Positions 1-64,000 of a stretch of 64,000 bases of DNA are shown piece by piece. Numbering within the stretch: the first letter of the stretch is position 1; each line of letters begins with the position of its first letter. The translations under genes were made by a program, and so were the position numbers. Where the stretch lies: positions 1 through 64,000 of the forward strand of contig CACGGJ010000001.1 in assembly GCA_902572515.1 (NCBI GenBank). The letters run 5' to 3'. Source of the DNA: an uncultured Pelagibacteraceae bacterium. GTDB lineage: Bacteria > Pseudomonadota > Alphaproteobacteria > Pelagibacterales > Pelagibacteraceae. Under the pieces are notes generated by a model, which was given only the letters and a program-made list of their open reading frames with translations, had not been told where the DNA came from and did no database searches.

Positions 1-737
1 ATGAGATTGATATCTTATCAAGAAACACAACTTGGACTCTTTCTAGGGATGCTGACATCGGACTTACTTTCGTAGGAGTAAACTTCTATGATGGTCAAGG
101 TTTTATGGTTAGAAAAAATTCTGGATATTCATCTGTGAATGATTTCAAAAACGGTATTTCTGCATGTACAAACTTAGGAACAACTACTGAGCTTAATATG
201 AGAGACTTCTTTAATTCAAAAGGAATTTCTTATGAGCCAGTAACTTTCGAAAAAGCTGACGAAGTTGTTGCTGCGTATGATGCTGGAAGATGTGATACAT
301 ATACAACTGATAAATCTGGTTTAGCTGCTCAAAGAATTAAATTGAGTTCTCCAGATGACCACATAGTTTTACCTGAAACTATTTCAAAAGAGCCTTTAGG
401 CCCTGTTGTTAGACAAGGTGATTCTGTTTGGGAAGATATTGTAAGATGGTCTCTTAACACTATGATTGAAGCTGAAGAGTATGGTGTTACTTCTGCTAAT
501 GCAGACTCTATGAAAACTTCAGACAATCCAGCTGTAAAAAGATTAGTTGGTGCTGAAGGTGAATTAGGAGCTGCTTTAGGTTTAGATAATGACTGGAGTT
601 TAAGAATTATCAAACAAGTTGGTAACTACGGTGAAAGCTACAAAAGAAATATTGCTGACACTGGAATTCTACCTGACAGAGGTCCAAATGAATTATGGAC
701 TAAAGGTGGAATACTTTATGTACCACCAGCAAGATAA
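1..737 (+). CDS. aapJ: General L-amino-acid ABC transporter, substrate-binding protein (3' part)
   Basis: The reading frame is open from base 3, so the gene begins upstream of the window and its signal peptide is missing. The visible protein starts with a stretch ending TTWTLSRD and continues DGQGFMVRKN, typical of the AapJ/BztA branch of family 3 periplasmic binding proteins. Its C-terminus (GILPDRGPNELWTKGG) also fits this branch. It should capture L-amino acids in the periplasm and deliver them to the AapQ/AapM/AapP complex encoded next. A strong terminator follows the stop, so the binding protein can be made in excess over the membrane parts. Family assignment is confident; exact ligand range cannot be read from sequence. 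Confidence 0.93.
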   Translation, partial: EIDILSRNTTWTLSRDADIGLTFVGVNFYDGQGFMVRKNSGYSSVNDFKNGISACTNLGTTTELNMRDFFNSKGISYEPVTFEKADEVVAAYDAGRCDTYTTDKSGLAAQRIKLSSPDDHIVLPETISKEPLGPVVRQGDSVWEDIVRWSLNTMIEAEEYGVTSANADSMKTSDNPAVKRLVGAEGELGAALGLDNDWSLRIIKQVGNYGESYKRNIADTGILPDRGPNELWTKGGILYVPPAR

Positions 738-760
738 TTTATATCTATAAATAAAACTTA

Positions 761-793
761 AAAAGGGCTAGATTTTTCTAGCCCTTTTTTTTA
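761..793 (+). terminator. Intrinsic terminator between aapJ and aapQ
   Basis: A perfect 12-bp stem (761-772 pairing with 777-788, core AAGGGCTAGA) with a 4-base T loop is followed by a T run. It lies between the binding-protein gene and the permease genes on the same strand. No clear separate promoter is visible in the 17 bases before aapQ, so it probably acts as a partial terminator setting the ratio of AapJ to AapQMP. Confidence 0.9.
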
Positions 794-809
794 TAAGTCT
801 TGAAATATT

Positions 810-1955
810 GTGAATATTAAAAAATTATTACCCCAATTACTTACACTTCTAGTTGTAATTCTTATATTCGGATTTTTTTCCTTTAACGCTCAAGTTAACA
901 TGGAGAATAGAGGAATTACTTTTGGGTATGGTTTTTTATCTCAAGAGTCCTCTTTTGATGTTCAATTTTCATTAATTGAATTTGATGGTTCTCACTCATA
1001 TTTTAGAGCTTACTTAGTAGGATTATTAAATACTATTTTAGTTTCTGTTATAGGAATTATATTTGCTACTATTATTGGAGTGGTTGTTGGAATTGCAAGA
1101 TTATCTAACAACTATCTAATAAATAGAACCGCTGGAGTTTACGTAGAATTTTTTAGAAATATTCCTTTATTATTACAAATATTTTTTTGGTATTTTGCCG
1201 CTTTAAGAGCATTACCATTGCCTCAAGATACTGAGCCTATGTTCGGGGTTTTTTTTCTAACAATAAAAGGTTTTTTTGTTCCTGCTTTTGTTTGGAATAA
1301 TTTAGATATTTTTATTTATTCAATAATTGCTGCAATAATTACAATTATTTTCATTAGAATTTATGCAAGAAAAAAACAAGAGAACGAAGGTATTCAAACA
1401 CCAGTTTTGTCAATTTCAATAGGACTATTAATAATTTTACCTTTATTAAGTTTTTTATTTGGTGGTGTCGATGCTTCAATTGAAGTACCTGTGATTAAAC
1501 AATTATCCCAATCTGGTTTCACTTATGAAGGAGGAATTAAGTTGCCACCTGAATTAATATCTCTGGCATTAGCTTTATCATTGTATACAGCAACTTTTAT
1601 TGCTGAATGTGTTAGAGCAGGTGTTCAAGGTGTTAGTAAAGGACAAAAAGAAGCTGCTGCTTCTATAGGATTAACTCCAAATCAAGTATTAAAACTAGTT
1701 GTGATGCCACAAGCGTTAAGAATTATAATTCCACCAACTACAAATCAATATTTAAATTTGACAAAAAATTCATCTCTTGCAGCTGCAATTGCCTATCCTG
1801 ATCTAGTTCTAGTATTTGCTGGAACTGCATTAATGCAGACTGGTAGAGCGATAGAAATTGTTTCTATCACAATGTTAACCTATTTATCTCTGAGTATATC
1901 AATTTCAATATTTATGAACTGGTATAATAAAAAAATAGCTATTAAAGAAAAATAA
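810..1955 (+). CDS. aapQ: General L-amino-acid ABC transporter, permease AapQ
   Basis: This 381-residue inner-membrane permease has an N-terminal membrane helix (about residues 8-25). A first block of transmembrane segments carries EFFRNIPLLLQIFFWY (about 112-127). The C-terminal HisM-type permease domain has the EAA-like loop GVQGVSKGQKEAAASIGLTP (about 270-290) that contacts the ATPase. The central insertion between the two halves is typical of AapQ/BztB, which is longer than ordinary polar amino-acid permeases. The start is a GTG just after the aapJ terminator; no ATG is available near it. The stop shares one base with the aapM start (TAATG), so the two are translationally coupled. Confidence 0.93.
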   Translation: MNIKKLLPQLLTLLVVILIFGFFSFNAQVNMENRGITFGYGFLSQESSFDVQFSLIEFDGSHSYFRAYLVGLLNTILVSVIGIIFATIIGVVVGIARLSNNYLINRTAGVYVEFFRNIPLLLQIFFWYFAALRALPLPQDTEPMFGVFFLTIKGFFVPAFVWNNLDIFIYSIIAAIITIIFIRIYARKKQENEGIQTPVLSISIGLLIILPLLSFLFGGVDASIEVPVIKQLSQSGFTYEGGIKLPPELISLALALSLYTATFIAECVRAGVQGVSKGQKEAAASIGLTPNQVLKLVVMPQALRIIIPPTTNQYLNLTKNSSLAAAIAYPDLVLVFAGTALMQTGRAIEIVSITMLTYLSLSISISIFMNWYNKKIAIKEK

Positions 1956-3397
1956 TGAATAAATTGAATTTTTTACAACCAGATAAAAACAATCTTAATA
2001 CTTATCTATATACAGGTGTAATTTTAGTAGCGCTAAGTATATTTATAGTTTTTTTAAATTCTTTTTTTAATAAAGATATAATTTCTTTTTTACCTGGATC
2101 AATTAGTTTCTTTTTGCCACTAATTTTAGGATTTATTGGACTTCATTTAATTAGAATTGATTATTCAGGCTTAAAGTTTTTAGACTCAATTAATAAAAAT
2201 ATTAATACTAACAATTTTAATGCTTTTTTATCATTATTAATTGTATTTGTGGTTATCAAATCACTCCCACCAATATTAAGTTGGTTTATTTTAGATGCGA
2301 ATATTGCTGGAGACTCAAAAGACGTATGTACAGGTAGTGGTGCTTGTTGGACCTATATTAAAATTTGGTTTAACAGATTTATGTATGGAATGTATCCAAA
2401 TGCTGAACAGTGGCGTATTAACTTGTCATTTATAGCTTTAGCATTTTTAGGAACTATAGGTTTTTTTGCTACTGAAAAATTTAAAAAATATTTAACTCTT
2501 TATTATGTAGTTGTTTATCCTGTGATTGCTTTTTTCTTTATTTTCTTTTTTATATCAGGTGGTCCAATATTTTTTGATTTCTCATATGGAATTATTGCAG
2601 CTGTAATTTCAATTATAATTGGATTTTTTATTCCTCCAAAATTTAAAATGTACTATTTTATTATAGTTCCAATCACGCTCTATATATTGCTAAAATATGT
2701 ATTTTTTTATGAGGAGCTTATTGAGCTTGGTAAATTAGAAGCTTTAGAGTGGGTAGAAACAGGCGCTTGGGGAGGTTTGTCTTTAACTTTTATAGTATCA
2801 TTTTTTTGTTTGATTTTCTGTTTTCCTATAGGTTTATTTTTATCTTTAGGTAGAAGGTCAGATTTTCCAATAATTAAATATTTTTCAATAGGTATGATTG
2901 AATTTTGGAGAGGTGTTCCACTGATTACTGTATTATTTATGTCCTCAGTAATGTTTCCAATGTTTTTACCTGAAGATATGTTTATTGATAAATTAGTAAG
3001 GGTAATTATTGCAATCTCATTATTTGAAGCAGCTTATGTCGCTGAAGTTATTAGAGGTGGTTTGCAAGCATTACCAAGAGGTCAATATGATGCTGCTAAA
3101 TCTTTAGGAATGGGTTATTGGAAAATGCATATTTTAGTAATTTTACCTCAGGCACTGAAACTCGTAATACCCGGAATTGCAAATACTTTTTTAGCGCTTG
3201 TAAAAGATACTCCTTTAATATTTGTTGTTGGACTTTTAGAAATTGTTGGAATGCTAAATCTTGCTAAAACAAACCCAGAGTGGCTAGGTTTTGCGATGGA
3301 AGGTTATGTGTTTGCATCAGTACTATTTTTTATTATTTGCTATGCAATGAGTAAATATAGTTATAATTTAGAACAAAAATATAAAACGGAAAGATAA
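1955..3397 (+). CDS. aapM: General L-amino-acid ABC transporter, permease AapM
   Basis: This 480-residue integral membrane protein is the second permease of the amino-acid importer. The N-terminal half contains several hydrophobic segments of low conservation. The C-terminal half is the transport domain, with [11 protein letters not shown] (about 266), the conserved [14 protein letters not shown] (about 322) and the ATPase-contacting loop [19 protein letters not shown] (about 367-386). It starts on the TAATG overlap with aapQ and ends on a second TAATG overlap with aapP, so the three are one translation unit. Length and the long N-terminal region fit AapM/BztC. Confidence 0.93.
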
Positions 3398-4131
3398 TGT
3401 CAGATAAAATAATACAGATTACAGAAATGAATAAGTGGTTTGGTGATTTCCAAGTATTAAAAAATATAAATTTAGAAGTAGAAAAAAATAAAAAAATTGT
3501 TGTCTGTGGACCTTCAGGATCAGGTAAATCAACATTAATTAGATGTATAAACAGACTTGAAGAACATCAACAGGGTTCAATTATAGTAGATGGAAATGAA
3601 TTAACAGAGGACACTAAAGACATAGAAAAAATTAGAGCTGAAGTTGGGATGGTATTTCAACAATTTAATTTATTTCCTCATCTTTCTATTTTAGATAATT
3701 GTACACTAGCGCCAATTTGGGTGAAAAAAATGCCAAAAAAAGATGCTGAAGAATTAGCGCTTCAACATTTAGAAAAAGTACAAATTGCAGACCAAGCAAG
3801 CAAATATCCAGGACAACTTTCAGGCGGTCAACAACAAAGATGTGCAATAGCTAGAGCATTATGCATGGAGCCAAAAATAATGTTATTTGATGAACCAACA
3901 TCAGCTCTTGACCCAGAAATGATCAAAGAAGTTTTAGATGCAATGGTTAATTTAGCAAAAGCAGGTATGACAATGATAGTAGTAACTCATGAGATGGGAT
4001 TTGCTAAAGAGGTTGCAGATGAAGTTATTTTTATGGATGAAGGAATGATTGTTGAAAGAGCTGAAACTAAAGAGTTTTTTGCTAACCCTAAGAGCGATAG
4101 AACAAAGCTATTTTTAAGTCAAATCTTATAA
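3397..4131 (+). CDS. aapP: General L-amino-acid ABC transporter, ATP-binding protein AapP
   Basis: This 244-residue cytoplasmic ATPase powers AapQ/AapM. Visible motifs are Walker [10 protein letters not shown] (about residues 38-46), Q-loop [10 protein letters not shown] (about 86-95), the ABC signature LSGGQQQR (about 141-148), Walker [13 protein letters not shown] (about 160-171) and switch histidine VVTHEMGF. Length and sequence match the GlnQ/AapP type of polar amino-acid transport ATPases. It is the last gene of the aap cluster; no intrinsic terminator is evident downstream. Confidence 0.95.
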
Positions 4132-4306
4132 AAAATATAAACACTATAAGGCATAATGTTAAAATATAACAATCGAAATATGTTTATTTTGCATTCAACT
4201 AATGCTTGACAGTGTTTTGATTATTCCAAATTTCTTACAAAAAAAAATAAATTTTTCTATTGCAGTAACATTAATAAATAGGTTCAATACTCTTTATAAA
4301 ATTTAA

Positions 4307-4322
4307 TTAAGAGGGGTCTTAA
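4307..4322 (+). promoter_or_regulatory. Dyad overlapping the Shine-Dalgarno and start of the XRE regulator
   Basis: The perfect inverted repeat TTAAGA-GGGG-TCTTAA has the G-rich ribosome binding site in its loop, and its right arm ends on the A of the start codon. As DNA it could be an autoregulatory operator for the dimeric regulator downstream. As RNA it could form a small hairpin presenting or hiding the binding site. Both roles are inference. Confidence 0.45.
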
Positions 4323-4693
4323 TGGAAGATAATTTCAATAAACACTTAGGCAATAAGCTTAAGCTAAGAAGGTTAGCTTTAGGTTTAACACAGACTAAAG
4401 TAGCTAAAGCAATTAATGTTACATTTCAACAAATACAAAAATACGAAAAAGGTACTAACGGGGTAAGTTCGATAAGATTACTTCAGCTTTCGAATTATTT
4501 AAAAGTACCAATTAATTATTTCTTTGAGGATTTTTCAGAATATTTAGTGAATTTAGAAAAATCACAAGAGGGTCACATGAATGTTAATTATAATTTTTTA
4601 GTAAAATTATATTCAGAACTTAATGCTGATCAAAAATTAAAGTTTAATAAATCTTTACAAATTTCAGGATCAGGAATTTCAAAAGCAGTTTAA
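4322..4693 (+). CDS. XRE-family helix-turn-helix transcriptional regulator
   Basis: This 123-residue cytoplasmic DNA-binding protein has an HTH_3 (Cro/C1-type) domain at about residues 10-66. Its helices run from KLRRLALGLTQTKVAKAINV to TFQQIQKYEKGTNGVS, followed by the usual LLQLSNYLKVPINYFFE. The remaining roughly 55 residues are a short tail with no known ligand-binding domain. The start has a strong GGGG ribosome binding site. It stands alone between the aap operon and the minus-strand tRNA pair. Such small single-domain XRE proteins are common in alphaproteobacteria, but the target of this one is unknown; the dyad on its own start suggests autoregulation. Confidence 0.85.
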   Translation: MEDNFNKHLGNKLKLRRLALGLTQTKVAKAINVTFQQIQKYEKGTNGVSSIRLLQLSNYLKVPINYFFEDFSEYLVNLEKSQEGHMNVNYNFLVKLYSELNADQKLKFNKSLQISGSGISKAV

Positions 4694-4756
4694 TTAAAGT
4701 TTTAATTAAGACCCTAGATAATAATTTTAACGTTAATCAATGTTATATTTATTTTA

Positions 4757-4832
4757 TGGCTCCTCGGGCAGGACTCGAACCTGCGACCAATTGATTAACA
4801 GTCAACTGCTCTACCAACTGAGCTACCGAGGA
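4757..4832 (-). tRNA. tRNA-Asn (anticodon GTT)
   Basis: Reading the minus strand gives a 76-nt cloverleaf beginning TCCTCGG. The D arm is GCTC/GAGC and the anticodon loop CTGTTAA carries GTT. The T arm is GCAGG-TTCGAGT-CCTGC, the acceptor strand is CCGAGGA, followed by discriminator G and an encoded CCA. It is 50 bases downstream of tRNA-Cys on the same strand and probably shares its transcript. Confidence 0.96.
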
Positions 4833-4882
4833 ATGTAAAAAAGCCAACTTACTTTTTTTTATAACTAAAACAAGAATTTTTT

Positions 4883-4956
4883 TGGAGGCAACGCCCGGAA
4901 TCGAACCGGGATACAAGGATTTGCAATCCTCTGCGTAACCATTCCGCCACGTTGCC
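4883..4956 (-). tRNA. tRNA-Cys (anticodon GCA)
   Basis: The minus strand reads a 74-nt tRNA starting GGCAACG, with anticodon GCA in the loop TTGCAAA. The T loop is TTCGATT flanked by CCCGG/CCGGG, the acceptor is closed by CGTTGCC, and a U discriminator precedes encoded CCA. It is the upstream member of a tRNA-Cys/tRNA-Asn pair divergent from valS. Confidence 0.96.
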
Positions 4957-5080
4957 ATCTTATTTTTAGCTAATAGCTACAGATGCCTTTTTATAATAAA
5001 TTTTTTCTATTAGTCTATTAAATAACGATCCAAATTGATTATTGTTAATTTAGATTATTAAATTATAAACTTTAAAATCA

Positions 5081-7708
5081 ATGAGTAGCGATAAATATAT
5101 ACATTCTGATGTAGAAAATAGAATTTATTCTTATTGGGAAAAAAATGGTCTTTTTAAACCAAAGGAAAATTCAAAAAAATTTTCAATTGTAATACCACCA
5201 CCCAATGTAACTGGCAGCTTACACATGGGTCATGCTCTTAATAATTCAATTCAAGATTTATTAGTTCGTTATCATAGAATGAATAATTTTGAAACTTTGT
5301 GGCAACCAGGGACAGACCACGCTGGAATTGCTACACAGGCCTTAGTAGAGAAAAAATTATTATCTGACAAAATAGATAAAAATGAAATTGGTAGAGAAAA
5401 ATTCATTGAAAAGGTTTGGGAATGGAAAGAGCAATATGGAGACATAATAATTAATCAATTAAAAAAACTTGGTTGCTCTTGTGATTGGTCAAGAAATGCT
5501 TTTACGATGGATGATAATTTATCCAAATCAGTAATTAAGGTTTTTGTAGATCTTTACAACAAAGGTCTAATCTACAAAGATAAAAAATTAGTTAATTGGG
5601 ATACAGTTTTAAAAACAGCTATTTCAGACCTAGAAGTAGATCAAAGAGAGGTAAATTCTAAAATTTATTATATTAGATATCCGATAGAGGGGACTGAAGA
5701 ATTTATTACAATTGCAACAACAAGACCTGAAACAATGCTCGGTGATACAGCTATTGCTGTTAATCCAAAAGACGAAAGATTTAAATCCTTTGTTGGAAAA
5801 ACAGTAACTATTCCTATTGTTGGAAGAAAAATAAAAATTATAGAAGATGATTATGCAGATCCTGAACAAGGAACAGGAGCATTAAAAATAACTCCAGCTC
5901 ATGATTTTAATGACTATGATGTCGGTCAAAGAAACAATCTTGAAATAATTAATATTTTTACTGAAGCTGGTAAAATAAATGAAAATGCTCCAGAACATTA
6001 TGTAGGCCTTGATAGGTTTGAAGCAAGAAAACAAATTTTAAAAGAACTTAAAGAAAATGAATTTTTTGTAAAAGAAGAGAATATTAAAAATAAAGTTCCT
6101 TATGGAGATAGATCTAATTCAATAATCGAACCTTTTTTAACAGAACAATGGTTTGCTGATGCTGGTAAATTATCTATTAAAGCAAAAGAAGTTGTTAATT
6201 CAAAAAAAACAAATTTCTTTCCTGAGAATTGGTCGAAAACTTATTTCCAATGGATGAATAATATTGAACCATGGTGTATTTCAAGACAACTTTGGTGGGG
6301 ACATCAAATACCTGCTTGGTATGGTCCTGATGAAAAATTTTTTGTTGCTGAAAATGAAGATGATGCAAAACAACAAGCTAATAAACATTATGGTAAAGAT
6401 GTTGAATTAAATCGTGATCCAGATGTTTTAGATACTTGGTTCTCATCAGGCTTATGGCCTTTCGCAACACTTGGTTGGCCTGATGATAATAAATATGTTG
6501 ATAAATTTTACCCAACGTCAGTATTAGTTACAGGTTTTGATATTATATTTTTCTGGGTAGCTAGAATGATTATGTTTGGTACAGAGTTTTTAAACAAAGA
6601 ACCATTTAAAGATATTTATGTTCATGCATTAGTGAGAGATGAGAAGGGACAGAAAATGTCTAAATCGAAAGGAAATGTAATTGATCCTTTAGATTTAATT
6701 GAAAAATATAGTGCAGATGCTTTAAGATTTACTTTGTTATCAATGGCATCACCAGGTACAGATGTAAAGCTTTCTGAGGATAGAGTTAAAGGTTATAGAA
6801 ATTTTTTAAATAAATTGTGGAATGCTAACAATTTTTTAATCACTAATGAATGTGATTTTAAAGATATAGATAAAGTTCCTAGTTTAAATGTCAATATTAA
6901 CAAATGGATTTATTCAGAACTTGTTGAAACTAAAAATAAGATAGAAAAAAACCTTGAGGATTATAGGTTTGATGAAGCTGCTAAAAATGCTTATCAATTT
7001 GCATGGCATTCGTATTGTGATTGGTATTTAGAACTATCTAAAACTATACTCTTTTCAGATGATGAAAAAGCTAAAGCAGAGGTTAAAAAAGTATCATCTT
7101 TTGTATTCAAACAAATTTTGATTTTGTTACATCCTTTCATTCCTTTTGTTACTGAAGAAATTTGGCTTAAAAATAAATTTGATAATGAAGGTAGTGATTA
7201 TTTGATGCTTAAAAATTGGTTATCCGGTGAAATAAATAGAGATAGTAGTACTGAACAGGTTGAGAATATCATCAATATTATTTCAGAAATTAGATCATTT
7301 AAAAATGAGCTAAATGTAAACCCAGGCTCATTTATTGATGTATCAATAAGTAATATTAACAAAAATCAAAAGGACTTTATTAATACAAATGAAATTATTT
7401 TAAAAAAACTTGGGAGAATAAATAGCATACTTGATAAAGATTTAGATAAACCAGCTGCGACAATGGTTGTTTCTGGTGATTTGTTTAAGATTTATTTTGA
7501 TAAAGATGTTGATTTAAAATTAATTAAAGAAAATTTAACAAATAAACAAAGTAGATTAGAGCAAGAGATGAATAAAATATCTCAAAGATTGGAGAATAAG
7601 AGTTTTGTAGATCGAGCTCCAAAAGAGATTGTTGAACAAGAAAAAAATAATTATAATAATTTAAAGAATGATATTGAGAAAATATCAGTAACAATAAAGG
7701 GTATATAA
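5081..7708 (+). CDS. valS: Valine--tRNA ligase
   Basis: This 875-residue class I aminoacyl-tRNA synthetase charges tRNA-Val. It has the HIGH-type motif HMGH at residues 48-51 after PPPNVTGSL, and an editing CP1 domain with [15 protein letters not shown] (about 210-225). The [11 protein letters not shown] segment is followed by the KMSKS loop (about 525-529). An anticodon-binding domain and the C-terminal coiled coil (about 800-870) that is diagnostic of ValRS complete it. Length is as usual. The start follows a plausible promoter (TTGTTA at 5042, TATAAA at 5064) with almost no leader. Its stop overlaps the ilvD start (TAATG). Confidence 0.97.
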
Positions 7709-9426
7709 TGGCTAAATTTAATAAAAAGAAACTTCCGAGTAGACATACATCATTAGGAGCAGACAGAGCTCCACACAGATCGTTTTATTATGCTATGGGA
7801 GAAACTGAGAAAGATGTAGCAAAACCCTTTGTTGGTGTCGTTTCTACATGGAATGAGGCAGCTCCTTGTAATATAGCACTAATGCGACAGGCTCAATCGG
7901 TTAAAAAGGGAGTTAGAGCTAATGGTGGAACTCCAAGAGAATTTTGCACAATTACTGTTACTGACGGTATTGCGATGGGTCATGAAGGAATGAAATCTTC
8001 ATTGATATCTAGAGAAGTAATTGCAGATTCAGCTGAACTTACTGTTAGAGGTCACTGTTATGATGCTTTAGTTGGTATTGCTGGATGTGATAAATCTTTA
8101 CCAGGTCTAATGATGTCTATGGTTAGATTAAATGTACCAAGTGTATTTATATACGGTGGATCAATTCTTCCAGGCAGATACAAAGGTAAAGATGTAACAG
8201 TAGTAGATGTATTTGAAGCAGTTGGAAAACATTCATCTGGTCAAATGTCTGCTGCAGAACTTAGAAAATTAGAATTAGTTGCTTGTCCAAGTGCAGGTGC
8301 TTGTGGAGGTCAATTTACTGCAAATACAATGGCATGCGTATCTGAAGCTATTGGATTAGCACTTCCTTATTCAGCTGGAACACCGGCTCCTTATGAAGAA
8401 AGAGATAAATACGCAAAAGCTAGTGGTAAAATGGTTATGAACCTTTTAAAAAAAGGAATTAAACCAAGAGATATTGTTACAAGAAAAGCTTTAGAAAATG
8501 CTGCAACGATTGTTGCTGCAACTGGTGGATCTACAAATGCAGGATTACATTTACCTGCTATTGCAAATGAAGCAGGAATTAAATTTGATTTAATGGATGT
8601 TGCTAAAATATTTAAAAGAACACCTTATCTTGCAGATTTAAAACCAGGTGGAAAATATGTTGCAAAAGATATGTGGTTGGCAGGTGGTGTTCCTATGTTA
8701 TTAAAAACTTTATATGAAGGTGGATATATTCATGGTGATTGCATGACGGTTACTGGAAAAACTATGAAAGAAAATTTAAAAAGTATTAAATTTAATCCAA
8801 AACAAAAAGTTATGAGATCTTATAAAAACCCATTATCTCCAACTGGAGGTGTTGTAGGATTAAAAGGAAACTTAGCTCCAGAAGGTGCAATCGTTAAAGT
8901 TGCTGGTCTTAAAAAATTACAATTTACTGGAAAAGCAAGATGCTTTGATAATGAGGAAAATGCAATGAAAGCAGTTCAAAGCAGAAAATATAATGATGGT
9001 GATGTAATTATAATTAGATACGAAGGACCAGTTGGAGGTCCTGGTATGAGAGAAATGTTATCGACAACTGGTGCAATCTACGGACAGGGAAAAGGGGAGA
9101 AAGTAGCCCTTATTACAGACGGTAGGTTCTCTGGAGCCACAAGAGGCTTTTGTGTGGGTCATGTGGGCCCTGAGGCCGCTCTAGGGGGTCCTATAGGCCT
9201 TTTACGTACAGGAGATATCATCGATATTGATGCCAAAAAAGGAACTATCAATGTAAGACTTTCTAAAAAAGAATTAGCTGCAAGAAAAAGAAAATGGAAG
9301 GCTAGAAAATCAGATTTTGGATCAGGTACTCTATGGAAATATGCACAAACAGTTGGACCTGCATATTTAGGAGCACCAACTCATCCAGGTAAGAAAAAAG
9401 AAGTTAAGGATTATTCAGAGATTTAA
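7708..9426 (+). CDS. ilvD: Dihydroxy-acid dehydratase
   Basis: This 572-residue Fe-S enzyme converts 2,3-dihydroxy-3-methylbutanoate (and the methylpentanoate homologue) to the 2-oxo acids of valine, isoleucine and leucine synthesis. Cluster and active-site motifs are visible: [15 protein letters not shown] (about 124-138), [14 protein letters not shown] (about 196-210) and the C-terminal GGPGMREML and [16 protein letters not shown]. It sits between valS and manC with TAATG overlaps on both sides, so a long operon starting at valS is likely. Codons in about 9061-9240 are far more GC-rich than the rest of the gene. Confidence 0.96.
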
Positions 9427-10631
9427 TGAAAATTCGTCCAGTTATTTTATGTGGAGGTGCTGGAACTCGACTTTGGACAAATTCTAAAAATCATCAAGCA
9501 AAACAGTTTATTGATTTTGGTAATTGGACTTTACTTGGAAAAACACTTGAGAGAACAAAAGCATTAATTTACGACTCTCCAATTATTAGCACAAATAAGA
9601 AATACTTAAGCAAAGTAAAACAGCATTTAAGAAAAAACAAAATAAGCAAATATAAAATTGTTGTAGAACCAGCTAAAAGAAACACTGCACCAGCTATATT
9701 AAGCACTGCTTTAATTAAAGATATTCCAGATAATCAGCCCTTAATGTTTTTTACAGCAGATCATTTGATTGAAAAAATGAGTATTTTTAATAAGGCGATA
9801 AATAAAAATAAATTAAACCTTAATGAAGAAAATATATTTGTTTTTGGAATTAAACCTAAATCTCCAACGAGTGATTATGGTTATTTTTTAACAAAAAAAA
9901 TCAAAGGTAATATCAATAAAGTAACAAGATTTATTGAAAAACCTAAAGAAGCTAAAGCAAAACAAATTATAAAGAATAAAGGTTATTGGAATTCAGGAAT
10001 GTTTTATCTTCGAAAAGACTCCATTATTAATAACTTTAAAAAATATCAGCCTAAAACTTATAAAAATTGTGTAAATGCAGTTAATAAATCAAAATATAAG
10101 GCTAATACATATTTTCTAAACAAAGCTTCATTTATAAAAGCGACTGCCAAATCATTTGATTATGCAATTCTTGAAAAAACTAAGCAAATTAATGCTATCA
10201 AATTAGATATTCCTTGGTCAGATCTTGGTAGTTGGAAAGAAATTCTGAAGATGTACGACAAAAATAAAAACAAATATATTAAGAAAAAAAATGTGTATTA
10301 CCGTCCATGGGGCAGATACACCAATTTATTTGAAGGAAAAGAGTTTTTAATTAAAGAGTTGTATGTAAAACCAAAAGGTATTTTGAGTTTACAAAAACAC
10401 CATCATCGAGCTGAACATTGGTTAGTGACTCAAGGCAATGCTAAAATAACTCTTAATAAAGATATTATAATTAAAAAACCAGGTGAACATATATTCATTC
10501 CATTAGAAGCAATTCACAGAGTTCAAAATCCAGGAAAAAAACCTGTTAAAATTGTTGAAGCTCAAGTTGGCTCAATTTTGAAGGAAAGTGATATTGTAAG
10601 ATATCAAGATGTATATGGTAGAGTAAAGTAA
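9426..10631 (+). CDS. manC: Bifunctional mannose-1-phosphate guanylyltransferase / mannose-6-phosphate isomerase
   Basis: The N-terminal nucleotidyltransferase begins with the GDP-mannose pyrophosphorylase signature ILCGGAGTRLW (residues 7-17). It continues with AKRNTAPAIL, TADHLI and FIEKPKEAKAKQI. The C-terminal roughly 110 residues are a type II phosphomannose isomerase cupin, with YRPWGRY and the metal site KHHHRAEHWLV. Together they would turn mannose-6-phosphate, after phosphomannomutase, into GDP-mannose for surface polysaccharide. At 401 residues it is shorter than the roughly 470 usual for ManC/AlgA, mainly in the linker. TAATG overlaps join it to ilvD and to the kinase gene. Confidence 0.9.
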   Translation: MKIRPVILCGGAGTRLWTNSKNHQAKQFIDFGNWTLLGKTLERTKALIYDSPIISTNKKYLSKVKQHLRKNKISKYKIVVEPAKRNTAPAILSTALIKDIPDNQPLMFFTADHLIEKMSIFNKAINKNKLNLNEENIFVFGIKPKSPTSDYGYFLTKKIKGNINKVTRFIEKPKEAKAKQIIKNKGYWNSGMFYLRKDSIINNFKKYQPKTYKNCVNAVNKSKYKANTYFLNKASFIKATAKSFDYAILEKTKQINAIKLDIPWSDLGSWKEILKMYDKNKNKYIKKKNVYYRPWGRYTNLFEGKEFLIKELYVKPKGILSLQKHHHRAEHWLVTQGNAKITLNKDIIIKKPGEHIFIPLEAIHRVQNPGKKPVKIVEAQVGSILKESDIVRYQDVYGRVK

Positions 10632-11788
10632 TGGAGTTATTAACTATAATTTTATTAGTAATAATTGTTCTTCTTACTTATCTTTTATTAAAAAAAGAAA
10701 AAGTATTAGGTATTAAAACTGAAACTAAAGATAATAATGATCAAATAAAAATTGTAGAAAATAAAGACTATAGAAAAAATATTTATGATTTATTAAATTA
10801 TATTCCTGAGGGAATAATAATTTTAGATAAAGGTAAGAAAATTCTTTTTAGCAACAACTCTGCTAATAAATTATTTCAGATAAAATTAGATGAGAATATA
10901 AGTGGATTTCTTAGAAACCCTGATCTTTTAAGTTCAATTGATAAATCATTTGATGGTAACAATATTTCAGATCTTGAAATTGAAATTAGAAATCAAGCAG
11001 TTCAAAGATTAAATATAACAATTTACCTTGATCAGAATAATCTATTTTTTGATGAAATATGTTGTGTCTTATTTATAAGGGATTTAACTGAATTCCATAA
11101 ATTCCAACAATTAAAATCTGATTTTGTGGCTAACGTATCACATGAGCTAAGAACACCTTTGCAATCAATTAAAATGGGACTTGAAACATTTGAAAATAAT
11201 TCAGATTTAAAAAAGAATTCTGAGGTAAATAATTTACTTCCAGTAATGACTTCTCAATCTGAGAGAATGGAAAATTTAATCAGAGATTTATTATCATTAT
11301 CTAAAATTGAATTACAGGAACATATTCGACCAACACATGAAATAGATCTTATAGAATTGATTGATTATGTTATTAAAACTTATGAAAAAATAATTAGTAA
11401 AAATAATATTAGTATTAAATTTAATAAAACTGATAATTTTAAGATAATTGGTGATAGAGATAAATTAATAGAAATTTTTACTAATCTTATCGATAATTCA
11501 ATCAAATACAGTGATAAAAATAAAGAAATTACAATCACAGCTAAAAAAGATGGTGAGTTTAATACTGTTTCAGTAGCAGATCAGGGAATAGGTATTCCAA
11601 AAGAGTCTATACATAGAATCACTGAAAGATTTTTTACTGTTGATCCAAGCAAAAGCCGAAGTGTAGGTGGTACAGGTCTTGGTTTAGCCATTGTAAAACA
11701 TTTAGTCTCACAACATAGAGCAGAGATGGATATTAATAGTGTTGAAAATGAAGGAACCACAATAGATATCAAATTTAATCCTTTGTAA
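10631..11788 (+). CDS. phoR: PhoR-type sensor histidine kinase
   Basis: This 385-residue kinase has one N-terminal membrane helix (about residues 3-21), a PAS-like domain (about 47-150, starting around YDLLNYIPEGIIIL), a HisKA domain with the phospho-acceptor motif SHELRTP, and an HATPase domain with DQGIGIP and GGTGLGLAIVKHL. A membrane-anchored kinase with a cytosolic PAS and no periplasmic domain matches PhoR. It is directly upstream of pstS, and phoB is at the end of the pst operon. It should phosphorylate PhoB when the Pst/PhoU complex signals phosphate shortage. It is coupled to manC, upstream of the Pho box, so its basal supply probably does not depend on PhoB. Confidence 0.88.
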   Translation: MELLTIILLVIIVLLTYLLLKKEKVLGIKTETKDNNDQIKIVENKDYRKNIYDLLNYIPEGIIILDKGKKILFSNNSANKLFQIKLDENISGFLRNPDLLSSIDKSFDGNNISDLEIEIRNQAVQRLNITIYLDQNNLFFDEICCVLFIRDLTEFHKFQQLKSDFVANVSHELRTPLQSIKMGLETFENNSDLKKNSEVNNLLPVMTSQSERMENLIRDLLSLSKIELQEHIRPTHEIDLIELIDYVIKTYEKIISKNNISIKFNKTDNFKIIGDRDKLIEIFTNLIDNSIKYSDKNKEITITAKKDGEFNTVSVADQGIGIPKESIHRITERFFTVDPSKSRSVGGTGLGLAIVKHLVSQHRAEMDINSVENEGTTIDIKFNPL

Positions 11789-11808
11789 TTCAACTAAAAA
11801 GTTAGTCG

Positions 11809-11842
11809 TTGTAACAAAAGTTTAACCTTCCTTTAATAAAAT
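11809..11842 (+). promoter_or_regulatory. Pho box and -10 element of pstS
   Basis: Direct repeat TTGTAAC-AAAA-GTTTAAC (11809-11826) with an 11-bp period is followed after exactly 10 bases by TAAAAT (11837-11842). This fits PhoB binding in place of a -35. The predicted start near 11849 would leave a leader of about 45 nt containing the AAGGAG site of pstS. Confidence 0.75.
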
Positions 11843-11894
11843 ATTTAAGAATCAATTTTATTAAGATCGAATTATGAATCTAAAAAGGAGAATT

Positions 11895-12923
11895 ATGAAT
11901 AAAATAATAAGCGTAATATTTGGATTTCTTTTAGTACTAAGTTTTACAAAAAATAGTTACTCAAGAGACCAAATTAAAATTGTAGGGTCATCAACCGTTT
12001 ACCCTTATGCGACAGTGGTTGCTGAAAAATTCGGTAAAAGTGGAAAATTCAAAACTCCAGTTATTGAAAGTACAGGTACTGGTGGTGGAATGAAATTATT
12101 CTGCGCTGGAGTTGGTGTAAATCATCCAGATGTAACAAATGCTTCAAGAGCAATTAAGCCAAAAGAAAAAGCATTATGTGAAAAAAATGGTGTGTCTGAA
12201 ATTATTGAAATTGTAGTAGGTAATGATGGAATTTCATTTGCACATGCAGTGAGTGCTCCAGATGCAGATTTTACAAAAGAGCAATTATGGAGAGCTTTAG
12301 CTGCTAAAGTAGATGTTGACGGTAAACTTGTTGAAAACCCATACAAAAAATGGAGTGATATAGATGCAAGTCTTCCAAACAAAAAAATTGAAATTTTAAT
12401 AGCACCCCCAACATCAGGAACTAGAGATGCGTGGAATTCTTTAGTAATGGGTAAAGGATGCACTAAAACTGCAAAATCACTTTATGATGCTGCAGGTAAA
12501 AAAGCAAAAAAAGAATGTGCTAAAATGAGAGAAGATGGTTATGCAGTTGAAGCTGGTGAAAATGACACTTTAATTGTTCAAAAACTAACTTCAAACCCAG
12601 ATGCTTATGGTTTCTTTGGTTATAGTTATCTGGTATCTAATAAAGATAAGGTAAAAGCTGCCTCAATCGAAGGTGTGCAACCATCTTTAGAAGGTATTCA
12701 AGATTACTCTTACCCAATTGCTAGACCATTATTCTTTTACGTTAAAAAAGCTCACATTGGTGTAGTTCCAGGTATTGAGGAATATTTAAAAGAATTTACT
12801 TCTAAAAAATCTATGGGTAACAGAGGTTATTTATCGAAAATTGGATTAGTTCCTTTAGCGACTGATAAGTACAAGGTTACTAGAACTGCTGCTTTGGATT
12901 TAAATACAATTAGTATTAAATAA
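11895..12923 (+). CDS. pstS: Phosphate ABC transporter, phosphate-binding protein PstS
   Basis: This periplasmic protein binds phosphate for PstCAB. The mature part opens QIKIVGSSTVYPYATVVAE with the phosphate-binding loop IVGSSTV and ends as expected for the family. An N-terminal signal peptide (about 23 residues, ending NSYS-R) is clear when the start is taken at 11895, which has AAGGAG at 11885-11890. An in-frame ATG at 11874 would add seven residues and lacks a ribosome site. It is preceded by a Pho box and followed by its own terminator, so it can be transcribed separately from pstC. Confidence 0.95.
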   Translation: MNKIISVIFGFLLVLSFTKNSYSRDQIKIVGSSTVYPYATVVAEKFGKSGKFKTPVIESTGTGGGMKLFCAGVGVNHPDVTNASRAIKPKEKALCEKNGVSEIIEIVVGNDGISFAHAVSAPDADFTKEQLWRALAAKVDVDGKLVENPYKKWSDIDASLPNKKIEILIAPPTSGTRDAWNSLVMGKGCTKTAKSLYDAAGKKAKKECAKMREDGYAVEAGENDTLIVQKLTSNPDAYGFFGYSYLVSNKDKVKAASIEGVQPSLEGIQDYSYPIARPLFFYVKKAHIGVVPGIEEYLKEFTSKKSMGNRGYLSKIGLVPLATDKYKVTRTAALDLNTISIK

Positions 12924-12940
12924 ATTTAGACTTATCCCCA

Positions 12941-12973
12941 AAAAAAGGCCAGTATTTACTGGCCTTTTTTTTT
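12941..12973 (+). terminator. Intrinsic terminator after pstS
   Basis: A 13-bp stem (12941-12953 with 12958-12970, core GGCCAGT/ACTGGCC) with loop ATTT is followed by a T run. It separates pstS from pstC, which has its own Pho box immediately downstream, so the abundant binding protein and the permease genes are transcribed independently. Confidence 0.92.
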
Positions 12974-12993
12974 ATTTCAATCAAGGCTTTAAT

Positions 12994-13027
12994 TTGTAAC
13001 AAAATTGTAACATTTGAAAGATATCAA
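12994..13027 (+). promoter_or_regulatory. Pho box and -10 element of pstC
   Basis: The two heptamers are identical: TTGTAAC-AAAA-TTGTAAC (12994-13011). Ten bases later comes TATCAA (13022-13027). The pstC ATG follows only 9 bases after this -10, so the transcript would be leaderless or carry 2-4 bases. No Shine-Dalgarno is present. Confidence 0.8.
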
Positions 13028-13036
13028 TCTGAGCGA

Positions 13037-14440
13037 ATGAATTTCGTATTAATCTTTTTAATAACAATATTTTCATTATCATTATTTTTCTACGGTAGAT
13101 CAAAAACTAAAACTATTTCAATTGAGAAAAATATAAAATTAAATGCTCTCCCAAAATTTTATGGGTATTATTTGGTTCTATGGTGTTCGATACCTTCATT
13201 GGTATTTCTTTTAATTTGGACATTATTTGAACCGGTAATTATTAAATCAATTATTATTGAAACTGCTGCTAATCAAGGAGCTATTTTTAATGATAAAAAT
13301 GAAGCTAACTTAATTTATGAAAAAATTAAAGCTATATATGCAGGAACTTATTTTGGTGATATAGATACTATTTTAAAAGAAAGTGCACTTTCCTACGCAA
13401 AATTTATAATTCTTTTTACTAATTCCAAAATAGTATTAATTTTTGGTATAGTAATTGCATCGGTAATTTATTCGTTAAAAAAAATAAAAAATAATAATAA
13501 AGCAAGAGATGATGTCGAAGTTATTTTAAAAGGATTATTATTTGCATCATCATTAATTGCAATTCTTACTACTTTAGGAATAATATTTTCACTTTTATTT
13601 GAAAGTATAAAGTTCTTTTCAGTAATAAATATATTTGACTATTTATTTGGCACTAATTGGAGTCCTCAAAGAGCATTCGTAAGAGATGCATCTGCAATTA
13701 CAGCAGAGGAGTACGAGGAATTAAAAGATGCATTTGGCTTTATTCCATTAATAGCCGGCACTTCTTTTATTGCTTTCATCGCAATGCTTGTTGCTGTTCC
13801 TGTTGGACTTTTTTCTGGAATTTATATGGCTGAATATGCGTCATTAAAAGTTAGAAGAATTTCAAAACCAATTATTGAAATCTTAGCTGGTATACCAACA
13901 GTAGTTTATGGTTTTTTTGCTGCTTTAACTGTTGGACCTTTCTTCAGACAAATTGGGGAAAATTTAGGTTTAACAGTTTCATCTGAGAGTGCTTTAGCTG
14001 CTGGATTAATTATGGGTATAATGATTATTCCATATGTCTCTTCATTATCAGATGATGTAATAAATTCTGTTCCACAATCACTAAGAGATGGATCTTATGC
14101 CGTAGGAGCTACTAAATCAGAAACGATAAAAAAGGTAGTTATACCTGCTGCTTTACCAGGAATTATTGGATCTGTATTGTTAGCAGTCTCGAGAGCTATA
14201 GGAGAAACCATGATAGTAGTGATGGCAGCTGGTCTTGCGGCAAACCTAACAATTAATCCTTTAGAGTCCACAACAACTATAACCACACAAATAGTAATGA
14301 TCTTAGTTGGTGACCAAGAGTTTGATAGTCCAAAAACTCAATCTGCTTTTGCTTTAGGTTTAACATTATTTATCGCCACCCTTGTTCTTAATTATATAGC
14401 TCAAAGGGCAGTTAAAAAATATCGTGAGAAATATGACTAA
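13037..14440 (+). CDS. pstC: Phosphate ABC transporter, permease PstC
   Basis: This 467-residue inner-membrane permease forms the phosphate channel with PstA. The long N-terminal region, with extra membrane segments and a loop (about residues 1-210), is the form common in alphaproteobacteria. The C-terminal transport domain has LIAGTSFIAFIAMLVAVPVG (about 235) and the ATPase-contacting loop with SLRDGSYAVGATKSETIKKVV (about 350-371). The start at 13037 is the first possible codon downstream of the promoter. Its end overlaps pstA by 8 bases if pstA starts at the ATG. Confidence 0.94.
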   Translation: MNFVLIFLITIFSLSLFFYGRSKTKTISIEKNIKLNALPKFYGYYLVLWCSIPSLVFLLIWTLFEPVIIKSIIIETAANQGAIFNDKNEANLIYEKIKAIYAGTYFGDIDTILKESALSYAKFIILFTNSKIVLIFGIVIASVIYSLKKIKNNNKARDDVEVILKGLLFASSLIAILTTLGIIFSLLFESIKFFSVINIFDYLFGTNWSPQRAFVRDASAITAEEYEELKDAFGFIPLIAGTSFIAFIAMLVAVPVGLFSGIYMAEYASLKVRRISKPIIEILAGIPTVVYGFFAALTVGPFFRQIGENLGLTVSSESALAAGLIMGIMIIPYVSSLSDDVINSVPQSLRDGSYAVGATKSETIKKVVIPAALPGIIGSVLLAVSRAIGETMIVVMAAGLAANLTINPLESTTTITTQIVMILVGDQEFDSPKTQSAFALGLTLFIATLVLNYIAQRAVKKYREKYD

Positions 14441-15695
14441 GGAAGAAAGATTAAAAAAAAGACATAGTGCTGAAAAAAGATTTAGATTTTATGGTCTTGC
14501 ATCAATTTTTTTAGCTTTATTGTTTGTATTAATTTTAGTTCATAATATTTTTTCAAAAGGTAGCTCAGCATTTATGAAAACAGCAATAAATGTTGAAGTT
14601 TTCTTTGATCAGGAGTTATTAGAAATTAAAAATGGTGCTTCTGATGATGAAATTTTAGAAGCTGATTTTTTTGATATCACCATAGAAAGTTTGATAAAAG
14701 TGTATCCAGCAAAAAATGTTGAAGAGGAAGATGCTCTTATTGAACTTTTTACAACAGATGCAGAAATTGAAATTAAGAGAGCATTTTTAGAAAATAATAA
14801 TTTAATAGGAAAAAAAATTAATTTAGAAATCACAGCTTCTGATGATATTGATCAATTGCATAAGGGAAATTATCCAAGAGATATACCTGAAGATAGAAGA
14901 AGAATTTCTGACTTCCAATTAGTAATTTACGATAACTTAGTTGAAAATCAAAAAATTATAAAAAATTTTAATAATTATTTTTTCAAAAATGGAGACTCTC
15001 GGGATCCTGAGCTTGCTGGTATAGGTGGTGCTCTAATCGGATCATTCTATAGTATAATTATTTGTTTATTATTAGCATTTCCAGTTGCAGTATTAGCCTC
15101 GATTTACTTAGAAGAGTTTGCACCAAAAAATAAAATTACTGATTTTATAGAAATAAATATAAATAACTTAGCTGCTGTACCTTCAATTGTTTATGGTTTA
15201 TTGGCTCTCCAAATACTTCTAGCTACAATTCAATTACCAAGATCTACACCTTTAGTAGCAGGTATTACTTTGGCGCTTATGACCCTGCCCAGAATAATTA
15301 TTCCTTGTAGAGCTTCTTTGAAGGCAGTACCACCATCAATAAGAGAAGGTGCTTTAGCAGTAGGTGCTTCAAAATTTCAATCTGTTTTTCATCATGTAGT
15401 TCCATTAGCATTACCTGGTACTTTGTCAGGTACTATTATTGGATTAGCACAGGCTTTAGGAGAAACGGCCCCATTAATTTTAATAGGAATGGTAGCTTTT
15501 GTTGTTGATATTCCATCAACGCCAATTGACCCTTCTTCCTCTTTACCTGTACAAGTATATTTATGGTCAGAGTCTGCTGAAAGAGGATTTGTTGAAAAAA
15601 CTTCAGCAACAATAATGATGTTGTTAAGTTTTTTAATTGTAATGAATTTCTTAGCAGTATATTTAAGACAAAAGTTTGAAAAGAGATGGAATTAA
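14433..15695 (+). CDS. pstA: Phosphate ABC transporter, permease PstA
   Basis: This inner-membrane partner of PstC has an N-terminal membrane helix (about residues 17-40), a large periplasmic insertion (about 45-190, DUF3333-like, usual in alphaproteobacterial PstA), and the C-terminal permease domain. That domain carries [16 protein letters not shown] and [22 protein letters not shown]. The ATG at 14433 gives an 8-base overlap with pstC; a GTG at 14424 would add three residues and is less likely. Its stop overlaps the preferred pstB start (TAATG). Confidence 0.93.
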
Positions 15696-16456
15696 TGAAC
15701 GAAATTAAAATAAAATCAAAAAATCTAAATGTTTATTATGGTGAAAAACAAGCGTTGTTTGATGTAAATTTAGATTTAAACGAAAAAGAAGTTACTGCTT
15801 TAATAGGTCCATCAGGATGTGGAAAATCTACCTTTATTAGATGTATAAACAGAATGAACGATGTAATCGATATTTGTAAAGTATCTGGAAACATTGAAAT
15901 AGATGGTGTTGAAATCAATGATAAAAATTTAGATGTAGTATCTTTAAGAGAAAGAGTAGGAATGGTTTTTCAAAAACCAAATCCATTTCCAAAAAGCATA
16001 TATGATAATATTTCTTATGGTCCAAAAATTCATGGAAAAGGCGAAACTAAAAGTGAATTAGATGAAATTGTAGAAAATAGTCTTAAGAAAGCAGCTTTAT
16101 GGGAGGAAGTTAAAGATAGACTAGATGAACCAGGAACTGGTCTTTCTGGTGGTCAACAACAACGTCTTTGTATTGCAAGAGCAATTTCTGTAAATCCTGA
16201 AGTTATATTAATGGACGAACCTTGTTCTGCCTTAGATCCTATTGCTACGGCAAAAATTGAAGAATTAATTGATGAACTAAAAAAAACTTACACTATTGTA
16301 ATTGTGACGCATTCAATGGCACAAGCAGTTAGAGTTTCGCAGAAAACAGGGTTTTTTCATCTTGGTAAACTAATAGAGGTAGGCAAAACAGAGAAAATTT
16401 TTAAAAATCCTGACAATAAAATGACACAAGACTATATTACAGGTAGATTTGGATAA
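15695..16456 (+). CDS. pstB: Phosphate ABC transporter, ATP-binding protein PstB
   Basis: This cytoplasmic ATPase of about 253 residues energises PstCA. It shows Walker [19 protein letters not shown] (the PstB-specific Q-loop), signature LSGGQQQR, Walker [14 protein letters not shown] and switch histidine VTHSMAQA. I place the start at the TAATG overlap with pstA (15695); an in-frame ATG at 15686 would add three residues. Besides transport, the complex with PhoU normally transmits phosphate status to the PhoR kinase. Confidence 0.95.
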
Positions 16457-16459
16457 ATT

Positions 16460-17152
16460 ATGAGCAATGAACACACAGTAAAATCTTATGAAGAAGAATT
16501 AAGGTACTTAATAGACTCTGTCATAAAAATGGGAAGTCTAACTGAGTCACAATTAGTTGATTCAATGGATGCGGTAATTAAAGTTGATAAAGATTCAATT
16601 GATAAAATCATTAAAAGTGATGATGAAATAAATAAATTCAGATCTAAAATTGATACTCAAATAATGACATTGTTGGTAAAGAGAGCGCCAATGGCAATTG
16701 ATTTAAGAGAAACAATTAGCTCATTAAAAATATCTCAAGATTTAGAAAGAATTGGAGATTTATCTAAAAGTAATGCAAAAAAAGTCAAACCCCTTCCATT
16801 AGATTTACCTGAGGAACTTTTAGGTAATTTAAAAAGACTAGGTGATTTAGTTATAAAGCAGTTAAATGATGTACTCGATAGTTATGTGAACAAAAATTAT
16901 GATAAAGCAAAAGAAGTATGGGAAAAAGACGAACAAGTAGATGACCTTACATATATTGCTATGGAAAGTGTAATTGATTTTCTTTCTAAAGATAAAAAGA
17001 ATTTAGACTTTTCAACACATTTGATTTTTGCAACAAAAAATCTTGAAAGAGCAGGTGATCATATAACAAATATTGCTGAGTCAATATGTTTTTTAATTAA
17101 AGGTGAATATTTAAAAGGAAGCAGACCTAAAGGAAAAGTTATTCAACAATAA
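16460..17152 (+). CDS. phoU: Phosphate signalling protein PhoU
   Basis: This 230-residue all-helical cytoplasmic protein has two PhoU repeats: a first around MSNEHTVKSYEEELRYL to RIGDLSKSNAKKV, and a second around LGDLVIKQLND to NLERAGDHITNIAESI. The metal-binding-type motifs DLERIGD and NLERAGDH are both visible. It links PstB to PhoR and keeps the Pho regulon off when phosphate is plentiful. It starts three bases after pstB and stops two bases before phoB. Confidence 0.95.
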   Translation: MSNEHTVKSYEEELRYLIDSVIKMGSLTESQLVDSMDAVIKVDKDSIDKIIKSDDEINKFRSKIDTQIMTLLVKRAPMAIDLRETISSLKISQDLERIGDLSKSNAKKVKPLPLDLPEELLGNLKRLGDLVIKQLNDVLDSYVNKNYDKAKEVWEKDEQVDDLTYIAMESVIDFLSKDKKNLDFSTHLIFATKNLERAGDHITNIAESICFLIKGEYLKGSRPKGKVIQQ

Positions 17153-17153
17153 A

Positions 17154-17834
17154 ATGAATGGCAAAATATTTATTATTGAGGACGAACCTTCAATAATTCA
17201 ATTAGTTCAACATAATTTAGAAAAAAATGGTTTTATAGTTTCATCGTCATTGAATGGTAATGATGGCTTAAAGGAATTAAAAAAATTTCAGCCAGATTTA
17301 CTTTTATTAGATTGGATGTTGCCTGATCTTTCTGGTATTGAAATTTGTAAGAATATTAGAAAAGACAATAGTTTTAAAAATTTACCTGTGATTATGTTAA
17401 CCGCCAAAGGTGAAGAAGAGGATAAAATTAAAGGGTTAGATAGTGGGGTAGACGATTATTTAACTAAACCTTTCAGTTTCAATGAACTAATGGCGAGAAT
17501 TAAAGCTGTTTTAAGAAGATCTAATCCAAATACTGTATCTGATAATTTAAAGTTTGATGACTTAATGTTAGATAGAATTGAAAAAAGAGTTTTTAGAGAC
17601 GATCAAGAAATTAAACTTGGGCCAACTGAGTTTAGGTTATTAGAGTTTTTTTTAACAAATCCTAAAAGAGTTTATTCTCGAGATCAAATACTAGAGAGTG
17701 TTTGGCCAAATAATGTAAATGTTGAGAGCAGAACTATAGATGTTCACATTAGAAGATTGAGACAATCAGTTAACCTAAAAAATAAGAAAGAATTAATTAG
17801 AACAGTTAGATCTTCTGGTTACTCACTTATTTAA
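17154..17834 (+). CDS. phoB: Phosphate regulon response regulator PhoB
   Basis: This 226-residue OmpR-family regulator has a receiver domain (1-120) with acidic pocket IEDEP, phospho-acceptor aspartate in LLLLDWMLPDLSG, threonine in MLTAKG and lysine in LTKPF. The winged-helix domain (about 130-226) contains GPTEFRLLEFFLTNP and DVHIRRLR, as in PhoB. It is expected to bind the direct-repeat boxes before pstS and pstC and the similar box before the arsenate operon. Its last 12 bases overlap the convergent aquaporin gene. Confidence 0.94.
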   Translation: MNGKIFIIEDEPSIIQLVQHNLEKNGFIVSSSLNGNDGLKELKKFQPDLLLLDWMLPDLSGIEICKNIRKDNSFKNLPVIMLTAKGEEEDKIKGLDSGVDDYLTKPFSFNELMARIKAVLRRSNPNTVSDNLKFDDLMLDRIEKRVFRDDQEIKLGPTEFRLLEFFLTNPKRVYSRDQILESVWPNNVNVESRTIDVHIRRLRQSVNLKNKKELIRTVRSSGYSLI

Positions 17835-18479
17835 GAAAATCTTTTTTACCAAATATATAGCAATCAACATACCAATCAATTCAGCAGTTATATAAAAAGG
17901 AGTGTTTAAATAACTTATACCAGTAAAAGACTCTGTAAAAGTTCTAGCAATAGCAACGGCAGGATTTGCAAAAGATGTTGATGAAGTAAACCAATAACCA
18001 GCTGTAATATATAATCCAACAGATGCAGCTACGGTAATTTTACCTGACTTCATGGATCCAAAAATAATGATTATTAGTCCTAATGTTGCAACAATTTCTG
18101 ATACAAAAATATAGATTCCATCTCTTGATTTTGTCGATAATTCAAAAATCTGATGTTCAAAAAAGAAATTAGCTAAAGCCACACCTAATAAACATCCAAG
18201 GATCTGAGCTGAAATATAAAAGGGTAGAAGACGTTTTTTTAGTTTTCCTGTAATTGTCATAGCAATACTAACAAATGGATTAAAATGAGCTCCAGAAACA
18301 TCTGCAAAAACAGTTATTAGCACAAACAATCCAGCTCCAGTTGCTATAGTATTTGCAATTAGCATTACAGCTGTATCATCGGTCAGATTTTCTGCCATTA
18401 AACCTGATCCAACTATGATCATTACCAGAAAGCAACTTCCAATAAATTCTGAGAGAAAATATCTATTTTTATTTTTCAT
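17823..18479 (-). CDS. MIP-family channel (aquaglyceroporin), probable arsenite exit channel AqpS-like
   Basis: This 218-residue six-helix channel has a second half-helix motif ANPAVAIART with canonical NPA (172-174) and selectivity arginine R179. The first motif is GAHFNPFVSI, NPF (67-69) instead of NPA. The gene overlaps arsC by 11 bases, the same pairing as the Sinorhizobium AqpS/ArsC system, in which arsenite made by ArsC leaves down its gradient through the channel. No arsB or acr3 pump is present here. Water or glycerol transport is the alternative; the operon context favours arsenite. It converges with phoB, overlapping 12 bases. Confidence 0.85.
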   Translation of the reverse strand: MKNKNRYFLSEFIGSCFLVMIIVGSGLMAENLTDDTAVMLIANTIATGAGLFVLITVFADVSGAHFNPFVSIAMTITGKLKKRLLPFYISAQILGCLLGVALANFFFEHQIFELSTKSRDGIYIFVSEIVATLGLIIIIFGSMKSGKITVAASVGLYITAGYWFTSSTSFANPAVAIARTFTESFTGISYLNTPFYITAELIGMLIAIYLVKKIFLNK

Positions 18480-18900
18480 CTAGCCAATCTTTAATTTTAT
18501 TGCTTATAATATTGAAAGTGTTTCTAATGATTATTTGCTTTTCTTCGTCATTAGCATTTTGAAGTTTGGTTACTGGATCGTCTATATCCCAGTGTATAAT
18601 TTGGTTTTTATCAGGCCAAATAGGACATACCTCATTATTTGCGTTATTGCATACCGTTATTACGTGATCCATCTTTATTTCATTATTTATAAATTCTTCA
18701 AAGTTTTTAGAACTATAATTAGTTAGATCATAATTTTTATTTTTCTCTAAAAAACTTTTAATATCAATATTAATTGTTCCAGATGGATTACTACCAGCAC
18801 TAAAAGCTTTAAATTTATTTGAGTATTCATTATTGATAATACTCTCAGCTATAATGCTTCTTGCTGAATTTCCTGTGCATACAAATAAAATATTTTTCAT
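18469..18900 (-). CDS. arsC: Arsenate reductase, thioredoxin-dependent (low-molecular-weight phosphatase fold)
   Basis: This 143-residue cytoplasmic enzyme has P-loop VCTGNSARS at its N-terminus (catalytic Cys8, Arg14). Two further cysteines occur in ITVCNNANNEVCPIWPDK (Cys84 and Cys92). Three cysteines in this arrangement mark the thioredoxin-coupled ArsC class, which reduces arsenate to arsenite, rather than a tyrosine phosphatase. The start overlaps the stop of the upstream membrane-protein gene (TAATG), and the end overlaps the aquaporin gene. The operon is led by a Pho box, which fits a need to detoxify arsenate taken up through phosphate transporters. Confidence 0.9.
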   Translation of the reverse strand: MKNILFVCTGNSARSIIAESIINNEYSNKFKAFSAGSNPSGTINIDIKSFLEKNKNYDLTNYSSKNFEEFINNEIKMDHVITVCNNANNEVCPIWPDKNQIIHWDIDDPVTKLQNANDEEKQIIIRNTFNIISNKIKDWLDEK

Positions 18901-19124
18901 TAAAAAATAATTTTATAAATACCGATTACAAATAATGGAATTTGTAATCCAAAGTTAGTTAAAATGGCCTTATCCTTTAATAAGAAACCTGAAATTGTCC
19001 ATCCGACAACACCAAGCCCATGAAAATAAATATTCAGCGGGTAAATATTAAGATTTGTAAGTAAAATACCAGTTAACACTAAAAGTGTACTGATCCACTT
19101 TAGATATTTTTTTAAAAATGACAT
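18900..19124 (-). CDS. Small membrane protein of unknown function, first gene of the arsenate operon
   Basis: This 74-residue protein has a basic N-terminus and about three hydrophobic segments: ISTLLVLTGILLTNL (11-25), YFHGLGVVGWTISGF (33-47) and FGLQIPLFVIGIY (58-70). It resembles the short alphaproteobacterial DUF6552-type proteins in size and pattern, but I am not sure of this. The start is forced: an in-frame TGA stands directly before the ATG and no other methionine follows. It is coupled to arsC by TAATG. The ATG lies 6 bases after a TATAAA -10, so the mRNA is probably leaderless. Function unknown. Confidence 0.75.
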   Translation of the reverse strand: MSFLKKYLKWISTLLVLTGILLTNLNIYPLNIYFHGLGVVGWTISGFLLKDKAILTNFGLQIPLFVIGIYKIIF

Positions 19125-19130
19125 TCAAAA

Positions 19131-19164
19131 TTTATATGAATGTTTTGTTAAAGATTTATTACAA
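19131..19164 (-). promoter_or_regulatory. Pho box and -10 element of the arsenate operon
   Basis: Read on the minus strand: TTGTAAT-AAAT-CTTTAAC (19164-19147), 10 bases, then TATAAA (19136-19131), 6 bases, then ATG. The repeat sequence and the 10-base spacing match the pstS and pstC promoters. The predicted +1 falls on or next to the start codon. Confidence 0.65.
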
Positions 19165-19180
19165 TAAACTTTAATGTGAT

Positions 19181-20062
19181 TTAATTTTTTTGAAGTTCGT
19201 AGATAGAAATATAATGTTTCTTCTTAGGGAGTGGGATTATGGTTGGAACTTTAGTCAATCTTGGTTTTATTGATTTATTTCCAACAATTATATTTTTGTC
19301 ATAATTTTCCAAATCAACCTCAGGATGAGGATTTCCATCATTGATTAATGGCCACGCATCACAAGCTCTATAACCAAATAAAATTAAGGGTCTTGAATTA
19401 TTCATTTGATTGTGTCCAGACCCATGAACTGATCTACAATGAAAAAATACTACTGTTCCGGCTGTTCCAGTTATGGAAACACTATCTTTAGTTCCTATTT
19501 TATCTTTCTTAGTATCTATCTTCCCAACAAAATAATTTTCTTTGCTGTGGTGGCTGTACAATTTCTTTTTGTGTGAATTTTTTATTATTTTAAGAGGCCC
19601 ATTTTTTTCATAGCAATCATCTAAATATATACCAACTGTAATTAAATCATCGTTTGTATGAGGGTAAAAAGCCCAATCTTGGTGCCATCCAATTTCACTG
19701 CCTTTTTTCTTATTCGGAAGCTTAAAATTTAACTTACCAAGATGAAATCTAACTGTTCCGCCTAACAATTTTTTAGCAATGGATATAATCTTTTTATCTC
19801 TTGATAATTCATAGAAAACTTTATGCCTGTTCTGAGGATTATTTAGTCTTAGAATTTCTTTATTTTTTGATGAGCCTGAATTGTATACAAAATGGTAATT
19901 ATCGTAGGACTGGGTCCCATTTGCACCATTACCTTTTTTTCTTTTTTTTTCTTTTGAAATTACTTCATTAACAATTTTATTAATTTTATTTATCTTTGTT
20001 TGAGAAATAAGATTTTCTTTAACAAGAAAGCCATTTTTTTTAAATAAATTTAAATCATTCAT
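19181..20062 (-). CDS. Phytanoyl-CoA dioxygenase (PhyH) family Fe(II)/2-oxoglutarate oxygenase
   Basis: This 293-residue cytoplasmic protein has the double-stranded beta-helix metal triad. The H-x-D pair is in IGWHQDWAFYPHT (about 135-147) and the distal histidine is in VFFHCRSVHGSGHN (about 207-220). A downstream arginine in RPLILFGYRACDAW would bind 2-oxoglutarate. PhyH enzymes hydroxylate varied small molecules, including phosphonates, and nothing here identifies the substrate. The gene stands alone between the arsenate and zinc genes and has no evident Pho or Zur box. Confidence 0.85.
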   Translation of the reverse strand: MNDLNLFKKNGFLVKENLISQTKINKINKIVNEVISKEKKRKKGNGANGTQSYDNYHFVYNSGSSKNKEILRLNNPQNRHKVFYELSRDKKIISIAKKLLGGTVRFHLGKLNFKLPNKKKGSEIGWHQDWAFYPHTNDDLITVGIYLDDCYEKNGPLKIIKNSHKKKLYSHHSKENYFVGKIDTKKDKIGTKDSVSITGTAGTVVFFHCRSVHGSGHNQMNNSRPLILFGYRACDAWPLINDGNPHPEVDLENYDKNIIVGNKSIKPRLTKVPTIIPLPKKKHYISIYELQKN

Positions 20063-20148
20063 AAAGTTAGATTATGAAAGAAAATAAATCTTCTTTAAAA
20101 TAAATACAATGTTTTTTGTGAGATTAAATAACAGTAATAATTATTTGT

Positions 20149-20180
20149 TAATCCGAGAATTTAAAAAAATTCCCGGATTA
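20149..20180 (-). terminator. Probable terminator of znuA
   Basis: A 13-bp inverted repeat with one G-T wobble (20149-20161 with 20168-20180, core TAATCC/GGATTA) and a 7-base AT loop lies 14 bases beyond the znuA stop. The U-tract on the minus strand is weak, so efficiency is uncertain. Confidence 0.55.
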
Positions 20181-20194
20181 AACCTAATTTTTAA

Positions 20195-21214
20195 TTAACA
20201 ACCTTTGAAAGATGCAGACATATTTCTAATTAAATTGAAATATAAGTCTTTTCCTGGGTCTAATGTTGCACCTAGAGGATCAACAACACCAGTTTTAATC
20301 TTCATATCTTTTGCAACTGCATTGATAATATCAGGATTAAACTGAGGCTCTGAGAATACACAAGCTACTTTATCATGCTCAATTATTTCTCTAATTTCAG
20401 CTAGTTGTTCTGCACCTGGCATAACATCAGTATTGACTGTAAATGCACCCAAAATATTTACATTATATCTTTCTTCAAAATATTGGTAAGCATCGTGAAA
20501 TACTATAGAAGCAGTACTCTTACTTAATTCAGCTTTAACATCTTTATTAAGTTTATCGATTTCTTTAAGTGCTTTTTTTAAGTTACTTTTATATTTAGAT
20601 GCATTTTTAGCATCGTTTTCTATTAAATGCTCAACCATTTCATTTAAGATTACTTTAGCATTCATTGGATCCAACCATATGTGTGGATCAAATTCACCGT
20701 GTGCATGACCTTCGTGTCCATCGTGATCATCATGGTCATCGTGACCATCCTTTTTACCGTGATCATCATGGTCATGATCGTCGTGGTCATCTTCTTTTTT
20801 ACCGTGATCATCATGGTCGTCGTGACCGTGATCATCATGATCATCAAAAATATTTCTTTCTCTAAACTTTAATACATTTAATCCTTTAATTTCCATCAAT
20901 TCGATTTTCTCAGCTTTTTTAGCAATTGAACTCAATGGTTTTTCTAAAAAACTTTCTAGATCTTCACCAACCCAAAATATTAAGTCAGCATTTTGAAGCA
21001 TTTTTGCGTGAGATGGTTTCAATGCAAATCCATGTGGAGATGCGTATCCGTCTACAATTAAATCAGGTTTAGCAACACCATCCATTAAATAACTGGCTAA
21101 TGAATGTATTGGTTTAATTGATGTAACCACTTTTATTTCAGCATTTGCTGGTGTAAAGAATGTTAAGATTGATAAAATTGAAAGTAAAAAGGGTATTTTT
21201 TTGATATTTTTCAT
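20195..21214 (-). CDS. znuA: Zinc ABC transporter, zinc-binding protein ZnuA
   Basis: This 339-residue periplasmic protein has a signal peptide ending about TPANA (residue 25). Predicted zinc ligands are His61 (ASPHGF), His178 (DPHIW), His240 (VFHDAY) and an acidic residue in FSEPQF. Between the first two lies a long His/Asp-rich loop (about 124-172) that is the hallmark of ZnuA and is thought to gather zinc. The gene is divergent from znuC, with two Zur palindromes between. A TAAAAT -10 (21227-21222) ends 7 bases before the ATG, so the mRNA may be leaderless. Confidence 0.95.
   Translation of the reverse strand: MKNIKKIPFLLSILSILTFFTPANAEIKVVTSIKPIHSLASYLMDGVAKPDLIVDGYASPHGFALKPSHAKMLQNADLIFWVGEDLESFLEKPLSSIAKKAEKIELMEIKGLNVLKFRERNIFDDHDDHGHDDHDDHGKKEDDHDDHDHDDHGKKDGHDDHDDHDGHEGHAHGEFDPHIWLDPMNAKVILNEMVEHLIENDAKNASKYKSNLKKALKEIDKLNKDVKAELSKSTASIVFHDAYQYFEERYNVNILGAFTVNTDVMPGAEQLAEIREIIEHDKVACVFSEPQFNPDIINAVAKDMKIKTGVVDPLGATLDPGKDLYFNLIRNMSASFKGC
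20711..20846 (-). repeat. Imperfect tandem repeats encoding the His/Asp-rich loop of ZnuA
   Basis: The segment is built of degenerate copies of a short GATCAT/GGTCAT-type unit; the stretch CCGTGATCATCATGGTC recurs at about 20757 and 20802, with related copies around. It encodes runs of HDDH and DHDDHG separated by GKK and accounts for several spurious overlapping frames. Such repeats can change length by slippage, altering the metal-binding loop without breaking frame. Confidence 0.8.
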
Positions 21215-21234
21215 AATATGTATTTTAATTGGTT

Positions 21235-21265
21235 GTTATAATATAACGTTATGTAATAATATAAC
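21235..21265. promoter_or_regulatory. Two Zur operators in the znuA-znuC divergent promoter region
   Basis: Two 13-bp palindromes, GTTATAATATAAC (21235-21247, perfect) and GTAATAATATAAC (21253-21265, one mismatch), have centres 18 bases apart. The sequence matches the alphaproteobacterial Zur consensus as I know it. They cover the spacer or core of both divergent promoters, so zinc-loaded Zur would repress znuA and znuCB-zur together. Confidence 0.8.
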
Positions 21266-21285
21266 ATTTATAAGTCAAGCAATAT

Positions 21286-22032
21286 ATGAGCTCAGAAAAT
21301 AGTACATTAGTAAAATTAAATAACGCTGGTTTTAAACAAAATGATAAATGGCTAGTGGAAGGTGTTTCGTTAACTGTTGAAAAAGGAAAGATTGTTACCC
21401 TAATTGGACCTAATGGCTCTGGAAAAAGTACTACCGCAAAAATTGCATTGGGAATTTACAGAAACATAGAAGGAAGTGTTGAGAAATACACAAATAAAGT
21501 TGGCTATGTTCCTCAAAAAATATCTATTGATTGGACTTTACCATTAAGAGTTTATGATTTTATGCTTCTAACGGAAAATATTAAAGATGAGGCAATTGAT
21601 GAAGCATTGAATTTAACTGGGGTTATTCATCTAAAGAACAAAAATTTAGGAAATTTATCAGGTGGTGAATTTCAAAGAGTTTTAATCGCAAGAGCTATTT
21701 CAAAGAAACCTGAATTATTAGTTCTTGATGAACCTGTTCAAGGAGTTGATTATACTGGTGAGATTGCTTTGTATGAATTAATAAAAAGAATTTCTGATAC
21801 ACTAAATTGTGGAATTCTATTAATCTCTCATGATCTACATACAGTTATGACCGCAACTGATCATGTGGTGTGTTTGAATGGTCACGTATGTTGCTCTGGA
21901 TCACCAATGGATGTTGCTAAAAACAATGAATATAAAACCTTATTTGGTGAACAAGCATCTCAAATTCTTTCTGTATATGAACATAAACATGATCATGTTC
22001 ATTCAGACAAAGGTGAAATAAAGAAAAATTAA
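21286..22032 (+). CDS. znuC: Zinc ABC transporter, ATP-binding protein ZnuC
   Basis: This 248-residue ATPase of the zinc importer has Walker A LIGPNGSGKSTT, signature LSGGEFQRVLIARA, Walker B LLVLDEPVQGVD and switch histidine LISHDLH. The C-terminus is histidine-rich (EHKHDHVHSDKG), common in metal transport ATPases. It is separated from znuB by a single base. The start at 21286 is about 20 bases after the second Zur box, with no ribosome binding site visible. Confidence 0.94.
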   Translation: MSSENSTLVKLNNAGFKQNDKWLVEGVSLTVEKGKIVTLIGPNGSGKSTTAKIALGIYRNIEGSVEKYTNKVGYVPQKISIDWTLPLRVYDFMLLTENIKDEAIDEALNLTGVIHLKNKNLGNLSGGEFQRVLIARAISKKPELLVLDEPVQGVDYTGEIALYELIKRISDTLNCGILLISHDLHTVMTATDHVVCLNGHVCCSGSPMDVAKNNEYKTLFGEQASQILSVYEHKHDHVHSDKGEIKKN

Positions 22033-22033
22033 T

Positions 22034-22837
22034 ATGTTTGATGATTTTTTTATTAGAGCACTGATTGCAGGCTTAGGTATAGCCTTAGTAACTGGGCCTC
22101 TTGGTTGTTTTGTTGTTTGGAGAAGATTATCTTACTTTGGTGATACATTAGCTCACTCAGCTCTACTAGGTGTTACTTTGGCTTACTCGTTTGAATTAAA
22201 CATTGCCCTTTCAGTATTTATTATTTCATCTTTAATTGCTTTAATTTTAATTCAATTACAGAAGAAAACTAATTTACCTGGTGATGCTTTGCTTGGTCTA
22301 TTGGCACATTCCTCATTAGCTGTTGGATTAGTAGTAATAGGTTTTTTAACTTTTATTCGTTTTGATATTATGGGACTTTTGTTTGGTGATATATTAGCCG
22401 TAACAACTGATGATTTATTAATCATCTGGACTGGTGGGGCAGTAATTTTATTAGTTCTAAAATTAATTTGGAAACCATTGTTTGCATCTACAGTTAATTA
22501 TGAATTAGCAGAAGCAGAAGGGTTAAACCCTGATAGAGCAAAAGCTATTTTTACAATTCTTATGGCTGCTGTAATAGCCATATCAATTAAAATGGTAGGG
22601 TTATTATTGATCACAGGTATGCTTATTATTCCAGCTGCTATGGCTAGAAATATTTCTGATAGCCCTCAAAAGATGGTTTTATTTTCAATAATTGGAGGAT
22701 TGTTGTCAGTATTATTAGGACTATTTTCGTCCTTAGAATTTAATACATCATCTGGGCCTTCAATTATAATGGCTTCTTTGATTTTATTTATATTATCTTT
22801 ACTTAACATTAAACAATCGATTAAATTGAAAAACTGA
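22034..22837 (+). CDS. znuB: Zinc ABC transporter, permease ZnuB
   Basis: This 267-residue ABC-3 family membrane protein has about eight hydrophobic helices. It starts with FFIRALIAGLGIALVTGPLGCFVVWRR and contains the family motif SYFGDTLAHSALLGV (about 36-50) and MVGLLLITGMLIIPAAMARN (about 187-206). It forms the zinc channel driven by ZnuC. Length is usual. It is followed after 24 bases by zur. Confidence 0.94.
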   Translation: MFDDFFIRALIAGLGIALVTGPLGCFVVWRRLSYFGDTLAHSALLGVTLAYSFELNIALSVFIISSLIALILIQLQKKTNLPGDALLGLLAHSSLAVGLVVIGFLTFIRFDIMGLLFGDILAVTTDDLLIIWTGGAVILLVLKLIWKPLFASTVNYELAEAEGLNPDRAKAIFTILMAAVIAISIKMVGLLLITGMLIIPAAMARNISDSPQKMVLFSIIGGLLSVLLGLFSSLEFNTSSGPSIIMASLILFILSLLNIKQSIKLKN

Positions 22838-22861
22838 TAACTAATTGATAAGAATTTAAAT

Positions 22862-23260
22862 ATGCAAAAAGAACATAGTCTTTCAAAAAATCAAAAAATT
22901 ATTTTTGATCTTATTGATAAATCTGGTGGACCTATGAAAGCTTATTCAATTTTATTTAATGTCCAAAAAAAGGGAATAAAAGCACCACTACAAGTTTATA
23001 GAGCCCTAGATAAGTTGGTTGAAATTGGAAAAATTCATAAGATTGAAAGTAGAAATGCTTTTATAGCTTGTCAAAATTCAAGTTGTCAGGTTTCAAAAGC
23101 AACAGCTTTTTCAATTTGTGAAAGTTGCGAAAATGTATCTGAAATAAGTAATTCAAAACTTTCAAAATATTTATCTAGCTTTTCAGATAACTCTGGAATG
23201 AAATATAGCAAGTATAATTTAGAATTTTTTGGTTTATGTAAAAAATGTAAATCAAAATAA
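22862..23260 (+). CDS. zur: Fur-family zinc uptake regulator Zur
   Basis: This 132-residue DNA-binding repressor has an N-terminal winged helix (about residues 1-75, KAPLQVYRALDKLVEIGKIHKIES). The C-terminal dimerisation domain has cysteine pairs CESC (about 95-98) and CKKC near the end for structural zinc. Position in the znuCB operon and the Zur boxes upstream of it identify it as Zur rather than Fur. It is translationally coupled by TAATG to the following dehydrogenase gene, so it controls its own level and that of the dehydrogenase. Confidence 0.92.
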   Translation: MQKEHSLSKNQKIIFDLIDKSGGPMKAYSILFNVQKKGIKAPLQVYRALDKLVEIGKIHKIESRNAFIACQNSSCQVSKATAFSICESCENVSEISNSKLSKYLSSFSDNSGMKYSKYNLEFFGLCKKCKSK

Positions 23261-24258
23261 TGAGCACAGTTTCATTAACTTTAGACGAAATATTTGAACT
23301 AGCTAAAAAAACTCTTTTAGCTAACGGTTGTGATGATGAAACAGCATCAATACTATCAGACTTGATTAGAAATGCTGAACGAGATGGCTCGGTATCACAT
23401 GGTCTATTTAGATTACCAGCATATGTAACAGGTCTTAAAGGTGGAAAGATTAATGGTAAGGGTAAACCTGAAGTTAAAAAAATATCTCCATCAGTAATTA
23501 AAGTTGAAGGAAATAATTGTTTAGCACCTGTTGTTTTAAATAAAGGATTGCCTGAATTAGCTAAAGCTGCAAAAGAAAATGGTGTTGCAGTATTAGCAAT
23601 AAATAATTCACATCATATGGCTGCTATGTGGCCTGAAACAGAAAAATTAGCAGAGGAAGGTTTAGTTGCATTTGCTTGTACATCTTACAAGCCTGCAGTT
23701 GCACCTGCAGGTGCCATAAAACCTTTATTTGGAACGAACCCAATTTCATTTGCTTGGCCACGTCCAGGTAAAACACCAGTTGTTTATGATATGGCAACTG
23801 CTTCAATGGCAATGGGAGAAGTTCAAGTTGCTAAAAGAGAAGGGCACAAAGTTCCACTTGGCACTGGTTTAACTAAAGATGGTAAAGAAACAACTGATCC
23901 AGGGGAAATTGCTGATGGTGGAGTTTTATTACCCTTTGGTGGTTACAAGGGATCTGCAATTGCAATGATGGTAGAATTAATGGCAGGTGCATTAGTTGGA
24001 GATAATTTTAGTTTTGAAACTGCTGCCAAAGATAATAATGATGGTGGTCCTCCAAGTGGTGGTGAATTCATACTAGCCATTAACCCAGATAAAACTTCAG
24101 GTACTAATTGGCAAAAACATGCTGACGAGTTTTTTGAAAAAATGAAATCAATGGGTGAAGTAAGATTACCTGGAGAAAGACGTCACAAGAATAGAATGGA
24201 TACTGGTCCAAGAAATATTAACGAAGAATTAGTAAATAAAATTAAATCTTTAAGCTAA
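23260..24258 (+). CDS. Malate/L-lactate (Ldh2-type) family NAD(P)-dependent oxidoreductase
   Basis: This 332-residue cytoplasmic enzyme of the MDH2/YlbC family has the catalytic histidine region AVLAINNSHHMAAMW (about 110-125), the cofactor region around LFGTNPISFAWPRPGKTPVVYDMATASMA, and PFGGYKGSAIAMMVELMAGAL (about 227-248). These enzymes reduce 2-oxo acids or cyclic imino acids such as piperideine-2-carboxylate and use no metal; the substrate cannot be told here. It is the last gene of znuCB-zur, joined to zur by a TAATG overlap. Its end overlaps the convergent xth gene by 9 bases. Confidence 0.87.
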   Translation: MSTVSLTLDEIFELAKKTLLANGCDDETASILSDLIRNAERDGSVSHGLFRLPAYVTGLKGGKINGKGKPEVKKISPSVIKVEGNNCLAPVVLNKGLPELAKAAKENGVAVLAINNSHHMAAMWPETEKLAEEGLVAFACTSYKPAVAPAGAIKPLFGTNPISFAWPRPGKTPVVYDMATASMAMGEVQVAKREGHKVPLGTGLTKDGKETTDPGEIADGGVLLPFGGYKGSAIAMMVELMAGALVGDNFSFETAAKDNNDGGPPSGGEFILAINPDKTSGTNWQKHADEFFEKMKSMGEVRLPGERRHKNRMDTGPRNINEELVNKIKSLS

Positions 24259-25026
24259 ATTAATCTCAATAGGTGTGTGATCAGAAGGCTTTTCTCTTCC
24301 ACGTGGATCTTTATTAATATTAATATCTTTAATTTGATCAATTATAGAATTTGAAACTAAAAAATGATCAATCCTCATACCATTATTTTTTTGCCATGCG
24401 CCTCTCATATAATCCCAAAATGTATATCCTTCTTTATCTTCATAAAAATGTCTGTAGACGTCATTAAAACCAAGATTAATCATTTCTCTGAATTTTTTTC
24501 TTATTTCAAGCCTGTATAAAGCATCGTCTTCGAAACTTTTAACATTATAAACATCTTCTGCTGAAGGGATAATATTGAAATCACCAGCTAAAATAATATT
24601 TGAATTTTTTTTAGATAAAGTTTTTAATTGCTTTATTAATTGATTAAGCCAATCTTTTTTATAATCATATTTTTCTGTATCTACAGGATTACCATTAGGG
24701 GTGTAAATATTTATTAATTGTATATTTTTTTTCTTATGTTCAAATTCAGCTGAAATTATTCTTGATTGTTTTAACTTATCCTTAATTAAATCTGTTTTGA
24801 CATTTTTTAATTTATTTTTTGAGATAATCGCTACACCATTGTAACTTTTTTGACCAAATACATGACTTTCATAGTCCATTGATGAAAAATCATCATATGG
24901 AAAATTAACATCTTCAGTTTTGATTTCCTGCATCATTAAAATATCAGGTTTATATTTTAATAAATAGCTTTTGATATTTTCAATTCTTGCTCTTACCGAG
25001 TTTACATTCCAAGACGAAATGAGCAT
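24250..25026 (-). CDS. xth: Exodeoxyribonuclease III
   Basis: This protein of about 258 residues belongs to the exonuclease/endonuclease/phosphatase superfamily. It cuts at abasic sites and removes 3' blocking groups in base-excision repair. Motifs: SWNVNSVRARIE at the start, MQEIKTED (metal-binding glutamate), GVAIISK, AGDFNIIP and the terminal SDHTPIEI with catalytic histidine. I place the start at 25026, where the ATG overlaps the stop of the upstream gene (TAATG). A longer frame from 25056 would run into that gene and adds ten atypical residues. Confidence 0.92.
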   Translation of the reverse strand: MLISSWNVNSVRARIENIKSYLLKYKPDILMMQEIKTEDVNFPYDDFSSMDYESHVFGQKSYNGVAIISKNKLKNVKTDLIKDKLKQSRIISAEFEHKKKNIQLINIYTPNGNPVDTEKYDYKKDWLNQLIKQLKTLSKKNSNIILAGDFNIIPSAEDVYNVKSFEDDALYRLEIRKKFREMINLGFNDVYRHFYEDKEGYTFWDYMRGAWQKNNGMRIDHFLVSNSIIDQIKDININKDPRGREKPSDHTPIEINLA

Positions 25027-25343
25027 TAAAGTGAGAAAGAAACTCCACAACCACATGAAGATTTGGTTTGTGGATTTGATATTTTGAATTGTTCACCTAT
25101 AAGTTCAGAAACATAATCAACTTCAGATCCTTTAAGCAAATCAGCTGAAGTTTTATCAATCAAAATATTTTGATAATTTAAATCATCATCTTGTTTTGAT
25201 TTATCAAATGTAAATTCATATTGAAAACCAGAACACCCTCCACCTTTGATAGCGATTCTGAAAAATGATCCTTTATCTTTTTTTGACAACAAATTATCTA
25301 TTTGTTTTAACGCTTTATCCGTAAATTTAATTTCTTTAATCAT
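25026..25343 (-). CDS. erpA: Iron-sulfur cluster insertion protein, ErpA/IscA family
   Basis: This 105-residue A-type carrier hands Fe-S clusters to target enzymes. The three conserved cysteines are visible: one in IAIKGGGCSGFQYEF and two in the C-terminal SSCGCGVSFS. Sequence and context (next to xth and dgt, as in many alphaproteobacteria) favour ErpA over IscA, but the families are close. It is divergent from dgt with 50 bases between the start codons. Confidence 0.9.
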   Translation of the reverse strand: MIKEIKFTDKALKQIDNLLSKKDKGSFFRIAIKGGGCSGFQYEFTFDKSKQDDDLNYQNILIDKTSADLLKGSEVDYVSELIGEQFKISNPQTKSSCGCGVSFSL

Positions 25344-25393
25344 GTTTGAACACTGATATTACTAATATAATACTTAATTATTTAAATTAAAGG

Positions 25394-26512
25394 ATGAAAA
25401 AAGACACTTTGTTTGGAGTATTTAAAAGTAAAGGCAGACTTAATAAAGAAGCTAATTCAAAATACAGATCTCCTTTTCAACGCGACAGAGATCGTATAAT
25501 TCACAGCGCATCATTTAGAAGATTAAAGCATAAAACCCAAGTATTTGTTAACACAGAAGGGGATCATTTTAGAACCAGGATTACTCATTCAATTGAAGTT
25601 GCTCAAATAGCAAGATCAATTGCAAAATATCTAAAATTAAATGAAGATTTAGCTGAAACCTTAAGTCTTGCTCATGATTTGGGTCATACTCCATTTGGCC
25701 ATGCAGGAGAGGATGCTTTAGATGAATGTATGCAAAATTATGGTGGCTTTGATCACAATCTTCAGACACTAAGAATAGTAATGTTTTTAGAGAATAAATA
25801 TTTTAAATTTGCTGGATTAAATTTAACCCTTGAAACCTTAGAAGGACTTTTAAAACATAATGGACCAGTAGATGATCTAAGCATGATCAATAAACTAATT
25901 GGTTTAAAAGTTTTCAAAAATAAAATTAAATTTAATACGTATCCATCTTTAGAAGCTCAAATATCAGCTATATCAGATGATATTGCATATAATAATCATG
26001 ATATTCAGGATGGAATTAAAGCAAACCTATTTAAACTTGAGGAATTAGTTGAATTAGATTTTTTTAAAGACATTTATCAAAAATATAAAAACAAAATTAA
26101 TAAAAAAAATTATAAAATTGCTATTTATCAAATCATCAGAGATTCAATAGATATTATGATTAGAGATTTACTAAGTAATACTGAAAAAAATATTAAAAAA
26201 TTTAAAATTAAGTCATTAAAAGATGTGTCAAAATCAAATCAATTAATAGTTTCTTTTTCAGATAAAATACAAAATTCAGAACAAGAAATCAGATCATTTT
26301 TAAGACATAGAATGTATGACAATAAATCGGTGCTTAATAAGAATCAAAGAGGTAAAATGATAATTAAGAAATTATTTAAAATAATTAAATCAAATCCTAG
26401 AAAATTTCTTACTAAAGAGCAATTGACTAAAGACAAATATAGAGCTATTTCAGATTTTATATCTGGTATGACAGACAGATACGCAATTAACCTTTATAAC
26501 GATAATAAATGA
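25394..26512 (+). CDS. dgt: Deoxyguanosinetriphosphate triphosphohydrolase-like protein
   Basis: This 372-residue HD-domain enzyme is expected to split dNTPs into nucleoside and triphosphate, limiting nucleotide pools. Motifs: SASFRRLKHKTQVF near residue 40, then the metal-binding THSIEVAQIARS and LAHDLGHTPFGHAGED (about 90-110), then SAISDDIAYNNHDIQDG (about 193-209). Length fits the shorter, alphaproteobacterial dGTPase type 2 rather than the 505-residue E. coli enzyme. A TATAAT at 25366-25371 is a likely -10. The stop overlaps argS by four bases (ATGA). Confidence 0.93.
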   Translation: MKKDTLFGVFKSKGRLNKEANSKYRSPFQRDRDRIIHSASFRRLKHKTQVFVNTEGDHFRTRITHSIEVAQIARSIAKYLKLNEDLAETLSLAHDLGHTPFGHAGEDALDECMQNYGGFDHNLQTLRIVMFLENKYFKFAGLNLTLETLEGLLKHNGPVDDLSMINKLIGLKVFKNKIKFNTYPSLEAQISAISDDIAYNNHDIQDGIKANLFKLEELVELDFFKDIYQKYKNKINKKNYKIAIYQIIRDSIDIMIRDLLSNTEKNIKKFKIKSLKDVSKSNQLIVSFSDKIQNSEQEIRSFLRHRMYDNKSVLNKNQRGKMIIKKLFKIIKSNPRKFLTKEQLTKDKYRAISDFISGMTDRYAINLYNDNK

Positions 26513-28242
26513 ATATTTTTGAATTATATTTAGATAAAATTAAATCTGTTATTGTTGAACTTAGTAAAAAAAATCAACTTATCGTTCCAGAAAGTTTCAA
26601 TGGTATTAATGCGGAAATACCACCCCCAAAATTTGATTGTGATATTTCAACTAATGTTGCAATGGTTTTATCGAAACTAAACAAAACTTCTCCAATAGAA
26701 TTGGCAGAAAAACTTGCACCAGAAATAAAAAATAGTGACAATCAAATAGAAAACATATCCGTAGCTAAACCTGGTTTTATAAATATTAAATTTAAACCGT
26801 CTTTTTGGTCAAACTTTATTAAAGAAATAATTGATAACGCTGAAAAATTTGGAATCAATGAAAAAGAAAAAAAAAATAATTACTTAGTTGAATTCGTATC
26901 AGCCAACCCAACAGGACCATTGCATGTTGGCCATTGTAGAGGAGCTATTTTAGGTGATGTCATATCTAATGTGTTAATATTTAACAAACACAAGGTTACA
27001 AAAGAGTATTATGTAAATGATTATGGTAATCAAATTATAAATTTTACAAAATCTGTATATTTTAGAATTAGGGAATTAAAATTTAACGAAACATTTCCTC
27101 AAGTTAATCCTGATTTGTATCCAGGAGATTACCTTGTTGATTTTGCAAAAAATATAGTTACGGATAATTCAGATATAAATTTTGATGATTATGAGCAAAT
27201 TAGCGATAAGTTAACAGCTTTATCTATAGAACAGGCGCTACTTTTAATTAAAAAGAACCTTAAGAGTTTAGGAATTAACCATGACAATTTTGTTAGTGAA
27301 AAAAGCATTGTTTTAAACAAGGAAGTAGAAAGTGTAATAAAATTTTTAGAAAAAAATAAATTTGTATATAAAGGAAAAATTAAGGCTCCAGCTAGTGAAG
27401 ACGATAAAAACTGGGTAGAACGAGAACAGTTACTTTTTAAATCTACTGATTTTGGTGACGATAAAGATAGAGCATTGCAAAAATCAGATGGAACATGGAC
27501 TTATTTTGCAAGCGATGTTGCTTATCATAAAAATAAAGTTGATCGTAAATTTGATTATTTAATAAATATTCTTGGTGCAGACCATGCTGGTTATATCAAA
27601 AGAATTTCATCCTCAGTTGAAGCTTTGTCAGGAAAAAAAGATAAATTAATCTGTAAAATTAGTCAGCTTGTAAAATTAATTAAAGATAACAAACCATTTA
27701 AGATGTCTAAACGAAAGGGAGACTACATCACTGTTGATGATTTAATTGAAGAGGTTGGAAAAGACGCAACTAGATTTATCATGCTTAATAGAAGTAGTGA
27801 TGTCGAATTAGATTTTGATTTTGATGCTGTTAAAGAAAAATCAAAGGATAATCCGTTATATTATGTTCAATATTGTTATGCTAGAATTTCATCTGTCTTT
27901 AGACATATTGGTAAAGATTTAAATTCAAACATTGAATTAGATGATTTTAGTTTTGAATATTCAAATAATGAGATCAAAATTTTAAAAAAGATTTCAGAAT
28001 GGCCAAAATGTATCGATTCAGCTAGTTCAAAATTAGAACCACATAGAATACCTGTTTATTTATATGATCTTGCTTCAGAATTTCACTCCTATTGGAATCT
28101 TGGTAAACAAAATCCAGAAAAAAGATTTATTAATGATCAAAAAACAGTTTCACCAGATAAATTAATTTTTTTAAAAGCCATATCTAACGTTGTCAAATCT
28201 GGAATGGATATAGTTGGTGTAGATACACCAGATAAAATGTAA
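26509..28242 (+). CDS. argS: Arginine--tRNA ligase
   Basis: This 577-residue class I synthetase has the N-terminal Add-1 domain (about 1-100), the signature SANPTGPLHVGHCRGAILGD (about 130-150) with HVGH, DYGNQIINF, the SDVAYHKNK region, and the KMSKS-like loop KMSKRKGDY (about 399). The C-terminal DALR anticodon-binding domain contains PLYYVQYCYARISSVFRH. Length is usual. It overlaps dgt by four bases and the next gene by one base (TAATG). Confidence 0.96.
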   Translation: MNIFELYLDKIKSVIVELSKKNQLIVPESFNGINAEIPPPKFDCDISTNVAMVLSKLNKTSPIELAEKLAPEIKNSDNQIENISVAKPGFINIKFKPSFWSNFIKEIIDNAEKFGINEKEKKNNYLVEFVSANPTGPLHVGHCRGAILGDVISNVLIFNKHKVTKEYYVNDYGNQIINFTKSVYFRIRELKFNETFPQVNPDLYPGDYLVDFAKNIVTDNSDINFDDYEQISDKLTALSIEQALLLIKKNLKSLGINHDNFVSEKSIVLNKEVESVIKFLEKNKFVYKGKIKAPASEDDKNWVEREQLLFKSTDFGDDKDRALQKSDGTWTYFASDVAYHKNKVDRKFDYLINILGADHAGYIKRISSSVEALSGKKDKLICKISQLVKLIKDNKPFKMSKRKGDYITVDDLIEEVGKDATRFIMLNRSSDVELDFDFDAVKEKSKDNPLYYVQYCYARISSVFRHIGKDLNSNIELDDFSFEYSNNEIKILKKISEWPKCIDSASSKLEPHRIPVYLYDLASEFHSYWNLGKQNPEKRFINDQKTVSPDKLIFLKAISNVVKSGMDIVGVDTPDKM

Positions 28243-28502
28243 TGCTAAAAGAAATTAAGTATTTAATCTTTATTGTTGTAATTATTTTATTTATTTTTTT
28301 AACTGGTAGATATTATTTTTCAGATGAAAATAAGAAGAAATCATACAGATCTTATAAAAATAATGATGAAAAAATTAAATTATATTCAAAAAATTTACCT
28401 GTTTTGGAAAACGACACACAAAACGTAATAGAATACGTTAAGCAAACAAACAAAAAAAAGAAAAAAAAGTTTAATTTTTGGAAACTTTTAGAGAATGATT
28501 AA
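28242..28502 (+). CDS. Small single-pass membrane protein, unknown function
   Basis: This 86-residue protein has one N-terminal hydrophobic helix (about residues 6-23) followed by a highly charged, lysine-rich tail without recognisable domain. It fills the slot between argS and nagZ where other alphaproteobacteria usually carry a membrane-anchored SPOR-domain protein. It may be a reduced relative that has lost the SPOR domain, though no SPOR-like sequence is visible. Overlaps with both neighbours (1 and 8 bases) support it being translated. Function unknown. Confidence 0.7.
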   Translation: MLKEIKYLIFIVVIILFIFLTGRYYFSDENKKKSYRSYKNNDEKIKLYSKNLPVLENDTQNVIEYVKQTNKKKKKKFNFWKLLEND

Positions 28503-29445
28503 GAATAGAAGAGCTTTTATTGTCGGTCTAAAATCATTAACATTATCAAATAAAGAAATAGCTTTTTTAAAAAAATATAAGCCATGGGGAATTATTTTAT
28601 TTTCAAGAAACATAAATTCAATTGAACAAACTAAAAAATTAACTGATAATATAAAAAAGATATTTAAAGACAAAAAATACCCAATATTAATTGATCAAGA
28701 AGGTGGACGAGTAAATCGATTAAGTAAAATTATTGCATTTGATAATTTAACTTCTGAATATTTTGGTAATTTATTCTTAAAAGATAAGAAAAAATTTAAT
28801 ATTATTTATAAATTATTTATCGATAAGACTTCATATTTGCTTAATTCCATCGGTGTTAACATAAATACGGTTCCTGTTTTAGATCTTCGAGTTAAAGGAG
28901 CTAGCAACATTATTGGTGACAGGTCTTTTTCAAAAAATAAAAAAAATATCTCTAAAATTGGAGACATTTGTATTGATTATTTTCATCAAAATTCCATTGG
29001 GACTGTTATGAAACACATACCAGGGCATGGATTAGCTAAGGTAGATAGTCATAAATTTACTCCAGTCGTTACAAAAAACTCAAATTATTTGAATAAAAAT
29101 GATTTTTTTCCATTTAAGAAAAAACAGAGTTATTTTGCAATGACAGCCCATGTAATATATCGAAGCATCGATAAGCTAAATACAGCTACACACTCTAAAA
29201 AAATTATAAATTTAATTAGAAAAAAAATTGGCTTTAAAAACATTTTAATTTCAGACGATTTATCAATGAAAAGTTTAAAAGATGATTTAAAAACTAATAC
29301 GATTAAAACATTTAGTGCAGGTTGTAATCTTGCTCTTCATTGCAATGGTAAAATGTCTGAAATGAAGGTAGTTGGTGATAATTCACCAAAGGTTAGTAAT
29401 TTTACCATAAAAAAAACATCACTATTTTATAAAATTTTAAGTTAA
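28495..29445 (+). CDS. nagZ: Beta-N-acetylhexosaminidase NagZ
   Basis: This 316-residue cytoplasmic glycoside hydrolase of family 3 removes N-acetylglucosamine from muropeptides during cell-wall recycling. Motifs: WGIILFSRNI, LIDQEGGRVNRL, and the catalytic KHIPGHGLAKVDSH loop (about 178-190) containing the Asp-His dyad of NagZ. The nucleophile is in ILISDDLSM (about 253-261). The ATG overlaps the preceding gene (ATGATTAA). The scpAB genes follow, as in other alphaproteobacteria. Confidence 0.93.
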   Translation: MIKNRRAFIVGLKSLTLSNKEIAFLKKYKPWGIILFSRNINSIEQTKKLTDNIKKIFKDKKYPILIDQEGGRVNRLSKIIAFDNLTSEYFGNLFLKDKKKFNIIYKLFIDKTSYLLNSIGVNINTVPVLDLRVKGASNIIGDRSFSKNKKNISKIGDICIDYFHQNSIGTVMKHIPGHGLAKVDSHKFTPVVTKNSNYLNKNDFFPFKKKQSYFAMTAHVIYRSIDKLNTATHSKKIINLIRKKIGFKNILISDDLSMKSLKDDLKTNTIKTFSAGCNLALHCNGKMSEMKVVGDNSPKVSNFTIKKTSLFYKILS

Positions 29446-29454
29446 TATCTGAGG

Positions 29455-30198
29455 ATGACTATTTCCGATTCTGCATTATTTAATGTTGATATAAATAATT
29501 ATAATGGCCCTCTAGATGTCCTTTTAGATTTAGCTAAAGCTCAAAAAGTAGATCTTGAAGAGATATCAATTACAAAGCTAGCAGATCAATTTCACGATTA
29601 TATTACAAAAGAAAAAGATTTAAATTTAGAAATTGCTTCAGAATATTTATTGATGGCAACTTGGTTAGCATATTTGAAATCTAAACTATTACTTCCGGGA
29701 ACTCCAGAAGAAGAATTTAAAGTTCAAGAAGTTGCTGAAAAATTAAAATTACAACTTAAAAAATTAGAATTGATAAGATTGCTTTCTGAACAAATGCTTA
29801 AACGAAAAAGATTGGGAAGAGAAATTCGATCAAGAGGAATGAAGGGAAATATAAGATCTATTTATAGTACAGAGTATAATTTAAGTTTATTTGAGCTTCT
29901 TAAATCATATTCAACAATTATTATGACTAAAGACTTTCAAAAAATGAATATTCCAAAATTACCTGTATTTACTGCCGAAGATGGAATTAAAACAATAAGA
30001 GAGTTTTTTGGAAAATTAATTGATTGGAAGAAATTAGATGATTTAATTCCTCAAAATTTTAAAAGTAATTCAAAATATAAACGTACGGGTAAAGCAGGTA
30101 TATTTGCTGGATCGTTAGAATTAGTTAAAGAAGGAAATTTAACTATGAAACAAGATAAATTATTTGATGATATTTATATTAAGGAAAATAATGATTAA
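29455..30198 (+). CDS. scpA: Segregation and condensation protein A
   Basis: This 247-residue kleisin bridges the SMC heads with ScpB in chromosome condensation. It opens with the characteristic YNGPLDVLLDLAKAQKVDLEEISITK region (about 17-42), contains EYLLMATWLAYLKSKLLLP, and ends with a small helical domain. GAGG is 5 bases upstream of the start. It overlaps scpB by 8 bases when scpB starts at 30191. Confidence 0.93.
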   Translation: MTISDSALFNVDINNYNGPLDVLLDLAKAQKVDLEEISITKLADQFHDYITKEKDLNLEIASEYLLMATWLAYLKSKLLLPGTPEEEFKVQEVAEKLKLQLKKLELIRLLSEQMLKRKRLGREIRSRGMKGNIRSIYSTEYNLSLFELLKSYSTIIMTKDFQKMNIPKLPVFTAEDGIKTIREFFGKLIDWKKLDDLIPQNFKSNSKYKRTGKAGIFAGSLELVKEGNLTMKQDKLFDDIYIKENND

Positions 30199-30892
30199 AA
30201 AAGAAAAAATTTCAAAAGATAATATTGTTAAATTTCCATCTAAGTTAACTGATTTAGAAAAAGAAATTGAAGCAGTTATTTTTGCTGCTGCTGAACCATT
30301 AGATGTTGATACAATTGAAACTAAAGTTACTAAAAAAGGTAGCGTCTCTAAATCATTAGAAAAGTTGCAGCAAGAATACTCTAAACGTGGAATTAATCTG
30401 GTTTGTATAAAAGAAAAGTGGTCCTTCAGAACTTCTCCTAACTTGTCAAACATCATGTCGCAAGAAAGAACAGTTGAAAAAAAACTTTCTAGAGCTGCTG
30501 TGGAGACTTTAGCCATAATCGTTTATCACCAACCTGTAACTAGAGCAGAGATTGAGGAGATAAGAGGTGTTGCATTTGGAACGAATACTCTTGAAATATT
30601 GATGGAACTCAACTGGGTGAAACCAGGGGGTCGTAAAGATGTACCAGGAAGACCAATTCAGTATGTTACAACAGACGAATTTTTAAGTCATTTTAATCTC
30701 CAAAAATTATCTGATTTACCAACAATAGATGAATTAGGTGCTGCTGGATTAATTGACAGTTCTAGTATTGATAATGCAATTTTTGGAACTGGTAAATTCT
30801 ACAAAGAAAAACAAGAAGAAAAAAAAGAGGATATTTATTCTAATATTGATGAGATGTTAAACAGCACTCTTGATACAGAAGAGAAAGATTAA
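30191..30892 (+). CDS. scpB: Segregation and condensation protein B
   Basis: This protein of about 233 residues has tandem winged-helix domains and dimerises on ScpA. Family motifs: EIEAVIFAAAEPL (about 22-34), AALETL-type LSRAAVETLAIIVYHQPVTRAEIEEIRG (about 100-127) and GRKDVPGRPIQYVTT. I choose ATG 30191, with AAGGA at 30181, giving the overlap ATGATTAA with scpA. A longer frame from 30164 would add nine atypical residues. The C-terminal tail is acidic and variable. Confidence 0.93.
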   Translation: MIKKEKISKDNIVKFPSKLTDLEKEIEAVIFAAAEPLDVDTIETKVTKKGSVSKSLEKLQQEYSKRGINLVCIKEKWSFRTSPNLSNIMSQERTVEKKLSRAAVETLAIIVYHQPVTRAEIEEIRGVAFGTNTLEILMELNWVKPGGRKDVPGRPIQYVTTDEFLSHFNLQKLSDLPTIDELGAAGLIDSSSIDNAIFGTGKFYKEKQEEKKEDIYSNIDEMLNSTLDTEEKD

Positions 30893-30939
30893 CAAAAAAG
30901 TAACTTTTAAATTAACCATAAAAAGGTTATAAGTTTTTC

Positions 30940-31140
30940 ATGAGCATAGGAATTTGGCAAATAGCAATCGTAGTTATATTAGTAGTCTTATTATTTGGAC
31001 GAGGTAAAATCTCTAGTCTGATGGGTGATGTAGCTAAGGGAATTAAAAGTTTCAAAAAAGGAATGGCGTCAGATGTTACTGACGATACAGAGCCAAAAAA
31101 TATATCCGACGAAAATAAAGACTCAGAAAACAAAGATTAA
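30940..31140 (+). CDS. tatA: Sec-independent protein translocase TatA
   Basis: This 66-residue protein has one N-terminal membrane helix ([18 protein letters not shown]), the FGRGK hinge, an amphipathic helix ([18 protein letters not shown]) and a charged tail. It oligomerises to form the Tat passage for folded proteins. It is directly followed by tatB and tatC. The M48 lipoprotein at 47183-48010 is one potential Tat client within this window. Confidence 0.94.
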
Positions 31141-31145
31141 ATCAC

Positions 31146-31367
31146 ATGCCTACTATTGGTTGGTTTGAGATATTAATTGTTGTTGGTATTGCAATTGTTG
31201 TTCTTGGTCCTAAAGATTTTCCAATCATGTTAAAGAAAGCAGGTTCTTGGATAGGGACTGCAAAAAGATATGTGAGCAATATTCAAAATGAAGTTTCAAA
31301 TTTAGAGATTGATGAAGAAAAAATTGATAATGAAATAAAAAAAGAAACAAAAAAAGATGAGCAATGA
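31146..31367 (+). CDS. tatB: Sec-independent protein translocase TatB
   Basis: This 73-residue protein starts MPTIGWFEILIVVGIAIVVLGP, with the glutamate in the helix typical of TatB, then the LGPKDFP hinge and an amphipathic helix. It is much shorter than E. coli TatB (171 residues) because the C-terminal tail is missing, as in other streamlined alphaproteobacteria. It binds Tat substrates with TatC. It overlaps tatC by 11 bases. Confidence 0.9.
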   Translation: MPTIGWFEILIVVGIAIVVLGPKDFPIMLKKAGSWIGTAKRYVSNIQNEVSNLEIDEEKIDNEIKKETKKDEQ

Positions 31368-32127
31368 AGAAAATGAAGGTGGATTTGTTAGCCATCTAAC
31401 AGAACTAAGAAAAAGATTAATACATAGTTTTATATTTCTAATAATCTTTTTTGTTATTTGTTACGTATTTGCAGAACACATATATGGTTTTTTAGTTGAT
31501 CCATTTGCTCAAGCTGTAAAAGATGATGGATCTGATAGAAGGCTTATTTTTACAGCCTTACAAGAAACTTTTTTAACTTATATTAAGGTATCTTTTTTCA
31601 CGGCTTTCTTCGTGACTTGTCCATTTATTCTTATGCAAATATGGAAATTTATTGCACCGGGTTTATACAAACATGAGAAAGTCGCTATACTTCCATATCT
31701 TATATTAACACCTATACTTTTCTTTTTAGGAGGTATGCTTGTTTACTATTTGATAATGCCTCTAGCTATTAAATTCTTTTTATCATTTGAAAGCACAGGG
31801 ATTTCTACAAGTTTACCGATTCAATTAGAAGCTAAAGTAAATGAATACTTGTCACTTGTTATGAAGTTAATTTTTGCCTTTGGAATAAGTTTCCAACTAC
31901 CCATAGTCTTAAGTTTGTTAGCAAGAATAGGTGTTGTTGACAGTCAATTTTTAAAAGAAAGAAGAAAGTATGTGGTAATAATTATATTTGCTGCAGCTGC
32001 ATTACTTACACCACCAGATCCAATTACTCAAATAGGTTTAGCAATTCCATTATTAATTTTATATGAATTATCAATATTTTCAGTAAAATTTATAGAAAAC
32101 AAAAATTTAGAAAAAACTGATGCATAA
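31357..32127 (+). CDS. tatC: Sec-independent protein translocase TatC
   Basis: This 256-residue protein with six membrane helices recognises twin-arginine signals. Motifs: FVSHLTELRKRLIHSFIFL (9-28), TALQETFLTYIKVSFF (about 66-81), QIWKFIAPGLYKHEK and the late FAAAALLTPPDPITQ (about 207-222). Its stop overlaps serS by 8 bases. Together with tatA and tatB it completes a minimal Tat system. Confidence 0.95.
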   Translation: MSNEENEGGFVSHLTELRKRLIHSFIFLIIFFVICYVFAEHIYGFLVDPFAQAVKDDGSDRRLIFTALQETFLTYIKVSFFTAFFVTCPFILMQIWKFIAPGLYKHEKVAILPYLILTPILFFLGGMLVYYLIMPLAIKFFLSFESTGISTSLPIQLEAKVNEYLSLVMKLIFAFGISFQLPIVLSLLARIGVVDSQFLKERRKYVVIIIFAAAALLTPPDPITQIGLAIPLLILYELSIFSVKFIENKNLEKTDA

Positions 32128-33379
32128 TTTAAAAGAAATTAGAAAAGATTTTTCAAAATTTGAAAAAGATCTTGAAAAACGTTCAGTTAAAATTGATTTT
32201 AATAATTTAAAAAAGCTTGATGAGTTAAATAGAGATTTAATTCAAAAGAAAGAAAACTTAGAAAAAGAAAAAAAAGATATTTCAAAATCTAAAGATGAAA
32301 GTTTATTCAAAAAATCTAAAGAAATATCTACTGAATTAGAGAAGATTTCTGAGCAACAAAAAAATACTAAAATTGATTTAGATAATATTTTATCAAGTAT
32401 ACCAAATATACCTCATAAAGATGTTCCAAATGGCAATGATGAAAATGATAATGTAGAAGTTTTAAAAGCCGGAAAAGTACCAGAGTTTGATTTTAAGCCC
32501 AAGTCTCATTATGAACTTGGTGAAAATTTAGGTATGCTTGATTTTGATCTTGCAACAAAAACAACTGGATCAAGATTTGTATTTGTTAAAAAAGAGTTAG
32601 CATTACTGGAAAGAGCATTATCTAACTTTATGTTAGACACCCATATTATTCAAAATGGTTATCAAGAGATTTCACCTCCATTAATTGCTTCTGATAATAC
32701 TATGTATGGAACAGGCCAATTACCAAAATTTGAAAATGATCAATTTGAAATAAAATTTGATCAAGGATCCGATAGAAAATTTTTAATTCCAACAGCTGAA
32801 GTAATTTTAACAAACATTGTTAAAGATAAAATTGTTGACCAAAAAGATTTACCAATGAGATTTGTTGCCTCAACCCCATGTTTTAGAAAAGAAGCTGGCA
32901 GTTATGGAAAAGATACCAAAGGAATGATTAGACAACATCAATTTTATAAAGTTGAGATGGTCAGTATTGTTGAAAAAGAAAATTGTCTTGAAGAATTAGA
33001 GCGAATGACAAACTGTGCAACAGATATTCTGGATAAGCTAGAGTTACCTTATAGAAAAGTAATTTTATGTTCAGGTGATATGGGTTTTAGTGCAGAAAAA
33101 ACCTATGATATTGAAGTTTGGTTGCCATCAGAAAACAAGTATCGTGAAATTTCATCATGCTCTTCTTGTTCATCATTTCAAGCACAAAGAATGAAATCAA
33201 GATATAAAAATAAAAACAAGGAAACTGTTTTTGTTGGAACATTAAATGGAAGTGGTTTAGCAGTGGGTAGAACTTTAATTGCTGTACTAGAAAACTATCA
33301 ACAAATAGATGGTTCGATTATTATTCCCAAGGTACTGCGACCGTATATGAATAATTTGGAATTGATTTCAGCTAAATAA
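32120..33379 (+). CDS. serS: Serine--tRNA ligase
   Basis: This 419-residue class II synthetase has the N-terminal tRNA-binding coiled coil (about residues 25-100, lysine-rich). The catalytic core has motif 1 around YQEISPPLI, motif 2 TPCFRKEAGSYGKDTKGMIRQHQFYKVEM (about 253-282) and motif 3 LNGSGLAVGRTLIAVLENYQ (about 374-393). Length is usual. It is the last gene of the dgt-to-serS run; a 55-base gap precedes yajC. Confidence 0.96.
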   Translation: MHNLKEIRKDFSKFEKDLEKRSVKIDFNNLKKLDELNRDLIQKKENLEKEKKDISKSKDESLFKKSKEISTELEKISEQQKNTKIDLDNILSSIPNIPHKDVPNGNDENDNVEVLKAGKVPEFDFKPKSHYELGENLGMLDFDLATKTTGSRFVFVKKELALLERALSNFMLDTHIIQNGYQEISPPLIASDNTMYGTGQLPKFENDQFEIKFDQGSDRKFLIPTAEVILTNIVKDKIVDQKDLPMRFVASTPCFRKEAGSYGKDTKGMIRQHQFYKVEMVSIVEKENCLEELERMTNCATDILDKLELPYRKVILCSGDMGFSAEKTYDIEVWLPSENKYREISSCSSCSSFQAQRMKSRYKNKNKETVFVGTLNGSGLAVGRTLIAVLENYQQIDGSIIIPKVLRPYMNNLELISAK

Positions 33380-33434
33380 AGTTGTTTTAATTACATAGAT
33401 AGTATAAGTATTCACATAATTTATAAGGAGATTT

Positions 33435-33728
33435 ATGGAAGGCTCAGGAATAGGACAATTTATACCGTTAATTTTAATATTTGTTATTTTTTATTTTTTC
33501 TTAATCAGACCACAGCAAAAAAAAGTTAAAGAGCACAAAGCAATGGTTGAAAGTCTTAAGAGAGGTGACAAAGTTGTTACTTCTGGTGGAATTACAGGTA
33601 CAGTTGAGAGACTTATAGACAATGATAAAGTTGAAGTAGAAATTGCTGAAAACGTAAAGGTTGAGATAGTTAAATCAACTGGTATTCAAAGTCTTGTCAA
33701 TACAAATACTCAAGAAGTTAAAAAATAA
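33435..33728 (+). CDS. yajC: Preprotein translocase accessory subunit YajC
   Basis: This 97-residue protein has one membrane helix (LILIFVIFYFFLIRP), the family motif RPQQKKVKEHK, and a soluble part with LKRGDKVVTSGGITGTV. It associates with SecDF. AAGGAG at 33425-33430 gives a good ribosome site. It is the first gene of yajC-secD-secF, the common arrangement. Confidence 0.94.
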   Translation: MEGSGIGQFIPLILIFVIFYFFLIRPQQKKVKEHKAMVESLKRGDKVVTSGGITGTVERLIDNDKVEVEIAENVKVEIVKSTGIQSLVNTNTQEVKK

Positions 33729-33742
33729 TTATTTTTAGTTAA

Positions 33743-35296
33743 GTGCTTTATTTCTCTAAGTTAAGAATTTTATTTATAACTCTTTTTTCAGTTTTATTTA
33801 TTTTAATTGCTTCATCAAATCTTTTTAAATTTGATGATAATTTTTTTGATAAAAAAATTAATCTAGGATTAGATCTTCAGGGTGGATCATATCTATTACT
33901 TGAAATTGATAATGAACCTGTAATTGAACAAAAACTACAAAACTTAACAACAACAATCAGAAATTACTTCAAAGAAAAAAATATTAAGATCAACAATATA
34001 AAGATAGAAAATCAAAATATTTTTTTTAATGTAATAGAAAATGATAAGCAATCTGTCTTAGATGTTTTTCAGGATGAAAATAGTGATCTTAACCCTTATT
34101 ACCCAAGATTTAAATCTCATCAGTTAGAAATTGAAGATACAGGGTTAAATTTTAAAGTTAATTTTTCAAGACAAGGTTTAATTAAACTCAAAACTTCTTC
34201 ACAAGATCAAGCTATAGAAATAGTTAGAAGAAGAGTAGATGAGGTTGGAACTAATGAGCCTAACATACTTAAAAGGGGTAATAACAGAATTTTAGTAGAG
34301 CTTCCTGGATTAGATGATCCGATGAGAATAAAATCATTGCTTGGTAAAACCGCAAACCTTACTTTTCGATTTGTAACAAATGACGAAAATGATCGTTTTG
34401 GAGTTGAAAAGTTAAAATTTGAAGATGGTTTAGAAGAAGCCACAGTTAGTAAAAGAATTATAATAAGTGGTGAAAATTTACTTGATGCTCAACCAAAAAT
34501 GGATACTCAAGCTAACCAAACAATTGTTTCATTTACTTTAGATAGAGTAGGTGCAAAAAGGTTTGGTAAGGCAACTTCAACTGGAATTGGAAAGCAATTA
34601 GCAATTGTCTTAGATGGTAAAATTATTAGTGCCCCCGTAGTTAGAGACACGATTGCCAGTGGATCTGGTCAAATAAGTGGTGGCTTTACATTTCAAACAG
34701 CAACTGATCTAGCTTTATTATTAAGATCAGGAGCATTACCAGCACCATTAGAAATAATTGAAGAAAGAACAGTGGGACCAGATCTTGGACAAGACTCAAT
34801 TAATGCAGGAATGATTGCCTTAGCAATAGGTTTTATGTTGGTAATAATTTTTATGTTCGTAAAATATAAAATTTTTGGATTAATTACCAATGTAACACTA
34901 ATAGTTAATTTGTTTATTCTTTTGGGTGTTTTAACTTTATTTGAAGCTACTTTAACTTTACCTGGTATTGCAGGGATTATTCTAACTGTAGGTATGGCAG
35001 TTGATGCAAATGTTTTAATTTTTGAGAGAATTAAAGAGGAACTAAAAGATGAGACTAATAATATTTTAGCTTTTGATGGTGGTTATACCAAATCAAGAAC
35101 AGCAATTTTAGATGCCAATATTACTACATTATTAGCTGCAATCATTTTATTTTTTATGGGCTCAGGTCCAGTCAAAGGTTTTGCTGTAACTTTAGGAGTT
35201 GGAATATTTACAACACTATTTTCAGTTTATTTTATAGCAAGATTATTCACTAGTATTTATGTATCAAGAAATAAAAATAAGGAAAAATTAATTTAA
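33743..35296 (+). CDS. secD: Protein translocase subunit SecD
   Basis: This 517-residue RND-family membrane protein uses the proton gradient to help complete Sec export. It has an N-terminal helix, the motif INLGLDLQGGSYLLLEI (about 40-56), a large periplasmic domain, and then the membrane bundle with PLEIIEERTVGPDLG, DANVLIFERIKEE and MGSGPVKGFAVTLGVGI. The start is a GTG 14 bases after yajC. The stop overlaps secF (TAATG). Confidence 0.95.
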   Translation: MLYFSKLRILFITLFSVLFILIASSNLFKFDDNFFDKKINLGLDLQGGSYLLLEIDNEPVIEQKLQNLTTTIRNYFKEKNIKINNIKIENQNIFFNVIENDKQSVLDVFQDENSDLNPYYPRFKSHQLEIEDTGLNFKVNFSRQGLIKLKTSSQDQAIEIVRRRVDEVGTNEPNILKRGNNRILVELPGLDDPMRIKSLLGKTANLTFRFVTNDENDRFGVEKLKFEDGLEEATVSKRIIISGENLLDAQPKMDTQANQTIVSFTLDRVGAKRFGKATSTGIGKQLAIVLDGKIISAPVVRDTIASGSGQISGGFTFQTATDLALLLRSGALPAPLEIIEERTVGPDLGQDSINAGMIALAIGFMLVIIFMFVKYKIFGLITNVTLIVNLFILLGVLTLFEATLTLPGIAGIILTVGMAVDANVLIFERIKEELKDETNNILAFDGGYTKSRTAILDANITTLLAAIILFFMGSGPVKGFAVTLGVGIFTTLFSVYFIARLFTSIYVSRNKNKEKLI

Positions 35297-36195
35297 TGAT
35301 TGCTTTTAATAAATATTATAATCACTTTAATTTACTATCATCAGTTTTGATTGTTGTTTCATTATTATTGTTAATATTTAAAGGGCTTAATTTTGGGATA
35401 GACTTCAAAGGTGGTACATTAATTGAACTAAGAGCCTCAGACTCAAAAATAAATGTTAGTTCATTAAGAGATAGATTTAATCAAATGGACCTAGGAGATG
35501 TTTCGGTAAAGAAATTTGGTAATGATACTGATTTTTTAGTGAAATTTGAAAATAAAGACAATAAGAAGAACATTATTGAAGAAATTAAAGCTAACTTAGA
35601 TAAATCTTTTGGAAACAATTATGATTTTAGAAGAGTTGAAAATGTTGGTCCTAAAGTTAGTGCCGAATTATTAAAATCTGGGGTAATAGCAATTTCATTG
35701 TCATTAGCATTGATGTTGATTTACATTTGGATTAGATTTGAATGGCAATTTAGTCTAGGCGCAATTCTAGCTTTATTCCATGATGTAATTGTAACACTGG
35801 GAGTTTTTTCACTATTTAGTTTTGAAATAAATTTATCAATTATAGCAGCTGTATTAACAATAGTAGGATACTCAATGAATGATACAGTGGTCATTTTCGA
35901 TCGTGTGAGAGAAAATCTAAGAAAATATTCAGATATTAAAATTTTTGAATTAACAAATATTTCAATTAATGAAACTTTATCAAGAACAATCATAACATCT
36001 GCAACCACTTTACTAGCTTTATTAGCTATATATTTTTTTGGTGGAGAGATACTTAAAGGATTTTCACTTGCTATGATATTAGGTGTCGTTTTTGGAACTT
36101 ATTCTTCAATTTATATAGCGAATACTGTTCTAGTGAGATTAAGAGTTTCTCAAAAAACAGTTTTAAGAGAAGACGATCAAAATAAATTGAATTAA
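35296..36195 (+). CDS. secF: Protein translocase subunit SecF
   Basis: This 299-residue partner of SecD has six membrane helices. Motifs: FGIDFKGGTLIELR (about 33-46), RRVENVGPKVSAELLKSG (about 115-132), YSMNDTVVIFDRVREN (about 192-207) and the late TSATTLLALLAIYFFGGE. Its translation start is coupled to secD. The downstream gene has its own promoter. Confidence 0.95.
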   Translation: MIAFNKYYNHFNLLSSVLIVVSLLLLIFKGLNFGIDFKGGTLIELRASDSKINVSSLRDRFNQMDLGDVSVKKFGNDTDFLVKFENKDNKKNIIEEIKANLDKSFGNNYDFRRVENVGPKVSAELLKSGVIAISLSLALMLIYIWIRFEWQFSLGAILALFHDVIVTLGVFSLFSFEINLSIIAAVLTIVGYSMNDTVVIFDRVRENLRKYSDIKIFELTNISINETLSRTIITSATTLLALLAIYFFGGEILKGFSLAMILGVVFGTYSSIYIANTVLVRLRVSQKTVLREDDQNKLN

Positions 36196-36214
36196 TCATT
36201 AAAATATTTAAAAT

Positions 36215-36243
36215 TTCACTATATTATTTCAAAGTATTATAAT
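36215..36243 (+). promoter_or_regulatory. Promoter of the acetoacetyl-CoA synthetase gene
   Basis: A -35-like TTCACT (36215-36220) is separated by 17 bases from a consensus TATAAT (36238-36243). The ATG at 36250 follows 6 bases later, so transcription would start on the start codon (leaderless), and no Shine-Dalgarno is present. A second in-frame ATG lies at 36256. Confidence 0.65.
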
Positions 36244-36249
36244 TATTTT

Positions 36250-38211
36250 ATGAATATGAGACTTTGGAAACCATCCTACAAAACAAAAAAAAATTCAAAT
36301 TTATTTAAATTTGAGAAATTTATATCTAAAAGATTTAATAAAAATTTTAATGAAAATTTCAAAAAAATTCATGATTGGTCAGTTAAAAAACAAGGTGATT
36401 TTTGGAGTAGTGTGTGGGATTTCTCAAAAGTTAAAGGTATTAAAAGCAATATTAAAGTTAAAAAATCAAAAAAATTTTTTAAAAATACTTTTTTATCGAA
36501 TTCAAGATTAAATTTTTGTGAAAATTTACTTTCAAAAAATACAAAAGAGAAAGCAATTACTTTTATTAGTGAAAATGGTTATCGTGAAATACGAAGGTGG
36601 AATGAATTAAATAAAAATGTAAAAAATATTTCAAATAATTTTAAAAAATTGAATATTAAGCCAAAAGATAGAATAGCAGCTTATATGCCAAACATACCTG
36701 AAACAGTAGAGGCTTTTTTGGGTACTGTTGCTATTGGAGCTATTTGGTCATCTTGTTCACCTGATTTTGGAATTAATGGTGTCATAGAGAGATTTTCTCA
36801 AATTAAACCGAAAATTTTAATTGTTACTAATCAATATTTTTATAATGGAAAAAAAATTAATATTTTAGAAAGAATTCCTGAAATAATAAAAAAAATTCCT
36901 TCTATAAAGCATGTAATTATATCTAATTACCCTGGTCAACCTAATTTAAAAAAACTTCCAAAATATAGAAATATCAAAACTCATTATTGGGACAATATTA
37001 TTCAGGAATGTGTTTCAAAATTTAAATTTCTTAAATTTGATTTTGAACATGATTTAGCAATTCTTTATTCTAGCGGCACTACAGGCAAACCTAAATGTAT
37101 TTGCCATAAAAATGGCGGTGTATTAATTCAACATTTAAAAGAACATCAATTGCATTGTGACATTAAAGAAAATGATAATGTTTTTTATTTTACAACATGT
37201 GGATGGATGATGTGGAATTGGCTTATTTCAGTTCTAGCCTCAAAAGCATCAATTGTATTATTTGATGGTTTCCCAATGTATAAACGTGATGATCTTCTTA
37301 TTAAAATAGCCAGTAAAGAAAATATAACCTTATTTGGAGTAAGTGCCAAATATATTGATGCTTTAAGAAAAACAAAAAAAAATTTTAAGAAAGTTTTTAA
37401 GTTAGACAAATTAAGAACTATTTGCTCTACTGGATCTCCATTATCATCAGATTGTTTTAAATATGTATATAAAAATATTAAAAAAAAAGTTCATTTAGCA
37501 TCTATATCTGGAGGAACAGATATTGTTTCTTGTTTTGTTTTGGGCAACTTATACCAACCGGTTTATGCTGGAGAAATACAAAGCAAAGGTTTAGGCATGG
37601 ATGTTCGTGTATTTAATGAAAAAGGAAAATCTATAGTAAATCAAAAAGGTGAGCTGGTTTGTGTTAATCCTTTTCCATCAATGCCTTCAAAATTTTGGAA
37701 TGATCATAAAGATACTAAATTTAAAAAAGCTTATTTTAATAAATATAAAAATATATGGCACCATGGAGATTATGCGCAAATAACAAATAATAATGGATTA
37801 ATAATATCAGGAAGATCAGATACAACTTTAAATCCTGGTGGTGTAAGACTAGGTACTGCTGAAATTTACTCTGAGGTAGAACGTTTTAAAGAAATTAAAG
37901 AATCTTTAGTTGTTGGACAATATTGGGATAATGACGTTCGTATAATTTTATTTGTAATTTTAAATTCAAAATATCAACTTGATGATAATTTATTAAAAAA
38001 ATTAAAATTACAAATTAGAAAAAATGCATCACCTAGACATGTACCAAGAAAAATAATTCAAATAAACGATATACCGAGAACTAAAAGTGGTAAAATTGTT
38101 GAATTAGCAGTTAAAAATATAATTGAAGGAAATGAAATAAAAAATAAAGAAGCTTTAGCTAACCCTGAATCATTAATTCAGTTCAAGAATATTAAAGAGC
38201 TACAATATTAA
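36250..38211 (+). CDS. aacS: Acetoacetate--CoA ligase
   Basis: This 653-residue adenylate-forming enzyme makes acetoacetyl-CoA from acetoacetate, CoA and ATP in the cytoplasm. The long N-terminal region with DWSVKKQGDFWSSVWDF, the P-loop AILYSSGTTGKPKCICHKNGG (about 274), FYFTTCGWMMWNW and GRSDTTLNPGGVRLGTAEIY distinguish acetoacetyl-CoA from acetyl-CoA synthetase. The C-terminal lysine loop RTKSGKIVE is present. It is monocistronic, with its own promoter. It converges on a minus-strand gene, the stops being four bases apart. Residue 1 could be at 36250 or 36256. Confidence 0.9.
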   Translation: MNMRLWKPSYKTKKNSNLFKFEKFISKRFNKNFNENFKKIHDWSVKKQGDFWSSVWDFSKVKGIKSNIKVKKSKKFFKNTFLSNSRLNFCENLLSKNTKEKAITFISENGYREIRRWNELNKNVKNISNNFKKLNIKPKDRIAAYMPNIPETVEAFLGTVAIGAIWSSCSPDFGINGVIERFSQIKPKILIVTNQYFYNGKKINILERIPEIIKKIPSIKHVIISNYPGQPNLKKLPKYRNIKTHYWDNIIQECVSKFKFLKFDFEHDLAILYSSGTTGKPKCICHKNGGVLIQHLKEHQLHCDIKENDNVFYFTTCGWMMWNWLISVLASKASIVLFDGFPMYKRDDLLIKIASKENITLFGVSAKYIDALRKTKKNFKKVFKLDKLRTICSTGSPLSSDCFKYVYKNIKKKVHLASISGGTDIVSCFVLGNLYQPVYAGEIQSKGLGMDVRVFNEKGKSIVNQKGELVCVNPFPSMPSKFWNDHKDTKFKKAYFNKYKNIWHHGDYAQITNNNGLIISGRSDTTLNPGGVRLGTAEIYSEVERFKEIKESLVVGQYWDNDVRIILFVILNSKYQLDDNLLKKLKLQIRKNASPRHVPRKIIQINDIPRTKSGKIVELAVKNIIEGNEIKNKEALANPESLIQFKNIKELQY

Positions 38212-38215
38212 TTTT

Positions 38216-38818
38216 TTAATATATATTTTGTGCTGCAACCATTGAAAGGAGCATTGGTAAAGATAATAAAGTGTTAGTTCTTGAAAACAGCATTGCTGTT
38301 TTAGCAGATTTAGCTTTTGTTTCTGGATCACTTTCAACAATCCCCAAAGCTCTTTTCTGATTTGGCCAAATTACAAACCAAACATTAAATGCCATTATAA
38401 TCCCTAGCCACATCCCAATACCTATTGCGGTATGTTTTGGTACACCTGAACCAATACTTAAAGTCATTGCATCATGAAGATATCCATTAAGAAGAGCTAG
38501 AATTAAACCTGAAAGGACAGTTAATGCAGCAGCCCATCTAAAGTAGAATAATGCAGCTGGTGCAATTACTTTACCAATAGCTGGTTTTTGTTCATCTGGA
38601 ATTTTCCCCATATTTGGAATTTGAACAAAATTGAAATACCAAAGTAATCCAATCCACATAATTGCAACAATTACATGTATGTATCTAAACAACCAACTCC
38701 AGAATAATGTATCAAAAGCTATTCCATCATTTAAATAAAACAATCCTAAAAACAAAACTATTGCTAACGCAAGGGATGCGTGAACAGTTTTTGACAAAGA
38801 CGATAATAAATTACTCAT
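38216..38818 (-). CDS. PuuD-like (urate hydroxylase N-terminal domain) membrane protein
   Basis: This 200-residue protein has about five membrane helices and the motif RYIHVIVAIMWIGLLWYFNFVQIP (about 45-68), plus FRWAAALTVLSGL and FNVWFVIWPNQKRALG. This is the membrane domain found at the N-terminus of PuuD urate oxidase, here without the C-terminal cytochrome c. Stand-alone versions are frequent in marine alphaproteobacteria and their function is not established; the histidines suggest haem binding. No purine-degradation gene is nearby. It is monocistronic between aacS and uvrA. Confidence 0.75.
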   Translation of the reverse strand: MSNLLSSLSKTVHASLALAIVLFLGLFYLNDGIAFDTLFWSWLFRYIHVIVAIMWIGLLWYFNFVQIPNMGKIPDEQKPAIGKVIAPAALFYFRWAAALTVLSGLILALLNGYLHDAMTLSIGSGVPKHTAIGIGMWLGIIMAFNVWFVIWPNQKRALGIVESDPETKAKSAKTAMLFSRTNTLLSLPMLLSMVAAQNIY

Positions 38819-38868
38819 GATTCTTAATTAATATACACTAATTTTTGAACATTTTTAAGTTGTTAAAT

Positions 38869-41721
38869 CTAGTTCAAAAGAGGTTTTAAAAATTGACCTG
38901 TATAACTCTCCTTAACTTTGCATACTTCCTCAGGTTTTCCTTCGGCGACAATATTACCACCCTTCACACCACCTTCAGGACCCATATCCACAATATAATC
39001 AGCTGTTTTTATTACATCTAAATTGTGCTCAATCACAACTACTGTATTACCAAGTTTTACAAATGTATGAAGTATCTCTAAAAGTTTTTTAATATCATGT
39101 TGATGCAAACCTGTCGTTGGTTCATCTAATATATACATTGTTCTTCCTGTTGATCTTTTTGAAAGTTCTTTGGCAAGCTTTATTCGCTGTGCTTCACCTC
39201 CTGATAGGGTGGTCGCTTGCTGACCAATTTTTATATAACCCAATCCAACTTTTTTAAGAGTTAATAATTTTGTTTTTATATTAGATATATTTTCAAAATA
39301 TTCACATCCTTCATCAACTGACATATCTAAAACATCTGCAATACTTTTACCTTTAAATTTGATTTCCAAAGTCTCTCTATTATACCTTGTTCCTTTACAT
39401 TCATCGCACTGTATATAAACATCAGGTAAAAAATGCATTTCATATGTGATTACACCATCACCTTCACAAGCTTCACATCTACCTCCTTTAACATTAAAAG
39501 AAAATCTTCCTGGTTTATATCCTCTTGTCTTTGCCTCTGGTAGGCTTGTAAACCAATCTCTAATAGGCCCAAAGGCTCCCGTATATGTTGCTGGATTTGA
39601 TCTAGGGGTTCTACCAATAGGAGATTGGTCAATATCAATTATTTTATCAATTAATTCTACACCTTTATAACCTTTAAATGATTTAGGTGTTTTTCGTGCT
39701 TTATTATTTAAAGTTAAATTTAAAGCATGAAATAGAGTTTGTAATATTAGAGTAGATTTTCCACTTCCAGAAACACCAGTAACGCAGGTAAAGGTTCCAG
39801 TTGGAATTTTAAGATTAACATTATTTAAATTATTTCCACTTGCGCCATTGATTTCAACAAACCTTCCATTTTTAGCTAAACGTCGTGATTTTGGAATTTC
39901 GATTGTTTTTTTATTGTCAAGATACTGTCCAGTAATACTATTTTTATCTTTTTTAATTTCTTCATATGATCCTTGTGCTGTTATCTCACCACCATTGCTC
40001 CCAGCTTCAGGGCCAAGATCAATAATATGATCTGCATTTTCCATTGTTTCGGTGTCGTGCTCTACTACAATAACAGTATTACCTAGATCTCGTAATCTTT
40101 TTAATGCATTTATAAGCTTCACATTATCTTTTTGATGTAATCCAATTGAAGGCTCATCCAAAACATATAATACACCTGTTAAACCAGATCCAATTTGTGA
40201 AGCTAATCTTATTCTTTGAGCTTCACCGCCTGATAAAGTTCCAGATTCTCTAGACAATGTTAAATAATCTAAGCCAACGTTTAGAAGAAAATTCAATCTT
40301 TCATTTATTTCTTTTAAAACATGTTCAGCAATTTTAAATTGTCTTTTATCAAGATTATTTTCTAAATTTTTAAACCATTCTGCTGCATCTAAAATAGATT
40401 TTTTTGTTACCTCGCTAATATTTAGATCATTAATTTTTACACATAAAGCTTCCTCTTTTAATCTGTCACCATTACAAGCTTCACAAGCAGTATCAGATTG
40501 ATATTCAGCTATTGCTTCTCTTTTCCATTCACTATCAGATTCTAAAAATCTTCGTTCAAGATTATTAATTACACCTTCAAAGGTTTTTTTGTAAGAATAT
40601 TTTTCGTATCCATCATCATAATTAAATTTAATTTCATCTTCATCTGAACCATAAAGGATAATATCTTTAATTTTTTTGGGTAATTTTTTCCATTTTTCAT
40701 CTAAAGAGAAACCATAATGTTTTGCTAAAGATGATAAAGTTTGAGCATAATATAATGTGGTTGATTTTGACCAAGGTTCAATAGCTCCATCTGCTAAACT
40801 TTTTCTTTCATCAGGAACAACTAAATTTGGATCAACATTTAATTTCATTCCAATACCCTCACATTCTTCACATGCTCCATAGGGGCTGTTAAATGAAAAA
40901 AGTCTTGGTTCAATTTCCTCAATTGTAAAACCACTCTCAGGGCAAGCGAATTTAGTAGAGTAAATTAATTTTTCAATTTTTCTAAATTTTTGAGGAAGTG
41001 TTTCATCTTCATATTCTACAAACACTAAACCGTTAGCTAAATTTACAGCTGTTTCAATACTTTCTGCTAATCTGTTTCCAAGTTTTGAATTTAAAACTAT
41101 TCTATCAACTAAGACAGAAATATCATGTTTAAGTTTTTTATCTAGATTAGGTGATTTTTCAATATCATATAAAACATTATCAATTTTAATTTTTCTAAAT
41201 CCTCTTCTCTTGTAGCTTAAAATATCTTTTTTATATTCACCCTTACGACCTCTTACTACTGGAGCGTAAATATATATTGTTGATTTTTTTGGTAATTTTT
41301 TAACTAAATCTACAATTTGTGTAATAGTTTGAGAGGTTATTGGTTTACCTGTAAATGGTGAGTAGGGGACACCTGCTCTAGCATATAAGACCCTCATGTA
41401 ATCATAAATTTCTGTTACAGTTGCAACAGTAGATCTTGGGTTTTTTGAGGTATTTTTTTGCTCGATTGCAATAGCTGGACTTAATCCTTCTATTAAATCA
41501 ACATTTGGTTTTTTCATTTTATCTAAAAATTGACGTGCATAGGCAGATAAACTTTCTACATACCTTCTCTGACCTTCTGCATAAATAGTATCAAAAGCTA
41601 AAGATGATTTTCCAGACCCAGACAGACCCGTTATGACCACAAATTTGTCTTTTGGAATCTCTACAGTAACATTCTTCAAATTATGTTCTTTAGCACCCTT
41701 AATAACTATCTTTTTCATCAT
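38869..41721 (-). CDS. uvrA: Excinuclease ABC subunit A
   Basis: This 950-residue damage-recognition ATPase handles nucleotide excision repair. Two ABC modules are visible: first Walker [10 protein letters not shown] (about 32-40) and signature [12 protein letters not shown], second Walker [10 protein letters not shown] (about 645) with signature [12 protein letters not shown]. The zinc modules with CEECEG/CEACNG and [14 protein letters not shown] are intact. Length is usual. The first two codons are both ATG (41721 or 41718). It is divergent from ssb, as in other alphaproteobacteria; I see no GTTC-N7-GTTC LexA box between them. Confidence 0.97.
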
Positions 41722-41767
41722 AATTTTAGTTGCTTTGAGTTAATAAAATTAATATTCAGAAGAATTG

Positions 41768-41776
41768 TGATATAAT
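41768..41776 (+). promoter_or_regulatory. Extended -10 promoter of ssb-gyrA operon
   Basis: TGATATAAT gives a full extended -10 element (TGn-TATAAT), which can work without a good -35; none is visible. The predicted start near 41783 leaves a leader of about 27 nt before the ssb ATG. Confidence 0.6.
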
Positions 41777-41809
41777 TCTAATTAATTAATTTAACAAATA
41801 TTAAATATT

Positions 41810-42259
41810 ATGGCTGGAAGTTTAAATAAAGTATTATTAATTGGTCGTTTGGGCGCAGATCCTGAGATTAAGCAAATGGTAAATGGCAAAAGTGTAGCCA
41901 GATTAAGCCTTGCAACAAGTCAATCCTGGAAAGATAAAAATACAGGTGAAAGAAAAGAAAAAACTGAGTGGCACCGTATAGTTGTATTTAACGAAGGTTT
42001 AGTAAATGTTGTTCAACAATACTTAAAAAAAGGAGCTCAAGTTTATGTTGAGGGACAACTTACAACAAGAAAATGGAAAGATGAACAATCGGGACAAGAT
42101 AAATATTCAACTGAAATAGTTATACAAGGATATAATTCTTCACTTACGATGTTAGGTGGGGGAAATTCTGGTGGTGGAATTCAAAATGACACAACTCAAC
42201 AAAATAACATTGAGGATTCTTCACAAGTGTCAGATATGGATGATGAAATTCCATTTTAA
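41810..42259 (+). CDS. ssb: Single-stranded DNA-binding protein
   Basis: This 149-residue protein has an OB fold (about 1-110) starting [18 protein letters not shown], with [11 protein letters not shown] and [18 protein letters not shown] flexible Gln/Gly/Asn-rich linker follows, then the acidic tail DMDDEIPF that recruits repair and replication partners. It protects single-stranded DNA as a tetramer. It is separated from gyrA by five bases, so the two are likely cotranscribed. Confidence 0.96.
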
Positions 42260-42264
42260 CTTCT

Positions 42265-44844
42265 ATGAAAAATACTGAAGAGTTTAAAGATAAAAATATA
42301 AAATTAATCTCAATGCATGATGAGATGAGCTCATCATATCTTTCTTATGCAATGAGTGTAATTGTAAGTCGTGCACTACCTGATGTAAGAGATGGGTTAA
42401 AACCTGTTCATAGGAGAATTTTGTATGCAATGTATAAAGGTGGATACGATTGGTCTAAACAATTTAGAAAATCAGCAAGAATTGTTGGAGATGTTATTGG
42501 TAAATATCACCCTCATGGCGATCAGTCTGTCTATGATGCCTTGGTAAGAATGGTACAAGATTTCTCTATGAGTTTACCTTTGATTCAAGGGCAAGGAAAT
42601 TTTGGTTCAATAGATGGTGATCCTGCTGCAGCAATGAGATATACCGAAACTCGCTTGTCAAAAGTTTCTCAATATTTAATTGATGATATTGAAAAAAATA
42701 CAATTTCTTTTAAAAGCAATTATGATGAAACGGAGAAAGAACCTAGTGTTTTACCAGCACAGTTTCCAAATTTATTAGTAAATGGAGCTGGTGGTATTGC
42801 AGTTGGCATGGCAACAAGTATACCTCCTCACAATTTAGGTGAAATTATTGATGGTACTTTGGCCCTAATAGATAATAAAGATATTAAAATTAGAGAGTTA
42901 ATGAAACATATACCTGGTCCAGATTTTCCAACTGGAGGTGTAATTATAGGTAAAGATATAATTAAACAAGGATATAACAATGGAAGAGGGTCCTTTAAGA
43001 TAAGAGGAGAAATCTCAATTGAACAACAAAAAAATGGTCGTGAAAGATTGGTAATAACTTCAATACCGTATCAAGTTAATAAATCTGTTTTAAACGAAAG
43101 AATTGCTCAGTTAGTAAGAGAAAAAAAGATTGAAGGAATAAGAGATATTAGAGACGAGTCTAACAGAGAAGGTATTAGGGTAGCAATAGATTTAAGAAAC
43201 GGTGTAGAACCAGAAACTATAAAAAGACAACTATATAAAAACACTCAAATAGAGAGTTCATTTGGTTTTAATACTTTAGCTATTGTTGAAGGAAAACCAC
43301 AAACTTGCACACTAAAAGATTTTTTATCTAATTTTTTAACTTTTAGAGAAGATGTTGTAATTAAAAAAACTAAATTTGATCTTCAAAAAGCAGAGGAACG
43401 TGCTCATATATTAATAGGATTATCTGTCTCAGTTGAAAATTTAGATAAAATAATTAAAATTATTCGATCATCTAAAACACCCGATGATGCTAAAATATCA
43501 ATTCTAAAAACTAAATGGAAAATAAACAAATCTCAAAAATTAATTTCTTTAGTTGAGGGAAAAAAAGGTAAAAACTTATATTCTTTATCTGAACCACAAG
43601 TTTTAGCTATATTAGAATTAAGACTTCAAAAATTAACTGCTATAGGAATTAATGAGATCGAAGTAGAAATTAAAAAATTAGCTGAACTAATCACTAAATA
43701 TAAAAAGATTATTTCATCAAAAAAAGAACTTCTAAAAGTAATCAGCGAAGAACTAAAAAATATTAAAGAGAAGTTTTCTATACCAAGAAGAACTAAAATT
43801 ATAGATGCTGTTTTAAATTACGATATTGAAGAAACTATCCAAAAACAATCAGTAATAATTACAGTTACATTGCAAGGATACATAAAAAGAGGTTCTTTAG
43901 ATGGAGTAAAAAAACAAAAAAGAGGTGGCAAGGGGAAATCAGGTATAACAACTAGAGATCAAGACTCTGTTGTTCAAACACTATCAGTAAATACTCATAC
44001 TTCAGTTCTCTTCTTTTCTACTGAGGGTTTAGTTTACAAGATTAAAGCATGGAAAATCCCAGAGGGCTCATCCTCATCTAAAGGTAAGTCTTTATTTAAT
44101 ATTTTACCCTTAAAGAGTCACCAAGCTATAAGTTCAATAATGCCAATGCCTGAAGAAGAAACCGACCTAAAAAATTATCAAATAATTTTTGCTACAGCAC
44201 AGGGAAAAGTAAGAAAAAATAGTTTAGAAGATTTTTCATCAATTAACGCATCTGGAAAAATTGCAATGAAATTAGATAATAATGATAAAATTGTAGGTGT
44301 TAAAATTTGTAAAGATGATCAGGATGTAATTTTAAGCACAAAATTTGGAAAATGTATTAGATTTGAAGCTAAGAAACTAAGAGTTTTTAAAGGCAGATCT
44401 TCTAAAGGAATTAAAGGAATAGAGTTAGCATCAAATGATCAAATAGTATCTTTATCAGTTATTGATAACGATAAAATTAATAAAAACGGAAAAAAATCAA
44501 AAGATGAAAAATCTGAATTAAAAGCAAGAGAGAAATTTGTTTTATCAATAAGTGAGAATGGTTATGGCAAAAAGACTTCACATACAGATTACAGAGTTAC
44601 TAACAGAGGTGGAAAAGGCATTATAGGAATAGTAAATTCACCAAGAAATGGGAATATAACTTCATCCTTTCCTGTTTTTGAAGGTGATGAAATTTTAATT
44701 TCTACTAACAAAGGTAGGGTTATTAGAGTTGCGGTTAAAGAAATTAGAACTGCAGGCAGAAATACCCAAGGTGTTAGGATAATTAAGTTATCAGGAGAAG
44801 AAAAAGTTGTTTCAGCAATTAAAATTGATGATAATTTAATTTAA
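42265..44844 (+). CDS. gyrA: DNA gyrase subunit A
   Basis: This 859-residue type II topoisomerase subunit breaks and rejoins DNA. Catalytic tyrosine lies in [12 protein letters not shown] (about residue 126). The breakage-reunion domain starts with [21 protein letters not shown]. The C-terminal beta-pinwheel has repeated blades and the GyrA box QKRGGKG (about 552-558), which separates GyrA from ParC. Length is usual. The stop overlaps coaD (TAATG). Confidence 0.97.
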
Positions 44845-45338
44845 TGAGTAAAATAGCAATTTATCCTGGAACATTTGATCCAATTACTTTTGGACATATA
44901 GATGTAATAAAAAAATCATTAAAATTGTTTGACAAGATAGTGGTAGGCGTCTCAGATGAAAGTAACAAAGATTATTTATTTAGTTCTGATGAAAGAATAG
45001 AAATAGTAAATAAAGCTTTATTTAAAGATCTAAAATTAAATAGAAAAAAAATAAAAGTTGTTTCTTTTGGATCTTTAACTACTGATTTATGTAAAAAATA
45101 TAATTCAAACATAATTCTAAGAGGATTAAGAGCTGTATCTGATTTCGAATACGAATTTCAGTTAGCTGGTATGAATAGAAAATTGAACCAAAATATAGAA
45201 ACAATTTTTTTAATGTCTGATGTAGAAAATCAAATTATTTCATCGAGATTTGTTAAAGAGATTGTTAAATTAAAAGGTGATATAAAAAAATTTACTACAA
45301 AAAACACAATTAAATCATTAAAAGATAAATATGAATAA
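44844..45338 (+). CDS. coaD: Phosphopantetheine adenylyltransferase
   Basis: This 164-residue nucleotidyltransferase makes dephospho-CoA from phosphopantetheine and ATP. The N-terminal signature YPGTFDPITFGHIDVI (with the T/HxGH site), ILRGLRAVSDFEYEFQLAGMNRKL (about 92-115) and the late ISSRFVKEIVKLKGD are all present. It is coupled to gyrA by TAATG and overlaps the next gene by 8 bases. Confidence 0.96.
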   Translation: MSKIAIYPGTFDPITFGHIDVIKKSLKLFDKIVVGVSDESNKDYLFSSDERIEIVNKALFKDLKLNRKKIKVVSFGSLTTDLCKKYNSNIILRGLRAVSDFEYEFQLAGMNRKLNQNIETIFLMSDVENQIISSRFVKEIVKLKGDIKKFTTKNTIKSLKDKYE

Positions 45339-45891
45339 AATTTTTATTAAAATACTGATTTTGTTTTTTTTAATTACTAATCAATCAATAGCTGAGGAGA
45401 ATATAATGATATTAAAGTTAAAAGATGGTGATGTTAAAATTGAATTATTTGAAGATGTTGCACCAAATCATGTAAAAAGAATTAAGGAATTAGCAGATAG
45501 TGGTAAATACGATAACGTTGTTTTTCACAGAGTTATAGATGGATTCATGGCTCAAACAGGAGATGTAAAATTTGGTAATATAGAGTCTAAAGATTTTGAT
45601 CTTAGAAGAGCAGGTATGGGTGGTTCTGACTTCCCAGATTTAAAGCAAGAATTTAATAGTTTACCACATGATAGAGGAACTTTATCAATGGCAAGAGCTC
45701 AAGACCCTGATAGTGCAAACAGTCAATTCTTTATTTGTTTTCAGCCAGCTCCTTTTTTAGATAGACAATATACAGTTTTTGGAAAAGTAATAGAAGGAAT
45801 GGAATTTGTTGATAAAATCAAAAGAGGCGACCAAAATAATAATGGTGCAGTTACTGACCCAGATAAAATTATTAGTTTCAAATCTCAATAA
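45331..45891 (+). CDS. Peptidyl-prolyl cis-trans isomerase, cyclophilin type, exported
   Basis: This 186-residue protein has a signal peptide (about residues 1-21, cleavage near SIA-EEN) and a compact cyclophilin domain. The domain shows VVFHRVIDGFMAQTGDV, SMARAQDPDSANSQFFIC and PFLDRQYTVFGKVIEGM; the catalytic Arg and Phe/Met positions look intact. It should assist folding in the periplasm, unlike cytosolic PpiB. It lies between coaD and tgt in one operon. Confidence 0.92.
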   Translation: MNKIFIKILILFFLITNQSIAEENIMILKLKDGDVKIELFEDVAPNHVKRIKELADSGKYDNVVFHRVIDGFMAQTGDVKFGNIESKDFDLRRAGMGGSDFPDLKQEFNSLPHDRGTLSMARAQDPDSANSQFFICFQPAPFLDRQYTVFGKVIEGMEFVDKIKRGDQNNNGAVTDPDKIISFKSQ

Positions 45892-45900
45892 TTTTTTTTA

Positions 45901-47013
45901 ATGGCATTAAAAAAATTTGCCTTTAACGTTTTAAAAAAAGATAAATTTGCTAGGTGTGGTTTAATAGAGACCCATCGTGGAAATATACACACCCCAGCAT
46001 TTATGCCTGTTGGAACACAAGCTACGGTAAAAGCTTGTACTATAGATGATATAAAAAAAACTGGATCAGAAATAATACTTTCAAACACATATCATTTAAT
46101 GATACGCCCAGGTGTTGAAAGAATTAAATCTGCTGGTGGTCTCCATACATTTATGAATTGTGAATTACCTATTTTGACGGACTCTGGTGGATTTCAGGTT
46201 ATGTCTTTGTCAAAATTAAATAAAATTGACAAAGAGAAGGGTGCTATATTTAACTCTCATGTTGATGGAAAAAAATTTTACTTAAGTCCGGAAGAGAGCA
46301 TACGGATTCAGTTGGGTTTAAATTCTGATATTGTGATGATCATGGATGAGTGCCCAAAAAAAACTAATGATTATAATGTAATAAAAAAATCTATGGATTT
46401 GTCACTTTACTGGGCAGAAAGATCTAAAGTTGCATTTCGAAATAATCCACATAAAGCTTTATTTGGTATAGTCCAAGGAGGTCTTTTTAAAGATTTAAGA
46501 TTAAAATCTCTTCAAGAGTTAATTAAAATTGGTTTTGACGGGTATGCTCTTGGAGGATTAGCTGTAGGAGAAACTCAACAAGAAATGTTTAACGTTTTAG
46601 ATGATATTAAGGAATACTTACCTATTGAAAAACCACATTACTTAATGGGTGTTGGAACGCCATCAGATATTTTGGGTGCTGTAAAAAGAGGTATAGATAT
46701 GTTTGACTGTGTATTGCCAACCAGATCTGGTAGAACAGGTTTAGCTTTTACATGGCAGGGAAGAATCAATATTAAAAATAATAAATATCAAAATGACAAC
46801 ACACCACTTGATCCATATTGTGAAAATCTTAATTTAAATAAATATTCAAAAAATTATTTAAATCACTTATTTAATACTAATGAAATTCTAGCTTCAATGT
46901 TACTGACACTACATAATATTAATTTTTATCAGGAATTAATGGCCTCAATCAGAAAAAATATTAACGAAGGCACTTTTGATCAATTTCATGACAAATACAT
47001 TGATAAGTTGTAG
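45901..47013 (+). CDS. tgt: Queuine/preQ1 tRNA-guanine transglycosylase, with degenerate zinc site
   Basis: This 370-residue TIM-barrel enzyme swaps guanine-34 of GUN-anticodon tRNAs for preQ1. Catalytic and substrate residues are present: THRGNIHTPAFMPVGT, LTDSGGFQVMSL, ALGGLAVGE and VLPTRSGRTGLAFTWQG. The bacterial zinc site is normally CxCxxC followed about 25 residues later by His. Here the segment reads DPYCENLNLNKYS: only the first cysteine and the later His (LTLHN) remain, the other two cysteine positions being Asn and Leu. Whether it binds zinc or is active without it is open. tRNA-Asn(GTT), a possible substrate, is in this window. Confidence 0.92.
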   Translation: MALKKFAFNVLKKDKFARCGLIETHRGNIHTPAFMPVGTQATVKACTIDDIKKTGSEIILSNTYHLMIRPGVERIKSAGGLHTFMNCELPILTDSGGFQVMSLSKLNKIDKEKGAIFNSHVDGKKFYLSPEESIRIQLGLNSDIVMIMDECPKKTNDYNVIKKSMDLSLYWAERSKVAFRNNPHKALFGIVQGGLFKDLRLKSLQELIKIGFDGYALGGLAVGETQQEMFNVLDDIKEYLPIEKPHYLMGVGTPSDILGAVKRGIDMFDCVLPTRSGRTGLAFTWQGRINIKNNKYQNDNTPLDPYCENLNLNKYSKNYLNHLFNTNEILASMLLTLHNINFYQELMASIRKNINEGTFDQFHDKYIDKL

Positions 47014-47097
47014 AAGCTTTATAGATTTGGTTAAAATTGACATTTGAAAAAAAATAATAATTCTGTATATAACAACTATTCAATTTGAATAATTTGG

Positions 47098-47173
<76 letters not shown>

Positions 47174-47182
47174 TTAATTCAA

Positions 47183-48010
47183 TTAACTAAAATTAATCGG
47201 TGGATAATCTAAAATAACCTCATTCATCCATTCGTTGAGTTGCTTTATTCTTGTATCTGAAGAGGGGTGTGTGCTCATAAATTGTGGAGGTTCTTTGCCT
47301 TTATTAAATTCTTTCATTCTTTCCCAAATTTTAACTGTTTCTCTAATATCATAACCAGATAAAGACGAAAAAATCATACCTAAATAATCAGCTTCGCTTT
47401 CTTGTTTTCTATTGAAAGGATTCATAATTCCTAATTGAGCCAGCATACCAACCGTATCCATGCCAGTAGTTCTGTTAATGTCAGACAAAATACCTCCACT
47501 AGCTATATCTATAATTCTAGCACCTGTATTTAACAAAACGCCTCTGCTAGCTCTCTCAACTGAATGTTTTGCCACCGCATGAGCAACTTCATGGCCCATC
47601 ACTGCAGCTAATCCATTTTGATTTTTTGTAACATCTAATATACCTGTGTAGACTGCTATTTTACCACCTGGCATACACCATGCATTTCTTACTTTTTTAT
47701 TATCAATTAAAATATATTCCCAGTCAAAATTTACTGTTGGGTCTTCTAAATTAGATCTAAAAAAATATTCACTTATCGAATCTTCCATTCTTTTTCCAAT
47801 TTCTTTTATTTCATTTAATGTTTTTAAATCATCGCTCATTTTTTCTTTTTCTTTAACTTTTTCATAAATTTGAGCTGCCTGTGCATTTAATTTAGCCTCA
47901 GGTATAATTTTTAATTGTTTTCGATCAGTTATTGGAGCAGTAGAACAAGAGTGCAAAAGTATACTTCCACATCCACAACCTATATATGTCAAAAATTTTC
48001 TTCTATCCAT
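47183..48010 (-). CDS. M48-family metalloprotease, probable Tat-exported lipoprotein
   Basis: This 275-residue protein has the zinc motif HEVAHAVAKH (about 142-151) and a third ligand region ESEADYLGM, as in the Oma1/LoiP-type periplasmic M48 peptidases that process outer-membrane or misfolded proteins. The N-terminus MDRRKFLTYIGCGCGSILL carries a twin-arginine-like DRRKFL and then a hydrophobic stretch ending LHSCSTAP, a plausible lipobox around Cys22. That suggests export through Tat and lipid anchoring. It is divergent from the DUF502 gene. Confidence 0.87.
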   Translation of the reverse strand: MDRRKFLTYIGCGCGSILLHSCSTAPITDRKQLKIIPEAKLNAQAAQIYEKVKEKEKMSDDLKTLNEIKEIGKRMEDSISEYFFRSNLEDPTVNFDWEYILIDNKKVRNAWCMPGGKIAVYTGILDVTKNQNGLAAVMGHEVAHAVAKHSVERASRGVLLNTGARIIDIASGGILSDINRTTGMDTVGMLAQLGIMNPFNRKQESEADYLGMIFSSLSGYDIRETVKIWERMKEFNKGKEPPQFMSTHPSSDTRIKQLNEWMNEVILDYPPINFS

Positions 48011-48041
48011 ATCTATCTAAAATTGATAATAGTATTTTAAC

Positions 48042-48119
48042 ATGAATCTTAATAACAAAATTTTAATTGTATTATTTATCATTGCAATTGTTTTTGTTGT
48101 ATACGCTAGTTATAGTTAA
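48042..48119 (+). CDS. Possible 25-residue membrane microprotein
   Basis: A short frame encodes a basic, Asn-rich N-terminus and one continuous hydrophobic helix (about residues 7-20), ending YASYS. It starts 31 bases from the divergent M48 start and ends 8 bases before the DUF502 gene, which would put it in that transcript. No ribosome binding site is seen. Conservation would decide whether it is real. Confidence 0.35.
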   Translation: MNLNNKILIVLFIIAIVFVVYASYS

Positions 48120-48127
48120 TTTTAAAT

Positions 48128-48745
48128 ATGGCAAAAAAGGGCTCAAAAAAATCTTTTTCATTAACATTAAGAAATTATTTTATTACTGGTGTTGTTGTTT
48201 TAATACCAATTGGTTTTACACTCTATTTAACTAAAATTTTAATAGGTATTTCATCAAATTTAATTCCTAAAAATATCAATCCAAATAGTTATTTGCCATT
48301 TAATATTCCTGGAGTTGAAATTATTATTTCAATTTTATTCATAACCATTGTTGGCGGACTTTCATTATCATTTTTTGGAAGACGAATTCTTAAGCTGATA
48401 GATGATTTATTCAAAAGAATTCCATTTTTAAGAACAGTCTATTCTGCGATTGTTCAAATGACAGAAACTTTTTCAAAAAAAGATGATGGAAAAAAAAGTG
48501 TAGTTTTAATTGAATATCCAAGAAAAGGAGTTTGGGCTGTTGGTTTTGCTACGAAAGAAAACAAAGGGGAAATGGCTCAAAAAACTGGTAAGAATTTAAT
48601 TAATGTTTTTGTGCCGACAACACCAAATCCAACTAGTGGTTTTTTATTAATGTTTCCTATAGAAGATGTTATTTACTTAAATATGTCATTTGAGGAGGCA
48701 TCTAAGTTTATAGTTTCAGCAGGAACCTCTACCAAAAAAACTTAA
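48128..48745 (+). CDS. DUF502 family membrane protein
   Basis: This 205-residue protein has two N-terminal membrane helices (about residues 15-37 and 60-82) enclosing a short loop. A conserved soluble part follows with FFGRRILKLIDDLFKRIPFLRTVYSAIVQMTETF, VVLIEYPRKGVWAVGFATKE and VFVPTTPNPTSGFLLMFP. These blocks define DUF502, widespread in proteobacteria and without a settled function. In alphaproteobacteria it is often adjacent to recG, as here: the stops overlap by four bases in convergent orientation. Confidence 0.9.
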   Translation: MAKKGSKKSFSLTLRNYFITGVVVLIPIGFTLYLTKILIGISSNLIPKNINPNSYLPFNIPGVEIIISILFITIVGGLSLSFFGRRILKLIDDLFKRIPFLRTVYSAIVQMTETFSKKDDGKKSVVLIEYPRKGVWAVGFATKENKGEMAQKTGKNLINVFVPTTPNPTSGFLLMFPIEDVIYLNMSFEEASKFIVSAGTSTKKT

Positions 48746-50793
48746 GCAATATCATTTATTATATCAGCTCTATCGTACAATTTTATCAAAGGTTTGAATT
48801 TACTTATATCTTCATTTGATTTTTCTATTCTTCTCATTTCTTTTTCAGCTAATAAGAAAAGATCACTATTCTGAATTGGATCTGCTAACTTAAAATTTTT
48901 TATGCCACTTTGTTTAAATCCCAAAATATCCCCAAACCCTCTTAATTTCATATCTTCTTCAGATATTAAAAAACCATCATTAGTTTCTTTTAAAATTTTT
49001 ATTCTTTTTTTTGCGTTTTCGCTTAGATTTGATTTAAACATTAATATACATGTAGAGTCTTTATCTCCACGACCAACTCTACCTCTTAGTTGATGAAGTT
49101 GAGATAAACCAAATTTGTTTGCATTTTCAATTATAATCGTATTTGCATTTGGAAAATCTATACCAACCTCGATAATCGTGGTAGAAACTAATATCTTAAA
49201 TTTATTATTTAAAAAATTATTTAATATTTCATTTTTTTCATCCAAATCAGTTTTTCCATGAAGTAAACTTACTTGATTTGGAAACTTGCTTTCTAAATAT
49301 TCATATTTTTTGACAGCTGATGAATGATCCAATTTCTTAGATTCCTCAATTAATGGACAAACCCAAAAAATTTGATTTCCAATATTAATTTCTTTTTTAA
49401 TAAATTTTAAAACATCTTCAATTTTAATCTCTAATTTACTATACGTTTTAATTGGTTTTCTATTTTTAGGTTTTTCTCTAATTATTGAAATATCCATATC
49501 ACCATAAATTGTCATTGTCAGAGTTCTGGGTATAGGTGTTGCTGTCATTAATAATACGTCACAATTTGGACCACCTTTGTCTGACAATCTTTTTCTTTGG
49601 TTCACTCCAAACTTATGTTGTTCATCTATAATTATTAACCCTAATTTTTTAAAAATTACTTTTTTTTGAAATATTGCATGTGTTCCAAAGATAATATCTA
49701 TTTTATTATTTTCTAATTTTTTATGAATTTCTTTTTTTAATTTATATTCAGATTTTCCAGAAATAAGATCTATATTTATATTTTTAGGAAATATTTTTTT
49801 TGCAAGATTAAAATGTTGTCTTGCTAGAATTTCTGTAGGAGCCATAAAAGCAACTTGGAAACCAGAATTTATACTATTTATTGCTGCTAAAAGAGACACT
49901 ATTGTTTTTCCACTTCCAACGTCTCCTTGCAAAAGTCTAAACATTTTAGTTGAGGAACTTAAATCTTTGTTTATTTCGTTAAGTGATTTTTGTTGATCAT
50001 CAGTAAGAGAGAAATCTAATTTATCAATTATAGATTTTTGTTTATTTAAATTAATAACTTTATTTTTTTTTTTAATTTTTCTTATTTTTTTTCTTATTTC
50101 AGAATTAACAAGAAACGTTGAAAATATTTCATCAAAAGCAAGTCTTTGATAGAAATTTGACTTATAATTTCCGATATTTTCAGGTTTGTGCAGTTCTTTA
50201 ATTGACCTATTCCAACTTATGTTTTTAAATTTAGATATAATAGTTTTAGAGTGCCATTCGTCAAAAACTGGTAAATTATTGATTATTTGATTTAAGATTT
50301 TAATATATATTTTTTCAGAAATACCTTCAGTTAATGAGTATTTATTATGAGTTTGCTTGATTAAAGAAGAATCCTCAGAAACATATTTTGGATTTGTAAT
50401 TTGATATTTATTCCTAAAATGACCTATTTTACCACTAACAGTAATTTCTTTTCCTAATGGAAGTATTTTTTTTATGTATCCTTCATAACTATTAAAAAAA
50501 ACACAATCTAATTCACCAGTTTCATCACTACATAAAACTCTATTTGGTAATTTCCTTATACGAGGGAAGTTATACTTTTGAGGAATTATAGTTACTGTTT
50601 GTATTTCACCAACTTTTAAATCTTTTATTTTTGATGACAAGCTTCTATCTGTATAAGATTTTGGAAGTTTCCATAGTAAATCAAATAAATTATTAATATT
50701 TTTCTTCTTTAATATATTTTTTGTTTTCGTTCCTACACCTTTTAAAGAACTTAAATCTGACAATAAATATTCATAATTTGTTTTATTATTCAT
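48742..50793 (-). CDS. recG: ATP-dependent DNA helicase RecG
   Basis: This 683-residue superfamily 2 helicase rescues stalled replication forks. It has an N-terminal wedge/OB domain (about 60-160, with LPKSYTDRS). The helicase core carries Walker A LLQGDVGSGKT (about 288), DEQH box (IIDEQHKFGVNQR, about 390), MTATPIPRTL, VEVGIDFPNAN and QLRGRVGRGDKDSTCILM. Length is usual. Its start codon is only 25 bases from the divergent sdhE start. Confidence 0.95.
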   Translation of the reverse strand: MNNKTNYEYLLSDLSSLKGVGTKTKNILKKKNINNLFDLLWKLPKSYTDRSLSSKIKDLKVGEIQTVTIIPQKYNFPRIRKLPNRVLCSDETGELDCVFFNSYEGYIKKILPLGKEITVSGKIGHFRNKYQITNPKYVSEDSSLIKQTHNKYSLTEGISEKIYIKILNQIINNLPVFDEWHSKTIISKFKNISWNRSIKELHKPENIGNYKSNFYQRLAFDEIFSTFLVNSEIRKKIRKIKKKNKVINLNKQKSIIDKLDFSLTDDQQKSLNEINKDLSSSTKMFRLLQGDVGSGKTIVSLLAAINSINSGFQVAFMAPTEILARQHFNLAKKIFPKNINIDLISGKSEYKLKKEIHKKLENNKIDIIFGTHAIFQKKVIFKKLGLIIIDEQHKFGVNQRKRLSDKGGPNCDVLLMTATPIPRTLTMTIYGDMDISIIREKPKNRKPIKTYSKLEIKIEDVLKFIKKEINIGNQIFWVCPLIEESKKLDHSSAVKKYEYLESKFPNQVSLLHGKTDLDEKNEILNNFLNNKFKILVSTTIIEVGIDFPNANTIIIENANKFGLSQLHQLRGRVGRGDKDSTCILMFKSNLSENAKKRIKILKETNDGFLISEEDMKLRGFGDILGFKQSGIKNFKLADPIQNSDLFLLAEKEMRRIEKSNEDISKFKPLIKLYDRADIINDIA

Positions 50794-50818
50794 TAAGTAC
50801 TAATATATTCTAATTATT

Positions 50819-51082
50819 ATGATCAACATAGATGAATTAAAAAAAAAAATTATTTACCGATCTAATTATAGAGGCACAAAAGAAATGGATAATCTTTTGG
50901 GTGCATTTACAAAAAAATATATAAATGATTTAAATGAAAATGACCTTTTTGATTTAGAAAAACTACTGAATATAGATGACACTAATTTGTATAATTTTTA
51001 CAATGGTTTTAAAACCGATTTTGAATTTGAAAATAATAATATAAATTTCTTATATAAAAATTTTAACTATACACAAAAATGA
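50819..51082 (+). CDS. sdhE: FAD assembly factor SdhE (succinate dehydrogenase flavinylation)
   Basis: This 87-residue helical protein has the signature IIYRSNYRGTKEMDNLLGAF (about 11-30), including the RGxxE motif that contacts SdhA and promotes covalent FAD attachment. It then shows DLFDLEKLLNIDDTNLYNF. Size and motif fit SdhE/Sdh5 well. It is divergent from recG. Its TGA stop is directly adjacent to the CCA end of the convergent tRNA-Ser gene, with no base between. Confidence 0.92.
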   Translation: MINIDELKKKIIYRSNYRGTKEMDNLLGAFTKKYINDLNENDLFDLEKLLNIDDTNLYNFYNGFKTDFEFENNNINFLYKNFNYTQK

Positions 51083-51172
51083 TGGCGGAGAGACTGGGAT
51101 TCGAACCCAGGAAAGAGTTGCCCCTTTGCCGGTTTTCAAGACCGGTGCTTTCAACCGCTCAGCCATCTCTCC
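51083..51172 (-). tRNA. tRNA-Ser (anticodon TGA)
   Basis: The minus strand gives a 90-nt class II tRNA. The acceptor starts GGAGAGA, the anticodon stem CCGGT/ACCGG has loop CTTGAAA with TGA, and a long variable arm precedes T arm CTGGG-TTCGAAT-CCCAG. Discriminator G and CCA are encoded. It abuts the sdhE stop codon tail to tail. Confidence 0.96.
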
Positions 51173-51258
51173 TTGAGCAAGGTTTTATAATTATAATTAT
51201 TTAATTCAACCATAAAATAGTCTAATTAACTTATTAATTACAATCATCATGCTTTCAT

Positions 51259-52137
51259 ATGAATAAAGAATTTAACAAAGGCTTATTACTTGCAGGATTT
51301 GGTTCTTTTTGGTGGGGATTTTTTGGTGTAATTTATTTTAAATATATCGCTTATATTGGGCATATTGAATTAGTAGTTCATAGATGCCTATGGACAGCCT
51401 TTACATTAATTCTTACTACTTTTTTTTTCTCTAAATGGAATATTTTTTTTAAAATTTTAAAAAATAAATCAAATTTATTTTATTTATTTATCTCGGGTTT
51501 TTTAATTTTTATAAATTGGGGTGTATGGATATATGCTATAGCAACAAATAGAATTATAGATGCAAGTTTTGGTTATTTTATAATGCCCATTTTAAGTGTA
51601 ATGCTTGGTTATCTTTTTTTTAAAGAAAAACTAAATAAAAGAAGAGTCTTTTCAATCCTGTTAGTTATTCTATCTATCCTTTTTTTAATAATAGTAAGTA
51701 TTAAATCATTGCCTTGGGTTGGTTTAATTGTTGCTTTAAGTTGGGGATTTTACAATCTTGTTAGAAAAAAAATAAACGTTGATACAGACGTAGGCCTTTT
51801 AATAGAGAGTTTATTTATATTACCATTTGCACTGTTAGCTTTTTATTTAATAGCAAGTAATGGACATAATGATTTTCGATTATCTGATCCATCGATGATG
51901 CTATTTATTTATCTTGCTGGACCTATGACTGTCATACCTTTATTTTTATATGTTAGGGGCGTTGAACTCTGCGGTTTAGGACCAACTGGCATGATATTTT
52001 ATATAACTCCCACTTTTCAGTTTTTATTAGGGTATTTTTATTACAACGAGCCTTTTTCAATAACAAAATTAGTTAGTTTTATTTTTATTTGGATTGCTGT
52101 AATTATATATTTGAAAGATTTACATGAAACTAATTAA
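51259..52137 (+). CDS. rarD: EamA-family transporter RarD
   Basis: This 292-residue inner-membrane protein has ten hydrophobic helices. RarD marks are the N-terminal GFGSFWWGFFGVIYFKY, HRCLWTAFTLI, NWGVWIYAIATNRIIDASFGYFI and GPMTVIPLFLYVRGVELCGLGPTGMIFYI. Members are drug/metabolite-type exporters, and the substrate of RarD is not well defined. It overlaps the following mltB by 14 bases. Confidence 0.9.
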   Translation: MNKEFNKGLLLAGFGSFWWGFFGVIYFKYIAYIGHIELVVHRCLWTAFTLILTTFFFSKWNIFFKILKNKSNLFYLFISGFLIFINWGVWIYAIATNRIIDASFGYFIMPILSVMLGYLFFKEKLNKRRVFSILLVILSILFLIIVSIKSLPWVGLIVALSWGFYNLVRKKINVDTDVGLLIESLFILPFALLAFYLIASNGHNDFRLSDPSMMLFIYLAGPMTVIPLFLYVRGVELCGLGPTGMIFYITPTFQFLLGYFYYNEPFSITKLVSFIFIWIAVIIYLKDLHETN

Positions 52138-53126
52138 TTTTTTTTTATTTTTTATTTTTATTTCTATTAATTTCTCATTTGCTGATATCAATAAAGAATT
52201 TGAAAATTGGAAATTAAATTTTAAAAAATTAGCTTTAGAAAACAATGTTTCAGAAAAAACGTTTGATAGGGTTATGTCCGATACTAAATTTTTATCAGAT
52301 GTAATAAAATATGACAGGTATCAACCTGAATTTTATGAGGATACTAAAACCTATATTTCAAAAAGAACATCTTCAAAAAAAGTCTCGTTAGGAAAAAAAT
52401 TCTATGAAAAAAATTCAACGTTAATAAATAATGTTGAAAACGAATTTAATATAGAGAGAGAGCTACTATTAGCTCTAATGGGAATAGAAACTAATTTTGG
52501 AACGTATGTTGGTAAAATGGACATTTTATCCTCTTTGGCAACTTTAAGTTTTGATAAAAGAAGATCAGAATTTTTTACAAATGAATTACTAACACTTTTG
52601 CGATTAATAGAAAATGAACAAATAGATTACAAAACCTTATATGGATCTTGGGCAGGCGCTTTTGGTTTTTTTTCAATTTATGCCATCTACAATGAAAAAC
52701 TATGCAATTGACCATGATGGGAACGGATATATAGATTTAAAAAATAATAATGATGCTTATGCTTCAGCATCAAACTATTTAAATCAAATAGGTTGGAAAA
52801 GTGAGAATCCTTGTTTTTATAGAATTGATTTATCAGAGAATATACCAAGTAAATATTTGAACATTTCAGCAAAAAAACTTCATGATAAAAAAAAATTAAA
52901 ATATTTTAGAAAATTTATTAAAAATAATGATCAAATAGATAACAAGTATAACGCTTTAAAGGTAGCCATTATAACTCCAGATAAAGATATCATACCTGAT
53001 GCCGAAACTTTAAATCCAGCTTATATCGTTTTTGACAACTATGAGATTATATTAAAATGGAATAGATCATTGCGATTTGCTTTAGCTGTTTGTACATTAA
53101 AAGATAAATTTAAAAATGAACTTTAA
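52124..53126 (+). pseudogene. mltB: Lytic murein transglycosylase B, frameshifted in an 8-T run
   Basis: Two frames together encode one MltB: 52124-52711 (signal peptide, then the catalytic glutamate motif GIETNFGTYVGK) and the frame ending at 53126 (QFMPSTMKNYAIDHDGNGYIDLKN and the C-terminal lobe). The break lies in TTTTTTTT at 52666-52673. Removing one T restores GSWAGAFG-FFQFMPS and a 333-residue protein of normal length. The cause could be a sequencing or assembly error, a recent inactivating indel, or slippage at the T run that still gives some full-length enzyme. The downstream half is well preserved, which argues against old decay. The enzyme would cleave peptidoglycan glycan strands. 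Confidence 0.88.
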
Positions 53127-53877
53127 AAAACTCATATTAATTATTTCTATACTTTTTTTATCGGCATGTAATCAATTTGAGCAAAATAATAAAAGCTTAG
53201 TTTATATTAGTGATCAAAAGTATAGTAATACTGGATTTGCTTTAATTTATGATGATGAATTAAAAAAAGAAAAAAAAATATCTAAAAAAATTGATAATAG
53301 ATCTCTTTTAATTTTCCATAATAAAATTAAAAAAAATTCATTTGTTAAAATTACCAATCCTGTCAATGATAAGTCAATTATAGCAGAAGTAGTCTCTAAT
53401 AATGTTAAATTCTCATCTTTTTACAACTCTGTAATTACGCAAAGAATTGCTGAGGAGTTATCAATTGACCCTAAAGAACCTTATATTGATCTTGTTTTAA
53501 TCACAAAAAGTTCAACATTTGTAGCTAAAAAAGCAAAGACTTTTGATGAAGAGAAAAGTGTAGCTGAAAAAGCTCCTGTTGATGGAATTACCATAGATAA
53601 TCTGGGAAAAGAAAAAAATGAAGAAGTCAAAATAAAAAAACATAAATTTTTATATTCAATAAAGATTGCAGATTTTTATTACAGAAACTCAGCAGAAAAC
53701 ATGGTTGATAGAATAAAAGATGAGACAAATATAAAAAAATCTGTAATTAAGAAATTATCTAAAACTAAATATAGGGTATTATTGGGTCCATTTGATGATA
53801 TAAAAAAACTAGAAAAATCATTTAATGAAATAAAAGTATTAAATTTTGAAAATATAGAGATATTAAAAGATGTTTAG
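53116..53877 (+). CDS. rlpA: RlpA-like lipoprotein with SPOR domain
   Basis: This 253-residue protein has a lipoprotein signal (lipobox LSAC, Cys18). The middle region resembles a diverged double-psi beta-barrel of RlpA (about 30-135, with SNTGFALIYDD and FVKITNPVNDKSIIAEVV). A C-terminal SPOR-like domain (about 178-252) binds denuded glycan. The position between mltB and dacA matches rlpA in other alphaproteobacteria. The barrel is weakly conserved, so transglycosylase activity is uncertain. It overlaps both neighbours by 8-11 bases. Confidence 0.75.
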   Translation: MNFKKLILIISILFLSACNQFEQNNKSLVYISDQKYSNTGFALIYDDELKKEKKISKKIDNRSLLIFHNKIKKNSFVKITNPVNDKSIIAEVVSNNVKFSSFYNSVITQRIAEELSIDPKEPYIDLVLITKSSTFVAKKAKTFDEEKSVAEKAPVDGITIDNLGKEKNEEVKIKKHKFLYSIKIADFYYRNSAENMVDRIKDETNIKKSVIKKLSKTKYRVLLGPFDDIKKLEKSFNEIKVLNFENIEILKDV

Positions 53878-55021
53878 AATTTTATTAATTATAATTTTTT
53901 TTAGTTTTTCATTATTAAATGTTTCAAAAGCTAGTTTTGATGTAAAGGCAAGAACTGCAATACTACAAGATTATCATTCAGGAGAAATTCTCTATGAAAA
54001 AGAGCCAGATATTTCAATTTATCCAGCTTCTATGACAAAAATAATGACAGCAATTATTGCTTTTGATCTAATAAAATCAGGCGATCTTAGTTTAGATGAA
54101 AAATTTATAATATCAGAGAGAGCTTGGAGATTATCTACATCTGGATATTCATCGATGTTTATAATGGTAGGTGATCAGGTCTCTGTAGAAAATTTATTAA
54201 GAGGTATTATCGTTGCTTCTGGCAATGATGCATGTATTGCTTTAGCCGAAGGTATAGCAGGCACTGAAGAAGAATTTGCAATTTTAATGACTGCTAAAGC
54301 AAAAGAATTAGGGATGGATAATACAAACTTTTCTAATTCATCAGGAATAAATGATCCCGACAATTACTCAACTGTTAGAGATATTTTAAAAATGTCTAGA
54401 TATTTAATTAAAGAACATCCAGAATTTTACAAAATGTTTGCTGAAAAAGAATTTACGTGGGATAGAACAGGGGGCGATCCAATAACACAGGGAAATAGAA
54501 ATCCTTTGCTTTATAAAAATCTTGGAGCAGATGGAATAAAAACTGGTTATTTAGCTGTTGAAAAATATTCTTTAGCATCATCAATAGATAGAAATGGCAG
54601 AAGATTGATTGCTGTTGGAAGCGGTTTTAATTCAAAAAATGCTAGATCTAAAGAAAGCACAAAATTACTTACATTTGGTCTTACCAACTATGATCTTGTA
54701 GAAATAGCTAAAGCTAATAAACCTTTACACAAAATTGATGTTTGGTTAGGAAAAGAGAATAGTGTGGAAGCATACACAAAGGAAAATATTTATAAAACAA
54801 TCAAAAAAGCGAAAAAAAAACTTTTAAAAGTTGTTGTTAAGTATGATGGGCCAGTAGAAGCGCCAATTAAAAAAGATCAAAAAATAGCCACTCTTAGAGT
54901 CGTTTATGATCAAGAACTTATTGGTGAGTATGATCTACTTTCATCGAAAGAAATCAAAAAAGTTAATTTTTTTACAAGATTAATAAAATCAATAAATTAT
55001 TTAATTTGGGGTGATGTCTAA
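53870..55021 (+). CDS. dacA: D-alanyl-D-alanine carboxypeptidase (penicillin-binding protein 5/6 family)
   Basis: This 383-residue peptidase trims the terminal D-alanine from cell-wall pentapeptides. A signal peptide (about 1-21) is followed by the penicillin-fold triad: SMTK at 54-57, SGN at 117-119 and KTG at 224-226. The C-terminal beta domain and an amphipathic tail (FFTRLIKSINYLI) anchor it to the inner membrane. It follows rlpA and overlaps tmk slightly, in the usual alphaproteobacterial order. Confidence 0.95.
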   Translation: MFRILLIIIFFSFSLLNVSKASFDVKARTAILQDYHSGEILYEKEPDISIYPASMTKIMTAIIAFDLIKSGDLSLDEKFIISERAWRLSTSGYSSMFIMVGDQVSVENLLRGIIVASGNDACIALAEGIAGTEEEFAILMTAKAKELGMDNTNFSNSSGINDPDNYSTVRDILKMSRYLIKEHPEFYKMFAEKEFTWDRTGGDPITQGNRNPLLYKNLGADGIKTGYLAVEKYSLASSIDRNGRRLIAVGSGFNSKNARSKESTKLLTFGLTNYDLVEIAKANKPLHKIDVWLGKENSVEAYTKENIYKTIKKAKKKLLKVVVKYDGPVEAPIKKDQKIATLRVVYDQELIGEYDLLSSKEIKKVNFFTRLIKSINYLIWGDV

Positions 55022-55628
55022 AAAACCCATCATTGTTTTTGAGGGTATAGAGGGTAGTGGTAAAAGTCACCATATAAACAGAGTATCTAAATATTTAGAT
55101 AAAAAGAAAATTAATTATATAAGGATAAGAGAACCAGGTGGAAGTCTTAATTCAGAAAAAATAAGAAGATTAATATTAAATAAAAAATCTAATTTTAATA
55201 TATATACTGATTTACTTTTATATTTAGCAGCTCGCAGTGAAAACATAAATTTTATAAAAAAATCATATAAAAAAAAAATTATTTTGATTGATAGATTCGT
55301 AGACTCAACCATTGCATATCAGCACTTTGGTATGGGTGTTGATTTAAAAATTATAAACATCGTAAATAAATTTCTATTAGAAAACATTAAAGTTGACTTT
55401 ACTTTTCTTAATGTTGTAAATAAAAAAAATCTATTTCGAAGATTAAAAAATAGAAAATCTTTAAATAGGTATGATCTGTTTGATATGAATTTTTATAATA
55501 AAGTTCAAAAAGGTTTTTTAAAATTAGCTAAATCGAATAAAAAATCATACAAAATAATTGATTCTAATTTAGATATAAAAAAAAATGAAGATTTAATAAT
55601 AAATCAAATTAAAGAATTAATTAAATGA
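55014..55628 (+). CDS. tmk: Thymidylate kinase
   Basis: This protein of about 204 residues phosphorylates dTMP to dTDP. The P-loop FEGIEGSGKS lies near residues 9-18, the DR(Y/F) motif in LIDRFVDSTIAYQ, and a lid region follows. I prefer the ATG at 55014; a GTG at 55011 would add one residue. It overlaps dacA by 8 bases and holB by four (ATGA). Confidence 0.94.
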   Translation: MSKKPIIVFEGIEGSGKSHHINRVSKYLDKKKINYIRIREPGGSLNSEKIRRLILNKKSNFNIYTDLLLYLAARSENINFIKKSYKKKIILIDRFVDSTIAYQHFGMGVDLKIINIVNKFLLENIKVDFTFLNVVNKKNLFRRLKNRKSLNRYDLFDMNFYNKVQKGFLKLAKSNKKSYKIIDSNLDIKKNEDLIINQIKELIK

Positions 55629-56554
55629 ATTTAAATCCCTTAACTCAAATAGATTTATTTGAGCACAAAGAAACTTTTAATCAACTATACAAATTATCTA
55701 AAAACGATACTTTACCTAATAAAATTCTTTTATCGGGTGAAAAAGGTATTGGAAAATCAACATTAGCATATCATTTAATTAATGTTGTATTGTCTGAAAA
55801 TGAAGAACATCCCTACGATTATGAAAATAATAAAATTAATCCAGATAATAAGTCATACAAACTTATACTTAATAAATCTAACCCAAATTTTTACTTAATT
55901 GATGTCTTAAAAGAAAGGAAAAATATTGATATTAATCAAATTAGGGAATTGATAATAAATCTAAACAAATCTTCATTTAATAATAAAAAAAGATTTGTTT
56001 TAGTTGATAATATTGAATTATTAAACTTAAATTCTATTAATGCTTTGTTAAAAATTTTAGAAGAACCTAATGAAAACATAAATTTTATTTTAATTAATAA
56101 CAATAAAAGAGTACTACCAACTCTTAAATCCAGATGTTTAAATTTCAAAGTTTTTTTAACAAAAGATCAATCAATTAGAATTGTTAATCAATTACTAAAA
56201 GATGACATAAATACTTTTATCAATAATAAGTTATTTGATTATTACGCAACACCAGGAAAATTATTTAAGTTAATTAAGTTATCTGAAGAATATGACTTAG
56301 ATCTTGTTAATTTTGATTTAAACACAACACTATCAACCATAATTAAAAATAAAATTTATAAAAAAGATAAATCAATTATAGAAATCATTTATTCTTTTAT
56401 TGAACTTTATTTTAGAAACAATATATCTATTCAAAATATTAGTTTACTAAAGTCATACCATTATTTTTTAGAAAAAATTAATAATACCAGAACTTATAAT
56501 TTAGATGAGGAAACATTGTTTATGGAATTTGAGGATAAAATACTAAATGGATAA
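55625..56554 (+). CDS. holB: DNA polymerase III subunit delta'
   Basis: This 309-residue clamp-loader subunit has a P-loop-like GEKGIGKSTLAYHL (about 38-51), NIDINQIRELI, and sensor region NINALLKILEEPN-type NSINALLKILEEPNENINFILI (about 137-158). It ends its core with SRCLNFKV. The cysteine zinc module of E. coli delta' is absent, as I would expect in this group. Protein is diverged and very AT-biased. The pairing tmk-holB-metG-tatD is a standard gene order. Confidence 0.9.
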   Translation: MNLNPLTQIDLFEHKETFNQLYKLSKNDTLPNKILLSGEKGIGKSTLAYHLINVVLSENEEHPYDYENNKINPDNKSYKLILNKSNPNFYLIDVLKERKNIDINQIRELIINLNKSSFNNKKRFVLVDNIELLNLNSINALLKILEEPNENINFILINNNKRVLPTLKSRCLNFKVFLTKDQSIRIVNQLLKDDINTFINNKLFDYYATPGKLFKLIKLSEEYDLDLVNFDLNTTLSTIIKNKIYKKDKSIIEIIYSFIELYFRNNISIQNISLLKSYHYFLEKINNTRTYNLDEETLFMEFEDKILNG

Positions 56555-58088
56555 AACATATTATATTACCACACCTATTTACTACCCATCAGCTAGACCT
56601 CATATGGGTCATGCATATTCAAGCATTATTGCAGATTTTTTTGCAAGATTTAAAAAAATTGATGATTATCAGGTTCATTTTCTTACTGGTACAGACGAAC
56701 ATGGATTAAAAATTCAAAGATCTGCAGAAAAAGCGGGGAAGGAGCCTCTCTTATTTTGTGATCAAATTAGTCAAACCTTTAGAGATCTCTCTGATACTTT
56801 GAATTTATCTAATACTGATTTTATAAGAACTACAGAAGTCAGACATAAAAAAACAGTTCAACATCTTTGGAATGAACTTGAGAAAAATGATGATATATAT
56901 TTATCAAACTATTCTGGATGGTATTCCGTATCAGATGAAGCCTTTTATAACGAGGACGAAATTGAGGAATTAGATGGAAAAAAAATTGCTATATCGTCAA
57001 AATCTCCTGTTGAATGGATTGAAGAAGAATCCTATTTTTTTAGACTCTCAAAATGGGAAAAACCTTTATTAGACTATTATGAAGCTAATCCAGATTTTAT
57101 TTTTCCGCGATCAAGAAAAAATGAAGTTATTAGTTTTGTAAAAAGTGGTCTTAAAGATCTTTCTGTAAGTAGAAAAAGTTTTTCATGGGGTATACCAGTT
57201 CCAAATAATAAAAATCATGTGATATATGTTTGGCTCGATGCTTTAACAAATTATTTAAGTGCATTAAATTATCCTAATACAAATGATGATTTATTTAAAA
57301 AATTTTGGCCAGCCTCAATACATTTAATTGGAAAAGATATACTAAGATTCCATGCTGTTTATTGGCCTGCCTTTTTATTAGCAGCAAAAATTGATTTACC
57401 AAAGAGAGTTTACGGACATGGATGGATACTATCTGGGGAAGAAAAAATGTCCAAATCTAAAGGAAATATTCTTGATCCAATTGAAATAATTAAAGAGTAT
57501 GGTCTAGATCCTTTAAGATACTACTTAATTAAAGAAGTTTCGTTTGGCAATGATGGAAATATATCTCAAGAAAGACTAGAAGATTGTATTAATAGTGATC
57601 TAGCTAACAATTTTGGAAATTTATGTCAGCGTGTAACCGCTTTTACAATAAAAAATTGTAATGGAAAAGTTCCATTAGAAGTTAAATTTCATAATGAGGA
57701 TTTATTAATACTTAATAAGTATAAAGATAATTTAGATAATATTAGGTCACAAATTGACAATCAAAATATTAATTTTTACATTGATTATATTGTAAATTCA
57801 CTTTTTGAAGCTAATAAATATTTTAATGATCAAGAACCATGGAAAAAGAAAGACGATATAATTAGATTAAATACTATTATTTACACTACTTTAGAAATTG
57901 TAAGAAAAATAAGTTTTTTACTATATCCAATTATTCCTGAATCTTCTTTAAAGGCATTAAAGATTTTTGACATTAAAGAAAAAAATATAAAATTAGATTC
58001 AGTTTCTAATAATGAGTATTTAACAAAGGGTAATAATATTAATAAAATAGACATACTTTTTAAAAAAATAGAAAAAAATAATGATTGA
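56547..58088 (+). CDS. metG: Methionine--tRNA ligase
   Basis: This 513-residue class I synthetase has YYITTPIYYPSARPHMGHAYS with the HIGH-type HMGH (about 19-22), the LTGTDEHGLKIQ segment, and the loop EKMSKSKGN (about 300). The region that holds zinc knuckles in other MetRS reads YSGWYSVSDEAFYNEDE with no cysteines. This is the alphaproteobacterial/mitochondrial form, which also lacks the C-terminal EMAP-like domain. It overlaps holB and tatD by 8 bases each. Confidence 0.96.
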   Translation: MDKTYYITTPIYYPSARPHMGHAYSSIIADFFARFKKIDDYQVHFLTGTDEHGLKIQRSAEKAGKEPLLFCDQISQTFRDLSDTLNLSNTDFIRTTEVRHKKTVQHLWNELEKNDDIYLSNYSGWYSVSDEAFYNEDEIEELDGKKIAISSKSPVEWIEEESYFFRLSKWEKPLLDYYEANPDFIFPRSRKNEVISFVKSGLKDLSVSRKSFSWGIPVPNNKNHVIYVWLDALTNYLSALNYPNTNDDLFKKFWPASIHLIGKDILRFHAVYWPAFLLAAKIDLPKRVYGHGWILSGEEKMSKSKGNILDPIEIIKEYGLDPLRYYLIKEVSFGNDGNISQERLEDCINSDLANNFGNLCQRVTAFTIKNCNGKVPLEVKFHNEDLLILNKYKDNLDNIRSQIDNQNINFYIDYIVNSLFEANKYFNDQEPWKKKDDIIRLNTIIYTTLEIVRKISFLLYPIIPESSLKALKIFDIKEKNIKLDSVSNNEYLTKGNNINKIDILFKKIEKNND

Positions 58089-58848
58089 TTCACACTGTCA
58101 TCTAGATCATGAACCATTATTAAGTGATTTAGCTAATGTAATACAAAGATCAAAAGAAGTGGGTATAGAAAAATTATTAACCATCTCAACTTCGTTTGAA
58201 AGTTTTTCTAGAGTAAAAGAATTAATTAATAAAGATGAGATGATCTATGGTACTATTGGTATTCATCCTCATGAAAGTTCTACAAATATTATCTCTTCAA
58301 AACAGATTATTGAGAATCTAAATGAATACTCAAAAATTATTGGAATTGGTGAAACTGGGTTAGATTTTTATTATAATAATAGTGAAAAAGACAAACAGAT
58401 AGCAAGTTTCAAAGAACATATAGATGCATCCATAAAAACCAATATTCCATTAATTGTTCATTCAAGAGATGCAGAAAAAGAAACTTTTGAGATTTTAAAT
58501 GAATATAAAAATGAAAACCTTAAAATTTTGATGCATTGTTTTACTGGCTCTAAAGAATTTTCAGAAAAACTAATGACTTTAAATTCATTCTTTTCAGCAA
58601 GTGGTATCATTACTTTTAAAAACTCATTGGATTTACAAGACACATTCAAATCAATTCCAATGGATAATATCTTAATTGAAACTGATAGTCCGTTTTTAGC
58701 ACCCGTACCTAAAAGAGGAAAAAAAAATGAACCATCATTCATTGATTTTACTGCTGCAAAATTAGCTGAAATTAAAAATATATCCAAAGAGGATCTTATT
58801 AAAAAGACTACAGATAACTTTAATAAACTATTTTTTAATCGAAATTAA
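58081..58848 (+). CDS. tatD: TatD-family metal-dependent hydrolase
   Basis: This 255-residue TIM-barrel enzyme has metal-binding DSHCHLDH (residues 3-10), the glutamate in GIGETGLDFYYN (about 94-105), HSRDAEKETFEIL, MHCFTGS and ETDSPFLAP. Members act as 3'-5' DNA exonucleases or D-aminoacyl-tRNA deacylase-like enzymes. It is coupled to the following gene by TAATG. Confidence 0.93.
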   Translation: MIDSHCHLDHEPLLSDLANVIQRSKEVGIEKLLTISTSFESFSRVKELINKDEMIYGTIGIHPHESSTNIISSKQIIENLNEYSKIIGIGETGLDFYYNNSEKDKQIASFKEHIDASIKTNIPLIVHSRDAEKETFEILNEYKNENLKILMHCFTGSKEFSEKLMTLNSFFSASGIITFKNSLDLQDTFKSIPMDNILIETDSPFLAPVPKRGKKNEPSFIDFTAAKLAEIKNISKEDLIKKTTDNFNKLFFNRN

Positions 58849-59618
58849 TGCAATTTATTATTCTAGGCTGTGGTAGTTCAATGGGCGTACCAAGACCAGA
58901 TGGTTTCTTTGGAAATTGTGATCCTAATTATAAAAAAAATTATAGAACAAGATGTTCAGCTTTAATAAAAACCACAGATGAAAATATTCTTATAGATACA
59001 TCTCCTGACCTACGACAACAACTTTTAAAACATAAAATAAAAAAAATTAATAAAGTATTATATTCTCACATGCATGGTGATCAAACTCATGGAATAAATG
59101 ATTTGAGATCTTTTTATATAAACAGCAAAAAACAGATTGATGTTTATGCTGATAAATATACCTCTAAATATCTCAATTCTACATTTTCTTATATATTTAA
59201 AAGCTATTCAAAAGAATATCCTGCAACACTAAAACTTAATAAACTGCCAAAAAAAATATTTACAAAAAATAATAATAAAAAAATTGGTATTCAAACAATT
59301 ATGGTTGAACATGGTAAAGTAAAATCAAATTGTTTTATAATTAATAAAAAATTAGCTTATATAAGTGATGTAAGTAAAATTTATAAAAAAGATCATAAAT
59401 ATTTTAGAAATCTTCGATATTTAATTATTGATTGCTTATGGTACAATTATCATCCATCACATTTTAATTTAGAAACTTCACTTGCTGTAATTAAAAAATT
59501 CAAACCCAAAAAAGCTATTCTTACAAACTTATCACCAGTACTAGATTATAAAGCACTAAACAAAATAATACCAAAAAATGTTATTCCAGCACATGATGGA
59601 TTAACAATAAACTTATAA
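58848..59618 (+). CDS. MBL-fold metallohydrolase, PhnP-like
   Basis: This 256-residue hydrolase begins ILGCGSSMGVPRPDGFFGNCD and has the metal motif SHMHGDQTHGINDLR (HxHxDxxH type), VEHGKVKSNCFII, DCLWYNYHPSHF and the terminal PAHDGLTINL. It matches the PhnP/cyclic-phosphodiesterase branch that follows tatD in many alphaproteobacteria. There is no phosphonate gene near, so a PhnP role in phosphonate use is doubtful. Its last 6 bases overlap the convergent gene. Confidence 0.88.
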   Translation: MQFIILGCGSSMGVPRPDGFFGNCDPNYKKNYRTRCSALIKTTDENILIDTSPDLRQQLLKHKIKKINKVLYSHMHGDQTHGINDLRSFYINSKKQIDVYADKYTSKYLNSTFSYIFKSYSKEYPATLKLNKLPKKIFTKNNNKKIGIQTIMVEHGKVKSNCFIINKKLAYISDVSKIYKKDHKYFRNLRYLIIDCLWYNYHPSHFNLETSLAVIKKFKPKKAILTNLSPVLDYKALNKIIPKNVIPAHDGLTINL

Positions 59619-60155
59619 GCTATTTTCTATAGCTTTAATTATTTTTTTTGAAGTTGGTTTTGTAAATGATGCGAATGTATCTTGAACTTTACCTTCTTTG
59701 TTAATTAAAATTTTATGAAAATTCCACTTAGGTTCTGCCGACTTACCATGATTTTCTTTTGCCCATTTAAAAAGGTCATGAGCATCATTGCCTTTAACTT
59801 CAGTTAATGTCGTAAGAGGAAAGTTAATATTAAAATTTACTTCACAAAATTCTTTAATATCAGAATTATTATTTTTTTCTTGATTAAACGAGTTAGATGG
59901 AACACCAAGAACAATTAAACCTTTTTCTTTATATAAATCCCACAATTCTTGTAATTCATCATATTGTTTTGTAAATCCACAGTAACTTGCTGTGTTTACA
60001 ACTAAAATAACTTTATTTTTGTAATCTTTAAAATTAATTGTCTCACCAGTTATACTCTCTATACTAAAATCATAAATTTTTTTTTCATAGTTCGCAATTG
60101 CTGAAGTTTTAAAAAAAAACATAATTATAGAAAATAAAAATATTACTTTTCTCAT
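59613..60155 (-). CDS. Glutathione peroxidase family protein, exported
   Basis: This 180-residue thiol peroxidase has the active-site segment VNTASYCGFTKQYDELQELW, with cysteine (not selenocysteine). The glutamine region is VPSNSFNQEKNN and the late tryptophan is in WNFHKILINKEG. A signal peptide (about 1-21) places it in the periplasm, where it would reduce peroxides, probably with thioredoxin-like donors. It overlaps nhaA by four bases (ATGA) and is cotranscribed with it. Confidence 0.9.
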   Translation of the reverse strand: MRKVIFLFSIIMFFFKTSAIANYEKKIYDFSIESITGETINFKDYKNKVILVVNTASYCGFTKQYDELQELWDLYKEKGLIVLGVPSNSFNQEKNNNSDIKEFCEVNFNINFPLTTLTEVKGNDAHDLFKWAKENHGKSAEPKWNFHKILINKEGKVQDTFASFTKPTSKKIIKAIENSL

Positions 60156-61333
60156 TTATTAGGTTTATTTGGTGTAAGTAATATTAAAAAATAACCAAAT
60201 AAAGTTGATAACAACGATCCAGTTAATACACCAATTTTCACACCATCCATATATTGCATGTTTTCAACAAAAGCTAAATTTCCAACAAATAAACTCATTG
60301 TAAAACCAATACCAGTTAGAACTCCTACACCATAAAAATTGTACCAACTTGTATCATTTGGCATTTGAGCTACTTTCAATTTTATAGAGACGTAAGAGAA
60401 TACAAAAACACCTAGCTGCTTACCAAGGAATAATCCTAATACGATTCCAAGTGGAACTTTATCAAGTAATGAAGCGAACGATAAACCTTCAAGAGATACT
60501 CCAGCATTTGCAAATGCAAATAAAGGCATTATTCCAAAAGCAACATATGGACTAATTGCGTGTTCAATTTTTATTAATAATGAAAAATCTTTTTCTTTTT
60601 TTCTATGAGGAATTGTCATAGCTAACAAAACTCCAGCAATAGTAGCGTGTATTCCTGAATTATGTGTAAAATCCCAAAGAAAAAGTCCTACAACCAAGTA
60701 AGGCAGAAACTTTTTAATATTAAATTTGTTAATTAATAACAAAACAATAAAAGCTAATAACATTAAAGTTAAATATTTAATACTTAAATCACCAGAATAG
60801 AAAAGGGCAATAATTACTATGGCTCCTAAATCATCAATTATAGCTAAAGCTGTTAAAAATACTTTTAATGATAAAGGAACTCTTTTTCCTAACAAAGATA
60901 AAACTCCTAAAGAAAAAGCAATGTCTGTAGCTGATGGAATTGCCCATCCATTTAAAGTTTCACTATCACCTAAATTTATAAAAACATAAAACAGTGCAGG
61001 AACCAACATTCCACCTACTGCAGCTATTATTGGTAATAAAGCTTGTTTAATATTAGAAAGTTCACCTTGTAAAAATTCTCTTTTAATCTCTAAAGTAACA
61101 AAGAAAAAAAAGATTGCCATCAAGGCATCATTGATCCAATGCAATACTGATAATTTTAATCCAAAATTATTAATACCTATAAATAAATACTTATTTAAAG
61201 TAGCAAAATATAAATCTGCTAACCCAGAATTGCTTATAAATAATGCAATTATTGCAGCAAACAACAATACAAGTCCACTTGCAGCTTCTAATTTAAAAAA
61301 CCATCTAAAAGGCTTAGATATATAATTAATCAT
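60152..61333 (-). CDS. nhaA: Na+/H+ antiporter NhaA
   Basis: This 393-residue inner-membrane protein has about twelve helices and exchanges sodium for protons. Key features: FFFVTLEIKREFLQGEL (about 75-92), GWAIPSATDIAFSLGVL (about 128-144), the ion-binding aspartates in ALAIIDDLGAIVIIALFY (about 165-182) and the HSGIHATIAGV segment. Length is usual. For a marine cell it is a pH and sodium homeostasis protein. Gpx follows and a zinc-ribbon gene precedes it on the same strand. Confidence 0.95.
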   Translation of the reverse strand: MINYISKPFRWFFKLEAASGLVLLFAAIIALFISNSGLADLYFATLNKYLFIGINNFGLKLSVLHWINDALMAIFFFFVTLEIKREFLQGELSNIKQALLPIIAAVGGMLVPALFYVFINLGDSETLNGWAIPSATDIAFSLGVLSLLGKRVPLSLKVFLTALAIIDDLGAIVIIALFYSGDLSIKYLTLMLLAFIVLLLINKFNIKKFLPYLVVGLFLWDFTHNSGIHATIAGVLLAMTIPHRKKEKDFSLLIKIEHAISPYVAFGIMPLFAFANAGVSLEGLSFASLLDKVPLGIVLGLFLGKQLGVFVFSYVSIKLKVAQMPNDTSWYNFYGVGVLTGIGFTMSLFVGNLAFVENMQYMDGVKIGVLTGSLLSTLFGYFLILLTPNKPNK

Positions 61334-61339
61334 AAAAAA

Positions 61340-61837
61340 TTAAATTAGGTCTATAATAAATAGTTTTATATCTTGCAATGTTTCAAAAAGGTTAAATAGT
61401 ATAATTTCTAATCCTGGAAAAACATTAATTAGTGGAGTTTTTAGAGTATCTAGCAAGATAATTAATGCTACAAAAGATATAATAAATACTATTAAATAAG
61501 AAAAAAACTTACTTCCCTTATTTTCTGTTTTTTTAAGTGTAGTTGTATTTTTTTGTTTATCTGAATTTTTTTCTTTTTTTTTATTATTTATTTCAGTTTT
61601 AATTATTTCTTCTTGTTGTTGTTTCTCTTCTATTTTATCCTCTTTATTTTCAGCTTTTGTTTCAATGTCTTCACTGATAATTTCCTGTTTTAACTCTAGT
61701 ATTTCATTATTTTTTTCTTGGATATTATAAAACCAAACATGATTACATGATCCACATTGCAAATCCCTACCTTCATCTGGTATTAAAGAAATATCAATTT
61801 TGAATTTCTTGTTACAATTTGGACAAGTAATAATCAT
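61340..61837 (-). CDS. Zinc-ribbon (MJ0042-type) membrane-anchored protein
   Basis: This 165-residue protein begins with a zinc ribbon: CPNCNKKF (Cys5, Cys8) and LQCGSCNHVW (Cys27, Cys30). A very acidic/lysine-rich linker (about 45-110) with Q/E repeats follows, then one hydrophobic helix (about 112-131), which puts the ribbon in the cytoplasm. Alphaproteobacterial homologues often lie near ftsX or other cell-envelope genes. Role unknown. Upstream on the other strand lies tRNA-Pro. Confidence 0.82.
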   Translation of the reverse strand: MIITCPNCNKKFKIDISLIPDEGRDLQCGSCNHVWFYNIQEKNNEILELKQEIISEDIETKAENKEDKIEEKQQQEEIIKTEINNKKKEKNSDKQKNTTTLKKTENKGSKFFSYLIVFIISFVALIILLDTLKTPLINVFPGLEIILFNLFETLQDIKLFIIDLI

Positions 61838-61931
61838 GCTTCGTTATATAACAGATTTTAATCAAATTTCTGTTAATTTTGGCTTCTTTATACGTTGAAA
61901 TTATCAATAACTGCTGTATTAGTACTCGGAT

Positions 61932-62008
<77 letters not shown>

Positions 62009-62014
62009 TCTTTT

Positions 62015-62296
62015 ATGAAAAAAGCTATTATATACAATCCAAATAAAAATCCTATGCAATCTGGTTTAGCAAAAAGTGATAAATGGATTTTAGAATTTAA
62101 AACAAAAAATCCAACAAAAAATCCTTTAATGGGTTGGGAGAGCTCATCTGACACCTATACAGAATTAAAATTAGAATTTTCTTCAAAGGAATTAGCAATT
62201 AATTATGCAAAAAAAAAGAAAATAGATTTTGAATTAATTGAACCACGTAAAAGAAAAACTGTAAAAAAATCTTATGCTGATAATTTTTTAAAGTAA
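62015..62296 (+). CDS. Complex I accessory subunit, NDUFS4-like (ETC complex I subunit region)
   Basis: This 93-residue protein matches the alphaproteobacterial homologue of mitochondrial NDUFS4 (18 kDa subunit). It shows AIIYNPNKNPMQSGLAKSDKW, then ILEFKTKNPTKNPLMGWESS, SDTYTELKLEF and the FSSKELAINYAKKKKID block. It would stabilise the peripheral arm of NADH:ubiquinone oxidoreductase. It lies away from any nuo operon. Its start is 6 bases after the tRNA-Pro CCA and its end 3 bases before the next gene. Confidence 0.9.
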   Translation: MKKAIIYNPNKNPMQSGLAKSDKWILEFKTKNPTKNPLMGWESSSDTYTELKLEFSSKELAINYAKKKKIDFELIEPRKRKTVKKSYADNFLK

Positions 62297-62299
62297 ATA

Positions 62300-63292
62300 A
62301 TGTTTAGATTTTTTACACAACGAAATTGGTTTCTCTGGTCATGGTTTGGATCAGCAATTATTTTATCATCACTTTGGATACAGGTTAAAATTGATGTTAA
62401 AATAAACGAGTGGTTTGGTGAATTTTACGACATGATACAAAAAGCATTAGGTGCACCAAATTCAATTACTATAGAAGAGTATTGGGCAAGCTTATTATCA
62501 TTTATTACATTGGCTGCCATGTATGTAGGAGTTGCTGTAGTAGTCAGTTTTTTTACTTCACACTATTTGTTTAGATGGAGAACAGCAATGGTTGAGTGGT
62601 ACCACAGTGTATATGACAAAGCTCGAAAAATAGAAGGAGCCGCACAAAGAGTACAAGAAGATACAATCAAATTTTCAAGAATAATGGAGTCGTTAGGCAC
62701 AAGTTTAATTGAAGCATTAATGATCTTGATCGAGTTTATGCCTATATTATTTGGTCTAAGCATTGGAATACCTATTTTCTTTTTTGGCGATTGGGATTAT
62801 GGCTTAATTGTTGGTGCATTGATCTGGTCTGTAGGAGGAACAATTTTTTTAATAGTGCTTGGGCTTATCCTGAGATTAGTTGGTGTTGAATACGATCTAC
62901 AAAAAAAAGAAGCTGCCTATAGAAAAATTCTTGTAATAGCCGAAGATGATGGAACTGTAAGACCAAAAACTATTGAAGAATTATTTGATGGGGTAAGAAA
63001 TATTCATTTTTTAAGTTATATAAGGTACTTATATTTTAATATTGGGAGAATTGCCTATTTACAAGCTAATGTTTTATCAGCATATGTATTTTTAGCACCT
63101 GCAATTGTTGCTGGAGCTGTTACACTTGGTGTAATGCAACAAATAATAAGAGCATTTGGAAGAGTAGAGGGATCAATGCAGTATATTTTAAAAGCATGGC
63201 CTACAATCATAGAGCTTGCTAGTGTGTATAAACGTTTAAGAGAATTTGAGTCAAAGATCAATAATCCAGAGTCAATTGAAGAAAAAATTTAA
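62300..63292 (+). CDS. SbmA/BacA-like family transporter
   Basis: This 330-residue inner-membrane protein resembles SbmA/BacA, proton-driven peptide importers with the fold of an ABC membrane domain but no ATPase. Characteristic parts: FTQRNWFLWSWFGSAIIL at the start, QVKIDVKINEWFGEFYDMIQ, FRWRTAMVEWYHSVYD and EGAAQRVQEDTIKFSRI (about 113-129). It is shorter than E. coli SbmA (406 residues). Substrate may be peptides or modified peptides; no partner gene is near. It overlaps glpX by one base (TAATG). Confidence 0.87.
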   Translation: MFRFFTQRNWFLWSWFGSAIILSSLWIQVKIDVKINEWFGEFYDMIQKALGAPNSITIEEYWASLLSFITLAAMYVGVAVVVSFFTSHYLFRWRTAMVEWYHSVYDKARKIEGAAQRVQEDTIKFSRIMESLGTSLIEALMILIEFMPILFGLSIGIPIFFFGDWDYGLIVGALIWSVGGTIFLIVLGLILRLVGVEYDLQKKEAAYRKILVIAEDDGTVRPKTIEELFDGVRNIHFLSYIRYLYFNIGRIAYLQANVLSAYVFLAPAIVAGAVTLGVMQQIIRAFGRVEGSMQYILKAWPTIIELASVYKRLREFESKINNPESIEEKI

Positions 63293-64000
63293 TGACCATT
63301 GACAAAAGTTTTATAGATCAATTTATAAATGTATCTTCAAAAGCAGCATTATCTTCTTCATATTTAGTTGGTAAAAAAGATAAAATTGCAGCTGATAAAG
63401 CTGCGGTCGATTCCATGAGATCTGAGTTAAATAAAATGAACATTCGGGGAGAAATAGTTATAGGTGAAGGCGAATTAGATGAAGCGCCTATGCTTTATAT
63501 TGGAGAGAAGGTTGGCAATAAAAATGGACCTGAACTAGATATTGCTGTTGATCCTTTGGAAGGAACAAATTTTGTTGCAAATAATCTTCCAGGTGCACTA
63601 TCAGTAATTGCTATTTCAGAAAAAAATAATTTATTAAATGCACCCGAAACGTATATGGAGAAAATTTCAACTAGAGTAACAGAAAAAAATGTAATTGATT
63701 TAGATTTCTCAGTTAAAAAAAATATTAGTAATTTAAGTGACTATTTAAATAAAAATCCTGAGAATGTTACCGCATGTATTCTCGATCGGCCTAGACATAC
63801 TAAAATAATTGATGAACTAAAACAATTAAAAGTTAAACTAAAATTAATTTCAGATGGTGATGTATCTGGAGCTTTATTAGTTACAGATAAAAGTCACAAA
63901 GTTGATATATTTTTGGGAATTGGAGGGGGGCCAGAAGGTGTATTAGCTGCTTCGGCTTTAGATTCTTTTGGCTGTAGTTTTCAAGGAAGATTTTTATTTG
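63292..64000 (+). CDS. glpX: Fructose-1,6-bisphosphatase class II (5' part)
   Basis: The frame is open to the end of the window (236 codons seen of about 320). The start ATG overlaps the preceding stop (TAATG). GlpX motifs: NIRGEIVIGEGELDEAPMLYIGE (about 50-72) and the metal site DIAVDPLEGTNFVANNLPGA (about 82-101). ACILDRPRH and LISDGDVSGALL follow, then IFLGIGGGPEGVLAA (about 212-226). It dephosphorylates fructose-1,6-bisphosphate in gluconeogenesis. Confidence 0.95.
   Translation, partial: MTIDKSFIDQFINVSSKAALSSSYLVGKKDKIAADKAAVDSMRSELNKMNIRGEIVIGEGELDEAPMLYIGEKVGNKNGPELDIAVDPLEGTNFVANNLPGALSVIAISEKNNLLNAPETYMEKISTRVTEKNVIDLDFSVKKNISNLSDYLNKNPENVTACILDRPRHTKIIDELKQLKVKLKLISDGDVSGALLVTDKSHKVDIFLGIGGGPEGVLAASALDSFGCSFQGRFLF

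Follow-up and report, generated by a model that had tools for sequence, protein, structure and literature searches.

We found that the arsenic operon DUF6552-arsC-aqpS of an uncultured Pelagibacteraceae bacterium very probably constitutes, judging from its sequence, the third transcription unit of the Pho regulon of this organism. These arsenate-detoxification genes appear to share a DNA switch with phosphate uptake, and therefore a phosphorus-starved cell would probably activate both together. The window analyzed here (the whole stretch of 64,000 nt, i.e., positions 1–64,000 of contig CACGGJ010000001.1, assembly GCA_902572515.1, forward strand) belongs to a genome of 1,167,165 bases with 89% completeness.

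Results

Gene organization and candidate promoters

The phosphate genes, the arsenic operon and their predicted promoter elements are arranged in the window as follows.

10631–11788, + strand: phoR, phosphate two-component sensor kinase (HisKA, HATPase_c)
11809–11837, + strand: predicted pstS Pho box, three 7-bp repeats in 11-bp phase (11809–11815, 11820–11826, 11831–11837)
11837–11842, + strand: candidate −10 hexamer of pstS, TAAAAT, 10 bp after repeat 2
11874–12923, + strand: pstS, periplasmic phosphate-binding protein (PF12849)
12940–12971, + strand: terminator-like hairpin in the pstS-pstC gap, 14-pair stem with a T tail
12994–13011, + strand: predicted pstC Pho box, two perfect repeats, TTGTAAC-AAAA-TTGTAAC
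13022–13027, + strand: candidate −10 hexamer of pstC, TATCAA
13037–14440, + strand: pstC (PF00528, PF12501)
14424–15695, + strand: pstA (PF11812, PF00528)
15686–16456, + strand: pstB (PF00005)
16460–17152, + strand: phoU (PF01895)
17154–17834, + strand: phoB, response regulator and predicted box binder (TIGR02154 PhoB, 314.1 bits, cut-off 296.2)
17823–18479, − strand: aqpS, aquaporin, proposed arsenite exit (PF00230, 95.3 bits)
18469–18900, − strand: arsC, LMWP-fold arsenate reductase (PF01451, 58.3 bits, cut-off 23.2)
18900–19124, − strand: gene for the DUF6552 small protein, first in the operon (PF20189, 42.4 bits, cut-off 27)
19131–19136, − strand: candidate −10 hexamer of DUF6552-arsC-aqpS, TATAAA, 6 bp upstream of the DUF6552 start codon
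19147–19164, − strand: predicted DUF6552-arsC-aqpS Pho box, 7-4-7 pair TTGTAAT-AAAT-CTTTAAC, read 19164–19147

The best NCBIfam model for PhoR was phoR_proteo, whose score of 292.8 bits was under the cut-off of 334.2. The 3' end of aqpS overlaps the end of phoB, and DUF6552 is, by its look, a membrane protein. ArsC has the Cys-x5-Arg loop and the two redox Cys: Cys8, Arg14, Cys84 and Cys92 were invariant in 14 aligned sequences, and in an alignment with arsenate reductase 1jl3 the three Cys coincide with Cys. The protein was under the curated cut-off of NCBIfam arsC_pI258_fam (72 vs 174.3 bits), which was still its best NCBIfam match. An ArsR-type repressor was not found, i.e., the genome had no match to PF01022 (HTH_5), which matched in every one of the 14 control genomes; a repressor of this type might have escaped detection, because the genome is 89% complete and PF01022 was the sole model searched.

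The original prediction had placed 7-4-7 direct repeats before pstS, pstC and the arsenic operon, each followed 10 bases beyond repeat 2 by a hexamer (TAAAAT, TATCAA and TATAAA, respectively), and all three sites lie where it put them, with exact spacing at each promoter. At pstS, the first two repeats read TTGTAAC-AAAA-GTTTAAC (+ strand, 11809–11826) and are continued by the third in-phase repeat CTTTAAT at 11831–11837; among the promoters inspected, pstS of relatives had three or four repeats. TATCAA of pstC and TAAAAT of pstS are weak as −10 hexamers, and all three promoters were absent from the list of sigma-70 consensus promoters, as would be expected of activator-dependent promoters. The pstS-pstC gap holds the terminator-like hairpin, which would account for pstC having a Pho promoter of its own; a search for such hairpins found 3 sites vs 2.7 in shuffles. 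In the clade of the window, the mRNA of DUF6552-arsC-aqpS is probably leaderless.

Strength of the motif above background

The pattern TTGTAAYN5TKTAAC had three zero-mismatch matches in the entire genome, which were the pstS, pstC and arsenic-operon sites, and the narrower TTGTAAYN5TTTAAC matched twice vs none in the reversed control. These consensus patterns were derived from the three sites themselves, so a matrix built without the arsenic sites is the cleaner test. Such a matrix was trained on 45 half-sites of 15 pst promoters, with arsenic sites excluded. In the window, its top four hits were the pstC site, the arsenic-operon site and two overlapping pstS pairs; at a score of 16.6 or higher, there were 3 sites vs a mean of 0.07 in 60 first-order Markov copies, the pst sites among them having belonged to the training set. 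A matrix scan, proposed along with the original prediction and carried out with the pst-only matrix, placed the arsenic-operon site among the top hits of the window and of most related loci examined.

The loose pattern NTKTAAYN5TKTAAY was not enriched genome-wide (34 matches vs 40 in the control), nor was the motif with up to two mismatches (398 vs 456). Since the loose motif was no commoner than in the control, only strong intergenic sites are distinguishable; a wider Pho regulon drawn from it was rejected on these counts, and no further promoters can be claimed. Among the 30 of 34 loose matches that were inspected, 7 were outside ORFs of at least 80 aa, and four of these had a gene start directly downstream, i.e., pstS (two), pstC and the arsenic operon.

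Conservation of the box in related genomes

Of 37 related loci scored with the pst-trained matrix, 35 had the arsenic-operon site at ranks 1–11 among 5,980–40,824 positions; some of these loci were one genome reached twice (L005 and L078). A census of 153 arsC-bearing genomes, which overlaps this set (L072 with G390, L073 with G115), left out 46 of the 200 ArsC-positive genomes as well as G246 (region of 156 bases) and the second ArsC match of G191, G194 and G391. Conservation upstream of arsC, as originally proposed, was borne out: the box preceded the operon in 135 of 153 genomes at a score threshold of 7, a lenient value (5% of shuffled regions scored above 7.7 and 1% above 10.8) that was set after the scores were seen, with thresholds of 8.4 and 10 giving the same picture. 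A TA-initial hexamer was located 10 bp past repeat 2 in all 135 box-bearing genomes (100 with the best-scoring pair and 35 when the pair lying 11 bp further upstream was taken). Across 61 different promoter segments, the two repeats carried 1.19 and 1.46 bits per column vs 0.33 for the upstream flank.

The arrangement of genes was more variable. In a remote relative (L096), the box stands directly before arsC and DUF6552 is absent. In all 13 loci of a sister family, arsC-aqpS comes immediately after phoB; in one of its members (G037), DUF6552 lies on the same contig at a distance of 23 kb, without a strong box. In one genome with PhoB (G108), DUF6552 has been lost and arsC is preceded by no more than a degenerate site.

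It could be argued that the box belongs to DUF6552, as a Pho-regulated membrane protein behind which arsC-aqpS was inserted and is merely co-transcribed. The box is indeed directly before DUF6552, this gene adjoins phoB without arsC in G008, G009, G012, G015 and G025, and two genomes, G012 and G003, keep the box without arsC. However, 9 of 11 genomes with DUF6552 but without arsC had no box at threshold 7 (one of the nine, G028, has a partial site with a score of 6.6), and 4 of these 9 have PhoB. When both PhoB and DUF6552 were present, the box was found in 1 of 5 genomes without arsC vs 107 of 108 with it (Fisher p = 3.9e-6, relatedness ignored). The box of L096 without DUF6552, and the sister family, in which arsC-aqpS comes after phoB and DUF6552 lies elsewhere without a strong box, also speak against this explanation, which we consider unlikely; tested as DUF6552's own element, the box is disfavored by the box-less genomes lacking arsC and by L096.

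Relation between the box and PhoB

Membership of the arsenic operon in the Pho regulon would tie the box to PhoB. Of the arsC-bearing genomes, 107 of 108 in which PhoB was detected had the box vs 28 of 45 in which PhoB was not detected (threshold 7), 17 of these 45 being without a box; the raw counts gave a Fisher value of 7e-9 with G246 still included. PstC was also absent in all 26 PhoB-negative genomes tested out of the 45. The box was retained without PhoB in G102, G138, G378 and G160, which are 85–97% complete, and incomplete assemblies may account for part of the boxes in PhoB-negative genomes. Among the 18 genomes of the named loci, 12 were positive for PhoB, which was absent in both box-less genomes and in 4 of 16 box-bearing ones. 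Tree-corrected pairs based on trees of the DUF6552 stretch favored the expected direction (means of 1.4 and 1.9 vs 0.2 and 0.1 in the opposite one; 2.0–2.5 vs 0–0.2 in a second pair test), with the remainder of 5–15 pairs showing no difference, and neither result was significant. PhoB loss is not claimed as proof in the sense of a strict natural experiment, because independent pairs fell short of significance despite the raw counts.

The repeats might be bound by a different regulator of the OmpR family, for example one sensing arsenic or envelope stress. A candidate exists in the same genome (G000:C2:113340, 35% identity over nearly all of PhoB), and the half-site TTGTAAC/TTTTAAY is unlike CTGTCAT, the half-site consensus of the E. 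coli Pho box. Against this, one matrix fits pstS and pstC too, and the box is far more often absent without PhoB in raw counts. Besides, the PhoB stretch RTIDVHIRRLR, which we take to be the recognition helix, aligns to RTVDVHIRRLR of E. coli PhoB (1gxp) and is the same save one I/V change. We regard control by such a regulator as very unlikely.

ArsC and PhoB co-occurred in many of 399 genomes (143 with both, 57 with ArsC only, 53 with PhoB only and 146 with neither) and in the 57 most complete ones (38, 4, 7 and 8, respectively), figures that are inflated because the two genes are close on the chromosome. That linkage is all there is, with pst and arsC sharing one variable region of low-phosphate ecotypes and the repeats being functionless AT-rich leftovers, would fit the position of ArsC and PhoB, which in many genomes adjoin or are separated by a few kb, and a joint presence owing in part to linkage and to the loss of both from incomplete assemblies, but it is highly improbable given that the box columns are conserved and the upstream flank is not, and that the box is present whether phoB adjoins aqpS or is ~5–7 kb distant.

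Discussion

Proposed regulation

Under Pho control of the arsenic operon, scarce phosphate would lead PhoR to phosphorylate PhoB, and with ample phosphate PhoR would be restrained by Pst/PhoU. PhoB dimers would then occupy the 7+4+7 repeats, which substitute for a −35 element, and bring RNA polymerase to the −10 located 10 bp downstream, simultaneously at pstS, at pstC and at the arsenic operon; in the last, transcription would start below the predicted −10. More Pst would mean more arsenate uptake, if arsenate enters through Pst, and ArsC would convert arsenate to arsenite, for which AqpS is the presumed exit. Such a switch would sense phosphate and not arsenic, a reading based on the fact that an ArsR-type repressor was not found. 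Arsenic defense and phosphate import are thus probably switched on together before arsenic sensing, and that the cell prepares in this way for arsenate entering by the phosphate route is an adaptive interpretation that we infer.

Our leaning, held with some reserve, is that arsenate resistance in SAR11 has given up arsenic sensing entirely and operates as a feed-forward response to phosphate status, that this coupling arose by three or more routes (a box upstream of DUF6552-arsC-aqpS, a box immediately upstream of arsC, and arsC-aqpS placed behind phoB), and that the box is under selection only where PhoB and arsC are both present.

Comparison with known systems

Induction of arsC by phosphate starvation, which the original prediction had inferred, agrees with passages of PMC6426599, according to which arsC rose 2.3-fold in P-starved HTCC7211 and did not increase with DMA; its authors grade this as "slightly upregulated" and cite the starvation arrays to Carini 2014 and 2015. 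The reported induction is small. These passages also state that only arsC and an aquaporin were reported in the SAR11 genomes surveyed, and describe an LMWPc_ArsC-AqpS module that has these two genes in identical order and is more frequent at low phosphate. Unlike the present analysis, the text of the paper contains no mention of PhoB, pst or a Pho box, hence no such mechanism, and these passages name neither DUF6552 nor the order behind phoB. The regulation itself is therefore already in print; what is new is the mechanism that probably underlies it, with a conserved Pho box acting directly, as predicted from DNA, in place of ArsR. No description of a Pho box of SAR11 or of arsC was found in titles, abstracts and passages of the open-licence literature. 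In the parts available, marine bacteria are predicted to carry Pho boxes in their plcP gene clusters (PMC4796936), and a report on the SAR11 PstS structure (PMC12421899) has no word beginning with "arsen-".

The sites resemble Pho regulon promoters in repeat length, spacing, AT-rich spacer and lack of a consensus −35, as well as in the pst neighborhood and a phoB whose DNA-binding stretch resembles that of E. coli; they differ in the half-site, as noted above, and in that an arsenic operon is a member here. Direct PhoB binding at a Pho box before arsenic genes is described for aioBA of Halomonas sp. HAL1, where the passages seen report one-hybrid and gel shift experiments (PMC4563254), but those genes encode arsenite oxidase, which produces arsenate, whereas here they encode arsenate reductase and an aquaporin. 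Another alphaproteobacterium, Agrobacterium tumefaciens 5A, also links arsenic and phosphate regulation (ArsR1-pstS1/phoB1), in the reverse direction as far as the available text of PMC7965956 describes it: an arsenite-sensing repressor governs phosphate genes there, and an ArsR-type repressor was not found here.

Other proteobacteria, such as Mesorhizobium, have a co-directional aquaporin gene no more than ~1 kb downstream of LMWP arsC (16 of 52 non-SAR11 loci). In these 52 loci, some of them short stretches, there was no PhoU (E 1e-3), no strong PstB, PstC or PstA and no DUF6552; one had PstS and one a weaker PhoB-like match. A Pho link general to LMWP arsC was thus not borne out, as no pst-phoU-phoB cluster was beside arsC.

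Significance

SAR11 are among the most abundant marine cell types, and the arsenate:phosphate ratio is higher where phosphate is scarce. If the proposed regulation is true, SAR11 arsC transcripts in ocean surveys would be a signal of phosphate stress and not of arsenic. A direct Pho box would explain the published rise of arsC under P starvation, which is given without a mechanism in the passages of PMC6426599 at hand. It would also provide a clean case of anticipatory control, in which the absence of a nutrient predicts its toxic twin.

Phosphate and arsenic genes of the window and their predicted Pho boxes

In the genome carrying the window (41 contigs totalling 1,167,165 bases; completeness 89%), phosphate and arsenic genes lie on opposite strands, and three predicted Pho boxes, each with two 7-bp direct repeats and a 4-bp spacer, precede them.

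10631-17834, plus strand: phoR, pstS, pstC, pstA, pstB, phoU and phoB, in this order
19124-17823, minus strand: arsenic operon, coding for a DUF6552 protein (74 residues), an LMWP-fold arsenate reductase (ArsC) and an aquaporin (AqpS)
11809-11826, plus strand: box of pstS
12994-13011, plus strand: box of pstC
19164-19147, minus strand: box of the arsenic operon

Sequence alignment showed that the window ArsC has the three cysteines typical of thioredoxin-type arsenate reductases, and the named records with the most similar ArsC were from Pelagibacteraceae (SAR11). On this similarity the genus is taken to be Pelagibacter. The stretch RT-DVHIRRLR, which we take to be the recognition helix, is common to aligned PhoB proteins of the window and E. 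coli. Reading by eye also revealed, at 20195-21214, a ZnuA-like protein that includes a long segment rich in His and Asp (HDDHDDHGKK repeats); genes for ABC transporters and for a Fur-like regulator adjoin it.

The three sites named in the original prediction are exact in the window sequence. A strict pattern derived from these same sites had three exact matches genome-wide; a matrix was therefore built without any arsenic site, its 45 half-sites being drawn from the promoters of 13 pstS and 2 pstC genes (15 in all, the window's own included). This pst-trained matrix was run over 37 arsC loci of the genus. At 35 of them, the top-scoring site of the 130 bases ahead of DUF6552 took rank 1 to 11 among 5,980 to 40,824 positions; the remaining two (L072 and L073) had no high-ranking site there (rank 116 and 133). 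The four best scores of the window fell on two repeat pairs of pstS, which overlap, and on the sites of pstC and the arsenic operon; sites of that strength occurred 0.07 times on average in Markov copies of the window. Among the 30 of 34 loose-motif matches in the genome that were inspected, only the four of this cluster both lay outside larger ORFs and had a gene start close downstream (the ORF limit was 80 residues; DUF6552 falls below it and its start was taken from gene reading).

The pstS promoter of the window has a third repeat that keeps the 11-bp phase, and three or four repeats were found in the pstS promoters read in relatives, as well as in those read in the sister family. The stretch between pstS and pstC holds a terminator-like hairpin, which would account for the separate box of pstC. 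The phoR start of the window coincides with the end of the upstream ORF; in the relative L074, phoR has a strong box of its own (TTTTAACAAATCTGTAAC, 18312-18329) 21 bases upstream.

Conservation of the box and its relation to PhoB and arsC

Arsenate reductase was detected in 200 and PhoB in 196 of 399 genomes of the genus. The arsC upstream region was read in 154 of the 200 ArsC-positive genomes, those for which a match position or a locus was listed, and G246, with an incomplete upstream stretch, was left out (n=153). The box proved to be conserved before arsC in relatives: 135 of 153 genomes had it at a matrix score of at least 7. The start of its best pair is 260 to 274 bases away from arsC, on the upstream side, and in all 135 a TA-initial hexamer starts 10 bases after the second repeat. 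Over 61 distinct segments, information per column was 1.19 and 1.46 bits in the repeats, 1.29 in the spacer and 0.33 in the upstream flank, which varies between genome groups.

The box was present in 107 of 108 genomes with PhoB versus 28 of 45 without; the other 17 PhoB-negative genomes keep arsC without it. PstC was also absent in all 26 PhoB-negative genomes tested for it. Among 37 genomes of the genus examined, 11 carried DUF6552 but no arsC, and 9 of these 11 lacked the box (four of the nine were PhoB-positive; one had a partial site). Thus, the box tends to accompany PhoB and arsC together. But the genomes are related, and the tree offers few independent contrasts: averages were 1.4 and 1.9 in the same direction versus 0.2 and 0.1 in the opposite one for absence of PhoB, and 2.0-2.5 versus 0-0.2 for absence of arsC, neither being significant. 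Some nearly complete PhoB-negative genomes retain the box (for example G160, 97%), and in G108, the one PhoB-positive genome scored without a box, DUF6552 has been lost and only a degenerate site stands before arsC.

DUF6552 (window 18900-19124) was present in 40 of 61 relatives, many without arsC. It adjoins aqpS in G019:C4 and G035:C4 (L357 and L359), genomes with no arsC match, and stands apart from arsC in the sister-family genomes inspected.

Other arrangements that may couple arsC to the phosphate genes

In the sister family, arsC-aqpS lies directly behind phoB on the same strand (13 of 13 loci). L096, a locus from a more distant member of Pelagibacteraceae whose ArsC is 45% identical and which has no DUF6552 match, carries a box (ATTTAAT-AAAT-TTGTAAC) beginning 39 bases before the arsC start codon, with the hexamer TATTTA likewise 10 bases away.

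Two kinds of pst-phoB operon occur in the genus, with PhoB 81-100% versus about 56-65% identical to that of the window at 17154-17834 (based on about 150 of 196 PhoB-positive genomes; L054, L058 and L062 exemplify the other type), and each of the 196 genomes had a single PhoB match at E 1e-50. In L054, the interval from aqpS to the other-type pst operon holds a gene read by eye as a PhoX-like alkaline phosphatase (11601-13603). The box-like site TTGTAATAATTTTTTAAT stands 68 bases ahead of this gene, and ppx-like and ppk-like genes follow it.

Proposed regulation of the arsenic operon

An arsC-aquaporin pair associated with low phosphate in the sea has been described in SAR11, in the available text of PMC6426599, which also reports that arsC increased 2.3-fold in P-starved HTCC7211 and did not rise with DMA. 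The expectation that phosphate starvation raises arsC is borne out by this increase, and the regulation inferred in the original prediction had thus already been seen. Our literature search, including the available text of PMC6426599, found no description of the mechanism behind it. In the accessible portions of two further reports, the arsenic genes under direct PhoB control in Halomonas differ in being those of arsenite oxidase (PMC4563254), and the arsenic-phosphate link of Agrobacterium runs in the opposite direction (PMC7965956).

A promoter scan found no consensus -35 promoter at the arsenic operon, and a PF01022 search of the 89%-complete genome found no ArsR-type repressor. In the window's clade 6 bases separate the -10 from the start codon of DUF6552, so that the arsenic-operon mRNA is probably leaderless there; in many relatives a purine-rich leader precedes this start. 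It is likely that the arsenic operon is under direct Pho control by the predicted PhoB box, and this interpretation, already part of the original prediction, is supported. Scarce phosphate would act through PhoR/PhoB to turn on Pst and the arsenic operon jointly; as the protein families suggest, arsenate may enter via Pst and arsenite leave via AqpS. In the SAR11 ars operon, a phosphate switch would then replace the arsenic-sensing repressor of other ars operons.
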